From positions 1 to 64,000 of the forward strand of contig CALCCF010000032.1 in assembly GCA_937899905.1 (NCBI GenBank): DNA of 64,000 nt, in the 5' to 3' direction. The stretch comes from an uncultured Phycisphaeraceae bacterium. Lineage in GTDB: Bacteria; Planctomycetota; Phycisphaerae; Phycisphaerales; UBA1924. Both the position numbers and the translations under genes were made by a program. The notes under the pieces were generated by a model, which searched no databases, was not told where the DNA came from, and saw nothing but the letters and a program-made list of their open reading frames with translations. Of the stretch, positions 1-64,000 are shown piece by piece (the stretch's first letter is position 1; each line of letters opens with the position of its first letter).

Positions 1-244
1 CGATCAGTCCCGTTGCGGCGACGACGCAGAGCCCGCCGAGGCGAGCGACACGAACGACCGGGCTGATTGGCAGCCCGGCTTGGGTCTGGACTTGGTTGTT
101 GCCCACGTTTCTGGCTCTCCCTCTCGCAACGGACGGTCCCACGAACGCAGGGACGGGGTAAGGCTATCGGCGTTCCGCAGCCGAGTTCGTGAGACGAGAG
201 AACGTTTGGGTGGCGCGATCGGCGCTAGCGCGGTACAGTGCGTC

Positions 245-1216
245 GTGGCTACGACGAGCGCGCCTGCGAAGACCAAGACTCGCCCCAAAGAGGATAAGCG
301 CAAGCTGCCCAAGCCCTTGCGTCCAAAGGGAGCCGATCTGCCCGATTGCCGCGTGTACGTCGGCGATTGCCGGGACCTCTTGCCGCAGATCCCCGAGTGC
401 GCCAAGGGCGAGGTGGACCTGGTGTTCGCCGACCCGCCGTTCAACTGGGCCCGCGGCTACGACCGCTGGGACGACTCGATGCCCGACGACGAGTACTGCG
501 ACGTCCGGCAGAGCTTTGGGCCTGCAGCGAAAGTGACGGCGTTTACCCAGCGCTGGATCGACCTGTGCATCGACGCGCTGACGCCCACCGGCAGTCTGTG
601 GATCAACATCCCCGACGACTGGGCGGCCGAGATCGTGGTCCACCTGAAGCAGCGCGGGCTGCACATGGCCAACTGGTGCGTGTGGCACTACCGCTTCGGG
701 CAGAACACGACGAGCCGGTTCATCAACAGCAAGGTCCACGCGCTGTACTTCTGCAAGGACCCGGCGAATCGGACGTGGAACGCCCAGGACGTGCTCGAGC
801 CCAGCGACCGGGCCAGCACGTACTTCGACCCTCGCACCATGGACAAGAAGGACGGCATGCCCGCCGGCCAGCGTGTGCCGATGGACGTGTGGTATGGCGA
901 GCATTGGGGCCGCATCCAGGGCAACAACAAGGAGCGTCGTGGCAAGCACGACAACCAACTGCCCGAGTTGTACCTCGCCCGCGTCGTGCGCGCCACGAGT
1001 AACGAGGGCGATCTGGTGCTCGATCCGTTCACCGGCAGCGGCACGACCGCGGTGGCCGCAACGGCGCTTGGTCGGCGTTACGTCGGCTGCGAGTTCTCGC
1101 CCGAGATGGCCAAGAGCGCACTGCAGCGCGTCGCCGCCGGCCCCGTGCGCGATCTGCGCGCGCCGGCGAAGGCCACCGCGATCTTCCAGCCAAGACGACG
1201 CAAGCCCCAGGCGTAG
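245..1216 (+). CDS. Site-specific DNA methyltransferase (N6_N4_Mtase family, beta-type motif order)
   Basis: Motif IV 'FADPPFNW' precedes motif I-like 'LDPFTGSGTTAVAA'. ORF opens at 80 but the GTG at 245 is the more plausible start. Confidence 0.85.
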   Translation: MATTSAPAKTKTRPKEDKRKLPKPLRPKGADLPDCRVYVGDCRDLLPQIPECAKGEVDLVFADPPFNWARGYDRWDDSMPDDEYCDVRQSFGPAAKVTAFTQRWIDLCIDALTPTGSLWINIPDDWAAEIVVHLKQRGLHMANWCVWHYRFGQNTTSRFINSKVHALYFCKDPANRTWNAQDVLEPSDRASTYFDPRTMDKKDGMPAGQRVPMDVWYGEHWGRIQGNNKERRGKHDNQLPELYLARVVRATSNEGDLVLDPFTGSGTTAVAATALGRRYVGCEFSPEMAKSALQRVAAGPVRDLRAPAKATAIFQPRRRKPQA

Positions 1217-1260
1217 AGCCCGGGGCTTGCACGAGAGAGCGTGGTTCGGCCGCGCGGTGC

Positions 1261-2850
1261 CTACTCGCAGCCGGCGTCGAAATCGTTCTGGAACGCCAGG
1301 AAGTCGAACAGGGTCAGTCGACCGTCGGCGTCGAAGTCGGCCGACGCGTCACCGGCATCGAACGCGTTCTGGAACGCTAGGAAGTCGAACAGCGTGAGCT
1401 CGCCGTCGGCGTCGAAGTCCGCACGGCATGTGGGCGCCTCGACAACGTCGGCGACGCCGTCGCGACGCTCGTTGTACTGGTACGTGCGCACCGGGGCGAG
1501 AGCGGGGTCGAAGGCGATGGTGTCTGAGGACAGCTGGTACAGCCAGGTCTGCCCATCGATCAGGTCGTTTCCGCTTGCCGAGATGTCGAGGAAGCCGTCG
1601 CCGTCAAAGTCGCCGATCGTGGGCGACTGTTGGAATGACGACGCGGTGCCAACCGGCAGCGGCCAGCCTGAGACCTGGGAGCCGTCGCCGTTGAAGGCGT
1701 AGAGCGGTGTGACGGCGGTGTTGTCGTCGACGAGGAGCTCGACGGCGCTGTCGCCATCGATGTCGGCGACCATGATCTGCGCGTGGACGGCGCCGACGAC
1801 ACCGGTGACCGGCCAGCCGGGCAAGTCGTTACCGCTGGCGTCCCACACGTGGATGCTCGCCTCGGGCGTCCGTGTCAGCGTGCGATCGCCGATGGTGATG
1901 TCCAGCGCACCATCGCCGTCGATGTCGGCGATGGTTGGTGGGATGAAGATGGAGAACTCGGTGGTTCGAGGCCAACCGGGTCGAACATCGCCGTCGTGAT
2001 CGAGCATGTACACGCGGCCGGTGAAGGGATCGACCTCGTTGGTGGTCGCGAAAACGATCTCGCGATCGCCATCGTTATCAAAGTCGGCAAGGCCCGCCGA
2101 GTTGTAGTTCAGGGTCTGGATTGTGCCGCCAGAGTCGGGCGTGAACGGGAAGCCGGGCAGCAGGTTGCCACCGGCGTCGTATGCAAACACCTGGTAGAAC
2201 GAGGAGACGACGATCTCGGGCGTGCCGTCGCCGTCGAGATCACCGACGGCCGGAGCGCCACCGCTCGAGATGTCGTTGAAGAACTGGGGGAAGCCATCTT
2301 CGATGCTGCCATCGCCTTGGTACACGGTCACCTGACCGATGCCGCTGACGTTCGAGTTGATGATGATCTCGAGGTCTTCGTCGCCGTCGAGATCGGCAAG
2401 CGCCGCCGACTTGAACGTGCCGCCGGCGTTCACGGGGAAGCCGGAGACGGTGGTGCTGTCCTTCTCGATGGCGAACAGGTTGCCGCGGATGCCGAAGAAG
2501 AACGTCTGGACGACGATCTCGTCCTCGCCATCGCCGTCGATGTCGCCGAATGCGGGCGCACCGAAAGTACCCTGACCACCGGTGAGCACGCGCGGGAAAC
2601 CGGGGACGTTGGTGCCATCGAGATTCAGGGCGTGCAGGCGATCCTGGACGACCTGCACGAGCTCGAGCTCGGGGTCGGCGTCCATGTTGACCATCATGCC
2701 ACCGTCGACCGAGGGGCCGGGGCCGAGGATGAGCGGCCAGCCGTCACGAGTCTCAAAGCCCGGAACCTGGGCGAGGGCGGGGACCGCCAGCCCGGCGGCG
2801 AGCAGGACCGCCGGAAGGGCGCGCGTCGTGGTGGTCATCGAGCGGGTCAT
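1261..2850 (-). CDS. Secreted FG-GAP/VCBS-repeat protein with C-terminal GC-type dockerin
   Basis: Signal peptide 'MTRSMTTTTRALPAVLLAAGLAVPALA'; repeated DxDGDGxxD blocks; tail 'CRADFDADGELTLFDFLAFQNAFDAGDASADFDADGRLTLFDFLAFQNDFDAGCE'. Confidence 0.85.
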   Translation of the reverse strand: MTRSMTTTTRALPAVLLAAGLAVPALAQVPGFETRDGWPLILGPGPSVDGGMMVNMDADPELELVQVVQDRLHALNLDGTNVPGFPRVLTGGQGTFGAPAFGDIDGDGEDEIVVQTFFFGIRGNLFAIEKDSTTVSGFPVNAGGTFKSAALADLDGDEDLEIIINSNVSGIGQVTVYQGDGSIEDGFPQFFNDISSGGAPAVGDLDGDGTPEIVVSSFYQVFAYDAGGNLLPGFPFTPDSGGTIQTLNYNSAGLADFDNDGDREIVFATTNEVDPFTGRVYMLDHDGDVRPGWPRTTEFSIFIPPTIADIDGDGALDITIGDRTLTRTPEASIHVWDASGNDLPGWPVTGVVGAVHAQIMVADIDGDSAVELLVDDNTAVTPLYAFNGDGSQVSGWPLPVGTASSFQQSPTIGDFDGDGFLDISASGNDLIDGQTWLYQLSSDTIAFDPALAPVRTYQYNERRDGVADVVEAPTCRADFDADGELTLFDFLAFQNAFDAGDASADFDADGRLTLFDFLAFQNDFDAGCE

Positions 2851-3054
2851 GGGAATCTCCTTCGTCCGGCGAACGCTGGGTGCTTGTTCTTCGCGGCTCG
2901 GGGCGATGCGGCTGGTGAGGCGGCACGTGCCGCGGGCCCGCAACACTGGACTGTACCGGATCCGTGCGATCGGCACAAGCGGATCCAAAAACATTTCTAG
3001 AAATTTTGGCGATAGGATGAGGCCTTGTCCGGTTGGGGCTATAAACTGACCTCC

Positions 3055-4296
3055 ATGGACCCGACCAACCACACACCAAATGGGGCCGCCACGCTGGACG
3101 CCGAGGTTGTTGAGGCGGTCGTGGGTGTCCGATCGGCGTACGCCGACCTGCTGGCGGCGATCCCGCGAGACTCTGACGGTGCGATCGGCGTGGAGCGGGC
3201 CCTTGGGGTCAGCAAGAAGCTGGCGTGGCAGGTGTATCGGGCAGCGACCTCCGATAACCCGTTGAGTTCGGGTGCGCGTGTGCCGGGGCGGGCGGCGGCG
3301 AGGCAAGTCGTCGCGGCCGCGCAACGCGTGGGCATCGACGACGCGTTGGCCGAGCGCATCAACGAAGCCACCGAGCGGTTCTTCGCCACGGTGGATGCAC
3401 ACGCGGACGATCGCAGCAGCTTCGACCTGATGGTGCGCTCTGTGACCGGCGAGGGCATCGAGGGCCACGACGCCGAGCTCAAGCGGACGGCCTACCGCGT
3501 GAATCGGGAACTCGTGGGTCGATGCTGTGACGTCGACGTGTACACGCTGCTCGTCGCGCCGTCGTCCACGCCGGGGCACATGGACATGTGCTCGCTTCGC
3601 GGGCTGCACGGATTGCGTCGGCTTCGGCCGGACGTCCCCCTGGTGATCTCACGCCACCGGTTCGATCAGGGCGAGGGCAACGTTCGCGCGCGCGAGCCGG
3701 TCTTCGATGAGGCCGTCGAGGGCGGGCCGTTGGGCCTGGTTGCCGAGTTCTCGACCGAGCCGATGCCGGAGATCTCGGCGCACACCGGGCAGGATGGCTA
3801 CACGCGCTTCGTGGCAAGGGCCGATCGCTTGGGTACGTCTTCGGCGGTGAGTTGCTATCTGGCCGATGTGTCGCGCGGGCTGCCCATCCGCACGCCCGAC
3901 GGCTCGGCGGCGATCGGTCACATCCACGAGATCGGCACGCCGGCGAGGGTGCTGTACCAGGACATGCTCATCGATCGTCGGCTGCTCTCCGAGAGCGAGT
4001 TCGGCGTCGTGTCCCCCGAGCTGCGTGTGCTGAGCCGACGCCTGGACACGACCGCCTGGCCGGGCGACGACCGCGGCGTGCTGCTGCCCACGGAGGAGCG
4101 GCTGGTGCGTGCGGGCCGCGGGGCGGGCGCGCTGAGCACGACGGAGCTCCCGCAGTATCCGGGCATGGTGGAGCGCACGGCGCAGCGGCTGGGCGTCGAC
4201 CTCGACGACATGGTGCTGTTCCGCGTGCGCGTCGAGCACCCGGTGTTGTACTCGGTGGTGTGGGTCAGGCTGGACCTCGACGGGCGAGTCGGCTGA
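3055..4296 (+). CDS. Conserved hypothetical protein (~413 aa, possible DNA-binding N-terminus)
   Basis: Long ORF in codon-consistent frame; N-terminal segment 'IGVERALGVSKKLAWQVYRAA' looks helical/HTH-like. Start ATG at 3055 or 3025. Confidence 0.65.
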   Translation: MDPTNHTPNGAATLDAEVVEAVVGVRSAYADLLAAIPRDSDGAIGVERALGVSKKLAWQVYRAATSDNPLSSGARVPGRAAARQVVAAAQRVGIDDALAERINEATERFFATVDAHADDRSSFDLMVRSVTGEGIEGHDAELKRTAYRVNRELVGRCCDVDVYTLLVAPSSTPGHMDMCSLRGLHGLRRLRPDVPLVISRHRFDQGEGNVRAREPVFDEAVEGGPLGLVAEFSTEPMPEISAHTGQDGYTRFVARADRLGTSSAVSCYLADVSRGLPIRTPDGSAAIGHIHEIGTPARVLYQDMLIDRRLLSESEFGVVSPELRVLSRRLDTTAWPGDDRGVLLPTEERLVRAGRGAGALSTTELPQYPGMVERTAQRLGVDLDDMVLFRVRVEHPVLYSVVWVRLDLDGRVG

Positions 4297-4314
4297 TCGC
4301 AGCCAGAGCAGCGC

Positions 4315-4590
4315 CTAACGCGACACGTGGCCGGCGAGCGCGGCCAGGGCCTTGATGTCTTGGGCGTCGACGATGCGGTCGATCTGCTCTTGGGCGACGC
4401 CCTTTTGTTTGAGGGCGGCGCGGGCGCTGTTCCAGAGGCGCTTGAGCGCGGCTTGCTTGCCTTCGGCGGTCGCCATGTAAAGCTCGGAGACGACCTCGGC
4501 GAGGCGCGTCTCCACGATGCTGTCTTTATTGGCGTAGTAGCGCCCGACGATCTTCTGCTGGTGGGCCGAAAGGTCGGGGCGTTTGGCCAT
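4315..4590 (-). CDS. Small conserved hypothetical protein (91 aa) next to rpsU
   Basis: ORF 'MAKRPDLSAHQQKIVGRYYANKDSIVETRLAEVVSELYMATAEGKQ...' downstream of rpsU on the same strand. Confidence 0.65.
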   Translation of the reverse strand: MAKRPDLSAHQQKIVGRYYANKDSIVETRLAEVVSELYMATAEGKQAALKRLWNSARAALKQKGVAQEQIDRIVDAQDIKALAALAGHVSR

Positions 4591-4616
4591 GGCCAGTGCG
4601 TGCTATTAGAAGACGC

Positions 4617-4817
4617 TTACTTGCGGCCGAAGGACTGCTCGCGCAGCCGCTTGTTGACGGCCTTGCGTGCGGCGCGACGACGGCGCTCGCTGGGCTTCTC
4701 GAAGAATTCCTTGCGCTTGATGTCCTTCGTGAGCCCTTCCTTCTCGCAGAGCTTCTTGAAGCGCTTCATCATTTGCTCGACGGACTCGCCGCCGCGGGCC
4801 TTGATGCGGATCGCCAT
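4617..4817 (-). CDS. rpsU: 30S ribosomal protein S21
   Basis: 'MAIRIKARGGESVEQMMKRFKKLCEKEGLTKDIKRKEFFEKPSERRRRAARKAVNKRLREQ' is typical S21. Confidence 0.92.
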   Translation of the reverse strand: MAIRIKARGGESVEQMMKRFKKLCEKEGLTKDIKRKEFFEKPSERRRRAARKAVNKRLREQSFGRK

Positions 4818-5008
4818 GAGAGCGTGAACCTCCACCCCGCCGCCAGGGCCCACTCCACCGGGCCCCGTTCGTGGGAACGTGAAGGATTGGATGGCCCTGG
4901 GGTCAAGTCAAGATGGGAGGTGCGATGCAAAGCGAGGCTTCGAGTCCGGAATCACCCCCGGGGCTCGAGCACGAGCCCGCACGCACACCGCGCCAGGAGG
5001 CCACCGCC

Positions 5009-5920
5009 ATGAACGTCCCCATCTCCCTGCTCGCCCTGGCCCTTGGCACGGGGTTGCCCCATACACAGTCCCAACAGGTCGCCGATCCGCCCGCCCGCAC
5101 CGCCGAAGCGATCAATGCGGCGGCCGAGGCACGGGTCGCGGGGATCTTCGAGGCCGCGGGCATCAAGCCCCGGCGGCTGCTCCTTCTGGGCACGTTCCAC
5201 TTCAAGGACGCCGGGCTGGATGCGTACAAGCCGCAGCACGAGTTCGCTGCCCTCAGCGAGCGTCGGCAGGACGAGATCGCCGAGGTCATCGATCGGCTCG
5301 ACGGCTTCGACGCCGACGTGGTGTGCGTCGAAGCGCGGCCCGAGTCGCAGACCGCACTCGATCAGAGATTTGGGGCCTTCCGAGCCGGTGAGTGGGACCT
5401 GCCGGCGAACGAGATCTACCAGCTTGGGTTCCGGCTGGCCGATCGCGAGGGTCTCGAGGGCGTGCACGCCGTCGATGCCGCCATGCGGTGGATGCAGCCC
5501 CAGACCGACATCGAGGCATGGGCTCAGGAGAATGACCAGGAGCGCAAGCTGGACAGCCCGCTGATGCGAGCCGCGTATCCGGTGTTCATCGAGAGCGATC
5601 GCGAGGTCGATGCCTGGCACCTGATCGATACGCTGCTGGCCCGAAACGCAACACCGAGACTCGAAGCCTCGCACGGCGGATACATCACCGAGCGGTTCGC
5701 GATCGGTGACGGCGAGGCGTACCCGGGCGTGGACGGCTTCGTCACGACCTGGCACAACCGCAACGTGCGCATCTTCCAGAACATCATCAACGCGAGCGAG
5801 CCGGGCGACGATGTCGTCGTTGTCATCGGCGTTGGGCACGTGCCGCTGCTTCGGCACATGGCCCAGTGCTCGCCCGACTTCGAGCTGGTCGAGGTCGTCG
5901 ACATTCTCGGCGACGGATAA
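5009..5920 (+). CDS. DUF5694-like secreted protein
   Basis: Signal-like N-terminus 'MNVPISLLALALGTGLPHTQS'; 'RRLLLLGTFHFKDAGLDAYKP...' core as in DUF5694 proteins. Confidence 0.7.
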   Translation: MNVPISLLALALGTGLPHTQSQQVADPPARTAEAINAAAEARVAGIFEAAGIKPRRLLLLGTFHFKDAGLDAYKPQHEFAALSERRQDEIAEVIDRLDGFDADVVCVEARPESQTALDQRFGAFRAGEWDLPANEIYQLGFRLADREGLEGVHAVDAAMRWMQPQTDIEAWAQENDQERKLDSPLMRAAYPVFIESDREVDAWHLIDTLLARNATPRLEASHGGYITERFAIGDGEAYPGVDGFVTTWHNRNVRIFQNIINASEPGDDVVVVIGVGHVPLLRHMAQCSPDFELVEVVDILGDG

Positions 5921-6073
5921 ACACACCACCCGTCCGAGAACGCCCCAGCCCGAACGATCGGCACATGTTCCTGCGCATTTGGCCGGAACCCAGACCGCGC
6001 TGTAGAGGAAACCGCCATCCGACGATGCCCTTCGTGCCGGGCGGATGATCGCCCGAGCTTTGGAGGGTGTGCC

Positions 6074-6658
6074 ATGCTGGGGGATCTTGGATGTTCGTGC
6101 TCGCGTCGTGGGGCGGTGAAGCCGGCAGTGATTGTCGTCGTCACCCTGGTCGTGGTCGTCGGCGCAATCTTCATCAAGGGCATGGCCGGCGCTGTTGCGG
6201 CGTTCGCCGCGGAAGAGCGCGGGCGTGAAGAGATCACCGCGGTCGCGCAAGAGCTGAGCGCCGATGGTGCGCTCACCGTCGGCTTCGGCGGTGGTGCGAA
6301 CCTCAGCGGTAAGCTCGCCATCGCGGATTGGGGCACCGGCGAGATCCAATACACGTTCGAGTCGGAGATCCCCTTCGACCTCCGCGCCACGGGCTCGGCT
6401 GACCTCGGTGTGCTGCTGCTGGTCGATCGCCAGAAGGTCAAGGTCGGCACCTATGTCGATGAGGTCACCGGCGAGACAACGGGCGACGCGTACCGCTGGG
6501 TGTGGGACGCGCGGCTCGTCGATGTCGCGTCGAAGGCCATCGTCGCGCGGCAGGACTTCGTAGGCAAGGAGCCGCCGGCGACCACCTCGCTCGATTGGAA
6601 CTGGGGCGCCGAGCCGGCCGAGGAAGCCGTCGCCTGGGCCGTCGGGCTGATGCGCTAA
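6074..6658 (+). CDS. Hypothetical membrane-anchored protein
   Basis: N-terminal TM 'KPAVIVVVTLVVVVGAIFIKGMAGAVAAF'; ends just upstream of the GIDE-like gene. Confidence 0.55.
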   Translation: MLGDLGCSCSRRGAVKPAVIVVVTLVVVVGAIFIKGMAGAVAAFAAEERGREEITAVAQELSADGALTVGFGGGANLSGKLAIADWGTGEIQYTFESEIPFDLRATGSADLGVLLLVDRQKVKVGTYVDEVTGETTGDAYRWVWDARLVDVASKAIVARQDFVGKEPPATTSLDWNWGAEPAEEAVAWAVGLMR

Positions 6659-6672
6659 CGAGGGGGCGTCCG

Positions 6673-7494
6673 ATGCTCGCGATCATCGTTAATCTGATTC
6701 TCGTTGGTGTCGGCGTGCTCGGGCTTGTGCTGCCGGTGTGCGGCTGGAAGATGTTTCGCCGCCGCGCGGACATCCGACGCACGCCCGTGCGCACCGTCAG
6801 CATGCTGGATCGTGGCTGGACGGCCCTTGAGGGACGGGCCGTTCCGTCGACCGATCTCGTTGGGCCGTTCTCCGCTCGGCCCTGCGTGTACGTCGAGGCC
6901 ATCGTCGAGGAGCTGGAGATCTTCCAGGTAGGCCGGCGCCAGACGCACTCGAACCGTGCACCCGCGTGGACGCAGGTGGACTCGGTCACGACAAGCCAGC
7001 CGTTCTACGTCGAGGACAGCACGGGCCGCGTGCTGGTGTCGGCCATCGAGGACGACGTGCATCTGGACGTGCGCGAGAGCTTTACGTTCCAGAACGTCGA
7101 CGAGAAGTCCGGCGCGTTTACGCAGCCGCTGCTGCCGCACATCGTCGACTCGTTGCAACGGCTGGGCATCGATCCGCTGAACGAAGACGGCCAGCCCCGG
7201 CGGCTGCGGTACATCGAGCGCGCGATCGAGGTTGGCGAGGACGTGTTTGTCACCGGCAACCACTCGCACCACGGTGAGGACCTCACGCGTTCCATGCCCG
7301 GCGAGCCGGTGCAGGGCGTGCGATCGGTCATCACCAGCGAGGGCGGCAAGCGCGCGTATGTCTCGCAGGGCACGGCCTCGGCGATCTCGGGACGCTTGCT
7401 GTGGCAGGCACTGGCCTGCATGGCCGGTGGGCCTGCGTTGACGGTTGTGTGCTTCGGCTGCCTGTACCTGATCTACGGCATCGACTGGGGCTGA
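6673..7494 (+). CDS. GIDE-domain-like (MUL1-related) membrane protein without RING
   Basis: TM at each end; 'DLVGPFSARPCVYVEAIVEE', 'QPFYVEDSTGRVLV' and 'RLRYIERAIEVGEDVFVTGN' fit the GIDE/BAM domain pattern. Confidence 0.6.
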   Translation: MLAIIVNLILVGVGVLGLVLPVCGWKMFRRRADIRRTPVRTVSMLDRGWTALEGRAVPSTDLVGPFSARPCVYVEAIVEELEIFQVGRRQTHSNRAPAWTQVDSVTTSQPFYVEDSTGRVLVSAIEDDVHLDVRESFTFQNVDEKSGAFTQPLLPHIVDSLQRLGIDPLNEDGQPRRLRYIERAIEVGEDVFVTGNHSHHGEDLTRSMPGEPVQGVRSVITSEGGKRAYVSQGTASAISGRLLWQALACMAGGPALTVVCFGCLYLIYGIDWG

Positions 7495-7529
7495 TCGGCC
7501 GATCCGGCGACGCCGGCGTAGCCTCGGCG

Positions 7530-8177
7530 ATGCTGGTCGATATCTCGCCGCCGCTCTCGCCGCGAACGGCCGTGTTCCCCGGAGACACGCCGTTGTCGCG
7601 GCGGGTGCTCATGGACACCGCCAACGGCGACCACCTGACGCTGAGCACCCTGACATCGACGGTGCACGTCGGCAGCCACGCCGATGGCGAGAACCACTAC
7701 AAGCCCGGCGGCCGAGCGATCGATGAGCACTCGCTGGAGGTGTATCTCGGCCCGTGCGTCGTCGCGCCAGTCCTTGCCGAGAGCGGCCAGCGTTTTGGCC
7801 TGGACGCAATCGACGAGAAGTGGCTGGATGCTTTGGCCGGTCTCGTTGCCGATGGGCAGCCCGGCCGGCTTCTGTTGCACACCGGGACGGGTGGGTCGCC
7901 CGAGTCGTTCCCGAACGATCTCGCGGCACCCGAGCCCGCGGCGATCGACGAGTTGGCCGAGCGTGGCGTTCGCTTGTTGGGTGTGGATACCCCCAGCGTG
8001 GATCTTGCCGACGCCAAGGACCTGATCGGGCACGCGGCGTGCGCCCGCGGCGGGGTGTCCATATTGGAAGGGCTGGTGCTCGATGGTGTCGAGCCGGGCG
8101 TCTGGGAACTGATCGCGCTGCCGCTGAAGCTGGTCGGCTTCGACGCCAGCCCGGTGCGCGCGGTGTTGCGGCGCTAG
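7530..8177 (+). CDS. Cyclase family protein / arylformamidase (KynB-like)
   Basis: 'MLVDISPPLSPRTAVFPGDTP' and 'STLTSTVHVGSHADGENHY' (HxGxHxD-type motif). Confidence 0.8.
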   Translation: MLVDISPPLSPRTAVFPGDTPLSRRVLMDTANGDHLTLSTLTSTVHVGSHADGENHYKPGGRAIDEHSLEVYLGPCVVAPVLAESGQRFGLDAIDEKWLDALAGLVADGQPGRLLLHTGTGGSPESFPNDLAAPEPAAIDELAERGVRLLGVDTPSVDLADAKDLIGHAACARGGVSILEGLVLDGVEPGVWELIALPLKLVGFDASPVRAVLRR

Positions 8178-8247
8178 TCTCACCTGATCTCCGGATTGGG
8201 TGCCCGACCGGGCCGGCCTCGTACAGGGAAAAGACAAGGAGCGAGCC

Positions 8248-10704
8248 ATGAAGGACCGTGGTGGAAGCCGTGGAGGACTGCAGAGCGTCGTGGAGCTCGA
8301 GAGGCTCGAGCCGCGCGTGCTGCTAAGCGTGAGCATCGACATCGACTACCGGTTCGACACGCTGGACTTCTTCGGCGACCCGGCCCGACGCGCGGTGGTT
8401 GAGGCGGTGGCGGACGACCTGTCGGCCGTGCTCCAGGACTCGCTCGCGGCGATCATCCCCGGCGGCCCGAACGAGTGGAGCCTGCGATTCAACAACCCCT
8501 CGACGGGGGAGCTGGCCGAGCTTGACAACCCCACGATCGAAGAAGATCAGTTGCTCGTGTTCGTGGGCGGGCGCGATCTCGGAGGCGACACGCTGGGCGC
8601 GGGCGGCGCGGGCGGCTGGGTAGCCAGCGGCACGAGCTCGTTCCTGAATCTGGTCGAGGGGCGCGGGCAGAGCGGCGCGACCGGGCCCGAGAGCGGGCAG
8701 ACCGACACGAGCCTGTGGGGCGGCAGCATGGTGTTCGACACCGACACCAATTGGCACTTCGGGCTGACCACCGAAGGGCTCGATGGCACGGAGTTCGACT
8801 TCTACTCCGTGGCGCTGCACGAGCTGGTACACGTGCTGGGGTTCAGTGAGTCGACGCCCGCGTACATGAACCTGGTCTCCCCCAGCGGCGAGTTCTTGGG
8901 CGCAAACTCGATGGCCGTCAGCGACGACACCAGCCTCTTGCCGGGCGACTTCGGGCACTGGAACGAGGGCCTAGAGAGCGCGGGCCAAGAGGTGCTCATG
9001 GATCCGACGTTCTCGCGCGGCATCCGCAAGCTAGCCACGCCGCTCGACTTCGCCTCGATGCAGGACATCGGCTGGGAGCTCACGCCCGATCGTTGGCCCG
9101 GCCGCGGCGAGCGCATCTCGCTGAACCCGGTCAGCGGAGCGGGCATGGACTCGGGCACCGCCGAGCCGGGAAGCCCGGGGCTGCACTGGATCGACCCACG
9201 CCAGGCCGGCCTTGTGGACTTCCGCGTGACGAGCGACGAGCCCGTGACGCTACGACTGTGGGACTCGCGCGGGCGGCTCGTGGAGACCAACCTCGTCTCC
9301 GATACGGTTACCGGCATCACGCTCTCGGCGACCGACCAGACGTACTCGATCGAGGTCATCACCAGTTCGGCGACCGCGAGCTACAGCCTCGCCGTAAGCA
9401 CGAGCGGCTTCGACGAGGTGGCGTTCTATCCCGAGGGCTTCGCCTCGCCCGAGATCGATCAGTCGGTGACCATCAGCAACCCGACGAGCAGCGCGCAGCT
9501 GTTCACGCTGGTCGTTCGGTATGAGCGCGGCGATCTCGGGCGAGACTTCGACGTGATCGCCTTCGAGCGCACCATCGATCCCGGTACATCACAGACGATC
9601 GACATCGTCGACGAGGGCGTGCTAGCGACCGACGAACCGAGTGGCCGATCGATCCTGAGCAGCCAGCCGTACGCGATCGTGCTCGAGTCGACCGCGCCGC
9701 TCGGCGCCGCGCTCGAGCACGAAGACGAGTTCAGCGGGCGGGACATCACCACGGCCGAGAGCTTCACGACGGTGCTCCGCGACGAGTGGACGTTCGCCGG
9801 TGCGCAGAAGGCCGCGGGCGTGTTCGACTTCGTCGTGTTCTACAACCCCAACGACCACGATGCGCTGGTGACCATCACGTTCCAGAGCTTCGACGGGCAG
9901 CTTCGCCTGGGGCAGGAGGTCCGCGCGGGTGCGCGCGGCGGCCTGAATCTGCAGGACATCGCCGCGCTCGCCGATGGGGTGTACGGCGTCACGGTGCAGA
10001 GCGCCGCGCTGGACCCGGCCGACCAGCCGAGCCACGACGGCATCGTGGCCGCACAGACGCGCTTCGATGGCAACACGGGTGAGGGCTGGACGGCCCTGGG
10101 CCTGGCCGACCCGTTGCCCGCCAGCGGCATGATCCCGCTCGCGGACTTGCCGGGCGCTGATGTGCAGGCGAGTGTCTACAACCCCGGCACGAGCACGATC
10201 ACGCTGCAGTTCACCCTCATCACCGAGACGGGCGAGGAGCCGCAGTCCAACCGGTTCGTGCCGGCGGGCACATCGGCGACGATCTCCGTGCCCACGGGCA
10301 TCGGCTACCGATACACGTTTGTTGGCGGCGACGGCGTGATCCAGTTCATCCAGAGCGGCACGGGCGGCGACTCCGACGCGACCGTGCTGGCGTTCGCGCT
10401 CACCGACTTCGATGATGATCCGGGTGCGACCCTGCGTCTGACGGCATCCAACGACACGGCGGATGATGCGACGGTCACCGTGCGCTTCCTGTTCGCGAGC
10501 GGCGCGGAAGTGACGCGGTCGATTACCGTTGCCGGCATGGACTTCGAGACGCTGGCGATCGAGACGATCACCGAGGTCGCCACGCGTGCGGATGATGGGC
10601 CGCTGTCGATCATCGTGGAATCGGACGCGCCGCTGCGGGCGTTGCTCGCGTTCCAAGAGGGTAACGAGGCGTGGGCGAGCGCGGGGATGGTGCTGCCGGC
10701 GTAA
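8248..10704 (+). CDS. LEPR-XLL N-terminal, matrixin-like metalloprotease domain-containing large secreted protein
   Basis: 'LERLEPRVLLS' N-terminus; 'LHELVHVLGFSES' HExxH motif; repetitive Ig-like C-terminal region; AAGGAG SD upstream of ATG 8248. Confidence 0.8.
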   Translation: MKDRGGSRGGLQSVVELERLEPRVLLSVSIDIDYRFDTLDFFGDPARRAVVEAVADDLSAVLQDSLAAIIPGGPNEWSLRFNNPSTGELAELDNPTIEEDQLLVFVGGRDLGGDTLGAGGAGGWVASGTSSFLNLVEGRGQSGATGPESGQTDTSLWGGSMVFDTDTNWHFGLTTEGLDGTEFDFYSVALHELVHVLGFSESTPAYMNLVSPSGEFLGANSMAVSDDTSLLPGDFGHWNEGLESAGQEVLMDPTFSRGIRKLATPLDFASMQDIGWELTPDRWPGRGERISLNPVSGAGMDSGTAEPGSPGLHWIDPRQAGLVDFRVTSDEPVTLRLWDSRGRLVETNLVSDTVTGITLSATDQTYSIEVITSSATASYSLAVSTSGFDEVAFYPEGFASPEIDQSVTISNPTSSAQLFTLVVRYERGDLGRDFDVIAFERTIDPGTSQTIDIVDEGVLATDEPSGRSILSSQPYAIVLESTAPLGAALEHEDEFSGRDITTAESFTTVLRDEWTFAGAQKAAGVFDFVVFYNPNDHDALVTITFQSFDGQLRLGQEVRAGARGGLNLQDIAALADGVYGVTVQSAALDPADQPSHDGIVAAQTRFDGNTGEGWTALGLADPLPASGMIPLADLPGADVQASVYNPGTSTITLQFTLITETGEEPQSNRFVPAGTSATISVPTGIGYRYTFVGGDGVIQFIQSGTGGDSDATVLAFALTDFDDDPGATLRLTASNDTADDATVTVRFLFASGAEVTRSITVAGMDFETLAIETITEVATRADDGPLSIIVESDAPLRALLAFQEGNEAWASAGMVLPA

Positions 10705-10724
10705 GCGGCTCGTGCCTGGCCGCA

Positions 10725-11234
10725 TCACACCTTCCAGACGAACGCGGGCCACGTGTGCATGCTCACGAGCACCCATCGTGCGTCCTCATCGATCACGAAC
10801 GTGTCCTCATTCCAGAACACGCTGTCGATGACGGACTTCATGCGGATCCTTAACGCACGTTGTCCTCTTGGCTCGCCTCTCACGTGTCCACAGTCGGTGA
10901 GCAACACCACACCATCCCTTGGCACACCGAGGCGGGCCACCGCGCTGTCCATAGCCTCGTAGTCGCGCTCGGGAAAGCCAGGAAATCGGCCCCGTTCGGC
11001 GGATCGCCCGGCGGACATCCGATCCCAGACGAGACCGAGCACGGTCGCGATGTTGATTGTCGGCGGATCGACTCCAACGTTCTCGCTCAAGCGCCACGCG
11101 AGCGATTCGACCTCCTCGATCGAGGCCACTTCGCACCACGGCAGCGGATAGCCGTACTCAGCCTCGAACTCACGTTCGACCGACGCGCGATCACGCTCGA
11201 GCGAATCCAGCCAGGATTCGGCTTGCCAGAACAC
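10725..11234 (-). CDS. Hypothetical protein (~169 aa)
   Basis: ORF from GTG at 11232-11234 immediately downstream of the lysS stop (11237); upstream extension of the ORF track overlaps lysS and is not real. Confidence 0.6.
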   Translation of the reverse strand: MFWQAESWLDSLERDRASVEREFEAEYGYPLPWCEVASIEEVESLAWRLSENVGVDPPTINIATVLGLVWDRMSAGRSAERGRFPGFPERDYEAMDSAVARLGVPRDGVVLLTDCGHVRGEPRGQRALRIRMKSVIDSVFWNEDTFVIDEDARWVLVSMHTWPAFVWKV

Positions 11235-11236
11235 CG

Positions 11237-12853
<1,617 letters not shown>

Positions 12854-12872
12854 GAGCGTGAATGCTAGGGAT

Positions 12873-13721
12873 TCAGCCCGGCCCCTCGACGGATGCGCTG
12901 GTCACGCCGTCATCGGGACTACCGGCCACCACGGCGGGGCTCTGCTCTCGGATGCGTCGCAGGTCGCGGTCGTCCTCGCTCTCGCCGGGCTCGTCGATCG
13001 TGGTCATGCACCAGAGTTCCAGCCGGGCGCCGACGGGCCGCATGGCGATCAGTCGGACGCGGCGGCCATCGCCCAGGGACTGTGACACGTTGTCGATGAG
13101 CGGGGCCTGGCCCTCCAGGGCCAGGAAGATCGACTGCGTTTCGGGCAGCGTGAGCAGCGCGGGTGGCACGTACTGGTCCTGGTTGCGACGCATGTAGTCG
13201 AGCAGCACGCTGGCCGGCAGCGTCAGGCGGCCGAGGCTCACCGTTCGCGCGGGCATCCACAGGGCGCCGTTCTCGTCGATGATCGGCTCGACGTTCGCCG
13301 AGAGGTACCGCGGGCCCTCGGCCGTCTGCACGAGCAGGCCGATGGCGATCAGCCCGTCCTTGAACTCGACCTGGACCTCCTCGAGCTCCTGGGGCCAGCC
13401 AACGAGCTCCCACTGCGAGGCGACCCAGTCCCGCATCGTGGTATTGAGCCACGCGTTGGCATCGTGGGCGGCGAGCCACATGTGCCAGCGCTCGCGGCCC
13501 TGGACCCGGGGCTCGTACAGCGCGTTCCACAGGCCGTTCTCGATGTTGATCGCGGTCTGGCGGGTCTGCGGGTCGTTGATGCGGACGGTTCGCCACCAGG
13601 CCGGTGCCTGCTCGGACAGCGACAGCCCCACGACAGTGGCGAGCGTGAGCCCCGCCACGAGGGCGAGCGCGCCGACGACCAGCCATCGGCGAAGGCCAGA
13701 GATCCGGTGCCGAAGGGCCAT
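12873..13721 (-). CDS. Conserved hypothetical single-TM protein
   Basis: N-terminal TM 'WLVVGALALVAGLTLATVVGLSL' then soluble domain; upstream of lysS on same strand. Confidence 0.65.
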   Translation of the reverse strand: MALRHRISGLRRWLVVGALALVAGLTLATVVGLSLSEQAPAWWRTVRINDPQTRQTAINIENGLWNALYEPRVQGRERWHMWLAAHDANAWLNTTMRDWVASQWELVGWPQELEEVQVEFKDGLIAIGLLVQTAEGPRYLSANVEPIIDENGALWMPARTVSLGRLTLPASVLLDYMRRNQDQYVPPALLTLPETQSIFLALEGQAPLIDNVSQSLGDGRRVRLIAMRPVGARLELWCMTTIDEPGESEDDRDLRRIREQSPAVVAGSPDDGVTSASVEGPG

Positions 13722-13822
13722 GCGCCTGTATGGTGGGGCGAGACCCGGGCCCGATCAAGTGCGGCCGATAATCAGTGTCGTTCGAACGCCAACATCCAAG
13801 CTTCAACAGAGGGCATTGGGGC

Positions 13823-15361
13823 TCACCGCACGCGTAGCGGGCGGCGACCAGTCCATACCTGCCCAAACATGTCGGTGTGCCGCACCTCGACCATGTGCGG
13901 ACCGGCCTGGAGCCCACGAGGCAGCGGGGCCTGCCAGGTGCTCTGGGACTCTCGAGCCTCGGGTAGGTCGCGGCCAGGCTGGCCGGGGAACTGCTCTTCC
14001 AGTAGCTTGAGTGACAGGTATCCCGGGTCGCGCTGCGGCGTGTGCGTCATTGGCGTCCATTCGCCGTCATCGACCCGGAATTCGACAGTGGATCGCGGGT
14101 TCGAGGCCCACGCGTTGACGACGAGATTCGTGCCTTGTACATCTGCCGCTTGCAGCACGCTCGGCAAATGGACGGCCATCTGCTGATTGGCGGGCTCGCC
14201 CGCGGCCTTGAAGCGGATGGTGTATTCGTTGCCGTCGATGGTGAGCAGGGACCAGCCGTTTGGCTGCCCGTCGCTCATGGTCGCGTGCGGGATGCCGCGC
14301 TCGTCAAGCGCGCCGGCCCACCAACTACCGCAGCCGGTTGCATGCACGAGGTGGTGGTGGGGCTCAACGCCGGTCCAGCCGTCCTCGCTGTCCATGAAGA
14401 AGTGGATCTGGCGGTGCCAGTGCGCCCCCATCGAGAACGTGTGCTCGTACGGCGCGAGGATCTCGAACAGCTCGGCCTTTCGCCGCACGCTGGGCAGAGG
14501 GATGTGCATCGCCAGCACCACGAGCCGATCGGTGGACACGTGCTCGAGGCTGTTTCGGATAAACGCCAATTGTGCGTCGTTCAGATCGGCGTGGTAGTCC
14601 TTGTCGCCCTCGTACACCACGTTGTCGAGCACGATGAAGTGGGCCTCGCCGTAGTCGAAGGCGTAGGTCGCCGGGCCGTACAGACGATTCCATGTCGCGT
14701 CGGCGTGCGTGTCGTCGGGCACGTCGAAGTTCATGTCGTGGTTGCCGTGCACGTTGTGAACAGGCTTGTCCAGCAGCGACATGTACTCGTCGTAAGGCCC
14801 GAACAAAGACAGCGTGTCGAACATGATGTCGCCCAGCGAGAACACGAAGGCGGCGTCATCAGCAAGTTCTGTCGCGCGCACGTCGGCGATGACGTCTTGC
14901 GCGAAGTACTCCAGCTCGGTGATGTTGCGCGGCTGCGGATCGCCGAGGAGGATCACGCTGAAGCGGTCGGGCTCGTTGCTCGCGTGCAAAGCGAAGTCGA
15001 TCGAGTCGGGCAGTGCACCCGTGGGCGCCACGCCGGCGTATCGCAGGCCGCGAGGCGAGCCCTTGGGCGAATACACGTAGTAGAACTGGGGCTTGTTCAG
15101 TTCGTCGAGCGGCAGCGCGTGACCCGAGGGCTTGATGACGAAGATGGCCTCGCCCTCGATCGCCTCGATCTCGTAGCGGCCCGCCTCGTCCGTGAGTACG
15201 ACGTCACGGCCGTTGGAGATGCGCACGCCCTCGATACCGGGCTCGCCGGTTTGGCGAACACCGTCGCGACTCGTGTCTTCGTACACCACACCGCGAGCGA
15301 CATCACCCAGGCTGCAAGACGCGAGACAAAGCGAGACACCAAACGCGATCAACCGGATCAT
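13823..15361 (-). CDS. Calcineurin-like metallophosphoesterase with N-terminal SdrD-B-like domain
   Basis: Signal peptide 'MIRLIAFGVSLCLASCSLG'; 'GVVYEDTSRDGVRQTGEPGIEGVRISNG'; 'ILLGDPQP', 'LGDIMFD', 'VHGNHD', 'GAHWH'. Confidence 0.85.
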   Translation of the reverse strand: MIRLIAFGVSLCLASCSLGDVARGVVYEDTSRDGVRQTGEPGIEGVRISNGRDVVLTDEAGRYEIEAIEGEAIFVIKPSGHALPLDELNKPQFYYVYSPKGSPRGLRYAGVAPTGALPDSIDFALHASNEPDRFSVILLGDPQPRNITELEYFAQDVIADVRATELADDAAFVFSLGDIMFDTLSLFGPYDEYMSLLDKPVHNVHGNHDMNFDVPDDTHADATWNRLYGPATYAFDYGEAHFIVLDNVVYEGDKDYHADLNDAQLAFIRNSLEHVSTDRLVVLAMHIPLPSVRRKAELFEILAPYEHTFSMGAHWHRQIHFFMDSEDGWTGVEPHHHLVHATGCGSWWAGALDERGIPHATMSDGQPNGWSLLTIDGNEYTIRFKAAGEPANQQMAVHLPSVLQAADVQGTNLVVNAWASNPRSTVEFRVDDGEWTPMTHTPQRDPGYLSLKLLEEQFPGQPGRDLPEARESQSTWQAPLPRGLQAGPHMVEVRHTDMFGQVWTGRRPLRVR

Positions 15362-15433
15362 GCCACACCTCCAGGGCTCACGCACGGTACACGCGAGTCG
15401 TTCGCCCTCCGCTCAGATTCGGTTCGCGCCGCG

Positions 15434-16000
15434 TTAGTTCTCGGCGTTGGCGGGGTCGTGGTCGGCCTTGAGGCGGATCAGGAGGGGGTGCTCCCGCTTG
15501 GAGACCAGCGCATCGATGACGAGCTGCGGCACCATCGACCGCAGCACGTCGGGGTCCTTGCCCAGCGCGGCGATCTGCTTGATGAGGCTGCTGCTGATGT
15601 ACGCGAAGCTCTCACCGGCGACCATGAAGGCCGTCTCCAGGCCGGCCAATTGGCGATTGGTCACCGCCTGCTGCACCTCGTACTGCAGGTCCGAGAGGTT
15701 GCGCACGCCGCGGAGCAGAGCGGCGGCCCCGTTGGCCTTGGCGAAGTCGACCGTGAGCCCTGTGAACACCTCGACGCGAACCGGCGCGTGCTGCGGCTCC
15801 TCGCGGCACAGCTCATCGACCAGCGTCTGGGCCATGCCCGAGCGCTCCTCGGCCGAGAACAGCTGCGGCTTGCTGGGGTTGTGGCCCACGGCGACGACGA
15901 TCTCGTCGAACAGCGTGCGGCCGCGGCGGATGACGTCGAGGTGGCCGAAGGTTATCGGGTCAAAAGAGCCGGGATAGATGGCGACATGGCGGCCTGGCAT
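15434..16000 (-). CDS. coaD: Pantetheine-phosphate adenylyltransferase
   Basis: 'AIYPGSFDPITFGHLDVIRRG' and 'YISSSLIKQIAALG'. Confidence 0.93.
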   Translation of the reverse strand: MPGRHVAIYPGSFDPITFGHLDVIRRGRTLFDEIVVAVGHNPSKPQLFSAEERSGMAQTLVDELCREEPQHAPVRVEVFTGLTVDFAKANGAAALLRGVRNLSDLQYEVQQAVTNRQLAGLETAFMVAGESFAYISSSLIKQIAALGKDPDVLRSMVPQLVIDALVSKREHPLLIRLKADHDPANAEN

Positions 16001-16106
16001 CGCGCATGGTACCAGTGGGGACGCCGCTCGCGACGGCTGGGCGGGTCGCGCCGCTCGGGCAAGCCGGGGAAGGGCATTGATCGAGCCTGGGCGTGGGCGG
16101 CGACGG

Positions 16107-16254
16107 CGGTGCAATGGAAACTGTGGTGTTCGGCCATCGGCCTTAGGCCGTGCCGCGGCGACGAGCGGGTCCGTGTGGGCCCACGCCTCGGCAGCAGTGG
16201 CCGCATCCCCCTGCACCGGCCCCGCGTCGTGGTCTCCACGGCGCGGGGCTTTTT
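16107..16254 (+). ncRNA. Candidate structured ncRNA ending in a Rho-independent terminator
   Basis: Closing helix CGGTGCA (16107-16113)/TGCACCG (16212-16218), inner helices, then a 14-bp terminator stem and T5; no plus-strand CDS here. Confidence 0.4.
16219..16254 (+). terminator. Strong Rho-independent terminator
   Basis: GCCCCGCGTCGTGG-TCT-CCACGGCGCGGGGC (14 bp, one G-U) followed by TTTTT. Confidence 0.8.
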
Positions 16255-16262
16255 GAGTTGTG

Positions 16263-17414
16263 CTACATCCACGTAAACGGCGTGCGATCCGTCGTCGAGA
16301 CCACGTACTCGACGCCCTCGGTCAGGCCAGCCAGCCGATCCTTGAGGCGGGGGAGGTAGCCGCGCTCGGTGTTGGTGTGGCCGGCGAGCAGGACGCCGCA
16401 GCCCTTGCGGAGCAGGTCGAGCGCGTCGTGGTGGGTCATCTCGCCGGTGACGAACAGGTCGCAGCCGGCGGCGAGCGCGTGCGAGCGCAGCGATGCGCCG
16501 GCACCCGGGCACACGCCCACCGTGCGCACGGGCTCGTTCATGTTGCCACCCAAGGCCGCGACCTTGACGGCGGGGATGCCAAGGAAGGTCTTGAGCCGAT
16601 CGCCGATCTCGGCCGGGCTGGCGGGGCGATCAAGCACGAGCCTCCGCCCCGCGCCGGCGTGACGCACGGGCTCGGGGAGGAGCTCATAAAGATCGACGGC
16701 GGGCTCTTCATAAGGATGGAACTGCCGGAGCGTCTCCATCGCGATGGGGACGGCCGCGTGGGAGCAGACCATCTCGAGCCTGACTTCCTCGACGCGTTCG
16801 AGTTGGCCGGTCTCGCCGATGGTGGGGTTGGCTTCATCCCCGGCGAAGAACGTGCCGTGACCGTCGACGCCAAAAGAGCAGGCGGTGTAGGCCCCGATGA
16901 TGCCCGCGCCGGCCGAGGCGAGCGCATTGCGCAGCTGGTCGGCGTCCTTCTTGGGCACGAACGTGACGAGCTTGATCGCCTGGCTCGGCGGACGCTCGCG
17001 GTGGGGGGTCAGGGCGCGGACATCGCCGGCAATCGTGCCCTCGGTGGTCGAGCCGCTGATGGCCTCGCACAGCCAGTCGGTCATGCCGCCCGGGGCCGCG
17101 TCGAGAGTGCTGTGCGGGCTGACGACCGCCATGCCGTGGGCCATCGCCTCCAGAAGCATGCGGCCCATGGCCGTGTCGTCGGTCAGGCTCTTGATGGGCG
17201 TGAAGATCGGCGGGTGGTACGCGAGGATCGCCGACGCCCGGGCGGCACGGGCCTCCTCGAGCACGTCCTCGGCCAGGTCGATCGTGAGCAGCACGGGCCC
17301 GGTCAGCGGCTGGCGACGCGAGCCGACGATCAGGCCAACATTGTCCCAATCCCCGGCGTATCGCAGGGGTGCGAAGGACTCCAGGGCGTGCAACAGGTCT
17401 CCGACATTTGCCAT
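16263..17414 (-). CDS. Nif3-like dinuclear metal center protein
   Basis: 'YAGDWDNVGLIVG', 'ILAYHPPIF', 'VSPHSTLDAAPGG', 'GEMTHHDAL' metal-binding motifs. Confidence 0.9.
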   Translation of the reverse strand: MANVGDLLHALESFAPLRYAGDWDNVGLIVGSRRQPLTGPVLLTIDLAEDVLEEARAARASAILAYHPPIFTPIKSLTDDTAMGRMLLEAMAHGMAVVSPHSTLDAAPGGMTDWLCEAISGSTTEGTIAGDVRALTPHRERPPSQAIKLVTFVPKKDADQLRNALASAGAGIIGAYTACSFGVDGHGTFFAGDEANPTIGETGQLERVEEVRLEMVCSHAAVPIAMETLRQFHPYEEPAVDLYELLPEPVRHAGAGRRLVLDRPASPAEIGDRLKTFLGIPAVKVAALGGNMNEPVRTVGVCPGAGASLRSHALAAGCDLFVTGEMTHHDALDLLRKGCGVLLAGHTNTERGYLPRLKDRLAGLTEGVEYVVSTTDRTPFTWM

Positions 17415-17455
17415 GTGGGCATCGTATCGGTGGTTCCCGTCGGTCGGGTGGCGGG

Positions 17456-18373
17456 ATGGCCGATATTGGGAGCGACGTGGAGCCCCAAGATGACCCCAAC
17501 CCGGCCCGCCTGGAGCTTCGCGCGTTCGCGAAGCTGAACCTCGCGCTGGCCGTGGCACCGCCCGAGCCCGAGGGCCCTCGCAAGGGCTGGCACCGCATCT
17601 GCTCGTGGATGCACGCCGTTGGGTTGTACGACGACGTTCGTGTCGAGGTCGACCGCTCGCTGACCGGGCCCGCGCTCGATGCGCGGTGGGCGGATGACGC
17701 GCCGATGCATGCCGGACAGCCTGTAAACTGGCCGCGTGAGCGGGACCTCGCGTTCCGTGCCGCGAAGCTACTCGATGAGCACGCGCCGCTGCGGATCACT
17801 ATCCGAAAGCGCATCCCAGATGGCGGCGGCCTGGGTGGCGGCAGCAGCAACGCGGCGGCCGTACTGCGCGCGGGCGACGCGCTGCTCGGCCTTGGGCTCG
17901 GGCCGGCAACACTGCGAGAGTTGGCGATGAAGCTCGGCAGCGATATCGCCTTCTTCATCGATGATGTCGATCCGACGCTTAACGCGCCACCGCGGCCGGC
18001 GATCGTCAGCGGTTTCGGCGATGGGATCGATCGGCTCGCGGCACCCGCTGAAGCCGAGCCCATCACGCTCGCGTTCCCGCCATTCGGTTGCGCGACCGGC
18101 GAGGTGTATGCGGCGTTCGATGGGCTGGATCCCGGCCCGCTTCGCGAGGCAGAAGTCCGCTCGATGGCGATGCGGTCGCCGCGTGTGGCCGATGTGTTCA
18201 ACGACCTCGCCCCCGCGGCCGAGATGGTGCGTCCAAAACTCGCCGAGATACGAACGGCCCTGAATGAGGCCTGGGCGAGCCCCGTCCATGTCACGGGCAG
18301 CGGATCGACGCTCTTCGCGTTCGGCCATCACGAGGCAACGGCACCCGCGATTGTCCATACGGAGCTTGTGTAG
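17456..18373 (+). CDS. ispE: 4-(cytidine 5'-diphospho)-2-C-methyl-D-erythritol kinase
   Basis: 'AFAKLNLALAV' and GHMP motif 'IPDGGGLGGGSSNAAAVL'. Confidence 0.88.
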   Translation: MADIGSDVEPQDDPNPARLELRAFAKLNLALAVAPPEPEGPRKGWHRICSWMHAVGLYDDVRVEVDRSLTGPALDARWADDAPMHAGQPVNWPRERDLAFRAAKLLDEHAPLRITIRKRIPDGGGLGGGSSNAAAVLRAGDALLGLGLGPATLRELAMKLGSDIAFFIDDVDPTLNAPPRPAIVSGFGDGIDRLAAPAEAEPITLAFPPFGCATGEVYAAFDGLDPGPLREAEVRSMAMRSPRVADVFNDLAPAAEMVRPKLAEIRTALNEAWASPVHVTGSGSTLFAFGHHEATAPAIVHTELV

Positions 18374-18379
18374 GACGGC

Positions 18380-19324
18380 ATGGACGAGCACACGAAGCAC
18401 AACCCAGGAACGATGGTTGGCGTCGACGTCGGCGCGACGGGCGTTCGTGTCGGCGTCGTCGACTCGGCGGGGCACGTCATCGAGCGATTGAAGATGGCCA
18501 CACCGCGAGATCCCGCGGAGTGTGCGCAGACGATCGCCGCAGCGGTGCGCAGCGTGTGCGCAACCTCGAACCAGTCGCTGCCGCGCGTCGTTGGCCTTGG
18601 TGTGCCCGGGCCCGTATCGGGAGACCGCATCACCGCTGCCGTGAATCTCGGCTGGCAGGACGTGCCGCTGGCGGCGATGGTCGAAAATCAGCTCGGTGCG
18701 CCTGCAGTGATGATCAACGACGTGAACGCGGCGGCGCTCGCGGAACAACGCCTCGGGTCCGCCGCGGGCGAGCGCGACATGATCGCGATCTGGATCGGCA
18801 CCGGCGTCGGTGGAGGCGCCGTCCTTGGCGGAAAAGTGTTCCTCGGCGTTGAGGGCGTGGCGGTCGAGGTGGGCCACGCCATCATCGATGTGAATGGTCT
18901 GGACGGCGCACGAACGCTCGAGCAGTGCGCGTCGCGTCGTGCGATCGAGCGGGGCGTGCAAGAACGCATCGAAGCGGGCGAGGCCAGCAGCGTGCGCGAC
19001 GCGACGCCCGAAGCCATCGCCGAGGGCTACCGCCAGGGTGATCGCGTGTGCGTCGAGGTGGTCGATCGAGCGCTCGCCCTGGTCGGCTCGGCCGCGGCGA
19101 GCGCGTGCGCTGTGCTCGGGCCAAACGTGGTGGTGATCGGCGGGGCGCTGGTCGAGGCCATCGGGCCCGCGGTGGCGCGGGGGGTTGGTCAAGCGGCCAA
19201 CGCCGACGCGTTCCCGCCCGGTCGCACGCTCTCGGTCCGCCAGAGCGCCCTGGGCGACGACGCCGGGCTCGTGGGCGCCGCCCTCTTCGCAGCGGAGTCG
19301 GCCGCCGATACAATGGCCCGATGA
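18380..19324 (+). CDS. ROK family sugar kinase-like protein
   Basis: 'VGVDVGATGVRVGVVD', 'GVPGPVSGDRI', 'NDVNAAALAEQRLG', 'IGTGVGGGAVLGG', 'EVGH'. Confidence 0.85.
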   Translation: MDEHTKHNPGTMVGVDVGATGVRVGVVDSAGHVIERLKMATPRDPAECAQTIAAAVRSVCATSNQSLPRVVGLGVPGPVSGDRITAAVNLGWQDVPLAAMVENQLGAPAVMINDVNAAALAEQRLGSAAGERDMIAIWIGTGVGGGAVLGGKVFLGVEGVAVEVGHAIIDVNGLDGARTLEQCASRRAIERGVQERIEAGEASSVRDATPEAIAEGYRQGDRVCVEVVDRALALVGSAAASACAVLGPNVVVIGGALVEAIGPAVARGVGQAANADAFPPGRTLSVRQSALGDDAGLVGAALFAAESAADTMAR

Positions 19325-20565
19325 CGACTGCGACCACCCAAGCTTCCGTAAGCCCGATGGATACCAACGACAGCCTGCTCAGCTCGATCGAAGCCGACCA
19401 CGAACGGCTGGCGACGCTCCGGCGAGAGTTCCACGCGAATCCGGAGCTGAGTGACAAGGAGCACGCCACCGCCGCGCGCATCACCGCCGAGCTCGAGCGG
19501 CTCGGGCTCGAAGCGAAGTCGGGCTTCGGTCGCAACGGGACCGGCGTTGTCGCGTACCTTCCGGCCGCGTCGGCGACAACGACGACGGTCGCGCTGCGAG
19601 CCGACATCGACGCGCTCCCGATCGCCGAAGCGACCGGTAAGCCGTGGGCGTCAACCAACGCGGGCGTCATGCACGCGTGCGGCCACGATGGGCACACGGC
19701 GATCCTGCTCGGCGCGGCGCGAGCGCTCAAGGATCTGGAGACGCGTCCACACAACGTGCTCTTCGTGTTCCAGCCCGCCGAAGAAGACGGCGGCGGCGCG
19801 GACGTGATGTGCCAGCAAGGTGCGCTCGGTGGGGCGGCGAAGGGCGGCCTGGGCGAGCCGGCCTCGCGCGTCTTCGGCTTGCACGGCTGGCCGCTAATGC
19901 CACTGGGCAACATCGGCACCAAGCCCGGCCCGATGATGGCAAGCACCGACGACTTCGACGTGACGATCCGAGGGCGCGGAGGGCACGCGGCGATGCCGCA
20001 CCTGGCGTGCGACCCGATCGTGGCGGCGAGCGCGACGGTGACGGCCCTGCAAACTGTGAACTCGCGCAACGTCAACCCCAACGACGCCGGCGTGATCACT
20101 GTCGGCCAGTTCGAGGCCGGCTCGGCTAACAACGTCATCCCCGAGACCGCACGCCTCGTGGGCACGATCCGCGCGCTCACGCCCGAGACGCGCACGATCT
20201 TGGAGCAACGCTTCCGTGAGATCGTGAAAGGCTCGGCCGCCGCGCACGGATGCACCGCTGACATCGCGTGGCATCCCGGCTACCCGATGACGAGCAACGA
20301 CAACACGCTCGCCGAGCATGTGCTGCGCATCGGGCGGCAGACGCTTGGCGATGACGCGGTCGAACTCGTTCCCGAGGCCAGCATGGGCGGCGAGGACTTC
20401 TGCTTCTACGGCCACCACGTGCCAGCGTGCTTCTTCCTTCTCGGCTTGCTGCCCGAGGGCGCCGACCCCGACGCAGTGCCGCTCTTGCATCAACCAGGAT
20501 TCGACTTTAACGACGACGCGCTGCCCATCGGCGTGCGCATGATGGTGGCGCTCGCGACGTCATAA
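19321..20565 (+). CDS. M20 family amidohydrolase/peptidase
   Basis: 'LRREFHANPELSDKE', 'ADIDALPI', 'MHACGHDGHTA', 'PEASMGGEDFCFY'; ATGA overlap with the ROK gene. Confidence 0.9.
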   Translation: MTTATTQASVSPMDTNDSLLSSIEADHERLATLRREFHANPELSDKEHATAARITAELERLGLEAKSGFGRNGTGVVAYLPAASATTTTVALRADIDALPIAEATGKPWASTNAGVMHACGHDGHTAILLGAARALKDLETRPHNVLFVFQPAEEDGGGADVMCQQGALGGAAKGGLGEPASRVFGLHGWPLMPLGNIGTKPGPMMASTDDFDVTIRGRGGHAAMPHLACDPIVAASATVTALQTVNSRNVNPNDAGVITVGQFEAGSANNVIPETARLVGTIRALTPETRTILEQRFREIVKGSAAAHGCTADIAWHPGYPMTSNDNTLAEHVLRIGRQTLGDDAVELVPEASMGGEDFCFYGHHVPACFFLLGLLPEGADPDAVPLLHQPGFDFNDDALPIGVRMMVALATS

Positions 20566-20617
20566 GTTCGCTGAAAGTACGGATCCCCATACTCCAAACG
20601 AACACCGAAAATTTGTC

Positions 20618-20646
20618 TTGACTCGGGATTCTGTTTGCGGTAATCT
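20618..20646 (+). promoter_or_regulatory. Sigma70-like promoter
   Basis: TTGACT (20618-20623), 17-nt spacer, TAATCT (20641-20646), 43 nt before the ATG at 20690. Confidence 0.6.
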
Positions 20647-20689
20647 GGCACCCAACGGGCGCGCACGGCGTTCGAAGGGAGAACAGAAA

Positions 20690-21385
20690 ATGGACCGCGC
20701 ACTCATCTCGTCACTCGTTCTGTCCACCACGCTTGCGAGCGCCGCGATCGCCAACAACGAGCGCCGCATCACGCCCAGCGAGCCGTTGTTCATCTGCTTC
20801 GAGGTCGCACCCGGAGCCACGCCGACACCCGACACGCTCGTGGTCTATCTTGGTGAGGTCGAGGCCACCCAGCCCACCGGGACTCGGCGTGCGACCCTCA
20901 TCGACTCGCAGGCGATATTCCTCGGAGAGCACACGACCGACGCGTTCGGCGACGTTGTGGGCACGTTCGAGCTGGAACCGGGCATCACGTTTCGCACGGC
21001 CTCCTCGCCGTACACAGTTCTCGAGCCCGCCGTTGTGGACTTGGCCGCGCTGATCGATGGCACAGCTCGGGCCGACATCACGCTCACCGTTTCGAGCGGT
21101 GAGCTGATCGTCGACCTCGACGAGGTTCGGCTCGAGTGGGGCGTCGCGACGGGGCCAGACTCTTTCACACCCAGCGACGTGCAGCCGGTCATTACCAATC
21201 TCTACGTCGGCTCCCCGTGCTACGCGGACTTCGATCGGAACGGCCAGCTCGACGTCTTCGATTTTCTCGCGTTTCTTACCGCATTCGATCGGCGAGACTT
21301 CCGAGCCGATTGTGATGGCTGCGGCGAGCTGAGCATCTTCGACTTCATCTGCTTCCAGAACGCATTCGTCGCGGGCTGTCCGTAG
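20690..21385 (+). CDS. Secreted protein with C-terminal GC-type dockerin
   Basis: Signal peptide; tail 'CYADFDRNGQLDVFDFLAFLTAFDRRDFRADCDGCGELSIFDFICFQNAFVAGCP'. Confidence 0.8.
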   Translation: MDRALISSLVLSTTLASAAIANNERRITPSEPLFICFEVAPGATPTPDTLVVYLGEVEATQPTGTRRATLIDSQAIFLGEHTTDAFGDVVGTFELEPGITFRTASSPYTVLEPAVVDLAALIDGTARADITLTVSSGELIVDLDEVRLEWGVATGPDSFTPSDVQPVITNLYVGSPCYADFDRNGQLDVFDFLAFLTAFDRRDFRADCDGCGELSIFDFICFQNAFVAGCP

Positions 21386-21458
21386 CTGCCGACCGCAACC
21401 CGACGCCGGCTGAGCTGTATCAAGGAAAAAGCGGATAGGGCTCGAAGGGAGGTTCATC

Positions 21459-22178
21459 ATGCGTCAGAACGTTCTTGCTTTCATGGCGGCCGGCCTCGTG
21501 CTGCCAGGTGCGGTGACGGCCAGCGCGGACAACGAGCTTCGCGTCACGCCCGACGATCCACTGGTTGTGGAGTTCCGCGTCGATCCGGGCTCGACCATCA
21601 CGCCGGATACGTTCGTGGTCTATCTCGGCCAGGCCGAAGCATCCGAGCCCGGCACCTGCCTGCTGGTTGGGCAACTCGCGAACGATGGCGTCGGGATCGC
21701 GGTGCAAGGCTACCGGGCACCATTCTGCGATATCTTTGGCCCGATCGACCTGGACCCCGGTTCGGCGTTCGCCGATCGTGGGACGCCATACACACTGCTC
21801 GACCCCGGGCACTCCGACGTTGGCGCCCTGCGCGTCATGGCGCAGGGCACCGAGAGTGGGCTATTCGCGCTCGTTCTGTTCAGTGGCGAGCTCATCATCG
21901 ATGCAGACGACGTACGCATCGAGTGGGGCGAGGGTACGGGCCCGGACACGTACACCCTCAGCGATATGCAACCCGAGATCACCTCGGTCTACGTCGGCCA
22001 GCCGTGCTATGCAGATCTGGATCGCAGCGGTGAACTGGACGTGTTTGACTTCCTCGACTTCCAGAACGCGTTTGCCGCAGGCAGCCTTCGGGCCGACTGC
22101 GATGTCGACGGCTCGCTGGACTTCTTCGACTTCCTGTGCTTCTTGGACGCGTTCGATGCCGGTTGCGCTGATCGCTAG
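21459..22178 (+). CDS. Secreted protein with C-terminal GC-type dockerin (tandem paralog)
   Basis: Shares 'ELRVTPDDPLVVEFRVDPGSTITPDTFVVYLGQAE' with the preceding gene; tail 'CYADLDRSGELDVFDFLDFQNAFAAGSLRADCDVDGSLDFFDFLCFLDAFDAGC'. Confidence 0.82.
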   Translation: MRQNVLAFMAAGLVLPGAVTASADNELRVTPDDPLVVEFRVDPGSTITPDTFVVYLGQAEASEPGTCLLVGQLANDGVGIAVQGYRAPFCDIFGPIDLDPGSAFADRGTPYTLLDPGHSDVGALRVMAQGTESGLFALVLFSGELIIDADDVRIEWGEGTGPDTYTLSDMQPEITSVYVGQPCYADLDRSGELDVFDFLDFQNAFAAGSLRADCDVDGSLDFFDFLCFLDAFDAGCADR

Positions 22179-25100
22179 CGACGCATCGTTCGGCCGTTGC
22201 CACCGCCACCGCCATAGCCGTTGCGCCGCTTGTCTTGCACATCGACCGCAACGCCCTCGAAGAGCCGGGCCGACTGCGGGCCGAGCACGCCCTCGACGGC
22301 CGAAATGAACTCGGGCTCGAGGCTGACCTTGGCGGGGTTGGTCGACGGCACGGCGATCGGCTCGGCATCGCCGATGCACACCACGACTTCAAGGGGGGAG
22401 GACGGCGCACCCACGGGGGCGCCGTTCTTCTTTGAGGCGTCGTGCCGCTGCGCGAGCTGGTGCACCTCGTCGAGAGCACGGGGGCCGTTGCCGTTTAGGC
22501 GGCTATCACGGACGTACAACCGCAAGCGCCCACCCTCGAGCGGGACGGCCTCGATCGGCGCCAACTGCTCGACGATGATCTGCGCATCACCGCGCGATCG
22601 ATCGAGCCGGCCGAGCACGAACTTTGGCGAGTCGTCCTCGAGCAGGTGGTGGTACTTCTGGTACGCGTCGGTGAAGAGCACGGCGTCGGCGGTGCCGGTG
22701 GTGTCCTCGACGGTGAGGATGCCCATCTTCTGGCCCGCGCTGCGGCCGCTGCGCGCAACGATCACGCGCGTGCTCTGAACCATGATGCCCGCGATCACGC
22801 GGCGGCCCTGCTCCACCTCGGCCAGCTGCCCGAGCTCGTGCGTCGCGAAGGCGCGGATCCACGGGCCCCATTGCTCGAGCGGGTGGCTCGACACGTAGAA
22901 GCCCAGCGTCTCCTTCTCGTGGCGCAGCGTCTCTTGCTCGCCCCAGGGCTCGATGCTCACGAGCGCGGGCGAGGGCGCTTCCTCGGCCGCGCCACCGCCG
23001 AACAGCCCGCCCTGGCCTGCGGCGCGATCGGCGGCCGCCGTCTGCCCGGCGCTCACGGCCGGGTCGATCGACGCGACCATCGCCGCCCGGTCGTCACGGG
23101 AATGCACGTTGTCGAACGCGCCCGCCTTGATGAGGCTCTCGATGGTGGCCTTGTTGACGCTCCGCAGCGGCACGCGCTCGCAGAAGTCGAACAGGTCGCG
23201 GAAGGGCTCGGGCCCGTCTTCGCGCTGACGCGCCTTGACGATTGCCTCGATCGCGCCGCCGCCCGCGCCCTTGATGGCCTTCATGCCAAAGCGGATGTGG
23301 CCGTGCGACGCGTCGTGCGGCTCGCTCTCGCCGTACACCACCTCGAAGTCTTCACCGGACAGGTTAATGTCCGGCGGTGCAACCTCGATGCCCGTGCGCA
23401 CGACCTCGCCGGTCTTCGGATCGATCACGCGCGTGCGCTTGCAGTCTTCGAGATAGGGCAACCAATCGGCGACCTTCTGCGCCTGGCTCTCGAAGCTCAG
23501 GAACGCGGCCATGTACGGCGCTGGGAAGTATGTCTTCAGGTACGCCGTCTGATAGGCGACGATCGCGTATCCCGTACTGTGGCTCTTGTTGAAGCCGTAG
23601 CCGGCAAACTTGAGGATGAGCTCGAAGAGTTCCTCGGCCTTGTCCTTGGAGAGCCCCTGCGTCTGCGCGCCGTCGATGAACTTCGGCCGCTCGGCGTCGA
23701 TGATCTTCGCCTTCTTCTTGCTGATCGCCTTGATGAGCGAGTACGCCGCACGCAGGGGGATGCCGCCCAGCTCGTGGACGATCTGCATCACCTGTTCCTG
23801 GTACACCATCACGCCGTACGTCTCGGCGGTGAAGCGATCGACGATCTCGTGCACCTTGGGCACGGGCTCGGTGCCGTGCTTGCGCTTGTTGTACGCGGGG
23901 ATGAGGTCCATCGGCCCGGGCCGGAACAGCGCGTTGGCGGCGATGAGGTCTTCCAAGCGGTCGGGCTTCATCTCCATGAGCAAGCGACGCATGCCGCCCG
24001 ACTCGAACTGGAACACACCCGTCGAATCGCCGCGCGTGAACATGTCGAAGACGGTCGGGTCGTCGTACGTCAGGCGATCGAGATCGAGCGGGTGCGGGCC
24101 ACCGTCGGCCTTGTCGCGCCCGACGGCGGCGTACACGGCCTCGTCGTCCATCGCGTCGGTGATGAGCTTGCGGGCACGCTCGATGACGCTGAGCGTCCGC
24201 AGCCCAAGGAAGTCCATCTTGAGCAGGCCCATCTTCTCGCAGGTGGGGCCGTCCCATTGCGTGATGGCCTCGTCCTCGCCGCTGCCGCTCTGCTTGTAAA
24301 GCGGCACGAGCTCGTGCAAGGGCCGCGTCGCGACGATCACGCCCGCCGCATGCACGCTGGCGTGGCGGGCCTGGCCTTCCATCACCTTCGCGTTGGCGAT
24401 CAGCCGCTGGATCGTGTCCTTGTCGGCGTGCTGCTCGGCGGGCAGCTTCTCGTTGAGCTTCGCGAGCGCCTCGCGCTTGCCCTGCGCCGCGTCGGCGAAG
24501 TCGGGCTCCTGCTCCTCGGCCTTGTCCAGCGTGATGTTGAGCTGCTCGGGGATGAGCTTGGCCAGGCGATCGGCGACCGGCAGGCTCACCGCCAAAACAC
24601 GAGAAACATCCCGCACCGCCGCGCGCGCCTTGAGCGTCCCGAACGTGATGATCTGGGCGACGTGCCCGTACTTCTCGCGCACGTAGCGGATGACATCGCC
24701 GCGCCCGTCCTGGCACAGGTCGATATCGATATCGGGGTACTCGCTGCGATCGGGGTCGGTGAATCGCTCGAAGAGCAGGCCGTACTTCACCGGGCACGCG
24801 TTGGAGAGACCAAGCACGTACCCGACCATCGTGCCCACGCCCGAACCACGCGCGAGCGCCGGGATGCCTCGCGCACGCCCCCAGTTCACAAAGTCCCACA
24901 CGATGAGGAAGTATGCGCTGATGCTCTTGTCAGCGAGGATCTTCAGCTCGCGGTTCAGCCTCGCCCACTTGTCGAACCCATCGGTGTCCTTGGCCTTCGC
25001 GCGCGCGGCCTCGGTTTCTGGCTGTCCCTCGGCGTGCTTGTGCCTGTGGGTCATGATCTGCGGCCCGTACCGCCACACCATGCCGCCCTCGGCCAGCGAA

Positions 25101-26239
25101 CGCAGCGCGTCGTCACACTGCTCGTTCAGCTCGTCGTGGTCGAGCCCCGCGTCGGCCGCCGGCTCGAGCTCGAAGCGTGAGCAATAGTCCTTGTACCAGG
25201 CCGTGAGGTCGCCGTTGTAGCCCTTGTCCTGGCTGTCGGGCAGCTTGTCGGGCGTACGCACGACGACCACCGGCGCATGGTTCGCGCCGATCGGCAGCTC
25301 GACGTCGCACCGCGCCGCGATGCGCAGCGTGTTGTCGCACGCCTCGACGCCGACATCGCCGTACTCACCCTCGAAGAGCTCGCGCATCTGCTCGGGGCTC
25401 TTGACGTAGAGCTCGGGCGTGTAGCGCAGCCGCTCCTGATCGTGCTTGTTCTTGCCCATCGAGATGCAGATGAGCGTGTCGTGCGCGTCGTGGTCCTCAG
25501 CGCGAAGGAAGTGCGCGTCGTTGTCGCACACCAGCGGCACGTCGTGCTTCCTGGCAAGCTCGATGACGTGCGGGTTGATCGACACCTGCTCGGGGATGTG
25601 GTGCTGCAGCTCGCAGAACGAGCGCGGGCCAGTGCCCTCGTCGGCGAACACCCGCTTGTGCCACGCGATGCTCTCCTCGGCGGCCTCAAGGTCGGTCTTC
25701 GAGCCGCTGCGCACGTACCGGAGCAGGTGCTCGCCCAGCTCGCTGCCCAGGTGGCCGTTGATCGCGATGAGCCCGCTGCTGTGTTCTTCCAGCAGGTCGC
25801 GATCGATGCGCGGCTTGAAGTAGAACCCCGTCAGGTACGCCTGGCTGCACAGCAGCATCAGGTTGTTCCAGCCCGTGATGTTCTCGGCCAGCAGCACGAG
25901 GTGGTACCCGCCGTCGCTGACGCCGGTGTAGGTCCGGTCCTGCCGGGGTCGGCCGGGCGGGCAGACATACGCCTCGACGCCCAGGATCGGGCGGACGCCG
26001 CGCTTGCGGCAAGCCTCATAGAAGGCCACCGCGCCGAACATGTTGCCGTGGTCGGTGACGGCGACGGCCGGGGTGCCCAGGTCGGCGATCCGATCGGTCA
26101 GGCGGTCGATCCGGTTGCCGCCGTCCAGCAGCGAGTACTCGGTGTGCAGGTGGAGGTGGGCGAAGCCCGAGCCGAGCTGGCCGAGCAGCCGATCGGCGAC
26201 GCTCTGGCCTTCCGTGTGATCCGTCTCGGTCGCCGCCAT
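22175..26239 (-). CDS. dnaE: DNA polymerase III subunit alpha
   Basis: PHP domain 'FAHLHLHTEYSLLDG', 'YPDIDIDLCQDGRGDVIRYVREKYG', 'FVHAAGV'-type and helix-hairpin-helix regions; ~1354 aa. Confidence 0.96.
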   Translation of the reverse strand: MAATETDHTEGQSVADRLLGQLGSGFAHLHLHTEYSLLDGGNRIDRLTDRIADLGTPAVAVTDHGNMFGAVAFYEACRKRGVRPILGVEAYVCPPGRPRQDRTYTGVSDGGYHLVLLAENITGWNNLMLLCSQAYLTGFYFKPRIDRDLLEEHSSGLIAINGHLGSELGEHLLRYVRSGSKTDLEAAEESIAWHKRVFADEGTGPRSFCELQHHIPEQVSINPHVIELARKHDVPLVCDNDAHFLRAEDHDAHDTLICISMGKNKHDQERLRYTPELYVKSPEQMRELFEGEYGDVGVEACDNTLRIAARCDVELPIGANHAPVVVVRTPDKLPDSQDKGYNGDLTAWYKDYCSRFELEPAADAGLDHDELNEQCDDALRSLAEGGMVWRYGPQIMTHRHKHAEGQPETEAARAKAKDTDGFDKWARLNRELKILADKSISAYFLIVWDFVNWGRARGIPALARGSGVGTMVGYVLGLSNACPVKYGLLFERFTDPDRSEYPDIDIDLCQDGRGDVIRYVREKYGHVAQIITFGTLKARAAVRDVSRVLAVSLPVADRLAKLIPEQLNITLDKAEEQEPDFADAAQGKREALAKLNEKLPAEQHADKDTIQRLIANAKVMEGQARHASVHAAGVIVATRPLHELVPLYKQSGSGEDEAITQWDGPTCEKMGLLKMDFLGLRTLSVIERARKLITDAMDDEAVYAAVGRDKADGGPHPLDLDRLTYDDPTVFDMFTRGDSTGVFQFESGGMRRLLMEMKPDRLEDLIAANALFRPGPMDLIPAYNKRKHGTEPVPKVHEIVDRFTAETYGVMVYQEQVMQIVHELGGIPLRAAYSLIKAISKKKAKIIDAERPKFIDGAQTQGLSKDKAEELFELILKFAGYGFNKSHSTGYAIVAYQTAYLKTYFPAPYMAAFLSFESQAQKVADWLPYLEDCKRTRVIDPKTGEVVRTGIEVAPPDINLSGEDFEVVYGESEPHDASHGHIRFGMKAIKGAGGGAIEAIVKARQREDGPEPFRDLFDFCERVPLRSVNKATIESLIKAGAFDNVHSRDDRAAMVASIDPAVSAGQTAAADRAAGQGGLFGGGAAEEAPSPALVSIEPWGEQETLRHEKETLGFYVSSHPLEQWGPWIRAFATHELGQLAEVEQGRRVIAGIMVQSTRVIVARSGRSAGQKMGILTVEDTTGTADAVLFTDAYQKYHHLLEDDSPKFVLGRLDRSRGDAQIIVEQLAPIEAVPLEGGRLRLYVRDSRLNGNGPRALDEVHQLAQRHDASKKNGAPVGAPSSPLEVVVCIGDAEPIAVPSTNPAKVSLEPEFISAVEGVLGPQSARLFEGVAVDVQDKRRNGYGGGGGNGRTMRR

Positions 26240-26647
26240 GCCCGGTAATCCTCCGTGATCGTGTGAGCTCGTGACGGTAGCCGCGAGGCTTCGCGATGTA
26301 GGCCCCACGAGAGCACGCCCGATAATCTACCCAACCTCCTGTAACTCCAGATTCTGGCCTATTTGTGGACAAATCCAGGAATCCACCTGGCACCTAAACG
26401 TCGTATCCGCTAGTGTTTACTGGAGGGAGGGATGGTCTCGGTCTGATCCGCTGCCATACCTCAGAAACGACAACGGACTGCACGCACGCCTTTGGGAAGG
26501 ACCCCGAGGGGGTGTGCCAGACGCACTTTGGCCGTTTCCTGGCTTGCGTGCAGCACGGTGGAGCGGGCGTGAGTCTCCACCGGAGTTCTGTTGGCGATCG
26601 TGGGATCGAGAGAACAAAGAAGACTTGGGATCAAGGGAGAGTTAGAT

Positions 26648-27352
26648 ATGCGTACCGTCCTTACCGCAGCCGCCATGCTGGCCACAGCCGGCATCGCCGC
26701 CGCCGACACCGTCGACCTCCGGTACTTCGGGCCCGGAGCCGGCGCGTCGTTTGATGTCGTTGCCAACGGCAACTCGACCAACGTGTTCGCCGGACAGCTG
26801 AACTTCCTGGCCGACAACGGCACGGGTGCCGGCTCTCTGCTCAATGGCACGCTGATGACCTACTGCATCGACGTGCTCGAGCCCGTCGGTGGCGGCCGGA
26901 ACACCTACAACCTCGACGCCCTCGAGGACTCGCCCGTGACGGCGGGCAGCGTCTCCCCAGCCATGGGTGTGGACAAGGCCGAGGCTATCGCCCGCATGTA
27001 CACCTTCGCGGCTGGCTCGCAGTTCGGTAGCGACAGCGACGTTGCCGCTGCCTTCCAGCTGGCCGTCTGGGAAGTCATCGCCGACTTCGGTGGCGACGAT
27101 CCGATGAGCCTGACGACCGGCGACTTCCGCGTGACCAGCACCGTGAACAGCGGCACCCAGACGTTCCTGACCAGCCTGCTCGACGCGGCCGGCGACGGCA
27201 GCATCAGCATCTTCCAGGGCCTGGGCGCGCTCACCAACGAGGGCCTGCAGGACCAGATCTTCGAGGTAGTCATCCCGCTGCCCGGTGCGGCTGGCATGGC
27301 CGCCGTTGGGCTCGCCGGTGTGGGCCTCGTTGCCCGCCGCCGCCGCAGCTAA
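26648..27352 (+). CDS. Secreted protein, candidate Cys-Gln thioester domain, VPLPA/PEP-CTERM-like anchor (paralog 1)
   Basis: Signal peptide; 'TYCIDV' (Cys codon 26864-26866); 'AAFQLAVWEVIADF' (Gln codon 27056-27058); tail 'VVIPLPGAAGMAAVGLAGVGLVARRRRS'. Confidence 0.75.
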   Translation: MRTVLTAAAMLATAGIAAADTVDLRYFGPGAGASFDVVANGNSTNVFAGQLNFLADNGTGAGSLLNGTLMTYCIDVLEPVGGGRNTYNLDALEDSPVTAGSVSPAMGVDKAEAIARMYTFAAGSQFGSDSDVAAAFQLAVWEVIADFGGDDPMSLTTGDFRVTSTVNSGTQTFLTSLLDAAGDGSISIFQGLGALTNEGLQDQIFEVVIPLPGAAGMAAVGLAGVGLVARRRRS

Positions 27353-27402
27353 CCAGGCTCCCCACGGCCTTTCGGGGCCGACCGTCTCTCGATCAACACC
27401 GA

Positions 27403-27433
27403 GGCGCCCGTTCCACGAGACGGGTGCCTTTTT
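27403..27433 (+). terminator. Rho-independent terminator of paralog 1
   Basis: GGCGCCCGT-TCCACGAG-ACGGGTGCC then TTTTT. Confidence 0.8.
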
Positions 27434-27884
27434 CATGCGCTCGGCGGTCTTCCATGGCACGCGGCGCTGCCGACCGCAAAGTGCACCACCGAATCGACTT
27501 CCAGCAATCCGACTACGCCAGACTGTGAGACGTGGCCGTGCTCGATGCGGATCTGAAGCTTGCCTATTCCCACAAAAATCAAAAAATTTGCGTAATTTGC
27601 GACGTGCGCTGTTTCCCTGTCGTTGTACGGCACGTATCAGTTACCCCTAGGAGAGCGCGGCCATCGAGATCCGCTTCACACGTCGCGGTCCCGCGATGCG
27701 CCGCCGTTGAGAGAAGGAAGAGACAGAGGTTCATCCCGAGCACGTGGCGGCCCGCCTTGCATCGCGCAGGCAGTGGGCCCCATAACCGATCTTCGGATGC
27801 TCGGACACTCAATTCACTTCCGCAGGGAAGCGAGCTGTGGCGGCTCGGTGCCGTCCTGTCGCTTTCGATCGCATGAGTTAGGAG

Positions 27885-28592
27885 ATGGAGATGCGGAACA
27901 CGATCATGGCCTTGGCGATCGCAGCCGGGGCGTCCACCGCGCTCGCCGATAGCGTGCAGCTGGACTACCGCGGCCTGCACGGCCGCTCGTTCACCGTGCA
28001 AGGGCATGGTGGGACCAACGCCGGATTCATGAAGTGGGATGTCCTGGACGCGTCGCTCTCGGGCGGCAAGTTCACCAACGGCCAGCGCATCCGCACCTTC
28101 TGCATCGATCTGAGCACAACGCTCGACGATCCGGATTGGTACGAGATCAAGGGCCTCAAGGACACGGTCAACCCGCTCGACCCGGGAATGACCGACGAAG
28201 AAGCCGACGCCCTGGCCCGCATGTTCACCTATGCGGTGGCCAACGACCTGAACTTCACGTCAGGCGGTAGCGGTCGCGACAACGCCGCAACGTTCCAGAT
28301 GGCGATCTGGGAGATCCTCGCGGACTTCGGCACCGACGGCTCCAGCCTGAGCACCACCACCGGCTCGTTCGCGGTCACCGGCGGCTTCTCCGGCGACGCC
28401 ACGCTGCTGAACGACCTGTTCAACGCCGCCCAGTTTGGCAGCATCAACACCAACATCGAGCTGCACGGGCTCGACTCGGTGGCCGGCCAGGACCAGGTCT
28501 ACTTCGTCGTGGTCCCCCTGCCGTCGTCGGCGGGCCTCGCCGCCGCGGGCCTCCTGGGCCTCGCCGCCATTCGCCGCCGCCGCCACCGCTAA
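27885..28592 (+). CDS. Secreted protein, candidate Cys-Gln thioester domain, VPLPA/PEP-CTERM-like anchor (paralog 2)
   Basis: 'TFCIDL' (Cys codon 28101-28103); 'ATFQMAIWEILADF' (Gln codon 28296-28298); tail 'VVVPLPSSAGLAAAGLLGLAAIRRRRHR'. Confidence 0.75.
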   Translation: MEMRNTIMALAIAAGASTALADSVQLDYRGLHGRSFTVQGHGGTNAGFMKWDVLDASLSGGKFTNGQRIRTFCIDLSTTLDDPDWYEIKGLKDTVNPLDPGMTDEEADALARMFTYAVANDLNFTSGGSGRDNAATFQMAIWEILADFGTDGSSLSTTTGSFAVTGGFSGDATLLNDLFNAAQFGSINTNIELHGLDSVAGQDQVYFVVVPLPSSAGLAAAGLLGLAAIRRRRHR

Positions 28593-28638
28593 AACGCGCT
28601 GTGATCGGCCAATAACGACCTCCCTTCTTCTCTTTCTT

Positions 28639-28661
28639 GCCGCCTCGTGGGCGGCTTTTTT
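28639..28661 (+). terminator. Rho-independent terminator of paralog 2
   Basis: GCCGCC-TCGTG-GGCGGC followed by TTTTTT. Confidence 0.8.
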
Positions 28662-28918
28662 CGTTGGACGCGTGGCTATCGGCGGCTTGCATCAGGAGCC
28701 TGGTCCGGATACCAGAGAATCGTCATAAACCCCTGGTAAATGTGCGTTTACGTCTCGACACAACCGCCGTCCGTGGTATCCTTCACGCGGTGAGGCCGCC
28801 ACGCGGAGTGGGACACGGGGAGAGTCCCCCTTCGCTCTGGCCGAGCCGGCATGGGCCCCAAGACGCCACGACGGCGAAAAGGGTCCCGGTCCAACTGAAG
28901 ACCGAGAGGGAGAACGCC

Positions 28919-29617
28919 ATGAAGGCCAAAGTCATCGCTACAGCCGCCGTGCTCGCAACCGCCGCCGCCGCCACCGCCGACAGCGTGGAGATGCGGTTCA
29001 TCGACTCCGGCCCGAGCCGGGTCCTCACGGTCGAGGTCGACGGCGAGCAGTCCCGCTTGCGTGTCGGCCAGCTGAACCACGAGATCCTGTCGCGCTCCGG
29101 CCCGACCGCCCCGCGCGTTGGCCTGCTCACGACCTACTGCGTCGACGTGACCGAGTGGGTGACCCGCCAGAGCGAGACCTACCACGTCAGCGACCTGACC
29201 GACGCGCCGGTCGTTGCGGGTAGCGATGGCATGAGCCAAGAGGCCGCCGACGCCATCGGACGCCTCTACGCCCACGCCGACGGCCGCCAATTCGAGAGCG
29301 ACCGCAACTTCTCGGCCGCCTTCCAGCTCGCCATCTGGGAAGTCGTTGCCGACTTTGATGGCTCGACCGACGGCCTCGATGTCGACGACGGCGAGTTCCG
29401 CGCGTGGGGCCTGAACAGCGGCACCCGCAACCACCTGGTCTCGCTGCTGGACGTTGCCGGCGACGACTCGCTCCGCGTCAACCGCAGGCTCCGGGCCCTG
29501 ACCAACGACGGCGCCCAAGACCAGATCTTCGAGGTCGTCATCCCGCTGCCCACCACGGGCGCCATGGCCGCCGTCGGCCTCGCGGGCGCAGGCCTTATGG
29601 CCCGCCGGCGTCGATAA
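28919..29617 (+). CDS. Secreted protein, candidate Cys-Gln thioester domain, VPLPA/PEP-CTERM-like anchor (paralog 3)
   Basis: 'TYCVDV' (Cys codon 29138-29140); 'AAFQLAIWEVVADF' (Gln codon 29324-29326); tail 'VVIPLPTTGAMAAVGLAGAGLMARRRR'. Confidence 0.75.
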   Translation: MKAKVIATAAVLATAAAATADSVEMRFIDSGPSRVLTVEVDGEQSRLRVGQLNHEILSRSGPTAPRVGLLTTYCVDVTEWVTRQSETYHVSDLTDAPVVAGSDGMSQEAADAIGRLYAHADGRQFESDRNFSAAFQLAIWEVVADFDGSTDGLDVDDGEFRAWGLNSGTRNHLVSLLDVAGDDSLRVNRRLRALTNDGAQDQIFEVVIPLPTTGAMAAVGLAGAGLMARRRR

Positions 29618-29690
29618 GCACCGACCACCACGCCGACACCGTCGGCTCCATCTCCCGCGGCCAGGACCCCGTTCCACCGCGTTGCACCAC

Positions 29691-29718
29691 CGCCCGCCGA
29701 CCTCGGCGGGCGTGTTTT
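29691..29718 (+). terminator. Rho-independent terminator of paralog 3
   Basis: CGCCCGCCGA-CC-TCGGCGGGCG (10-bp perfect arms) then TGTTTT. Confidence 0.75.
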
Positions 29719-29762
29719 GTCGGTCGGCGACCTACCGTTCGGTGGTGGAAACCTACACGACC

Positions 29763-30056
29763 ATGTACACGCTGGGCGGCGGATCGGCGAAGCCGCCCAG
29801 CCTGATGGATCGGATCCGCGCCGGGCTCATGCTGGCCGTGCTGATCGTCGTTGGGGCGGTCATCCTCGCGGGCATCCTGGCCGTCAGCATCGTGCTCGTG
29901 CCGTTCGTGCTCGTTGGTGCGGCCATCGGCTGGTTCATCATCCGCCGCCGCATTCGCCAGGCCATCCGCGCGATGGAAGATCCGGGCACCGCTACCACAG
30001 GCCGCGAGAACGTCCGAGTGCGCCGAACACCGAACGCCGCTGGCCCCTTCGCCTAA
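29763..30056 (+). CDS. Small membrane protein
   Basis: 'MYTLGGGSAKPPSLMDRIRAGLMLAVLIVVGAVILAGILAVSIVLVPFVLVGAAIGWFIIRRRIRQAI'. Confidence 0.6.
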   Translation: MYTLGGGSAKPPSLMDRIRAGLMLAVLIVVGAVILAGILAVSIVLVPFVLVGAAIGWFIIRRRIRQAIRAMEDPGTATTGRENVRVRRTPNAAGPFA

Positions 30057-30991
30057 TCGCCGTCGATCTCGAGCATCCGGGCGCGCACGCGCAGGGTGAC
30101 CTGGCCCACAAGCCCATCGGCGATCGGCTTGCCCTCCACGCGCGACATCGGCAGCACGCCGAAGCTCGCGTTCGTGCAGAACACCTCGTCGGCGTCGAGC
30201 ACGTCATCGATCGTGAGCCACTGCTTGCGCACCGAAAGGCCCATGCTCGCGGCCTGCTCGAGCACAGCCGCCCGCGTCACGCCCGGCAGCACCGGGCTGG
30301 GCATGACCCCGCCGGATCCCCCGATCGCGCTCTCTTCGCCGCGCGCAATCGGCGTCAGCACGGCGTCATCCTTCACCACGAAGACGTTGCTCACGCTGCC
30401 ACCGCACACGTGGTTGGTCACCGTGAACAGCAGCGCCTCGGTGCCGCCCTTACCGAGCGCATTCTGCAATTCTCGCAATCGCCACCAGTAGTCGAGCGTC
30501 TTGTGGCCCGACGTCGGATCGAACGGGTTGGCCTTCGCGTCGCCGATCACGAGCACCCCGCCCTGCTCATAGAGCGCCTGGGGATATTCGGTCGCCTGCT
30601 GCGCGAGGATCGCCACCGTCGGCGTCTGCGCGCCGGCACCAACACGCTCTGCCTCACGCCGCACGAGGTTCAGGTCGCCACCGGTCACCGTCAGCCGCAC
30701 GCGCGCCGCGTCATAGGGCGCGTCATCGAGGTGGGCCTGCGCCGTGTGCTCCACGGCCTCGGCCAGCGGGCCCGCCTTGAGTGACGACGCGAGCCCGAGC
30801 TCTTTGGCTGAGTGCACCAACCGCCCGACGTGCTCCTCGACGCGCATGACGCGGACGCCGGCCTCCGTGCGCCGCGCGGTCATCGTCTCGAACAAGCCGA
30901 CCCCGTGCATGAAGCCGGCGTCCGAGAGGGACACGCTCGCGCTCGGGTCATCGTCTCGAAGCAGCCTGCCGTTGAGGAACACCGTCGCCAT
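30053..30991 (-). CDS. Aminotransferase class IV (BCAT / aminodeoxychorismate lyase-like)
   Basis: 'VFLNGRLL...VSLSDAGFMHGVGLFETM', 'TDGMT'-type PLP fold IV organisation, 'VKDDAVLTP', 'GVTRAAVLEQA'. Confidence 0.85.
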   Translation of the reverse strand: MATVFLNGRLLRDDDPSASVSLSDAGFMHGVGLFETMTARRTEAGVRVMRVEEHVGRLVHSAKELGLASSLKAGPLAEAVEHTAQAHLDDAPYDAARVRLTVTGGDLNLVRREAERVGAGAQTPTVAILAQQATEYPQALYEQGGVLVIGDAKANPFDPTSGHKTLDYWWRLRELQNALGKGGTEALLFTVTNHVCGGSVSNVFVVKDDAVLTPIARGEESAIGGSGGVMPSPVLPGVTRAAVLEQAASMGLSVRKQWLTIDDVLDADEVFCTNASFGVLPMSRVEGKPIADGLVGQVTLRVRARMLEIDGD

Positions 30992-31853
30992 CGCCGGTCA
31001 GCGTAGGTTGGCTAGCCGCAGGACTCGGGCCCCACACCAGCATCCGGCCTTCACCGCCTGTGGGCGTCCACCGGTCGAGCGCCCCCTCGGCCGCCAGGAA
31101 CGCCTGGGGCGGGATCGCATGCGTCACGATCGCGCGCCCTCGACGCCAGAGCCCGCGATACTCCACGCGACCGAGCACGATGGCGGCCACACCCGGCCGG
31201 CCGGCCTCGTTGTACGCGACCACCGGGCCGCCAGACGCACCGGCCAACGCCGACCAGCCGCGCACCATGCGGAAGTAGCGGATCGGATTCTCTGGACTCT
31301 CGCTGACGAACCAGCCGCTGCTCGGCCGCTCGCTGCGCACCACCACCAGGCTGCGCTTTGAGAGGGCCCCACGCACCTCGGAGGGCCGATCACCATCTAC
31401 GGTCGGAAAGCCAACGAGCATCGCGTGATGCAAGTCATCGGCCGATACCAGCGGCGCCGGCTTTGCACCCAGCCCCCGCGCCATCGCCGGCAAGCGGATG
31501 AGCGCCCAATCGCCCGGTTCGACGGGAGCACCGCCGCCCACGATCACCAGCTCGATCGGCAGCACCATCGCAACGGGTTCGTCCTTGTGATTGGCCCACA
31601 CCCAGGCGTGCGTCGCGTCCTCGGGCACAACATGGGCCGCCGTCAGGATCCATCGATCGGACACGAACACGCCCGATCCACTCCCTCGGATGTCGCCCCC
31701 GAAGAGGTCGATACTCACCGGCGTGCAGCCGAATGCGGCTTCCGCGTTTGCTGGCCACGCCTCGCGGCTGGCGGTCTCCTCGAGCCCGGTGATCGTGCAG
31801 CCGCTCACGAGCAGCAGCGCGCACACCAACCATAACGAGGTAACGCGTCTCAC
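30948..31853 (-). CDS. Trypsin-like serine protease, predicted lipoprotein
   Basis: Lipobox 'LLLVSGC'; catalytic 'TAAHV', 'GDWALIRLP', 'GASGGPVV'; GTG start overlaps the upstream stop (GTGA). Confidence 0.75.
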   Translation of the reverse strand: MRRVTSLWLVCALLLVSGCTITGLEETASREAWPANAEAAFGCTPVSIDLFGGDIRGSGSGVFVSDRWILTAAHVVPEDATHAWVWANHKDEPVAMVLPIELVIVGGGAPVEPGDWALIRLPAMARGLGAKPAPLVSADDLHHAMLVGFPTVDGDRPSEVRGALSKRSLVVVRSERPSSGWFVSESPENPIRYFRMVRGWSALAGASGGPVVAYNEAGRPGVAAIVLGRVEYRGLWRRGRAIVTHAIPPQAFLAAEGALDRWTPTGGEGRMLVWGPSPAASQPTLTGDGDGVPQRQAASRR

Positions 31854-33595
31854 GGCCGCACCCTCAGCACCACGATCGTCTGGTCGTCCGGCAGCTTCGC
31901 TAGCCCCGCAAACCGTCGCACGCCCCACACCACTTCCTTGACCAATTGCGGCGCCGAGATGCCAGCGTTCGCACGCACCGAGTCGTACACGCTCCGCACG
32001 AGCCGCGCACGCCCGTACCGCTGATCGCCGAAGTCACGGGCGTCGGTCATGCCGTCGGTGAACATCGCGAGCGTATCACCCACGTTCAGCGTGAGCTTCT
32101 GCTCGCCAAACGACTGACCAGGGAGCACACCGGCGAGCATGCCGTCGCTGCGCAGCGCTCTGGCGTCGGCACCCTCGATCTCGCTGCCCTCTGGCACGGG
32201 CTCGCTCCCTTCAATCTGCCGTAGCAGCAGCGGGGGGTCGTGGCCGGCGCTCGCGTAGACAAGCTCGAGGTTCTGCGGATCGACCACGCCGTACCACAGC
32301 GTGACGAACTCGTTGGGCATGGAGTCTCGGCACAGGTCGTCGTTGACCGCCGAAAGCACGTCTGAAGGCGACACACCGCGCGACACGTGTGCGAGCAGGC
32401 TCGCGCGCACGTGGCTCATGAGCAACGCCGCCGCAACGCCCTTGCCGACGACGTCACCGATCACGATGCCCACACGCCGCTGGCCCTCGGGTCGGCTCGT
32501 CTGGTCGAGCTCGATGAAGTCGAAGAAGTCACCGGCGAGCTCCAGGCTCGGCTCCCAGCTCGCCGAAAGGTCCAGCCGCTCGCTCTTGGGCGCGCTCTTG
32601 GGCAGCATGCGTCGTTGCACGTCACCCGCGAGCGCGAGCTGCCGTTGCAGCAAGCGTTCCCGGCGCTGCATCCGCAGCAAACGGGCCTGGCCGATCGCGA
32701 CCGAGGCATGTTGCGCGATCGTGCGCAGCACGCGCCGCTCGGCAGACGTGAATTCGCGCACCTGTCGGCCGTACAGACGGATGACGCCCAGCGGCTTGCC
32801 GTTGAAGACCATGCCCGCGTTAAGCGCACTCGCCAGCCCCTCGGCCTTGGCCCGGTCCTTGAGCTGCACGCGTGGGTCGCGCTGCAGGTCGGCGATTGCC
32901 ACGATGTCGCCAGCGAGCGCGAGCTTGTCAAACTCTCGACCAGAGGACAACGGCAGCGGGTTGGCGAGCCACTCATCGCTGAGATTCCGGCTCACGCGGT
33001 GCTCCACGTCTCGCTCCTGCGCCGCGAGCCCAGAACCCGCGTCACCGTCGCCGAAGAGCACGAGCGATCCCGCCCGCAAACCGAGCAACTCGATTGCGCT
33101 GTCCAGCGCGATGCCGAGCACCTCGTCCTCGCTCTGCGCCGCCGCAAGCAGGGCGCTCAATCGCTGCGTCGCGCTCAGCTCGCGCAAGCGGGCCCTCAAC
33201 TCCAGCTCGCGCTCGCACACTTGGTCGGCCACATCGACGATCAGCGCGATGGCTTGCTCGATCTCGCCGGCGAGTGGGCCCTCGGTCGCCGGGCTCTTGC
33301 CCACGTGCACCCAGCCGATGACGCGATCGGCCGCGCGCATCGGCACGGTGAAGGCGCGCTCTGCCGCCAGCTCCGCCGCGTTCGGCCCTGGGTCGGCAAG
33401 CCGCCAGGTCACAGTGGGATCGTCGGTCGCCAGGATCTCGCGTCCCTGCGCGTCGAGCAGGCGGACGGGCGCATCGAGCAGGTCGGCAAGGGTCGCGCAC
33501 AGGTGCACGAACCCGCCATCGCTCAGGAAATCGGTGATCGACTGCCCAGGTTCGTCCTTGGCGCGTGCCGGTCGTGTCGTCATGCCGTCCGCCAT
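31850..33595 (-). CDS. GAF-domain PP2C/SpoIIE-type serine phosphatase (RsbU-like)
   Basis: 'LAGDVQRRMLPKSAPKSERLDLSASWEPSLELAGDFFDFIEL...VGIVIGDVVGKGVAAALLMSHVRA' is the SpoIIE core. Confidence 0.88.
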   Translation of the reverse strand: MADGMTTRPARAKDEPGQSITDFLSDGGFVHLCATLADLLDAPVRLLDAQGREILATDDPTVTWRLADPGPNAAELAAERAFTVPMRAADRVIGWVHVGKSPATEGPLAGEIEQAIALIVDVADQVCERELELRARLRELSATQRLSALLAAAQSEDEVLGIALDSAIELLGLRAGSLVLFGDGDAGSGLAAQERDVEHRVSRNLSDEWLANPLPLSSGREFDKLALAGDIVAIADLQRDPRVQLKDRAKAEGLASALNAGMVFNGKPLGVIRLYGRQVREFTSAERRVLRTIAQHASVAIGQARLLRMQRRERLLQRQLALAGDVQRRMLPKSAPKSERLDLSASWEPSLELAGDFFDFIELDQTSRPEGQRRVGIVIGDVVGKGVAAALLMSHVRASLLAHVSRGVSPSDVLSAVNDDLCRDSMPNEFVTLWYGVVDPQNLELVYASAGHDPPLLLRQIEGSEPVPEGSEIEGADARALRSDGMLAGVLPGQSFGEQKLTLNVGDTLAMFTDGMTDARDFGDQRYGRARLVRSVYDSVRANAGISAPQLVKEVVWGVRRFAGLAKLPDDQTIVVLRVRP

Positions 33596-33614
33596 CGCAC
33601 CCCGTCCGGGCTCC

Positions 33615-35309
33615 TTAACGCTCGTCTTCGCCCTCGCCCGCTCCGGGCTCGTCGGCTTCCGGTTGTTCGAGCCACACGGCCCGTAGCAACGGCACGAGCG
33701 CGTCGCGCTGTCCCGAGCGACCCTCACCGAGGCGGTCCAACGCCAACGCGGTCGTCGCCGCATCACCGCGGTGGAACGAAACATACGCCAGCAGCAGCGC
33801 ACTCTCACGCATGCGCGACCGTGCGTTCTCGTCGGCCAGCAGCGACTTCAGGCGATCGCTCGACGCGGCCAACCGGTCGGCCCTCGGCAGCATCTCCGCC
33901 TCGTACCGCGCCGCCACGAACTCGGGGTTGTCGACGAGGAAGGCCCGCAGATTCACCGCCGCCGAGAGGTCGAGCCCCGCGCCGATCTGCGCATGCACGC
34001 GTCCGACTGCCGCGATCGTGTCGCCGGGCCGCGCCGCGAGCGCCATCGTGAACCGCTGCTCGGCCTCGAAGTAGCGGCCCTGCTCCATCATCGACTGGGC
34101 GCGATCGACATGAAGGTCGTATGCCGAGGCGCGCTCGGCCGGCGCCTCGGGCACCGCGACGGTTCCAACGCCGGTCTTCAACGTATCGACGAGGTCGTTC
34201 CAGCCATCGATGCGCTGTTCCATCACCTGCTGGCTCGGGGTGACCGCCTCACCCGTGCCCGCCGCACCGCTGCCCGCCTCGAAGAGCAGGCCGTCGCGCA
34301 GCAAGCGCTGCAACTCGGTGATCCGCGTCGAGAACGGATCACCGGAGTCCATCGCGCCCAGCCCGGGAGCCGCGCTGGGGTCGGTTGCCGTCGGATCGCC
34401 ACCAAGCGGCTCGGCCAGGCCAGTTGGAACGTCACCGGTCGCCTCTTCCGGCGGCGTGAGGTCGATCGGGCGAGAACCAAACTCGTTGGACAGCCGCTCG
34501 TGTACCTCTCGCTCGACGCCGATGCGCGAGTCCGGGAATCGCCGGAAGCGTGAGTCCTCCCCCTGGCGCGGCTCGTCGGTTTCCCCGCCGGTCGCATCCT
34601 CGGTATCTCGAGCAAGTCCTGGCAGCTCGCTATCGCCGAGCAGCGCCTCGCGCGTCAGCCCGCGCAATGGCGAAGCGACCATGCCCTGCGTCGACCCGGC
34701 TTCGTCCCAGGCCATCTGCAGCATCGTCGGGCCAAGGCTGCGGTCGGCCGTAAACGCCGAGATGGAACGGAGCGAGAGCAGCGTGCCCGGCTCGTAGCGG
34801 CCTGCTTCCTCGGCCGTCGCCGGGCGGATGTCGGTCGTGCCACCGGTGGGCGTAACCGGTACCTGGGCCGGCAGCGCCGCCGTGAGCCGTTCGCCCGTGC
34901 GGCTCGTCAGCAAGCTGCCGCGCAGGTTTCGCGGGGGCTCGTTGCCCACGGTCAGCGCGAACTGATATTGCAGCGCCTCGGTGCCGCGGATGCCCGTGCC
35001 GGCCAGGCCGCTGGTGAAGGAGTCCCGCCTGAAGCTGAAGAGGTCGTCCGACCCCACGCGTTGGCGGAAGTCGTACTCGAGGCCATAACCGGTGATGCCC
35101 CGGAAGCCGGCGCCGCCCGGCACGTTGCCGGTGACGATGGCGTTGCGAAAGCGGAACTCGGCGCGGTAGTCGCGCGTCCGCTCGTTGATGCCCTGTCCGC
35201 CAATCTGGGTGTTGCGATCGAGCGCCCGCCCGTCGCCCAGGGCGTTCTGCCCCATCGCCAGGCCCGCCGCCAGAAGCACCGCCGCCACGCTCGCCGTCGC
35301 CCGAATCAT
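33615..35309 (-). CDS. Secreted hypothetical protein with TPR-like C-terminal region
   Basis: Signal peptide 'MIRATASVAAVLLAAGLAMGQ'; 'HVDRAQSMMEQGRYFEAEQRFTMALAARPGDTIAAVGRVHAQIGAG' resembles a TPR. Confidence 0.65.
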   Translation of the reverse strand: MIRATASVAAVLLAAGLAMGQNALGDGRALDRNTQIGGQGINERTRDYRAEFRFRNAIVTGNVPGGAGFRGITGYGLEYDFRQRVGSDDLFSFRRDSFTSGLAGTGIRGTEALQYQFALTVGNEPPRNLRGSLLTSRTGERLTAALPAQVPVTPTGGTTDIRPATAEEAGRYEPGTLLSLRSISAFTADRSLGPTMLQMAWDEAGSTQGMVASPLRGLTREALLGDSELPGLARDTEDATGGETDEPRQGEDSRFRRFPDSRIGVEREVHERLSNEFGSRPIDLTPPEEATGDVPTGLAEPLGGDPTATDPSAAPGLGAMDSGDPFSTRITELQRLLRDGLLFEAGSGAAGTGEAVTPSQQVMEQRIDGWNDLVDTLKTGVGTVAVPEAPAERASAYDLHVDRAQSMMEQGRYFEAEQRFTMALAARPGDTIAAVGRVHAQIGAGLDLSAAVNLRAFLVDNPEFVAARYEAEMLPRADRLAASSDRLKSLLADENARSRMRESALLLAYVSFHRGDAATTALALDRLGEGRSGQRDALVPLLRAVWLEQPEADEPGAGEGEDER

Positions 35310-35640
35310 CTCCGCCTCCCATCTTGCGGCCTTGCTGCGAGGCACGCGAATGGACGAATTTTGTAAGGATAGTCTCTGCGGCCACCCAACCCTTGTACGA
35401 CATCGGCCCCGGCGAGGGTTCTGATCGAGTCGGGCTGGCTTCGCCAAAGACCGATAAATGTAGTTTGTTTGCACCAACTTATTTATAGGGTGTGCCAGTC
35501 GCCACCGATAGCCGCATCTCCTCGGGGCGTACAATGACCCGGGCGTTGTACGGGCCGATTCCGGCCGGGCGTCCGGGTCGGGTGATTCCGCACCGATCAC
35601 GGAACGATCGCGCTGCCCACAGTGCCGCAGGAGGCCCCCG

Positions 35641-36318
35641 ATGGCAACATCAGACTCGCAGAACTACCCAAGCCCCGTCCGAAACGCGTCCCGGCATGGC
35701 GTCAGCGTCCTCGCGGCCGTCGCCATCGCGGTATCCGCGATCGCGCTGTTCAAGCCAGCCGCCGACGCGTCGTCGGTGGCCCAGGCCACACCCACGCCGA
35801 CCGCGGTCGTTGATCTCGTTTCGGTGATCACGAGCCTCGACGAGTTCAAGGCCATTGACCAACAAATCCGAGCTGACGGGCAACGCAAGTCCGAAGAGAT
35901 CGAGCGGCTCGACGAGGAGATCCAGGGCCTGGGCGAAGACATCCAGGGCCTCGATCCCAACTCTGACGCCTTCGATGAGCTCTTCCGCGAGTTGAACATG
36001 AAACGCGGCTTCCGCGAGCTGCGTGCCTCGATGCTCATCCGCTGGCAGTCCGAGGACAACGCCCGCGTGCTCACCGAGCTTTACGAGAAGGCGCTGGGCG
36101 CGGTCGAGGTCGTCGCCGAGCGTGACGGCTGGCAGCTGGTCATCCACACCGGGCAGCGGGCCGCCGTCCCCAGGAATCCCAACGTGCGGGCCGAGCAGGC
36201 CATGGACTTTGTGGAGGATTGGATCCAATCCCGCCGAGTCATCTACTCGAGCGACGCCATCGACATCACCGAGAGCGTGATCCAGCACATGAACAACAGG
36301 TACGCCACCGGCGGCTAA
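35641..36318 (+). CDS. OmpH/Skp-family periplasmic chaperone-like protein
   Basis: N-terminal TM/signal; 'AVVDLVSVITSLDEFKAIDQQIRADGQRKSEEIERLDEEIQ' coiled coil; located directly before lpxD. Confidence 0.7.
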   Translation: MATSDSQNYPSPVRNASRHGVSVLAAVAIAVSAIALFKPAADASSVAQATPTPTAVVDLVSVITSLDEFKAIDQQIRADGQRKSEEIERLDEEIQGLGEDIQGLDPNSDAFDELFRELNMKRGFRELRASMLIRWQSEDNARVLTELYEKALGAVEVVAERDGWQLVIHTGQRAAVPRNPNVRAEQAMDFVEDWIQSRRVIYSSDAIDITESVIQHMNNRYATGG

Positions 36319-36410
36319 GAACCCCCGCCCGACCCACCGCGAATCGGCTGGAACACAGCTCCACGCTCAATCGAGGGCCGCCCGTGCATCCGTCCGCCCA
36401 CGCCAACGCC

Positions 36411-37490
36411 ATGACCGAGACCAGGCCCGAGACCAGGCCCGAAACTGGAACGCAAGCCCGGCCCAGGGCCACGACCACCGGCACGCTGGCCGAGTTGCTG
36501 CAGGCACGACTCGTCGGCCCGGCGGACATCCCGTTGGCGGACATCGCACCGCTCGACAAGGCCACGCCCGGCGCCCTCACCTTCATTCGAGATCAGCGCC
36601 ATGCGGGCGCTTGGGCCACGTCCAACGCCTCGGCCGCCCTGGTTACCGAGGGCGTGCGCCTCGACGATCCCGACACCTCCGATCGCGCAATCCTGTTCGT
36701 CCCGGACGCGGACCGCGCGTTGCTCACGCTGCTCGAGGCCTTCGCCGAGCAGGCCGCCCCGCCGGTCCCAGAGCCAGGGATCGATCCGTCCGCACACGTC
36801 GACCCGTCGGCGCACGTCGATGGCGCCGCCATCGGCCCCATGTGCGTCGTCGGCCCAAACGCGCGCGTCGAGGCCGGTGCGGTTCTGGTGTCCAACGTCG
36901 CGATCGGGCCTGGTGTCACCGTCGGGGCCGACTCCGTGCTGCACGCGGGCGTGGTCGTCCAGCATGGCTGCACCATCGGCCGCCGATGCACTCTGCATCC
37001 CGGCGTCGTTGTCGGCGCCGACGGCTTCGGGTACCTGCCCGGCCCGCAAGGACCGATCAAGATCCCCCACCTCGGCGCGGTCGCCATCGAGGACGATGCG
37101 GAGATCGGCGCCAACACGTGCATCGACCGCGGCAAGCTCGCCGACACGCGCATCGGCCGCGGCACGAAGATCGATAACCTCTGCCAGATCGGCCACAACG
37201 GCGACATCGGCAACAACGTCATCATCTGCGGTTGCTGCGCCATCGCCGGCAGCGTGACCATCCACGACGGCGTGACCATCGCCGGCAACGTGCGCTTGAG
37301 CGACGGGGTCACCGTTGGAGCCGGCGCCACCATCGGGGCGGGCAGCGGAGTCATAAATGACGTGCCCGCGGGCGAGACTTGGCTCGGCGGACCGGCCCAG
37401 CCCGCTCGCGAGGCCGCAGCGAACTACGCCCAGCTGCGCACGCTCGCCAAGGACATGCGGCAGATCCGCAAGCGCCTGCGCGACGCATGA
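36411..37490 (+). CDS. lpxD: UDP-3-O-acylglucosamine N-acyltransferase
   Basis: Left-handed beta-helix hexapeptides; 'VVGADGFGYLPGPQGPIKIPHLGAVAIEDDAEIGANTCIDRGKLADTRIGRGTKIDNLCQIGHN'. Confidence 0.92.
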   Translation: MTETRPETRPETGTQARPRATTTGTLAELLQARLVGPADIPLADIAPLDKATPGALTFIRDQRHAGAWATSNASAALVTEGVRLDDPDTSDRAILFVPDADRALLTLLEAFAEQAAPPVPEPGIDPSAHVDPSAHVDGAAIGPMCVVGPNARVEAGAVLVSNVAIGPGVTVGADSVLHAGVVVQHGCTIGRRCTLHPGVVVGADGFGYLPGPQGPIKIPHLGAVAIEDDAEIGANTCIDRGKLADTRIGRGTKIDNLCQIGHNGDIGNNVIICGCCAIAGSVTIHDGVTIAGNVRLSDGVTVGAGATIGAGSGVINDVPAGETWLGGPAQPAREAAANYAQLRTLAKDMRQIRKRLRDA

Positions 37491-38383
37491 TCGCACACCC
37501 CCGAGCGCGCAAGACCATCGCCAGCACCGCCAGCGTCTCGGGCACGGGCCTGTTCACGAATAAGCCGTGTATGCTGACGTTGAATCCAAGCGAACGCGGC
37601 ATCACGCTTACGCGCACCGATATCAACGAAGCCGTGCCCGTGCATTGCGCCGTGATCAATACGAACCCCGTTCACAGCGCATTCGAGAGCCTCAAAGGCC
37701 GCAGCACAAACCTCATGCATGGGCGAGCCCTGGCCGCCACCGTCGAGCATGCGCTCTCGGCGCTCGCCGGCCTGGGCATCACCGACTGCCACATCGACAT
37801 CGACGCGCCCGAAGTGCCGATCCTCGATGGTTCGGCCATGCCGTTCACCGACGCGCTGCAAGCCGCGGGCGTGACGGGCATCGATGGCACACTCGAACCG
37901 ATCACGCCGAGCGAGGCCATCACGATCGAGGCCCCATCGGGACCGGGACGCATCACCATCGAACCGCGTGAAGAGCCCGGCTGGTCGGTCGCCTATGAGC
38001 TCGACTACGGCGCGAGCGCACACCTCCAGCCGCAGCGCGCAGACTGGGACGGCTCGGCGAGCATGTACACCGAGCGCGTGGCGCCAGCGCGAACCTACAG
38101 CCTCGACCATGAGGCGAGGGCTCTCCAAGCGGCCGGCCTTTTCGCCGACCTCACACCGGCCGACATGCTTGTCATCGGCCGCAAAGGCCCGATCGACAAC
38201 GCCTACCGCTTCGAGCATGAGCCGGCGGCGCACAAGCTGCTCGACGCCATCGGCGACATCTCGCTGGCCGGCCGGCCGATCCAGGCGAACATCGTGTGCC
38301 ATCGCTCGGGCCACGAGTTGAACCACCGCGCGGCTCACGCCCTGTCGACGCTTGAGCACGGCGCGGCACGCTCCACGCCGTAA
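37487..38383 (+). CDS. lpxC: UDP-3-O-acyl-N-acetylglucosamine deacetylase
   Basis: 'KTIASTASVSGTGLFTNKPC', 'TVEHALSALAGLGITDCHIDIDAPEVPILDGSAMPF', 'KLLDAIGDISLAG'; ATGA overlap with lpxD. Confidence 0.92.
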   Translation: MIAHPRARKTIASTASVSGTGLFTNKPCMLTLNPSERGITLTRTDINEAVPVHCAVINTNPVHSAFESLKGRSTNLMHGRALAATVEHALSALAGLGITDCHIDIDAPEVPILDGSAMPFTDALQAAGVTGIDGTLEPITPSEAITIEAPSGPGRITIEPREEPGWSVAYELDYGASAHLQPQRADWDGSASMYTERVAPARTYSLDHEARALQAAGLFADLTPADMLVIGRKGPIDNAYRFEHEPAAHKLLDAIGDISLAGRPIQANIVCHRSGHELNHRAAHALSTLEHGAARSTP

Positions 38384-38458
38384 GAATCTCAGACATACCG
38401 ACCACGCCCGCGCGCCATCTGCCGGCGCTGCGCACGATTCGGCTTGCACACCCCAGCC

Positions 38459-38584
38459 GTTGTGGTATCGTGCAGCGCCCGGTGCGCTGGAAGCAGCCCA
38501 CCACAACCCCCACCACCAGCCGCGCCCGGATCCGGGCCCGCAATCGCGGCGGTGACGCTCGCCCGCGGGCCCGCGATGGGGGTT
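38459..38584 (+). other. Structured intergenic/leader region (nested inverted repeats)
   Basis: GTTGTGGT 38459-38466/ACCACAAC 38500-38507; CAGCGC 38473-38478/GCGCTG 38484-38489; AACCCCCA 38505-38512/TGGGGGTT 38577-38584; GCCCGGATCCGGGC 38524-38537. Confidence 0.5.
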
Positions 38585-38692
38585 CCCATGAAGACCGTGC
38601 AGAATCCGTCCGATCACAACCGGTGCAATGCTCTTATCCGGCGTTCGTTCGTAACGCGTAACACGCTGGCCGGACTATCCTTCCATTGGTGG

Positions 38693-39313
38693 ATGTCGTG
38701 CTTCAAGACGACCCTCCGCCGCGTGCTGGGGGCTCTGGGCCTGGCCAGCGTGCTCGCCGTCTGTGTGGTGTCGGTCGGGATGTCAGGGGGCTGCGTTGAT
38801 CAGGCCGCCATGCGTCACGAGATCGAGTCGGCTCGCCAGGACCTTGGCGGCCTGCGCGGCGTCTTGGCCGCACGAGAGCAGGCCCTCAGCCAGGCCCTGG
38901 ACGATCCTTCGGCCCCAGCCGATATCGCCGCCGGCTGGCGGGCCCAGCTTGTGGTGGTCCAGGACCAACTCGCCGCCACCGAGCACGCTCTCCACGCCTC
39001 TGCCCAATACGACGCCGATCCAGCCGGCGGGCCCATCACCCGAACGGTCGGGGCCGTGGCTCCGTTCGTCCCCGAGCCCTATCGCCTGCCGCTGGTCCTT
39101 GGCGCCGGCCTTGCGGCATCGCTCGCGCGTGGTGTGCAGCTCCGCCGGGCCGGAAGGGCCATCGCCCAGGGCGTCCAGCGAGCCCTCGATGCCGACCCGC
39201 AACTGGCCAGCCGGTTTGCCCAAAACTCAAGTGCCGTCCGAGCCAGCCAGCCCAAGCTCGCACGGCGAATTGTCGATGAGGCACAGGGCAAGCGGGCCGC
39301 GCTCCCGATCTGA
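38693..39313 (+). CDS. Hypothetical secreted/lipoprotein-like protein
   Basis: '[54 protein letters not shown]'; an alternative ATG is at 38588. Confidence 0.5.
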
Positions 39314-39362
39314 CGGCACGCCCGCCAACAAGCCCATGGGCACCCACGGAGGCACGCCAGGC

Positions 39363-40052
39363 ATGCGTCGAGGATTCACGCTCATCGAGCTGCTCGCGGT
39401 GATCGCGATCATCACGGTGCTCATCGGCATCCTCATCCCCACGCTCGGTGGGGCGCGCGAGAGCGCGCGGCGGACGCAGTGCCTGGCCAACCTCGCCCAG
39501 ATCGGCATTGGCACACAGCTGTACATGGATGCCGAGTCCAAGGGCGTGCTCCCGGTGGTGCGCCCGTTCCATGAGGGCGAGCCCGGCGGCGGCAGCGACC
39601 CGAGCCTGCTCGACGTGCTGAGCCAGTACCTCGACACGCCCGTGCCCACGCGGGACACGCCCGAAGAGGACTTCGTGCTGGGCCGCAACTCGTGCTATCG
39701 CTGCCCGAGCGACCTCGGCGGAAGCGGAGACAACGGCCGCCCGCTGTGGGCAAGCGCGGGCACGAGCTACGAGTACTTCCCCGGCCTGCTCATGACCGCG
39801 ACCGAGATCGTGTTCGCCGCCGAGAGCCCGAGGATAGAACAAGTGGTGACGCGAGCGCTCGAGCTGCAGGCCGAGTCCGGCAAGCCCGCGCCATTGCTGA
39901 ATTGCAACGACGACTGGCACACGCTGCGATCCGGCGGGCCGTCGCGCAACGCCGTGTACTTTCCCGGGATGCGGGCCGACTGGCTCGAGGAACTTTCCTC
40001 CGATGAAGCCGAGGACCTGTTCGGCCTGATCGGCCGCCTCCTTGGTGTGTGA
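39363..40052 (+). CDS. Prepilin-type N-terminal cleavage/methylation domain protein
   Basis: '[48 protein letters not shown]'. Confidence 0.88.
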
Positions 40053-40062
40053 TGGGTGTGCA

Positions 40063-40860
40063 ATGACCGACGCACGCGATGACATGATCAAGACTCTGGA
40101 GCGGCTCGAAGGCAGGCGCGCCAAGGTGCGCGCGTGGCGTGAGCGGATGGCCGACTTCGAGCGCAACACCGTGCGCGATCCGGAGAACTGGCGACGCTGG
40201 GCGCGCAAGGGCTGGCCCTTCGCGACAGGGCTGCTCGTCGTCTCGGCCGTGGCGGCCTACTTCGTGCTGCGGCCGACGCCCGTGCCCGACTACGAGAACG
40301 ACCGCATCGACACCCTCATGGACTTCACGCTCTTGCAGAGCGAGTTCAACAAGTTGCCGCTCGAGCGCCGGCTCGAGCTCGTGGGCATCCTCGTGCAGCG
40401 GCTCGACGGAATGAGCAGCAGCGACTCGCTCATGCTGGCCGCATTCGCCGGCTCGATCCGCGGCGAGGCGCGAGATCAGTTGGAAGAGAACGCCAGCCGC
40501 TTGGCTATCGAGCTGTGGGATTCGCTCGCCGCCGACTATCAGGACGTCGGTGAGGCCGGCCGCGAAGAGTACCTCGCCGAGGCATTCGTGCAGTTCGAGA
40601 CGACGCTGGAAATGATGGGCGGCAACGTTCGCGATCGCTCGCCCGAGGATCGGCTGGAGCGCGCCAGGCGCCAGGCGCAGCGCGACCAGGAAGCGCTCAA
40701 GAGCGGTGAGGGCCCGCCCGCCCGCGTGTTCGGTCGCATGTTCGACGTGATGAACAACAACGTCGGTGCGCACGCCAGCCCGATGGAGCGTCGCCGCGGC
40801 GAGTTGCTCATGCGCGACATGACGCGCTTCCTGCGCGGGCAGCCCCTCGGCGGTGGGTAA
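40063..40860 (+). CDS. Hypothetical single-TM protein
   Basis: 'WPFATGLLVVSAVAAYFVL' TM; follows the prepilin gene by 10 nt. Confidence 0.65.
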   Translation: MTDARDDMIKTLERLEGRRAKVRAWRERMADFERNTVRDPENWRRWARKGWPFATGLLVVSAVAAYFVLRPTPVPDYENDRIDTLMDFTLLQSEFNKLPLERRLELVGILVQRLDGMSSSDSLMLAAFAGSIRGEARDQLEENASRLAIELWDSLAADYQDVGEAGREEYLAEAFVQFETTLEMMGGNVRDRSPEDRLERARRQAQRDQEALKSGEGPPARVFGRMFDVMNNNVGAHASPMERRRGELLMRDMTRFLRGQPLGGG

Positions 40861-40911
40861 GAGTCTCGCCGTGCGAACGGCATGAGTAGAGTCGGACCAG
40901 GAGGTCCTCTC

Positions 40912-41643
40912 ATGGCCGACACGATCCGCGACAGCGCACCCGCCCGCTACGACGACCTTCGGGCCGTCTTCATCAACTGCACGCTGAAGAAGTCTCCGGC
41001 CATGAGCCACACGCAGGGGCTCATGGATCGCTCCATCGCGATCATGGAACAAGTCGGCCTCTCGGTCGAGTCGATGCGAGCCACGGACTATGTGCTGCCC
41101 CCCGGCGTGCAGCCCGACATGACCGAGCACGGTTACGACCGCGACGACTGGCCGGCGATGCACAAGAAGATCATGGACGCGCAGATCCTGGTGCTCGGCT
41201 CGCCGATCTGGCTCGGTGAGAAGAGCTCGGTGTGCACGCTCGTGATCGAGCGCTTGTACGGCAACTCGGGCGAGCTTAATGGCCACGGGCAATCGAGCTA
41301 CTACGGCCGTGTGGGCGGGTGCATCATCACGGGCAACGAGGACGGCATCAAGCACTGCGCGATGAACATCCTGTATTCGCTCGGGCACCTGGGGTACACC
41401 ATCCCACCCCAGGCCGACGCGGGCTGGATCGGCGAGGCCGGGCCCGGACCAAGCTATATGGACCCCGAAGCGCACGCGCAAGACAACGATTTCACGAATC
41501 GCAATACCACGATCATGACGTGGAACCTGATCCACCTGGCGCGCATGTTCAAGGATTCTGGAGGCGTGCCCGCGTTCGGCAACCAGCGCGACAAGTGGCA
41601 GGCAGGGGAGCGCTTCGGCTTCGAGAACCCCGAGTACCGCTAG
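40912..41643 (+). CDS. Flavodoxin-like NAD(P)H-dependent oxidoreductase
   Basis: 'RAVFINCTLKKSPAMSHTQGLMDRSIAIMEQ', 'ILVLGSPIWLGEKSSVCTLVIERLYG'. Confidence 0.82.
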   Translation: MADTIRDSAPARYDDLRAVFINCTLKKSPAMSHTQGLMDRSIAIMEQVGLSVESMRATDYVLPPGVQPDMTEHGYDRDDWPAMHKKIMDAQILVLGSPIWLGEKSSVCTLVIERLYGNSGELNGHGQSSYYGRVGGCIITGNEDGIKHCAMNILYSLGHLGYTIPPQADAGWIGEAGPGPSYMDPEAHAQDNDFTNRNTTIMTWNLIHLARMFKDSGGVPAFGNQRDKWQAGERFGFENPEYR

Positions 41644-41646
41644 CGC

Positions 41647-42567
41647 CTAGTACACCGCTGTCTCGAGAAGGCCCGCGCGTTGCAGCACACCATGGAGCGC
41701 ATGCTTGGTTTCGTCCGTGGGCTGGGTCATCGGTAGGCGCAGCTGCCCGCTGTCAAGATTCATCATGGCGAGCGCGGCCTTGACGCAGATCGGGTTGGTC
41801 TCCAGGAACATCGCGCGGGCGAGCTCGAAGAGTCCCTGGTGCTGGTCGCGCGCGGCCAGCACGTCGCGGTCGAGCATGGCCTGGCACAGCGCGGCAACGC
41901 GCTGGGGATCGATGTTGCTGACCACCGACACGCAGCCAACGCCGCCGAGCGCCATGAAGGGAAGGGTCATCGAGTCGTCGCCGCTCAGCAGCGCGATGCC
42001 CGGGCAGCGCGCGAGGATCTCGCTGGCCGAGTCGGTCGAGCCGGTGGCTTCCTTCACACTGACGACCCAGGGGCTCTCGTACAGCCGCTCGATGGTGGAG
42101 GGCTCCAGAGCCACCCCGGTCCGCGCGGGGATGTTGTAGAGCATGATGGGCAGCTCGACGCTCTCGGCGATGGTCGCGAAGTGGGCGTACAGGCCGTCTT
42201 GCGTCGGCTTGTTGTAATAGGGGGTCACGCTCAGGCCGGCGTCGGCGCCCAGGTCGAGCGCGATGCGTTGGAGCTGGACGGCGTGGGCCGTGCTGTTGCT
42301 GCCCGTGCCGGCAATGACGACCAGGTCGTGCACCTTGCCGACCTCGACGCAGTGGCGGACCAGCGTGCGGAACTCGGCCTCGTCGAGCGTCGGGCTCTCA
42401 CCGGTTGTGCCCGCCACAACCAGGCCGGTGATGCCGCCCTCGGCCTGGCGGGCGATCTGGGCGTCGAGGCGGCCGAGATCGATCGACCGGCCGTCGGGCG
42501 TGAACGGTGTGATGATCGCGGTGAACGCGCGGGCGAAGCGGTCGTCTCGGAGATGGCTGGTGGGCAT
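41647..42567 (-). CDS. dapA: 4-hydroxy-tetrahydrodipicolinate synthase
   Basis: 'GITGLVVAGTTGESPTLDEAEF', 'YYNKPTQDGLYAHF', 'LYNIPARTGV', 'VSVKEATGS'. Confidence 0.93.
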   Translation of the reverse strand: MPTSHLRDDRFARAFTAIITPFTPDGRSIDLGRLDAQIARQAEGGITGLVVAGTTGESPTLDEAEFRTLVRHCVEVGKVHDLVVIAGTGSNSTAHAVQLQRIALDLGADAGLSVTPYYNKPTQDGLYAHFATIAESVELPIMLYNIPARTGVALEPSTIERLYESPWVVSVKEATGSTDSASEILARCPGIALLSGDDSMTLPFMALGGVGCVSVVSNIDPQRVAALCQAMLDRDVLAARDQHQGLFELARAMFLETNPICVKAALAMMNLDSGQLRLPMTQPTDETKHALHGVLQRAGLLETAVY

Positions 42568-42713
42568 GGGGACTCTCCGATCGGGTGTGCGAGGCTGGCG
42601 GCGGATTCGGTCTGGTTTGGATCGAGTCTGGGCCTAGCCTCGGTGCCCTGCTGTGAACACTATTCGTTGCCGGCCGCGATCTGGTTTTCGCCGCCTCTTG
42701 GGAGCATCGGACG

Positions 42714-44204
42714 ATGGGCCATCCGGGCATGATCGAGATAGCGCGGCGCATCGCTGCGGGGGAGATGTCCGCCCTTGAGGCGACGACCGAAGCGCTGTCG
42801 CGAGTGGATGCCGTTCAAGGCGAGATCAACGCTTTCGTCGACGTGTTCCACGAGGCGGCTTCTACCCAGGCGCGCGCGATCGATGCGAAGCGAACCAGTG
42901 GTGAAACGCTCGGCCCGCTCGCGGGCGTGCCGGTGGTTGTCAAGGACAACATCTGCATCGGGCAGGATCGTTACCCCGGCCGGACGACGTGCGCGAGCAA
43001 GATGCTGGAGGGCTACCGCAGCCCATACAACGCCACGGCTGTTACGAAGCTGCTTGATGCCGGCGCGGTGATCGTCGCCAAGGCCAACCTCGACGAGTTC
43101 GCCATGGGTGGCAGCGGCGAGCACTCGTACTTTGGCGCCACGAAGAACCCATGGGACTTGGCGCGCACGCCCGGTGGAAGCAGCAGCGGCAGCGCGGCGG
43201 CGGTGGCGGCCGGGTGCGTCACCATGGCGCTCGGAAGCGATACCGGCGGCTCGGTGCGCCAGCCCGCGGCGATGTGCGGCTTGGTGGGACTTAAGCCGAC
43301 GTACGGGCGTGTCTCGCGGTACGGACTCGTCGCCTTTGCGAGCAGCCTTGATCAGATCGGAACGTTCACGAACTCGGTCGAGGATGCGGCCGCGACGCTG
43401 ACGGCGATCTCGGGGCACGACCCGCACGACGCGACGAGCGCGCCGCGGGAGGTCGAGAACTTCGTCGCTGCGCTCGAGCAGGAGGTGTCGGGGCAGCACG
43501 TTGCGAGAGTGCGGCCGGAGGGTGGTGTACACCCGGCGATCAATGACGCGCTCGAGCGCGCGGCCGGTGTCCTGAGCGGCGCTGGTGTCACGCTGGATGA
43601 CGGGCAGCTGCCGCACACGCGGTACGGCGTCGCGGCGTACTACCTCATCGCGCCGGCGGAGGCGTCGAGCAATCTGGCGCGATACGACGGTGTGCGTTAC
43701 GGACGCCGCGCCGAATTGCGTGAGGGTGAGGGGCTCGATGACCTGTACACGCGCTCGCGGTCCGAGGGCTTCGGTACCGAGGTCAAGCGGCGCATCCTTC
43801 TGGGTACGCACGCGCTCAGCAGCGGGTATAACGACCAGTATTACGGCAAGGCCCAGCGCACGCGTCGGCTGATCAAGCAGGACTTCGAAGCGCTCTTCGA
43901 CAGCGGCGCTCGCGCTGTGCTCATGCCGACAACGCCCGAGCCGGCGTTCAAGCTGGGCGAGAAGCTCGATGACCCGATGGCGATGTATCAGGAAGATGCG
44001 TTCACGGTCGGTGCAAACCTGGCGGGATTGCCGGCAATCAGCATCCCGACAGGTACGGTCGATGTCGATGGCTCGAATCTGCCCGTGGGCGTGCAGCTGA
44101 TCGGGCGACCGTTCGATGAATCCGGGCTGCTGGCGCTCGCCCGCGCTCTAGAGCACGGGCTGCGCTTCATAGAACGCAGCCCGCTTGCCAGTCGTGGGGA
44201 GTAG
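42714..44204 (+). CDS. gatA: Asp-tRNA(Asn)/Glu-tRNA(Gln) amidotransferase subunit A
   Basis: Amidase signature 'GGSSSGSAAAVAAGCVTMALGSDTGGSVRQPAAMCGLVGLKPTYGRVSRYGLVAFASSLDQIG'. Confidence 0.92.
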   Translation: MGHPGMIEIARRIAAGEMSALEATTEALSRVDAVQGEINAFVDVFHEAASTQARAIDAKRTSGETLGPLAGVPVVVKDNICIGQDRYPGRTTCASKMLEGYRSPYNATAVTKLLDAGAVIVAKANLDEFAMGGSGEHSYFGATKNPWDLARTPGGSSSGSAAAVAAGCVTMALGSDTGGSVRQPAAMCGLVGLKPTYGRVSRYGLVAFASSLDQIGTFTNSVEDAAATLTAISGHDPHDATSAPREVENFVAALEQEVSGQHVARVRPEGGVHPAINDALERAAGVLSGAGVTLDDGQLPHTRYGVAAYYLIAPAEASSNLARYDGVRYGRRAELREGEGLDDLYTRSRSEGFGTEVKRRILLGTHALSSGYNDQYYGKAQRTRRLIKQDFEALFDSGARAVLMPTTPEPAFKLGEKLDDPMAMYQEDAFTVGANLAGLPAISIPTGTVDVDGSNLPVGVQLIGRPFDESGLLALARALEHGLRFIERSPLASRGE

Positions 44205-44221
44205 GACGTCGGCCTTGCGTG

Positions 44222-45166
44222 TTAGATCGCGCCGGCGATCGCAGGGGCTTCGAGCTTGCCGGCCATCTCGCGAGTCGTATCGGGCGACGTGGTGACCAGG
44301 TAATACAGCAGCTCGTTGTGACGCCAGCCGATGATCTTGCTGGTCGTCTCGCCCTCGGTGCCGATGGCGTACGCCTTACCGGACACGAAACGCTCATCGC
44401 TGCAACGCTGGATGTAGAGGCTCACCTCGACGCGCTCGCCGGCCTGGTCGAAGGCTTCGTACATCATGTGGATGGACGGACCCTTGCCCGGCACCTTGCA
44501 CTTGCCCGCGGCTACGAACGTCGCGCCCGTGGGCAGCAGGTCTTCGGGCTGCACGCGCTCGCCCAGCACATCGCGGAACGCCGAGGGGACGCCCGAGAGG
44601 TCCTTCTGGGTGAACTTGCGCATCGTCGTCGGGTGCATGGCGCAGCGATTGTGCTCGTCGGACATGAAGCCTGCGAGCTGGATGCCCGTGGGCATCTCTG
44701 CCAGCGCCACGCCCGGGGCGCCCTGCTGCGTCGAGGGGTTCTGTTGGAGGTACGACGACACGCCGACGATGATCACCACGGCGGCAGCAAACGCGGCGAC
44801 ACGCTGCCACATGGGGAAGCGCATCGCCGAGGATGAGTCGGACGTTGGCTGGGGCTGGTCCGCCGGCGTGCCCGCGAGGCCGAGCTGTGGCGCCGGGGCC
44901 GTGCCCGCCACCATGCTCGAGATCTTGTTGCGAAGCGCATCTGGGCACTGGCAGTCTGCGGCCATGCAGCGGCCGATCGCTCCACGCAACTTACGCTCGG
45001 ACTCTTCGAAGCCGGCCAGCGACGGGTTGGCCCGCTTAGCGGACTCATAGCGAGCGGCATCCTCGGCGGACAGCTCGCCATCGGCGGCGCAGCGGGCCAG
45101 CCGTTCGAGTTCCGCGTTGGTCAGCGGGCCGTGGTTCGCGTTGTCGTGCGAGTGGTCCTGGCTCAT
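44222..45166 (-). CDS. Membrane anti-sigma-factor-like protein with Cys-rich N-terminal region
   Basis: Downstream of an ECF sigma gene; 'LARCAADGELSAEDAARYE...IGRCMAADCQCPDALRNKI'; single TM 'VAAFAAAVVIIVGVSSYL'. Confidence 0.7.
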   Translation of the reverse strand: MSQDHSHDNANHGPLTNAELERLARCAADGELSAEDAARYESAKRANPSLAGFEESERKLRGAIGRCMAADCQCPDALRNKISSMVAGTAPAPQLGLAGTPADQPQPTSDSSSAMRFPMWQRVAAFAAAVVIIVGVSSYLQQNPSTQQGAPGVALAEMPTGIQLAGFMSDEHNRCAMHPTTMRKFTQKDLSGVPSAFRDVLGERVQPEDLLPTGATFVAAGKCKVPGKGPSIHMMYEAFDQAGERVEVSLYIQRCSDERFVSGKAYAIGTEGETTSKIIGWRHNELLYYLVTTSPDTTREMAGKLEAPAIAGAI

Positions 45167-45320
45167 GCGTGCCGCTCCGAAAAGCTGGGGGAGGCATCAG
45201 GCCGGGCCCCAATGCCCAGCCAACGAACGTCGTCTTGATCTTCGGCAGGCTCCGACCGGCCGATCCGTGTCCCGCGGAATGCGGGGGGGCAGGGGACCGC
45301 CGGGGAGCCTGACGGGGTGC

Positions 45321-45914
45321 CTAACTCTCGTCTCCCACGGTTTCATCCCCCGCAAGGCGATTGATTCCAAGTCTTTCTGCCTGATCGGGGTCGGCCATCA
45401 GGACATCCGCTACGAGTTTTCGGGCCCTGTGGAGCCGGCTCATCACCGTGCCGATGGGCACCTCCAAGATCTCGGCGATCTCGCGGTACTTCAGGCCCTC
45501 GACACCCCACAGCAGCAGGATCTCGCGGAACTCGGGCTTGAGCTCCTCGATGGCGTGCTTCAGGGCATCGTCGACCTGGTCCCAGTCGAAGCTGGCCTGG
45601 TCCCAGGCGGGCGAGGCCTCGCCGGGCGTCAGTTCGCCGTCGGACTCCTCGAAGAACTCGCCCACGGGCGTCGGGCGGCGGCCCTCCCGCTTGATGTCCG
45701 AGTAGAACGCGTTGTGGGCGATGGTGAAGAGCCACGCCCGCATGCCGCCGCCACGTTCCTCGAAGTTCTGCCACGTCTCGCTCTTGAGCGCCCGCAGGTA
45801 CACCTCCTGCACCAGCTCGTCGGCCCGGTCGGGGCTGCGCGTCAGGTGGTACGACAGGCGGTACACCGAGTCGAGGTGTTCCAGGGCCATCGCTTCGAAT
45901 GCCTGGCGATCCAT
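45321..45914 (-). CDS. ECF-type RNA polymerase sigma factor
   Basis: 'HLDSVYRLSYHLTRSPDRADELVQEVYLRAL' (region 2) and 'LKYREIAEILEVPIGTVMSRLHRARKLV' (region 4). Confidence 0.9.
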   Translation of the reverse strand: MDRQAFEAMALEHLDSVYRLSYHLTRSPDRADELVQEVYLRALKSETWQNFEERGGGMRAWLFTIAHNAFYSDIKREGRRPTPVGEFFEESDGELTPGEASPAWDQASFDWDQVDDALKHAIEELKPEFREILLLWGVEGLKYREIAEILEVPIGTVMSRLHRARKLVADVLMADPDQAERLGINRLAGDETVGDES

Positions 45915-46015
45915 GTCAGGGCGTTCCCTTGGGTATCCCAGCGGGCCGAACGAGATCCGAGGGTACACCGCTGATCGGCGGCGGGCCCTCATCACGCGCT
46001 CGATACCCTCCACGC

Positions 46016-46903
46016 GTGCCCGAGTTGCCCGAGGTCGAACACCTGCGCCGCACGCTGGTCCCGCACCTGGTGGGCCGGTCTGTGGTCCGGGCAACGCTGC
46101 ACCGACGGGACATCGCCGTTGGCCCGGGAGACCCGCCCGGTGGGTTCGCTCGCCAGAGGTCGCGTGTTCGGCCGAGACGGCTCACGAAGGCCCAGATGCT
46201 CGAGGGGGCCGTGATCGATCGGATCGACCGCCGGGGCAAGCTGATGGCGATCATCGGGGACGATGGCCGCGCCATCGGCGTGCACCTGGGCATGAGCGGG
46301 CAGGTGCTCTGGGCAGCGGCTGGTGGTCGACTATCAACCGACCATGTCCACGCCACGTGGCGGCTCGACGACGGCTCGAGGTTCGTGTTTCGCGACCCGC
46401 GACGGTTCGGAGGCGTCTGGATGTTCGCCAGCCGGGACGAATTGCCGCCCTGGCAATCCCTCGGTCCCGATGCTCTGAAGATCACTCCAAGCGAGTTCGC
46501 GGCTCGCCTCCGTGGAGCCAAGCGGCCCATCAAAGCCGCCCTGCTCGACCAAGGACTCGTCGCCGGTATCGGCAACATCTACGCCGACGAGGCCCTGCAC
46601 CGGGCGGGCATCCATCCCCTGACCCAGCCATCGTCTCTGGAGCCGGATCGGCTCGAGCGACTCGGGGCCGCCGTCGTTGAGCTGCTCCAGGACGCGGTCG
46701 CGGTCGGCGGCTCGACGCTGCGCGACTATCGAGCGGCCGATGGCGAGCCGGGCGGGTACCAGCACGCCCACCGCGTGTATGGCCGATCGGGCCTGGAGTG
46801 CCTCACGTGCGGTCGGGGTTTGAGCACGGCCAGGATCGCTCAGCGGACGACGGTCTGGTGTCCGGGGTGTCAAGAGTGCGTCCAACCGGTGCCTGATGAA
46901 TAG
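46016..46903 (+). CDS. mutM: Formamidopyrimidine-DNA glycosylase (Fpg/MutM)
   Basis: N-terminal PELPEVE (GTG start), 'DQGLVAGIGNIYADEALHRAGIHP', zinc finger 'CLTCGRGL...WCPGCQ'. Confidence 0.93.
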   Translation: MPELPEVEHLRRTLVPHLVGRSVVRATLHRRDIAVGPGDPPGGFARQRSRVRPRRLTKAQMLEGAVIDRIDRRGKLMAIIGDDGRAIGVHLGMSGQVLWAAAGGRLSTDHVHATWRLDDGSRFVFRDPRRFGGVWMFASRDELPPWQSLGPDALKITPSEFAARLRGAKRPIKAALLDQGLVAGIGNIYADEALHRAGIHPLTQPSSLEPDRLERLGAAVVELLQDAVAVGGSTLRDYRAADGEPGGYQHAHRVYGRSGLECLTCGRGLSTARIAQRTTVWCPGCQECVQPVPDE

Positions 46904-46910
46904 TCACAAT

Positions 46911-46919
46911 TTATCCCCA
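46911..46919 (+). promoter_or_regulatory. DnaA-box-like site (TTATCCCCA)
   Basis: One mismatch from TTATCCACA; low-GC intergenic region. Confidence 0.35.
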
Positions 46920-47192
46920 GTGATGGAATTGCTTCTCCGGTACTCTGGAGCGTCCGGAGATATCTACTACATCATGAAGAAAGAACAGTGATCGTCATAG
47001 TTATGGCTGTTGTCTTGTGGACAGCATCGCCCATGATCGATGTAAGACGATATCTACCAGTTGCTTAGGGCCATGGACAACCGGTCGTCTGGATGTCGGC
47101 ACCCCGACACTGAGCGGCGCTCGCACTTTGTGCGCGTGGTAAAACTACCCACGCTTTGATTCTGACCACGCAGAGCGCCGTCGTTCGCCAGG

Positions 47193-47201
47193 TTATCCAC
47201 A
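47193..47201 (+). promoter_or_regulatory. Perfect consensus DnaA box (TTATCCACA)
   Basis: Exact consensus 9-mer in the same intergenic region. Confidence 0.5.
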
Positions 47202-47247
47202 GTGATATCGACAGGCGCTGGCGCTGATCGATCCTCGATATCGCATG

Positions 47248-47267
47248 AAAAAACGGCCGTGAGGCCG
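47248..47267 (-). terminator. Rho-independent terminator for the minus-strand HTH gene
   Basis: Minus strand: CGGCC-TCAC-GGCCG then TTTTTT. Confidence 0.75.
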
Positions 47268-47296
47268 CTTGTGACTGGTTCGTATTGGGTTTGGGC

Positions 47297-48103
47297 TCAG
47301 CTGGTCATCTTGCCCACGAAGAACCCGATGATGGCCAGCACGACAACGACGCCGGCGATCGCCCCGGCGATCACGGCGATGCTCAGGCCCTCGATGAGCT
47401 CCATCACCACACCGGCACCCGTCCAGATCGACACGATGAGGGCAAACGCGAAGGCCATGACCAGGAACAGGCCCAGGCACGCGAACATCGCGGCCATCGA
47501 CGCGCCGGGGTCGAGCGACTCCTCGGCGTACACCACGGCTGCCGGCTGGTTGGCGGCGCCGGCCGAGGCGTCCTCGAACAACGCACCGCCACCCGCGGCG
47601 ACCTCCTCGCCGATGGTCGAGCCCTCGGAGTCGCCCATGTCGAAGTCGGAAAGCAGGTCGGCGCCCAACGAGGTGTCGTCGGCCTCACGGGTCATGTCCA
47701 GCAGGCCCGAGCCGGAGGCGGCCGGGTCGGTGCTGGTCTCCATGCCGAAGCTTGGCGATGCGGTGATTTGGGTCTGTGCGGCCGCGTCGGCTTCTTCGAT
47801 GTCGTCGGCCTCGAAGATGCTGATACCGGTCTGCTCCTTGGGGTCGCCCGCGGCATCATCGTCGGCAAAGCCGATGGCCGAATCGTCCGCGGCCAGGCCC
47901 ACGCCCGAGTCGTCGGCAAAGCCGATGGCTGCGTCGTCATCATCGCCGTCGGCCAGCAGATCGACCTGGTCGACCTTGAAGATCAGCTTGTCGCCGTCGA
48001 CGAACTTGCTGAGCTGGTTGGACTCGACGAGGTCCATGACCTCTTGCTCGCTCTTGCCGAGCTTCTGGCAGGTCTCTTCCAGCGAGTAAAACAGCTTGGC
48101 CAT
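47297..48103 (-). CDS. N-terminal MerR/excisionase-like HTH fused to an acidic repeat linker and two C-terminal TM helices
   Basis: 'MAKLFYSLEETCQKLGKSEQEVMDLVESNQLSKFVDGDKLIFKVDQVDLLA'; acidic DDSAIGFADD repeats; TMs 'FACLGLFLVMAFAFALIVSIW' and 'GLSIAVIAGAIAGVVVVLAIIGFFVG'. Confidence 0.72.
   Translation of the reverse strand: MAKLFYSLEETCQKLGKSEQEVMDLVESNQLSKFVDGDKLIFKVDQVDLLADGDDDDAAIGFADDSGVGLAADDSAIGFADDDAAGDPKEQTGISIFEADDIEEADAAAQTQITASPSFGMETSTDPAASGSGLLDMTREADDTSLGADLLSDFDMGDSEGSTIGEEVAAGGGALFEDASAGAANQPAAVVYAEESLDPGASMAAMFACLGLFLVMAFAFALIVSIWTGAGVVMELIEGLSIAVIAGAIAGVVVVLAIIGFFVGKMTS
47859..47929. repeat. 20-bp direct repeat TCGTCGGCAAAGCCGATGGC within the HTH gene linker
   Basis: Copies at 47859-47878 and 47910-47929, offset 51 nt (17 codons), encoding repeated AIGFADD. 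Confidence 0.85.
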
Positions 48104-48313
48104 GGCGGTTCGCTCCAGCGTTTCTGGCGGGCAACCATCGGGTGGAGCCCGGATTCTGCGATAGTTCCTCACGCAGGCTCGATTCGGAGCCGCGGCGGAG
48201 GGCCGATCCGCACGCCACCACGCGGCGGATGCAAGGGCCGTGAGGATAGGCGTCGGGGCGGCTGGGTGTTTCAGGGCTTGCCCGGGCTGTGCCAGAGCGC
48301 TCCCATTGCCGCG

Positions 48314-49690
48314 ATGAACCCCACGGCCCAGCTCCTGAGCGTCGACGTCCGAGAACTGATCGCGGCCCGGCGCTATCGCGAGCTTCGCGAGGCGCTGGGG
48401 CCGCTGCCGCCGTTCGACGTGGCGGCGGTGCTCGATGTGCTTGAGCCCAACGAGGCGGCGGTGGCGTTCCGCCTGCTGCCCCGAGAGCTGGCCGGCGAGG
48501 CGTTCGCGGAGCTGGAGAGCGAGCCCCAGCAGGCCATCATCGAGGCGTTGGGCGATCGGGCCAGCCAGACCATGCTCCAGGCGATGGACCCCGACGACCG
48601 GGCGGCCTTGCTCGACGAGATGCCCGACCAGGCGGCCAAGCGGCTGATCGATCGCCTGAAGCCCGAGGACCGTCGCGTCACCCAGCAGATCCTTGGCTAC
48701 CCCGAGGAGTCGATCGGGCGTTTGATGACGCCCGACTACGTCCGGCTGCGGCCCGAGTGGACCATCCAGCAATCCCTCGAGCACATCCGCCGGTTCGGGC
48801 ATGATGCCGAGACGGTGCACTGGGTGTACGTGATCGACGCGTCGGGGCGTCTGATCGATGACCTACACATCCGCTCGATCCTGCTCGCCGAACCGAACAA
48901 CACGGTGCGCGAGATCATGGACGACGCGTACCAGGCGCTCAGCGCGTTCGACGATCAGGAGCAGGCGGCCCGCGCGATGCTCGATTACGACCGCACGGTG
49001 TTGCCGGTGGTTGACAGCACAGGAGTGCTGTTGGGCATCGTGACGATCGACGACGTGGCCGACGTTGTTGAAGAAGAGGCGACCGAGGACATCCACCTCA
49101 TCGGCGGCGTCGAGGCCCTCGACGATCCGTACATCCGCACGGGTCTGGCCGACATGCTGCGCAAGCGCGGGGTGCCCTTGGTCATCTTGTTCGTCGTACA
49201 GGTGATCACGATCGCGATCCTGGGGCGGTTCGAGGGCGCGCTCGAGACGCATCTGATCCTGGCGATGCTGGTACCGTTGATGATCTCGTGCGGCGGCAAC
49301 ACCGGCACGCAGGCGGCGAGCCTGCTCATCCGTGCGGTCTCGCTGCTCGAGGTGGCGCCCGGTGACTGGCGGCGGGTGGCGATCAAGGAACTCGTGACCG
49401 GCGTGATCCTTGGCATTGTGCTCGGCGTGCTCGGCGTCGGTATCGTGTACCTCGTCGATGTTGTTGGCCTCGCGAGCACGGACGAACCGATGCGCGTTGG
49501 CGTGGCCGTTGGTGTCGCGGTGCTGGGCATCGTGACCTGGGCGGCGTTGCTCGGCGGTCTCTTGCCACTCGTGCTGGAGCGCTACAAGCTCGACCCTGCG
49601 ACGATCTCCAGCCCGCTCGTCGCGACGCTGATGGACATTTCTGGGGTACTGATTTACCTAGGCGTGGCGACGGCGATCCTGTCGGCGTGA
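48314..49690 (+). CDS. mgtE: Magnesium transporter MgtE
   Basis: MgtE_N, CBS pair 'IGRLMTPDYVRLRPEWTIQQSLEHIR', TM region with 'LVPLMISCGGNTGTQAASLLIRA'. Confidence 0.93.
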   Translation: MNPTAQLLSVDVRELIAARRYRELREALGPLPPFDVAAVLDVLEPNEAAVAFRLLPRELAGEAFAELESEPQQAIIEALGDRASQTMLQAMDPDDRAALLDEMPDQAAKRLIDRLKPEDRRVTQQILGYPEESIGRLMTPDYVRLRPEWTIQQSLEHIRRFGHDAETVHWVYVIDASGRLIDDLHIRSILLAEPNNTVREIMDDAYQALSAFDDQEQAARAMLDYDRTVLPVVDSTGVLLGIVTIDDVADVVEEEATEDIHLIGGVEALDDPYIRTGLADMLRKRGVPLVILFVVQVITIAILGRFEGALETHLILAMLVPLMISCGGNTGTQAASLLIRAVSLLEVAPGDWRRVAIKELVTGVILGIVLGVLGVGIVYLVDVVGLASTDEPMRVGVAVGVAVLGIVTWAALLGGLLPLVLERYKLDPATISSPLVATLMDISGVLIYLGVATAILSA

Positions 49691-49696
49691 ACGCAG

Positions 49697-50134
49697 TCAG
49701 GGCGCGTCGAGCGCGATGTTGCGCACACCCAGGCGCGTGAGCACGTCCTGCACGGTGACGACGTGCTGCCACGTCACGCCACCCTCGGCGCTCAGGCGGA
49801 TGTTGATCGCCTCTGGGTCGATACCGCGGAGTTGCTCGGCCGCGTGGGCTTCGAATCCCGCGAGCGGTACGACACCAGCACCGAGCCCCGATACCGCTGG
49901 GCCGGTCTCCGAAGCGAGGACTCGCAATGAGAGCGTGGGGTCGGGCAATGCGTAGGGATCGGCTGCCTCGCGCTCGCTCTGGCTCGCCTCGGCGGGGATG
50001 GCCGCGGGCAGGAACCACTCGGGTCCGACGAACACGATCGACGCCATGAAGAAGATGAGGATGACCAGCACGACATCGACCATCGGCGCGAGGTTGGGGC
50101 CGTAGATGTGCCGGGGGTCTCGGGAGCGGCGCAC
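49697..50134 (-). CDS. ExbD/TolR-family protein
   Basis: 'GPNLAPMVDVVLVILIFFMASI' TM with conserved Asp. Confidence 0.82.
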   Translation of the reverse strand: MRRSRDPRHIYGPNLAPMVDVVLVILIFFMASIVFVGPEWFLPAAIPAEASQSEREAADPYALPDPTLSLRVLASETGPAVSGLGAGVVPLAGFEAHAAEQLRGIDPEAINIRLSAEGGVTWQHVVTVQDVLTRLGVRNIALDAP

Positions 50135-50136
50135 AG

Positions 50137-50556
50137 CTAGCGATCTCCGCCAAAGGGTGCCATGGCCTGTTCGGCTACGACGCGCACCGAGCGCACGCCT
50201 GCGCCGCGCAGCTCGGCGAGCACGGGCGATACGCGTTCATACGGCAGCGACGCATCTGCGCGCAGGTGCACTGCCGGCGCGGCGCGCACGGTGCGTCCGA
50301 GCTGTGACAGCGGAACGGGCGAGCCGTCCACGTCGAGCTGCAAGGTGTCGCCCTCGAGACGTACATTTACGAACGCGGCTTGGGTGATCTTGGTCTCGTC
50401 GCCGGCGGCCGACCTCGGCAGCGTGAGGTCGCTGCGCTGGTCGCTGGCGAGCTGGCCGACGAGCAGGTAAAACACGATCAGGCACATGACCACGTCGATC
50501 ATGGGCGTGAGGTTCGGGTGGCTGGAGCCCTCGGCTTGTCGGCGTCTGCGTCTCAC
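50137..50556 (-). CDS. ExbD/TolR-family protein (second copy)
   Basis: 'HPNLTPMIDVVMCLIVFYLLVGQL'; GTG start overlapping the ExbB stop. Confidence 0.82.
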   Translation of the reverse strand: MRRRRRQAEGSSHPNLTPMIDVVMCLIVFYLLVGQLASDQRSDLTLPRSAAGDETKITQAAFVNVRLEGDTLQLDVDGSPVPLSQLGRTVRAAPAVHLRADASLPYERVSPVLAELRGAGVRSVRVVAEQAMAPFGGDR

Positions 50557-51272
50557 GATTCCGATGCGTCCTTGACGCCGGCGTGCTGCTCGCCGATTCG
50601 GTTCGCGACACGCTCGACGAGCGCGTTTGTGCGGCTGGTCGCCTCGTCGCATAGGCGATCGACGCGCGCGCGGAGGAAGCCGTACGCGAGCAATGCAGGG
50701 ATCGCCAGGCACAGCCCGAGCAGGGTGTGGAAGAGCGCCTTGCTGATGCCAAGGGAGAGCTGGGCCGGCCCGGCGGCACCACCCTCGGCGCCGATGGTCG
50801 TGAACGCGAGGATCATGCCCCAGACGGTGCCAGCCAGGCCAACGAGCGGCGCGAGGTTGCCGATGGTTGACAGCGGCTCGATGCGACGCAGGAGGCGCGC
50901 ACACTGCGCATCGGCCTCGAGCTGGGCTGACTCGCGGGCGGCTTCGGTGCTCAGGCCGTCCTTGCCGGCGGCATCCTCGGCGTGGAGCATGCTCTTGATC
51001 ACCAGCGCGGGGAACGAGGAGCGTGAGCGGAGGTAGCTGACCATCTCCGAGCGCGGGCCGCTGGCCGAGAGCGTGCCGAGGCGTTCGAGCTCGCTCTCGG
51101 GAAGCACGGTCTCGCGTCGGATCTCGAGCAGGCACTGAACCAACAGCGCGACCGCGGCGATCGAGCCGATGACCAGCACGCCGGTGAACACGTCGATCGA
51201 CTGGACGAACAGCGACCACGCGCTGGCGGTGGGGGCGTCGGCCTGAGCGAGGGTGGTCAGTGTCGCGAGCAT
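50553..51272 (-). CDS. MotA/TolQ/ExbB proton channel family protein
   Basis: 'IGNLAPLVGLAGTVWGMILAF' and 'ISKALFHTLLGLCLAIPALLAYGFL'. Confidence 0.87.
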   Translation of the reverse strand: MLATLTTLAQADAPTASAWSLFVQSIDVFTGVLVIGSIAAVALLVQCLLEIRRETVLPESELERLGTLSASGPRSEMVSYLRSRSSFPALVIKSMLHAEDAAGKDGLSTEAARESAQLEADAQCARLLRRIEPLSTIGNLAPLVGLAGTVWGMILAFTTIGAEGGAAGPAQLSLGISKALFHTLLGLCLAIPALLAYGFLRARVDRLCDEATSRTNALVERVANRIGEQHAGVKDASES

Positions 51273-51303
51273 CCGGACAGGGTACGGCGTGGCCGGCCGG
51301 CGT

Positions 51304-51948
51304 TCAGTCGGTCTGATCGCTTGCGGGGTCCTCGGTTGCGTGGGGGATGTCCGAGAGGTCGTCGCGCTCGGGATCGACCGGGCGGGAGATCGTGTGCTTT
51401 CCCGCGAACCAGCCGTAGAGGTCGACGAGCTGGGCCTGACGATCAGCGAACGGCCAGGTGGGGCTGTCGGGTGGCACGCGCTTGCCGGTGGTCGGGCAGG
51501 TGGTCCAGCCGCGTGGTGGCGTGACCGTGAGGGTTCGGCTGTGCTCGCCGATGTGCTGCAATGCGATGGTCGTGGTCCGCTCGGGCGGCAGTGCGCCCTC
51601 GATCTTGCTGGGCCATTCGACGGCGATCACGACGGTGGGATCGTCGATGAGCCGTTCCCAGCCGAGCGAGGCCAGCTCGTCGGGTCCGCTCAGGCGGTAC
51701 GCGTCGATGTGCACGAGCGTGAGGCGGCCGCCCTCGTACTCGTTCATGAGCGCGAACGTCGGGCTGGAGACGGTGCCTGGATCGATGCCCAGGCCGCGGG
51801 CCAAGCCGCGAACGAGCGTGGTCTTGCCGGCACCGAGCTCGCCATCGAGCGCGAGCACGTCGCCCGCCTTCATTGATGCGGCGAACTCCGCCGCCCACGC
51901 CTCGGTCTGTGCCGGATCGGTGGTGTTGAGCGTGACGGGGTCAGCCAT
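51304..51948 (-). CDS. tsaE: tRNA threonylcarbamoyladenosine biosynthesis protein TsaE
   Basis: 'LALDGELGAGKTTLVRGLARGLGI', 'VSSPTFALMNEYEG', 'LVHIDAYRL', 'VIAVEWPSK'. Confidence 0.9.
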   Translation of the reverse strand: MADPVTLNTTDPAQTEAWAAEFAASMKAGDVLALDGELGAGKTTLVRGLARGLGIDPGTVSSPTFALMNEYEGGRLTLVHIDAYRLSGPDELASLGWERLIDDPTVVIAVEWPSKIEGALPPERTTTIALQHIGEHSRTLTVTPPRGWTTCPTTGKRVPPDSPTWPFADRQAQLVDLYGWFAGKHTISRPVDPERDDLSDIPHATEDPASDQTD

Positions 51949-52834
51949 GCTCGAATCCTTGCTCCGACGCATCGACAGTGGAGCCGTCGAGCATGCGCAC
52001 GATTGTGGCGGGCTCACCCTCAACCACGCGGCCGATGCGAGTGATGCGTGCGACGCCGATCGACTCGGGGATCGTCGCGCGGCTGGGTGCGGTGAAGAGC
52101 AACTCGTAGTCCTCGCCATCGCCGAGCGCGCCGGACAAGCCGCTCGCATCGGTGTGGATCGGGATGGCGTCGGCGTCGAGTTCGAGACGCACGCCTGAGG
52201 CTCGCGCGATGCGCGCCGCATCGATGCCCAGGCCGTCGCTGAGATCGATCATGGCGCGGATTGTCGTTAAACGCGCGAGTTCGAGCGCCACGGCAACTCG
52301 CGGGGTGGCCTTCGCGTGGCGGTTGTTGGTCATCGATCCACCGAGTTCGCCGGTGGCGTAGACCAAGTCGCCAACGCGGGCGCCGCTACGCAGCACCGGG
52401 TTCTCGGCGTATCCGCCGACGGTGACCGTGAGCGAGATCGGTCCGTCGCTTCCCGCCGGCAGGCTCGCGATGTCTCCGCCGACGAGCGGGCAGCCAAACT
52501 CGCGTGCATGGTGGGCCATGTGATCGAAGAGATCGTCCGCGTGCGCGTAGCCGACCGGCAGCAGCGCCGTCGCGAGCGCCCACGCCGGTTCGGCCGCCAT
52601 CGCGGCGATGTCGCTGACGGATCGCATGACGGCCTTGCGTCCAATGAGCTCAAGCGGCAGCGTGTCATCGAAGTGGCGGTCCTGAACCAGATGGTCGGTC
52701 GTGAGCACGAGCCTGCGCCCATCGGGCGCGAGCACGGCGCAGTCGTCACCCGGGCCGACGAGCACTCGGTCGAACGACTCGGGTAGGTCGGCCGACCGAT
52801 CGGCGATGCGTTGGAGCAGTTCGCGCTCGCGCAT
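51941..52834 (-). CDS. thiL: Thiamine-phosphate kinase
   Basis: 'VGPGDDCAVL', 'DHLVQDRHF', 'GGDIASLPAG', 'MIDLSDGLGIDAARIA', 'GEDYELLFT'. Confidence 0.92.
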   Translation of the reverse strand: MRERELLQRIADRSADLPESFDRVLVGPGDDCAVLAPDGRRLVLTTDHLVQDRHFDDTLPLELIGRKAVMRSVSDIAAMAAEPAWALATALLPVGYAHADDLFDHMAHHAREFGCPLVGGDIASLPAGSDGPISLTVTVGGYAENPVLRSGARVGDLVYATGELGGSMTNNRHAKATPRVAVALELARLTTIRAMIDLSDGLGIDAARIARASGVRLELDADAIPIHTDASGLSGALGDGEDYELLFTAPSRATIPESIGVARITRIGRVVEGEPATIVRMLDGSTVDASEQGFEHG

Positions 52835-52836
52835 GG

Positions 52837-54822
52837 CTACTCAAGGTAGGTGTAGCCGGCCAGGCCGAGCTCGTAGTACCGCATGAGCGCGGCGCCGTCG
52901 GCGACCGAGAGCTTCTGCTCGCGTACGGCACGCTCCACGTCCTTGCGCATCGCGCGCCGCAGATCATTGTCGTCGTACTGCAGATAGCCGAGCACTTCCT
53001 TGACGGTATCGCCCTCGACGACCTCGTCGATGGCCCATGATCCGGAACTTGACTCGCCGTCGACGACGATGTGTACGGCGTGCGTGTCGCCGAAGAGGTT
53101 GTGTAGGTCGCCCAGCACCTCCTGATACGCGCCAACGAGGAAGACGCCCAGCTCGTAGTGCTCGCCCTCGCGGATATCGTGGAGCATGATGGCGTCGTCG
53201 AAGTCGTCGCCGTCGGCCGAGGGGAAACGCGTGATCGCGCCGTCGCTGTCGCAGGTCATATCGGCGAGGATGCCGCGGCGTTTGGGTTTTTCGCCCAGGC
53301 GTCGCAGCGGGGCGACGGGGAAGAGCTGGTCGATGGCCCACGAGTCGGGCATCGACTGGAAGATGCTGAAGTTACAGAAGAAGGTCTCGCGCACAACGCC
53401 GGCGAGCGGGCGGAGGTCTTCCTTGAGCGAGCCGTCCTCGTCGACCGCGTCCGGCCTTTGCAGGAGCTGCCGAGCGATCGACTTGAACAGCCTCTCGACG
53501 GTCGCGCGGTCGTCCAGGCTGAGGTGCCCGTACTGGAAGAGGCTGATGGCCTCGTCTCGTGCGGCGAGCGCGTCGTGGCAGAGCTCGCCGAGGCGGCCCT
53601 TCTCGAGGCGCTCAAACGTGTCGAGCAGATCGATCAGTGGCCGCGGCGCGTCGTCCATGGCGTCGACGTCGATCCGCAAGGCGTCGCCGTCGACCGGTGC
53701 CGGCAGGCCGCTGGACGCGAGCACATCGACCACGAGCATGCTCCCGTGGGCGACCATCGCGCGCCCGCTCTCGCTGAAGATGTGCGGGTGCGGCTGCTCG
53801 GCCTCGTCGCACACGGCCTTGATGCGATACACGATGTCGGCGGCGTATTCGCCCAGGTCGTAGTTCACGCTGCTGTCGGTCGCGCTGCGGCTGCCGTCGT
53901 AGTCGACACCCAGCCCGCCGCCCACGTTGATGTGCGTGATGCCCGCGCCCATGCGCCGCATCTCGGCGTAGATCCACGCCAGCTCGGTGATGGCGGCCTT
54001 GAAGCTGATGATGTCGCACACCTGGCTGCCGATGTGGAAGTGCACCACTTCGAGACACTGGAGCATCTCGGCATCACGCAGCGTGTCGATCACCTCGACG
54101 AGCTGCGCGGCGGTGAGGCCGAACTTGGCCGCCTCGCCCGCCGAGCCTTGCCAACGCCCCATGCCCTTGGCGCTGGGCTTCACGCGCACGCCGATGCGCG
54201 GGGTGACGCCGTGTTTGCGTGCGATCTCGATGATCAGGTCGAGGTCGCCCGGCCTTTCCACGATCGGGTAGATGCGATCTCGGATGCGGCTGGCGAGCAC
54301 GACGGTCTCGATGTACTCCTCGTCCTTGAAGCCGTTGCACACGATCGGGATCGAGGGTTCGTCGGCGGTGAGCGCGAGCACCGCGAGCAGCTCGGGCTTG
54401 CTGCCGGCCTCGAGCCCGAAGCCCAGCTTCGCGGCCGTGTCTCGGATCTGCTCGCACAGCGCCCGCTGCTGGTTCACCTTGATGGGGTACACCGCCTCGT
54501 AGCGGCCCTGGTACTCCTCGTCGGCGAAGGCGGCGTCGAACGCGTCACGCAGCGCCGACATGCGGTGCTCGGTGATGTCGTTGAATCGCAGCAGAACCGG
54601 AGCGCACAGGTCACGCTCTCGCAGGCCCTCGACAACCTCGCCCAGGTCGATGCTCGGGCCGTCCGCCCCGCGCGGCCGAACGCGCATCTGGCCGTTGGGG
54701 CCGATATCGAAGTACCCGCCGCCCCAGCGGTCGATGCCATAGAGGTCGGCCGAGTCGTGGACGGTCCAGCCGCCGGTGTCGCCCGGCTCGGTCTGCTGTG
54801 GAGGGGTGGTCGTTTGCGTCAC
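52837..54822 (-). CDS. speA: Biosynthetic arginine decarboxylase
   Basis: 'WTVHDSADLYGIDRWGGGYFDIG', 'YPIKVNQQRALCEQI', 'INVGGGLGVDYDGS', 'CDSDGAITRF'. Confidence 0.95.
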   Translation of the reverse strand: MTQTTTPPQQTEPGDTGGWTVHDSADLYGIDRWGGGYFDIGPNGQMRVRPRGADGPSIDLGEVVEGLRERDLCAPVLLRFNDITEHRMSALRDAFDAAFADEEYQGRYEAVYPIKVNQQRALCEQIRDTAAKLGFGLEAGSKPELLAVLALTADEPSIPIVCNGFKDEEYIETVVLASRIRDRIYPIVERPGDLDLIIEIARKHGVTPRIGVRVKPSAKGMGRWQGSAGEAAKFGLTAAQLVEVIDTLRDAEMLQCLEVVHFHIGSQVCDIISFKAAITELAWIYAEMRRMGAGITHINVGGGLGVDYDGSRSATDSSVNYDLGEYAADIVYRIKAVCDEAEQPHPHIFSESGRAMVAHGSMLVVDVLASSGLPAPVDGDALRIDVDAMDDAPRPLIDLLDTFERLEKGRLGELCHDALAARDEAISLFQYGHLSLDDRATVERLFKSIARQLLQRPDAVDEDGSLKEDLRPLAGVVRETFFCNFSIFQSMPDSWAIDQLFPVAPLRRLGEKPKRRGILADMTCDSDGAITRFPSADGDDFDDAIMLHDIREGEHYELGVFLVGAYQEVLGDLHNLFGDTHAVHIVVDGESSSGSWAIDEVVEGDTVKEVLGYLQYDDNDLRRAMRKDVERAVREQKLSVADGAALMRYYELGLAGYTYLE

Positions 54823-54859
54823 CGGGAAGGGTATGGAGCGGCACTCAGTGACGCGGGGA

Positions 54860-57412
54860 TCAGGGCTCCAGAACCACGCCGCGGCGGATCGTGCTCGCGT
54901 GTAGGCCGTCGTACTCCGAGATCACCTCGATCGCGCCGTCGCGCCCGGTGACGAGCCAGAGCCCTCGGGTGCGTTGCTCGCGCCAGGGGTCTCTTCGGAC
55001 GCGCTTGGTGCCGGCGGATTGGATGACGATGCGTGCGTCGGCAAGTTGAACAAGGCGGCGTGCCGGCGCGTCGTCGGCACCGTGGTGGGGGAGTTCGAGC
55101 ACGTCGACGCGGAGGAGTTCTGGGTCGGTCCGGTCGATCATGGCCGCCAGAGCGTCGCCGCCGATGTCGCCGGTGAGCAGCAGGCTGTGGCCGGCTTCGG
55201 TATCCCACCGGACCACCAGCGAGGCGTCGTTGGCATCGTCGAACCGCGCGTCGGGCGGCGGCCAGAGCACCGTGAGCTCGCAGCTGCGGATCCGGAATCC
55301 GTGGATCGACGAAAGGGGCACGATCTGCACGCCCAGGGATCGCAGGTCGTCGAAGATCTCGCCCATCGCGCCGCCGCGCTCGGCCGCTTCCAGCACCTGC
55401 GGCGTCGTGTACATAAACGTGATGCCAAGTTCTCGGGCGGCATGGGGCAGGCCGTTGGCGTGGGCGAGGTTCGCGTGCGTGAGCACGGCGATGGGTGGGA
55501 GTGGTTCGTGGAGTGCCTTCGAAGCCGCGGCGGTAATCCGTCCCGCGCCCGGGCCGAGCGCACCGCAGTCCCAGAGCACGAGTTTGTCCTTGGTGCGCAG
55601 CAGGTGCGCGGTGCCATCACCCACGGCAAACGTGTTGATCTGCAGGGGTATCGGGGGCTGGACCCAGGCGCGCACAACCTCCACGCCCGTCCACACGCCC
55701 ACGATCACCACCGCCAGCGCGTGGTTCCAGGGCAGGCGGCGGCCGGCCCGCACGACAGCGACCAGCGTGAGCGTCGCGGCGATCGCCAGCGCCGCGCTCA
55801 TCGGCGGGACCTCGATGCTCGAATACGGCAAGTCATCAAACCATCGAACCACACCCAGGTTCAAGTTCGCGATCCACTGCAGCATTGCCGAGAGCGGCTC
55901 TGCGAGCGGCGGTACGAGCGTGCCGATGAGTAGCGACGCGTACGCCGCGATCAGCAGCAGGCCGACCAGCGGCGTCATGACGAGCGTCGCGGGGATGGTC
56001 AGTGGCGCGAGCAGGCCGGTGCGCCACGCGATCCACGGCAGGCTGACCAGCCAGCACATGGCCGTCGCGCTGAAGAGCTGGGCGACGGAGCCGGCGGCGT
56101 ATCGAACGCCAAGCGTCCACGTTGGCGGGGGCTTCTCGAGCACGCCCCTGATCGGTTCGCGCGAGCCGAAGATCGTGGCGTGGGCGTTCGGCGCGAGCGC
56201 GAGCAGCGCGGCAACAAGCCCGAAGCTGAGCTGGTAGCCGAGGTCGAAGATCTGGTAGGGGTCCCACAGTGCGATGCCCAGGGCCGTCCACGCGAGGACC
56301 GCGAGCGGGTCATGCCGCCGGCCCAGCGCGCGAGCGGCCAAGAGCGCCAGCACCATGACGCCAGCGCGCACGATGGGCGTGCGTGCCGGCACGATGACCA
56401 GCAGCAACCCCACGGCGATCGCAACGCCGATGGCCTCGACGCGCCAGCCCGGGCCGATGGCCCGCAGCACCCACGCCGCGGCGGCCGCGAGGATGGCGAG
56501 GTGCAGCCCGGAGATCGCCAGCAGGTGTGCGAGGCCGACGCGGCGGAACGGCTCGTAGGCCTCGTCGTACCCGGGGTCGCGCTGGCCGAGCACGAGCGCG
56601 GCGAGCAGCGAGCGGGCCGGGTCGGTCTGGGCCTGCGGATCGTCAAGCCCGAGCACGACTCGTGCGCCGGATTGCACGCGATGCTGCACGCGTCGTAATG
56701 GCGCGAGCATGCTATCTACTGACCGCTTTGTGAGCGTTGCCTCGGAGACCAGCGCCCAGCCATCGGTGTCGACGTTGCATACCGGTGCGCGTGGCGGTCT
56801 CGGCGGGCCGGGGTTCATCGGTTCGCGCGGCGGTCGCATCCAGCCGGTGATGCGCACGACCGAGCCGGGCGTGATGCCGGGCGCGTCATCGATCGACTCG
56901 CTCACGCTGATGCGGACGCGGCCGCGTGTGGGCACGAGTCCGTCGCCGAGGTCGATGGCCAGGGCCTTCCCGAGCATCGTGGCTCGATCGCCCTGGAACA
57001 CGCCGCGCTCGTATCGCGCGAGCCCGACGTCAGGATCGACCGGCGCGTGCGTGATGACGGCTTCGAGCGAGACCAGCCCGCGCTGCGCACCCGCGTCATC
57101 GATCGGCAATGCGCCAAGCCGATGGACCAGGTGGTCGGCAGGGGGCGCGAGTGCCGAGCCCATGCGACCCGCGCCGATGCACGCGATCGCGAGCACCAGC
57201 ACCGCTCGGCCACTCGTTCCGGGGATGACGAGCGACGCGCCCGCCAATGCGATGGCAAGCGAGTACACGAGCGTGGGATGATCGAGCTCAATCGCGTGCG
57301 CGAGCAAGACTCCCGCCACGCCTCCGCCGAAGGCCAGGAACGCCCGATGGCGCGCCCGGCCGGTACGCGGCTCGCCCGGCGAGTGCGGCTGGATGGCAGG
57401 CTCGTCCCCCAC
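54860..57412 (-). CDS. comEC: ComEC/Rec2 family competence protein
   Basis: 'VGLAHLLAISGLHLAILAAAAAW' competence core; C-terminal MBL-like 'VLTHANLAHANGLPHAARELG'. GTG start at 57412. Confidence 0.88.
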   Translation of the reverse strand: MGDEPAIQPHSPGEPRTGRARHRAFLAFGGGVAGVLLAHAIELDHPTLVYSLAIALAGASLVIPGTSGRAVLVLAIACIGAGRMGSALAPPADHLVHRLGALPIDDAGAQRGLVSLEAVITHAPVDPDVGLARYERGVFQGDRATMLGKALAIDLGDGLVPTRGRVRISVSESIDDAPGITPGSVVRITGWMRPPREPMNPGPPRPPRAPVCNVDTDGWALVSEATLTKRSVDSMLAPLRRVQHRVQSGARVVLGLDDPQAQTDPARSLLAALVLGQRDPGYDEAYEPFRRVGLAHLLAISGLHLAILAAAAAWVLRAIGPGWRVEAIGVAIAVGLLLVIVPARTPIVRAGVMVLALLAARALGRRHDPLAVLAWTALGIALWDPYQIFDLGYQLSFGLVAALLALAPNAHATIFGSREPIRGVLEKPPPTWTLGVRYAAGSVAQLFSATAMCWLVSLPWIAWRTGLLAPLTIPATLVMTPLVGLLLIAAYASLLIGTLVPPLAEPLSAMLQWIANLNLGVVRWFDDLPYSSIEVPPMSAALAIAATLTLVAVVRAGRRLPWNHALAVVIVGVWTGVEVVRAWVQPPIPLQINTFAVGDGTAHLLRTKDKLVLWDCGALGPGAGRITAAASKALHEPLPPIAVLTHANLAHANGLPHAARELGITFMYTTPQVLEAAERGGAMGEIFDDLRSLGVQIVPLSSIHGFRIRSCELTVLWPPPDARFDDANDASLVVRWDTEAGHSLLLTGDIGGDALAAMIDRTDPELLRVDVLELPHHGADDAPARRLVQLADARIVIQSAGTKRVRRDPWREQRTRGLWLVTGRDGAIEVISEYDGLHASTIRRGVVLEP

Positions 57413-57414
57413 GA

Positions 57415-57444
57415 AACAAAGCCTGACGCGATTCTCGCGTCAGG
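57415..57444 (-). terminator. Rho-independent terminator downstream of the prepilin gene
   Basis: Minus strand CCTGACGCGA-GAA-TCGCGTCAGG (10-bp perfect) then CTTTGTTT. Confidence 0.75.
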
Positions 57445-57488
57445 TCAAGGCAAAACACGGATTGTCGGTCAGAAGTTGGGGCCTTGGC

Positions 57489-58559
57489 TCAGTTGCCGAC
57501 GGTCTCGATCAGGTCGTCGAACCGGTCGAGGAGGTCGATGGACTCGACCTGGCCGCTGCCGTCCTGGATTCGCTCATCGCTCGAGCCGGTGGGCGGGTCG
57601 ACGAAGAAGCTCTGCCAGAAGCGGAGATCGCCGCCGCCGCCGATATCCTTGGAGCTCATGTACATGGCGTCGATGCCCGCCGAGTGGAGGATGAGGTCGC
57701 CACGCGCCGCCGAAGGGGCCTGGAGCGCGTCGGCGTTGTCGCCAGGATTGGGTACGGAAGGCGAGCCGAGCAGCACGGCCAGGTGGTTGAGGAGCTCGGG
57801 ATCTTCATTCACGCCTTCGCCGATCAGGCTGAACTCTCGGGAGGCGGCTGACGTCGAGAACGTCGGATCCTTGCCCCGCTTGCCTAGGTCTGTGGTCTTC
57901 AGGAAGCCCGCGTTCGACGCCCAGTAGAAGCGCGCTGGTACATCGCCACCGCTCTCGTCTTGGACGAAGTCCGCGAGTTCTTCGATCGGCTGGATCGCGG
58001 TGCGGTCTCGCTGCCAAGCCAGAATGGGCGTGTTGAACGAGTCGAGCACCGACGGAAGCCGACGTGCTTCTTCATCGCCATCAGTTTCTTGGAGTCCAAC
58101 GTCCGGATCGTTCTGTGCCACGAAGCTGGTATCCCGCGGCGTGTAGTACCCTCCGCCGGCCTCGGTCGTGCCGATGAATGTCAGGTCGACGAACACGGTG
58201 TTGTCGTCGTCGGGGCCGACCTCGATGACGTTGCCTTCGGCCGGGCCCTCGACGATGCCGCCGGCGAGGTCAAGCATGATGTTCTGCATGCCGCTGAAGC
58301 CGCGGCCCTCGTTGTCGCTGCTGCCCATCTGCCGCGGCGTGAAGTAGCCGGGCAGGCGCTGGTTGTCGGAGAAGTACTGGCTCGAGGCCTGGCCAATCTC
58401 GGTCAGCTGGGCCTGTGAACCCGCGGCTCGGGCCGTGTTGCGGGCCCCGCTGAGCGTGGGCACGAGGATCGCGATCACGATGGCGATCACCGCGATGGTG
58501 ACCAGGAGTTCGATGAGCGAGAAGCCCCGTCGCGTGCGTGTTGGTTGGTGCATGGTCAT
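57489..58559 (-). CDS. Prepilin-type cleavage/methylation domain protein
   Basis: 'RRGFSLIELLVTIAVIAIVIAILVPTLSGARNTARAAGSQAQLTEIGQ'. Confidence 0.87.
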   Translation of the reverse strand: MTMHQPTRTRRGFSLIELLVTIAVIAIVIAILVPTLSGARNTARAAGSQAQLTEIGQASSQYFSDNQRLPGYFTPRQMGSSDNEGRGFSGMQNIMLDLAGGIVEGPAEGNVIEVGPDDDNTVFVDLTFIGTTEAGGGYYTPRDTSFVAQNDPDVGLQETDGDEEARRLPSVLDSFNTPILAWQRDRTAIQPIEELADFVQDESGGDVPARFYWASNAGFLKTTDLGKRGKDPTFSTSAASREFSLIGEGVNEDPELLNHLAVLLGSPSVPNPGDNADALQAPSAARGDLILHSAGIDAMYMSSKDIGGGGDLRFWQSFFVDPPTGSSDERIQDGSGQVESIDLLDRFDDLIETVGN

Positions 58560-58831
58560 CGTCCGTTGTCTCCCCGGCAAGCGGCCGCCCATCCCACCGG
58601 GCAGCGATGTGCCTGTTAAGCGACGCCCATGCCTCGGGCGCCAGAGTGTCCCATGCCGGGGGCGGCGTGTGTGCGTTCCCCGGCGGATGTCCGATCGGCA
58701 TCCTCTCCCACAGCCCGTTCGCAGCGGCGGTGGCTTGAGTTGCCGCGATCCCAGGGGAGGGTGCGTGCCCGAAAGTGTACCGTCGCCACCGCGATCGGTT
58801 GACTTCGGCACTCGCGTCCAACCAGATCCCA

Positions 58832-58867
58832 AAAAAAGGCGGCCGCACACGTGTGTGCGACCGCCCG
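58832..58867 (-). terminator. Rho-independent terminator
   Basis: Minus strand GGCGGTCGCACAC...GTGTGCGGCCGCC (one G-U) then TTTTTTT. Confidence 0.75.
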
Positions 58868-59021
58868 GAGGGAGAAAGAGAGAGATCTCTTTGTTAATTT
58901 CTGGAAAAGACGAATCGATTCGTTGCACGTTAATCGGCGAAGTCCAGTTCGCCGCGTGAAACAACTGCACAAACCGGGAATTTCATCCGTTTCCTAGGGA
59001 TACTGCGTACGAACGAGTACG

Positions 59022-59048
59022 CAAAAAAGGGGCTCTCAAGCCCCTTTT
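59022..59048. terminator. Bidirectional-looking terminator after the HDOD gene
   Basis: AAAAAAGGGGCT-CTCA-AGCCCCTTTT. Confidence 0.75.
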
Positions 59049-59084
59049 GCAGAATCGCACCCTCTCGTTCGACCGGGTTCGGGC

Positions 59085-59975
59085 TTAGCCGAGCAGGCCG
59101 GCGGCGGCGGTGATTTCTTCATCGACCCGCTCGCGGATGCTCTGGAGGCCGGTCTCGGTGAGACCCAGGACCTCGAGCACGGCCGGGTCGATGTCCAGGC
59201 TCGGCAGATCGAGGCGGAACTGGCCGTCGATCGAGCCGACCAGGCGATCGGCGACGTAGACCATGGCCGGCAGGCGGCGGCCGTCGGCGGGGGCTTCCAT
59301 GGGGTTGTGGTGATAGCCGGTGACCAGCGAGAAGTTGTTCGGGAACTTCCACTTCTCGCACAGGCCCTTTCCGAAGTCCTGGTGGTCGGCGCCGAAGAAC
59401 TTGGCCTCGACCTCGCGCATGTCGTTGCCGGGCACGCCCTCGCCGTCTACGCCGAGCGTCTGCACGACCTCGATGAGCTTGTTGCGGTCGAACTGCATCT
59501 CGACCATGAGGCCGATGTTGTGCATGAGCCCGCCGAGGAACGCCTCGTCAGAGAATCCGACCTTCGCGGTGTCGGCGACCATCTTGGTGATGGCGCCGCA
59601 GGCGACGGCGTGCTCCCACACGGCGCGGGCGCTGAAGCCGTGGCTCAGGTCGCCTCCGCGGAAGAGCTTGGCCAGGCTGGCGGCGATGGCGATGTTCTTC
59701 ACGGCGTTGAGGCCGAGCATCACGATCGCGCGATTGATGGAGCCGATCTGGCCGGGCAAGCCGTAGAACGACGAGTTGACGACCTTCAGGATTCGGCTGG
59801 AGAGTGCCGGATCGTTCGCGATGACGTTGTGGAGGTCTTGGGCCGTCGAGGACGGGTCTTCGACCAACTCAACGATCTTGAGGGTCACCTCTGGGAGCGT
59901 GGCGATGTGGCTGATCTCGCGGATTGCGGTCTGGACAGCCTGCTCACGATCCTGCGTGCCGATGCTCATGGCCAA
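59085..59975 (-). CDS. HDOD domain-containing protein
   Basis: 'LPEVTLKIVELVEDPSSTAQDLHNVIANDPALSSRILKVVNSSFYG'. Confidence 0.9.
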   Translation of the reverse strand: MAMSIGTQDREQAVQTAIREISHIATLPEVTLKIVELVEDPSSTAQDLHNVIANDPALSSRILKVVNSSFYGLPGQIGSINRAIVMLGLNAVKNIAIAASLAKLFRGGDLSHGFSARAVWEHAVACGAITKMVADTAKVGFSDEAFLGGLMHNIGLMVEMQFDRNKLIEVVQTLGVDGEGVPGNDMREVEAKFFGADHQDFGKGLCEKWKFPNNFSLVTGYHHNPMEAPADGRRLPAMVYVADRLVGSIDGQFRLDLPSLDIDPAVLEVLGLTETGLQSIRERVDEEITAAAGLLG

Positions 59976-60101
59976 GTCTCCTGCCGGCGGTTCCGTCTGC
60001 CGGATAACAGGAGCATCGACGCAATCGAGAAGCGACTTTGGCCGACTCGGGCCCGAGCCACCCAGTTTTTTGGACGTGGAGATTCTGCCGAAAATCCCGT
60101 G

Positions 60102-61289
60102 CTAATACGCATTGAGCTTGGCCAGAACCCCCCTGGTATTGGGGTCCACGGACGCCAGCAGGGCGGCGACACGTTCGCCGGTATGCCCATCTCCATAAGG
60201 ATGGTCGTTGCCGTCGGGCCGCGGTGCCGCGAGTGTATCGAGGATGGTGCGTTCGATGGCCTGGGCCGATTGGTCGTCGGCGTGACGCACCGCGGGCGGG
60301 CGCTCGCGCCCGTTTTGCCTCGGTCCGATATCGACCACGCGGCAGCCGAGCGCGGGCGCTTCGATCAATCCCGCCGACGAGTTGCCGACGAGCACGCCGT
60401 CAGTCATCGCGATGCGTTTGAGTAGTGAAACGAACCACGCGCGCGGGCGGTGGGGCTCGATGTTCTGGCCGCGCTCCTTGAGCATGCGAAGCACGCCCGC
60501 GCGGCCGGGGTCGTGATTGGGGGCGAGCACGATTGGCTCGATCTTGAGCACGGCGAGCGCATCGAGCAGGTTGGCCGTCACGTGCTCCTCGGCCTCGTGC
60601 GGCCGGCCCGTTGGGTGCAGCAGCACGACGGCGCGTGGGCTGCCGAGCTCGGAAAATTCTGCCTCGGGCATGGCCTCGAAGGTCGCAAGGTCGTCGATCG
60701 CGGGCGAGCCCACGACGTGGACGTGCTCGGGCTTCTCGCCCATGCGTACGAGCCTGTCGGCCGAGGCCTGCGTTGCGGGCAGGTGCAGGTGCGCGAGCTT
60801 GCTGATGGCGTGGCGCATCGATTCGTCGGCCACGCCCTCGGCCCGGTCGCCGCCATGCAGGTGCGCGAGCGCCCAGCCGCCAACGTTGGCGGCCGCGGCG
60901 GCAGCGAATGCCTCGATTCGATCACCAAGCACGACGACCCAGTCGGGCTCGAGCGAGCCGAAGCTGCGCGTGAGCCTGGAGATTCCGGTTCCCAGGGCCT
61001 CGGCGTCGTCGGGCCGCGTGGTGCGACCGGGCTTCTGCATGGGGATGCTGTCGGCGATGGGAAACTGGGCCTTGACGTCGCGGAAGCTGACGGCCGGCGG
61101 GATGAGGTGGGCCCCGGCGGCGATGGCCAGCAGGTCCAGGTCGTGATGGGCGTCGACCGCGGCCATGACCGGGCGCAGCAGGCCAAAGTCGGCCCGAGAC
61201 CCGGTGACCACGGCCACCCGGCGCCGCCGCGCGGGTTTGGCGTGCGTCCGCGCGGGTTCGGGGTCGCCGGCCCAGCCAGGGCCGATCAC
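60102..61289 (-). CDS. UDP-N-acetylglucosamine 2-epimerase (NeuC-like, hydrolysing)
   Basis: 'VAVVTGSRADFGLLRPVM', 'VVLGDRIEAFAAAAAA', 'HLHGGD', 'DGVLVGNSSAGLIEAPALG'. Confidence 0.88.
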   Translation of the reverse strand: MIGPGWAGDPEPARTHAKPARRRRVAVVTGSRADFGLLRPVMAAVDAHHDLDLLAIAAGAHLIPPAVSFRDVKAQFPIADSIPMQKPGRTTRPDDAEALGTGISRLTRSFGSLEPDWVVVLGDRIEAFAAAAAANVGGWALAHLHGGDRAEGVADESMRHAISKLAHLHLPATQASADRLVRMGEKPEHVHVVGSPAIDDLATFEAMPEAEFSELGSPRAVVLLHPTGRPHEAEEHVTANLLDALAVLKIEPIVLAPNHDPGRAGVLRMLKERGQNIEPHRPRAWFVSLLKRIAMTDGVLVGNSSAGLIEAPALGCRVVDIGPRQNGRERPPAVRHADDQSAQAIERTILDTLAAPRPDGNDHPYGDGHTGERVAALLASVDPNTRGVLAKLNAY

Positions 61290-61459
61290 GGCAGGCGTCC
61301 TTGGGTTGTCGGCTTGTGGCGTGCGCGGGGGTGGAAGGCCAGCATGGGCCCATGATAGAAGCAGGAATCGGCACCCACGGTGCTACTATGCACGTCCTGT
61401 GAAATGGGCTTCTTTGAGCCCCTTTGCCGCCCCAGCTACGGGGAATGGAGAGGTCTTCG

Positions 61460-62626
61460 ATGCGAGTGGTTTGCGATCGTGGTGCGTTGCTTGAGGCGGT
61501 CAACGTGGTCTCGTCGGTGGCGGCGAGCCGGACGCCCAAGCCGCAGCTGACATGCGTCAAGCTCAGCGCCGGTCGCGATGGCGACGCCGGCGAGCTGACG
61601 CTGGCGGCCACCGACGGCGAGATCGCCCTGCGCCTGCGCACGGCGCGCGTCGACGTGCAGGAGCCCGGCGAGGCGCTCGTGCCCGCCGACAAGCTCAAGC
61701 AGATCGTCGCCGCCGAGGACAACGAGCCCACGCTGACCATCGAGAGCGAAGACCGCACGCTGCACGTCAAGGGCGTCGACGCGGCGTACACGCTGCTCGG
61801 CTACGAGCCCGGCGACCTACCGCGCGTCGCCGATCGCAGCGATTTCGGTGCCGAGGGCCTGAAGACCCGCTTCGATTTCCCCAGCGACATGCTGGGCGAC
61901 ATGATTGGCATGACACTGTTCGCCACGGCCCGCGAGACCACGAGGTACGCCATCAACGGCGTGCTCGTCCGCCGCCGCGGCAAGACGCTGGAGATGGTCG
62001 CCACCGACGGCCGACGCCTGGCGATGGCCCGCGGCACCGTGCCCGGCGCCAACAAGGACGACGACGACGTCTCGTGCATCGTGCCGACCAAGGCGCTGTC
62101 GCTGCTGCAGCGCCTGGTCGACAGCGAGGACGAGTCGGTGACGGTCGCCGTCAGCGATCAGAAGGCGCTGTTCGCGCTCGGTGGTAGCGAGGAGGGCATG
62201 CCCCGCGCAGTGCTGTCGACGTCGCTGGTCGACGGCCAGTTCCCGCCGTACGAAGAGGCCATCCCCAGCGACCAGACCGTCAAGGCGACCTTCGACAAGG
62301 ACCTGCTGCACAGCGCCGTCCGCCGCGCCGCCCTGCTCACCAACGAGGAGAGCAAGGGCGTCCGCCTGGCGTTCCGCGGCGAGCACAAGCAGCTCGAGCT
62401 CTCCAGCCACGCCCCGGAGATGGGCGAGGCCCGCGTGAACGTGGAGCTCAAGGGCTACAACGGTGCCGACGTGGACATCGGCTTCAACCCCGGCTTCATC
62501 ACCGACGCGCTGCGCGTCATGCACGACCCCGAGGTGACCATGGAGCTCCGCGACGGCCGCCACGCGGGCGTGATCCGAGCCTCGGGCAACGGCTTCGTCT
62601 ACGTCGTAATGCCGGTCACGATCTGA
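61460..62626 (+). CDS. dnaN: DNA polymerase III subunit beta (sliding clamp)
   Basis: 'MRVVCDRGALLEAVNVVSSVAASRTPKPQLTCVKL', 'YAINGVLVRRRGKTLEMVATDGRRLAMA', C-terminal 'FVYVVMPVTI'. Confidence 0.93.
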   Translation: MRVVCDRGALLEAVNVVSSVAASRTPKPQLTCVKLSAGRDGDAGELTLAATDGEIALRLRTARVDVQEPGEALVPADKLKQIVAAEDNEPTLTIESEDRTLHVKGVDAAYTLLGYEPGDLPRVADRSDFGAEGLKTRFDFPSDMLGDMIGMTLFATARETTRYAINGVLVRRRGKTLEMVATDGRRLAMARGTVPGANKDDDDVSCIVPTKALSLLQRLVDSEDESVTVAVSDQKALFALGGSEEGMPRAVLSTSLVDGQFPPYEEAIPSDQTVKATFDKDLLHSAVRRAALLTNEESKGVRLAFRGEHKQLELSSHAPEMGEARVNVELKGYNGADVDIGFNPGFITDALRVMHDPEVTMELRDGRHAGVIRASGNGFVYVVMPVTI

Positions 62627-62685
62627 GTCTGGCTGACTCTGCTCCAGCCCCGTCGTCAAAAAGTTGTTTTGAATCCAACCTTGAC

Positions 62686-62715
62686 ATTTAAAGCAAATCA
62701 TGTTTTGCTTTAAAT
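62686..62715. promoter_or_regulatory. Perfect 12-bp inverted repeat upstream of the fic start codon
   Basis: ATTTAAAGCAAA (62686-62697)-TCATGT-TTTGCTTTAAAT (62704-62715); overlaps a TTGACA at 62681-62686; ATG at 62717. Confidence 0.7.
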
Positions 62716-62716
62716 T

Positions 62717-63967
62717 ATGGCTTCAGATCCAAAGCCGCCTTCAAAACCACCCTGGGACCTGCAATCCAGGTTTTCGGACGTAAGTCCTGGTGCGCTCGAG
62801 CCCATCACGCTGCGCAAGCGTGCTCTTGGTGCGTCAGGGGTGGGTGGTTGGGAGGACGTCCAGACGTGGGCATTCGTACCAGATGAATTGCCGCCGGCGA
62901 TCGATTGGAAGTCGATCAAGGGTGAGCTGTTCGATGAGTTCGCCGGAGCCCACGCGGCTCTGGGCCGAGTGAACGGCTTGGTGCACGCCGTGCCCAATCC
63001 GGAGATCCTCCGCCAAGCGCTCTGGTTGCGCGAGGCCCGGCTGAGCTCAAAGATCGAGGGCATCGAGACCACGGCGCTCGACATGGTGCTCGCGGGTGAG
63101 GCGGACGCGAAGGCCAACCCGGGCAAGGAAGCGCTCAACGCCGTGCGCGCGGTGCGGGTCGGTATCGAGAGTGGTCGGCCTTATGGCGATGACCTCGTTC
63201 GTGGCATGCACACCCAGTTACTCGATGGCGTGCGCGGCGAAGAACTGCAGCCGGGCGAGTATCGCGACGTGCCGGTCTATATTGGCGCGCCCGGGCGCCC
63301 GGATCGTGCACGATTCGTGCCGCCTCCGGGTGGCACGCCGGTTTCGGACGGCATGCGCGCGCTCGAGCGGTTCGTGAACGGATCGTGGCCCGACGTGCCG
63401 CTCTTGGCGCAGGTCGCGCTGGCGCACTACCAGTTCGAGGCGATCCACCCGTTCCGCGATGGCAACGGGCGCATCGGCCGCGCGCTCATCTTGCACCAGA
63501 TGTGCGCGTTGGGATTGCTCGACATGCCGATCGTCTCGCCCAGCGGCTACTTCCAGCGCAACCGCCGCGAGTACGCCGATGGGCTGCTCGCTGTGAGTGA
63601 GCGCGGCGAGTGGGCCTCGTGGATACGGCTATTCGTTGTCGCGATTGCGGAAGAGGCTGTTTCGACACGGATCCTCGCGGAACGCATCGTGGTGGCGCAC
63701 ACGAGCTACAGCGCCGAGTTGCGCGATCGACCCGCTGCGGGCCGTTTGCTCAAGCTGCTCGACCACGTCTTCGGCTGGCCGATCGTCACAGCCGCCAGCG
63801 CCGCTCGAGTCTTGGAAGTTACCGACCCAACGGCGCGCAAGGACATCGAGCTCTTCGAAGAGATCGGCATCCTCTCTCGAACAGACGACCGCTCGTATGG
63901 CAAGACGTGGTACGCGCCGGCCGTGCTCGACGTGGCCGAGGCGGAGTATGCCGAGTTTCCGGAGTGA
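62717..63967 (+). CDS. Fic family protein with C-terminal winged-HTH-like domain
   Basis: Fic motif 'HPFRDGNGRIGR' (63446-63481), inhibitory-type 'SSKIEG' (SxxxEG, 63044-63061), C-terminal HTH-like region. Confidence 0.92.
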   Translation: MASDPKPPSKPPWDLQSRFSDVSPGALEPITLRKRALGASGVGGWEDVQTWAFVPDELPPAIDWKSIKGELFDEFAGAHAALGRVNGLVHAVPNPEILRQALWLREARLSSKIEGIETTALDMVLAGEADAKANPGKEALNAVRAVRVGIESGRPYGDDLVRGMHTQLLDGVRGEELQPGEYRDVPVYIGAPGRPDRARFVPPPGGTPVSDGMRALERFVNGSWPDVPLLAQVALAHYQFEAIHPFRDGNGRIGRALILHQMCALGLLDMPIVSPSGYFQRNRREYADGLLAVSERGEWASWIRLFVVAIAEEAVSTRILAERIVVAHTSYSAELRDRPAAGRLLKLLDHVFGWPIVTAASAARVLEVTDPTARKDIELFEEIGILSRTDDRSYGKTWYAPAVLDVAEAEYAEFPE

Positions 63968-64000
63968 CTCACGGCGCGTTGTGGTGGTCTTCCCACCTGA

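Follow-up and report, generated by a model that had tools for sequence, protein, structure and literature searches.

A tandem array of putative stalkless thioester-domain proteins with exosortase-type tails in a Phycisphaerales bacterium

Three paralogous genes for single-cysteine proteins with putative export signals

The window, that is, the whole stretch of 64,000 nucleotides that was analysed, is part of contig C32 in a genome of 3.6 Mb (95% complete), which we place in the Phycisphaerales because its named relatives are MAGs of the Phycisphaerales/Phycisphaeraceae. The window contains an array of three genes whose products we describe as thioester-domain (TED) proteins. The array, its neighbouring features and the key residues of each product (first position of the codon in brackets) are as follows:

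22175..26308, minus strand: divergent neighbour of gene 1, which we take to be dnaE (DNA polymerase III alpha) from sequence similarity; context, outside the proposed mechanism
26648..27352, plus strand: gene for TED protein 1, 234 aa (ORF call); C73 (26864), helix Gln Q137 (27056), proposed bond-forming Q201 (27248)
27885..28592, plus strand: gene for TED protein 2, 235 aa (ORF call); C73 (28101), helix Gln Q138 (28296), proposed bond-forming Q202 (28488)
28639..28662, plus strand: intrinsic-terminator-like hairpin with T run, 3' of gene 2 (consensus match)
28919..29617, plus strand: gene for TED protein 3, 232 aa (ORF call); C74 (29138), helix Gln Q136 (29324), proposed bond-forming Q200 (29516)
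29691..29722, plus strand: intrinsic-terminator-like hairpin, 3' of gene 3 (consensus match)
30053-30991, minus strand: aminotransferase-like gene, which forms the opposite flank of the TED locus in several related loci

A preliminary description of this DNA had reported three same-strand genes for signal-peptide proteins, each with one Cys and with a Gln 62-65 residues further on, and the exact translations bear this out. For gene 2 an internal ATG at 27891 is an alternative start that would give 233 aa, and the N-termini of all three proteins resemble Sec signal peptides as judged by eye. Each translation contains exactly one Cys, located in TYCIDV (C73), TFCIDL (C73) and TYCVDV (C74) of proteins 1, 2 and 3, respectively, and followed after 64, 65 and 62 residues by the Gln of the segments FQLAVWEVIADF, FQMAIWEILADF and FQLAIWEVVADF, which we call the helix Gln. 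A third motif, QDQ[IV], lies directly ahead of the C-terminal tail and is as invariant as the Cys and helix-Gln motifs; it went unmentioned in the preliminary description, and we refer to its Gln as the late Gln. All three C-termini are composed of PLP, a hydrophobic segment and RRRR. The architecture is one domain per protein of 232-235 aa with the PEP-CTERM-like tail directly after the domain, and neither the stalk repeats nor the sortase anchor of the TIE protein architecture (LPXTG) was found in the three window proteins. Array members are 42-49% identical to protein 1, indicating that the proteins are true paralogs.

The intergenic gaps within the array measure 532 and 326 bp and terminator-like hairpins follow genes 2 and 3 (the region has four such consensus matches, with 2.1 expected), so that, judged by these consensus matches, the three genes look like separate transcription units.

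The domains are predicted to adopt the TED fold

The assignment of the three proteins to the Cys-Gln thioester-domain fold family, made in the preliminary description, is supported by profile scores, structure models and structural matches alike. With the TED model PF08341, which stops before the late Gln, proteins 1, 2 and 3 scored 15.7, 20.5 and 22.4 bits in the protein scan and 17.2, 22.2 and 24.2 bits in the genome search. Measured against the Pfam gathering threshold of 22 bits, the search for this model that had been suggested was positive for protein 3 in both scans and for protein 2 in the genome search, but protein 1 stayed below. As the published TED adhesin of pLS20 (PMC8092201) reaches 23.6 bits only, near-threshold PF08341 scores are normal for genuine TEDs. 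Model TIGR03934 (TQXA domain), also suggested for this purpose, did not come up: it is absent from the matches listed in the NCBIfam scans, the release of which may not include that model. The [YFL]C-hydrophobic-polar motif of TEDs is present as YCID, FCID and YCVD. Sequence searches of the PDB with a single protein or with the family profile returned no TED, a result that is uninformative because the authentic pLS20 TED found none either, and profile-profile alignment (hhalign) with nine class II TEDs aligned the Cys block alone. For protein 2, PHROGs gave a weak match to a tail protein (17.6 bits, E 0.0037), which we discounted as chance. Pfam would already label some of the proteins, so the family itself is known and what is new is its architecture and setting.

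AF2 models were obtained for mature protein 1 (pLDDT 91.8, pTM 0.85) and for the domain of protein 3 without its tail (pLDDT 96.1, pTM 0.92). The order of elements is the same in both: two very long strands precede the strand with the Cys and a fourth one, and three helices and then two short strands follow. According to these models the segments FQLAVW, FQMAIW and FQLAIW of proteins 1, 2 and 3 correspond to the second long helix, and the QDQ[IV] Gln of proteins 1 and 3 opens the last strand. When the whole PDB was searched with the two models using Foldseek, the confident matches were TEDs only, all others having probabilities of 0.05 or less: CpTIE (5a0g) was matched with a probability of 0.99 by both models, Cpa (2xic/2xid) with 0.84-0.87 and BaTIE (6fwv) with 0.96, and 2xi9 and 4bug are further Cpa entries among the matches. 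The E-values are modest (0.002-0.004) and the TM-scores are only 0.42-0.50, which, on the level of these models, corresponds to the same fold as that of TEDs in remote relatives. Two confident models, with TEDs as the only confident matches in the PDB, indicate the fold of a six-stranded barrel with a three-helix bundle.

Neither model has a helix of at least four residues between the fourth strand and helix α1, the place of α0 in class I TEDs, and the β-sandwich insert of class II is absent from both as well, about 10 residues connecting α3 to the last strand pair. Having neither insert, the modelled family looks like a bare TED core.

The late Gln is the probable partner of the Cys

In solved TEDs it is the later Gln, located on the last strand (strand Q), that forms the bond; the TQxxPhiW motif corresponds to helix α2, and its Gln and Trp form hydrogen bonds with the Cys backbone and are dispensable for the thioester (PMC4450167, PMC6194298). 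The bond-forming Gln of TEDs sits in a weak PhiQ-polar-Phi-Phi motif on that last strand. Calculated from the pairs C138-Q267, C109-Q261 and C94-Q247, the Cys-Gln spacing of class I TEDs ranges from 129 (CpTIE) to 153 (PnTIE) residues. The QDQ[IV] Gln follows the Cys after 128, 129 and 126 residues in proteins 1, 2 and 3, respectively. This spacing is ordinary, and the argument of the preliminary description that an unusually short Cys-Gln distance marks a distinct subfamily therefore fails. From the chemistry of the family we infer that a thioester is formed and that the late Gln is its partner, the putative bonds being C73-Q201, C73-Q202 and C74-Q200.

All three motifs are near-invariant among divergent relatives

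Conservation was assessed in two partly overlapping sets, with Pfam-only distant matches below cut-off left out of the counts. Most relatives are 20-45% identical to protein 1, and the Cys is usually the sole one of the mature protein. The first alignment comprises 128 deduplicated relatives from all over the Phycisphaerales and, rarely, from Proteobacteria and Verrucomicrobia, and the Cys, helix-Gln and late-Gln motifs are near-invariant in it, far beyond chance (Cys 126/128, helix Gln 125/128, late Gln 125/128). The three exceptions for the late Gln are two frame-broken pieces and one non-member, an unrelated PEP-CTERM protein, and one protein has lost the helix Gln and the Trp while keeping the Cys and the late Gln. 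Because the QDQ pattern had been used to recruit some of the relatives, and as the Pfam model ends before the late Gln, we took the 28 unique relatives recruited by this model as a fair test; the Cys, the helix Gln and the late Gln are all kept in 28/28. The second set, 74 sequences including divergent members, has the late Gln in 74/74 and the Cys in 72/74. Two of its proteins have Cys or Ala in place of the helix Gln, so that overall three relatives carry G, C or A there, each with Cys and late Gln kept, and in three 'CAQQ'/'CVQQ' proteins a normal QxxxW is found by eye one alignment column off.

The two proteins of this set that have lost the Cys, L202 and L223, keep the helix Gln and the late Gln; they may be natural dead-site variants or decayed copies. 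Gln conservation alone is thus no proof of a bond, and in view of these two relatives the late Gln may have a structural role as well. In the alignments both Gln are highly conserved, the late Gln being the only one that is never lost among the full-length relatives examined.

The family is widespread in the order and the array appears to be an old resident beside dnaE

The family profile has a match (E ≤ 1e-9) in 96/201 sampled genomes of the order, i.e. in about half, in 35/399 genomes of the phylum sample at a looser limit that includes some tail-only matches, and in 2/243 genomes of a proteobacterial class sample, one of them being the centre genome of that sample. No close relatives were found in plasmid and phage records. 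Tandem sets of 2-4 ORFs, frame-broken copies counted, occur at 12/80 related loci. Within the same genus the order of the array is kept, proteins 1, 2 and 3 being 65, 56 and 60% identical to the products of the three genes of L014, with 85-86% identity for dnaE.

TED gene 1 is divergently adjacent to dnaE at about 22 of the 80 related loci (L013, L014, L016-L019, L021-L023, L025, L027-L033, L037, L040, L046, L058 and L085). This place is unusually stable for a fast-evolving surface gene, the identity of the TED proteins dropping to about 35%, and the locus appears to be an old resident whose products evolve fast, as surface proteins do. L018 ('Leptolyngbya sp. PLA1') and L058 ('Cyanobacteria bacterium CYA') have the dnaE-TED neighbourhood together with a planctomycete-like dnaE (61-64% identity), and these two public assemblies are probably mislabelled. 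Frame-broken or stop-containing TED copies lie in or near arrays (L042 6747-7501, L044 6175-7341, G054:C8:58879-59478 and G047:C5:20527-21240), which suggests birth and death of paralogs.

The proteins carry exosortase-type tails in a genome with exosortases

The tail is PEP-CTERM-like and lies 8 residues past the late Gln. Export and a VPLPA/PEP-CTERM-like tail in a diderm, as put forward in the preliminary description, agree with the anatomy of the tails, PLP...RRRR in all three proteins as in exosortase substrates, and with three exosortase-family genes in the genome, two of which score over the TIGR02602 cut-off. With the PEP-CTERM and VPLPA-CTERM models all three window tails stay below cut-off (for protein 2 VPLPA-CTERM gives 21.0 bits, the cut-off being 25.35). 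Tails of relatives score above cut-off with VPLPA-CTERM (Rhodobaculum, Roseibacterium), PEP-CTERM (a Paucibacter) and PFE-CTERM (a Verrucomicrobiia).

A fourth, divergent TED-like protein is encoded at C25:50311-50895 on the minus strand (loci L004/L163), 7.5 kb from one of the exosortase genes. It has one Cys in its mature part and the motifs SFCLEY, IQDAFW and RQSILY, and it scores 53.7 bits with the family profile and has no Pfam recognition whatever. About 28 other PEP-CTERM-like matches of the family profile in the genome are nearly all confined to the tail. Contig C106 (21448-35202) harbours at least six PEP-CTERM-like tails in 14 kb, another array of exosortase-type surface proteins. 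Identity with the flocculation protein PepA, whose model NF033554 matched 39/91 relatives, was rejected: genuine PepA proteins have no TED blocks, so it is the tail that accounts for most of the match. On the window proteins NF033554 reaches at most about 18 bits, mostly from the tail, with a cut-off of 80 bits.

Proposed mechanism and alternatives

We propose that the array encodes minimal exported, stalkless TEDs with a thioester between the Cys and the late Gln, which are processed by an exosortase and able to bind covalently, and we regard this explanation as a whole as probable. It builds on computational results for the family, the fold, the conservation of the motifs, the anatomy of the export and sorting signals and the exosortases of the genome. 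A Sec signal peptide would direct the export of each TED protein, which would fold into the β-barrel and three-helix TED. The thioester would then form autocatalytically between the Cys of [YF]C[IV]D and the QDQ[IV] Gln on the C-terminal strand, the FQxA[IV]WE Gln only lining the active site. Once one of the exosortases had processed the tail, the reactive domain would remain, without a stalk, at the envelope or in the exopolysaccharide layer. Finally, the thioester would acylate an amine (or hydroxyl) and thereby attach the protein covalently to the matrix, to adjacent cells or to a surface. TEDs react with amines; that of SfbI binds a single lysine of fibrinogen (PMC4450167). With no stalk and with an exosortase signal 8 residues away, the domain would be better suited to action in the envelope or exopolysaccharide layer than to reaching a distant receptor, and hypothetically the attachment would involve the matrix or other cells rather than an animal host.

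A thioester between the Cys and the FQxA[IV]WE Gln, as the preliminary description had it, which would define a new short-spacing TED subfamily, is very improbable. Although this Gln is also near-invariant (125/128) and in known TEDs is found near the Cys, the equivalent Gln on α2 is dispensable for the bond in solved TEDs (PMC4450167, PMC6194298), AF2 places it on the middle helix, three relatives with Cys and late Gln have replaced it, and the usual TED spacing belongs to the late Gln. We also think it unlikely that the TED fold is present without a thioester, the protein being a structural component of the matrix or an adhesin that binds non-covalently, with packing as the reason for the conservation of Cys and Gln. 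L202 and L223, which keep the fold motifs and both Gln without the Cys, would fit such a protein, but the Cys is present in 72/74 and 126/128 very divergent sequences, in most cases with no second Cys in the mature protein, and a functionless sole Cys is rarely so conserved.

The preferred explanation, a covalently binding exported TED, contains a functional alternative, and the confidences in the two overlap: the thioester might act in cis, linking the protein with exopolysaccharide or other envelope material of the same cell instead of serving an adhesin for other cells or surfaces. We take this possibility seriously without favouring it. PEP-CTERM/exosortase systems track exopolysaccharide production (PMC1569441), another PEP-CTERM protein, PepA, shifts exopolysaccharide from soluble to cell-bound (PMC9850573), the window proteins have no stalk for outward reach, and the fourth TED is encoded close to an exosortase gene. 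On the other hand, the TED that is characterised best attaches to a lysine in a protein (PMC4450167), and PepA-family proteins are themselves not TEDs.

Implications

In the PSI-BLAST survey by which TEDs were defined, they turned up in Gram-positive bacteria exclusively (PMC4450167). In the open-licence literature we found no paper joining TEDs with PEP-CTERM anchoring, and a survey of isopeptide bonds names exosortases in its reference list only. New here are stalkless single TEDs with an exosortase-type tail 8 residues past the Gln and with neither class-defining indel. Small, stalkless TEDs with a single Cys, present in roughly half of the genomes sampled from this planctomycete order, would bring covalent adhesion chemistry to diderms, offer a testable chemical role for part of the large number of PEP-CTERM proteins that are uncharacterised, and serve as compact domains in protein-ligation work. 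Tentatively, and not as the outcome we would expect, the family might constitute a third structural TED class, placed before an exosortase signal and giving diderms, chiefly Phycisphaerales, covalent attachment to the exopolysaccharide matrix or to neighbouring cells. Were this true, PEP-CTERM matrices would in general be built with reactive thioesters, which would then be more than a Gram-positive host-binding device.

Comparison with known systems

With PEP-CTERM/VPLPA-CTERM substrates the window proteins share the PLP motif, the hydrophobic segment, the Arg-rich end and exosortases in the genome, but their tails are under the model cut-offs and the domain ahead of the tail is a TED. The likeness to PepA is limited to the tail, as proteins above the NF033554 cut-off have no Cys, helix and late-Gln blocks.

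Compared to class I TEDs (CpTIE 5A0G, SfbI, PnTIE, Cpa/Spy0125), which are the top PDB matches, the window proteins have the same [YFL]C[hydrophobic][polar] and QxxPhiW helix blocks, the same late Gln on the last strand (after 126-129 residues here and 129 in CpTIE) and the same barrel and three-helix fold. They differ in having only 12-16% identity to them, Phe in place of the Thr of TQxxPhiW, no obvious α0, no stalk, and an exosortase-type tail instead of LPXTG. Whereas the roughly 75-residue β-sandwich insertion of class II TEDs (BaTIE 6FWV, SaTIE, pLS20 p34) is missing in the window proteins, they have in common with that class the head fold (6fwv, probability 0.96), the lack of α0, the FC[IV][DE] block and the late Gln.
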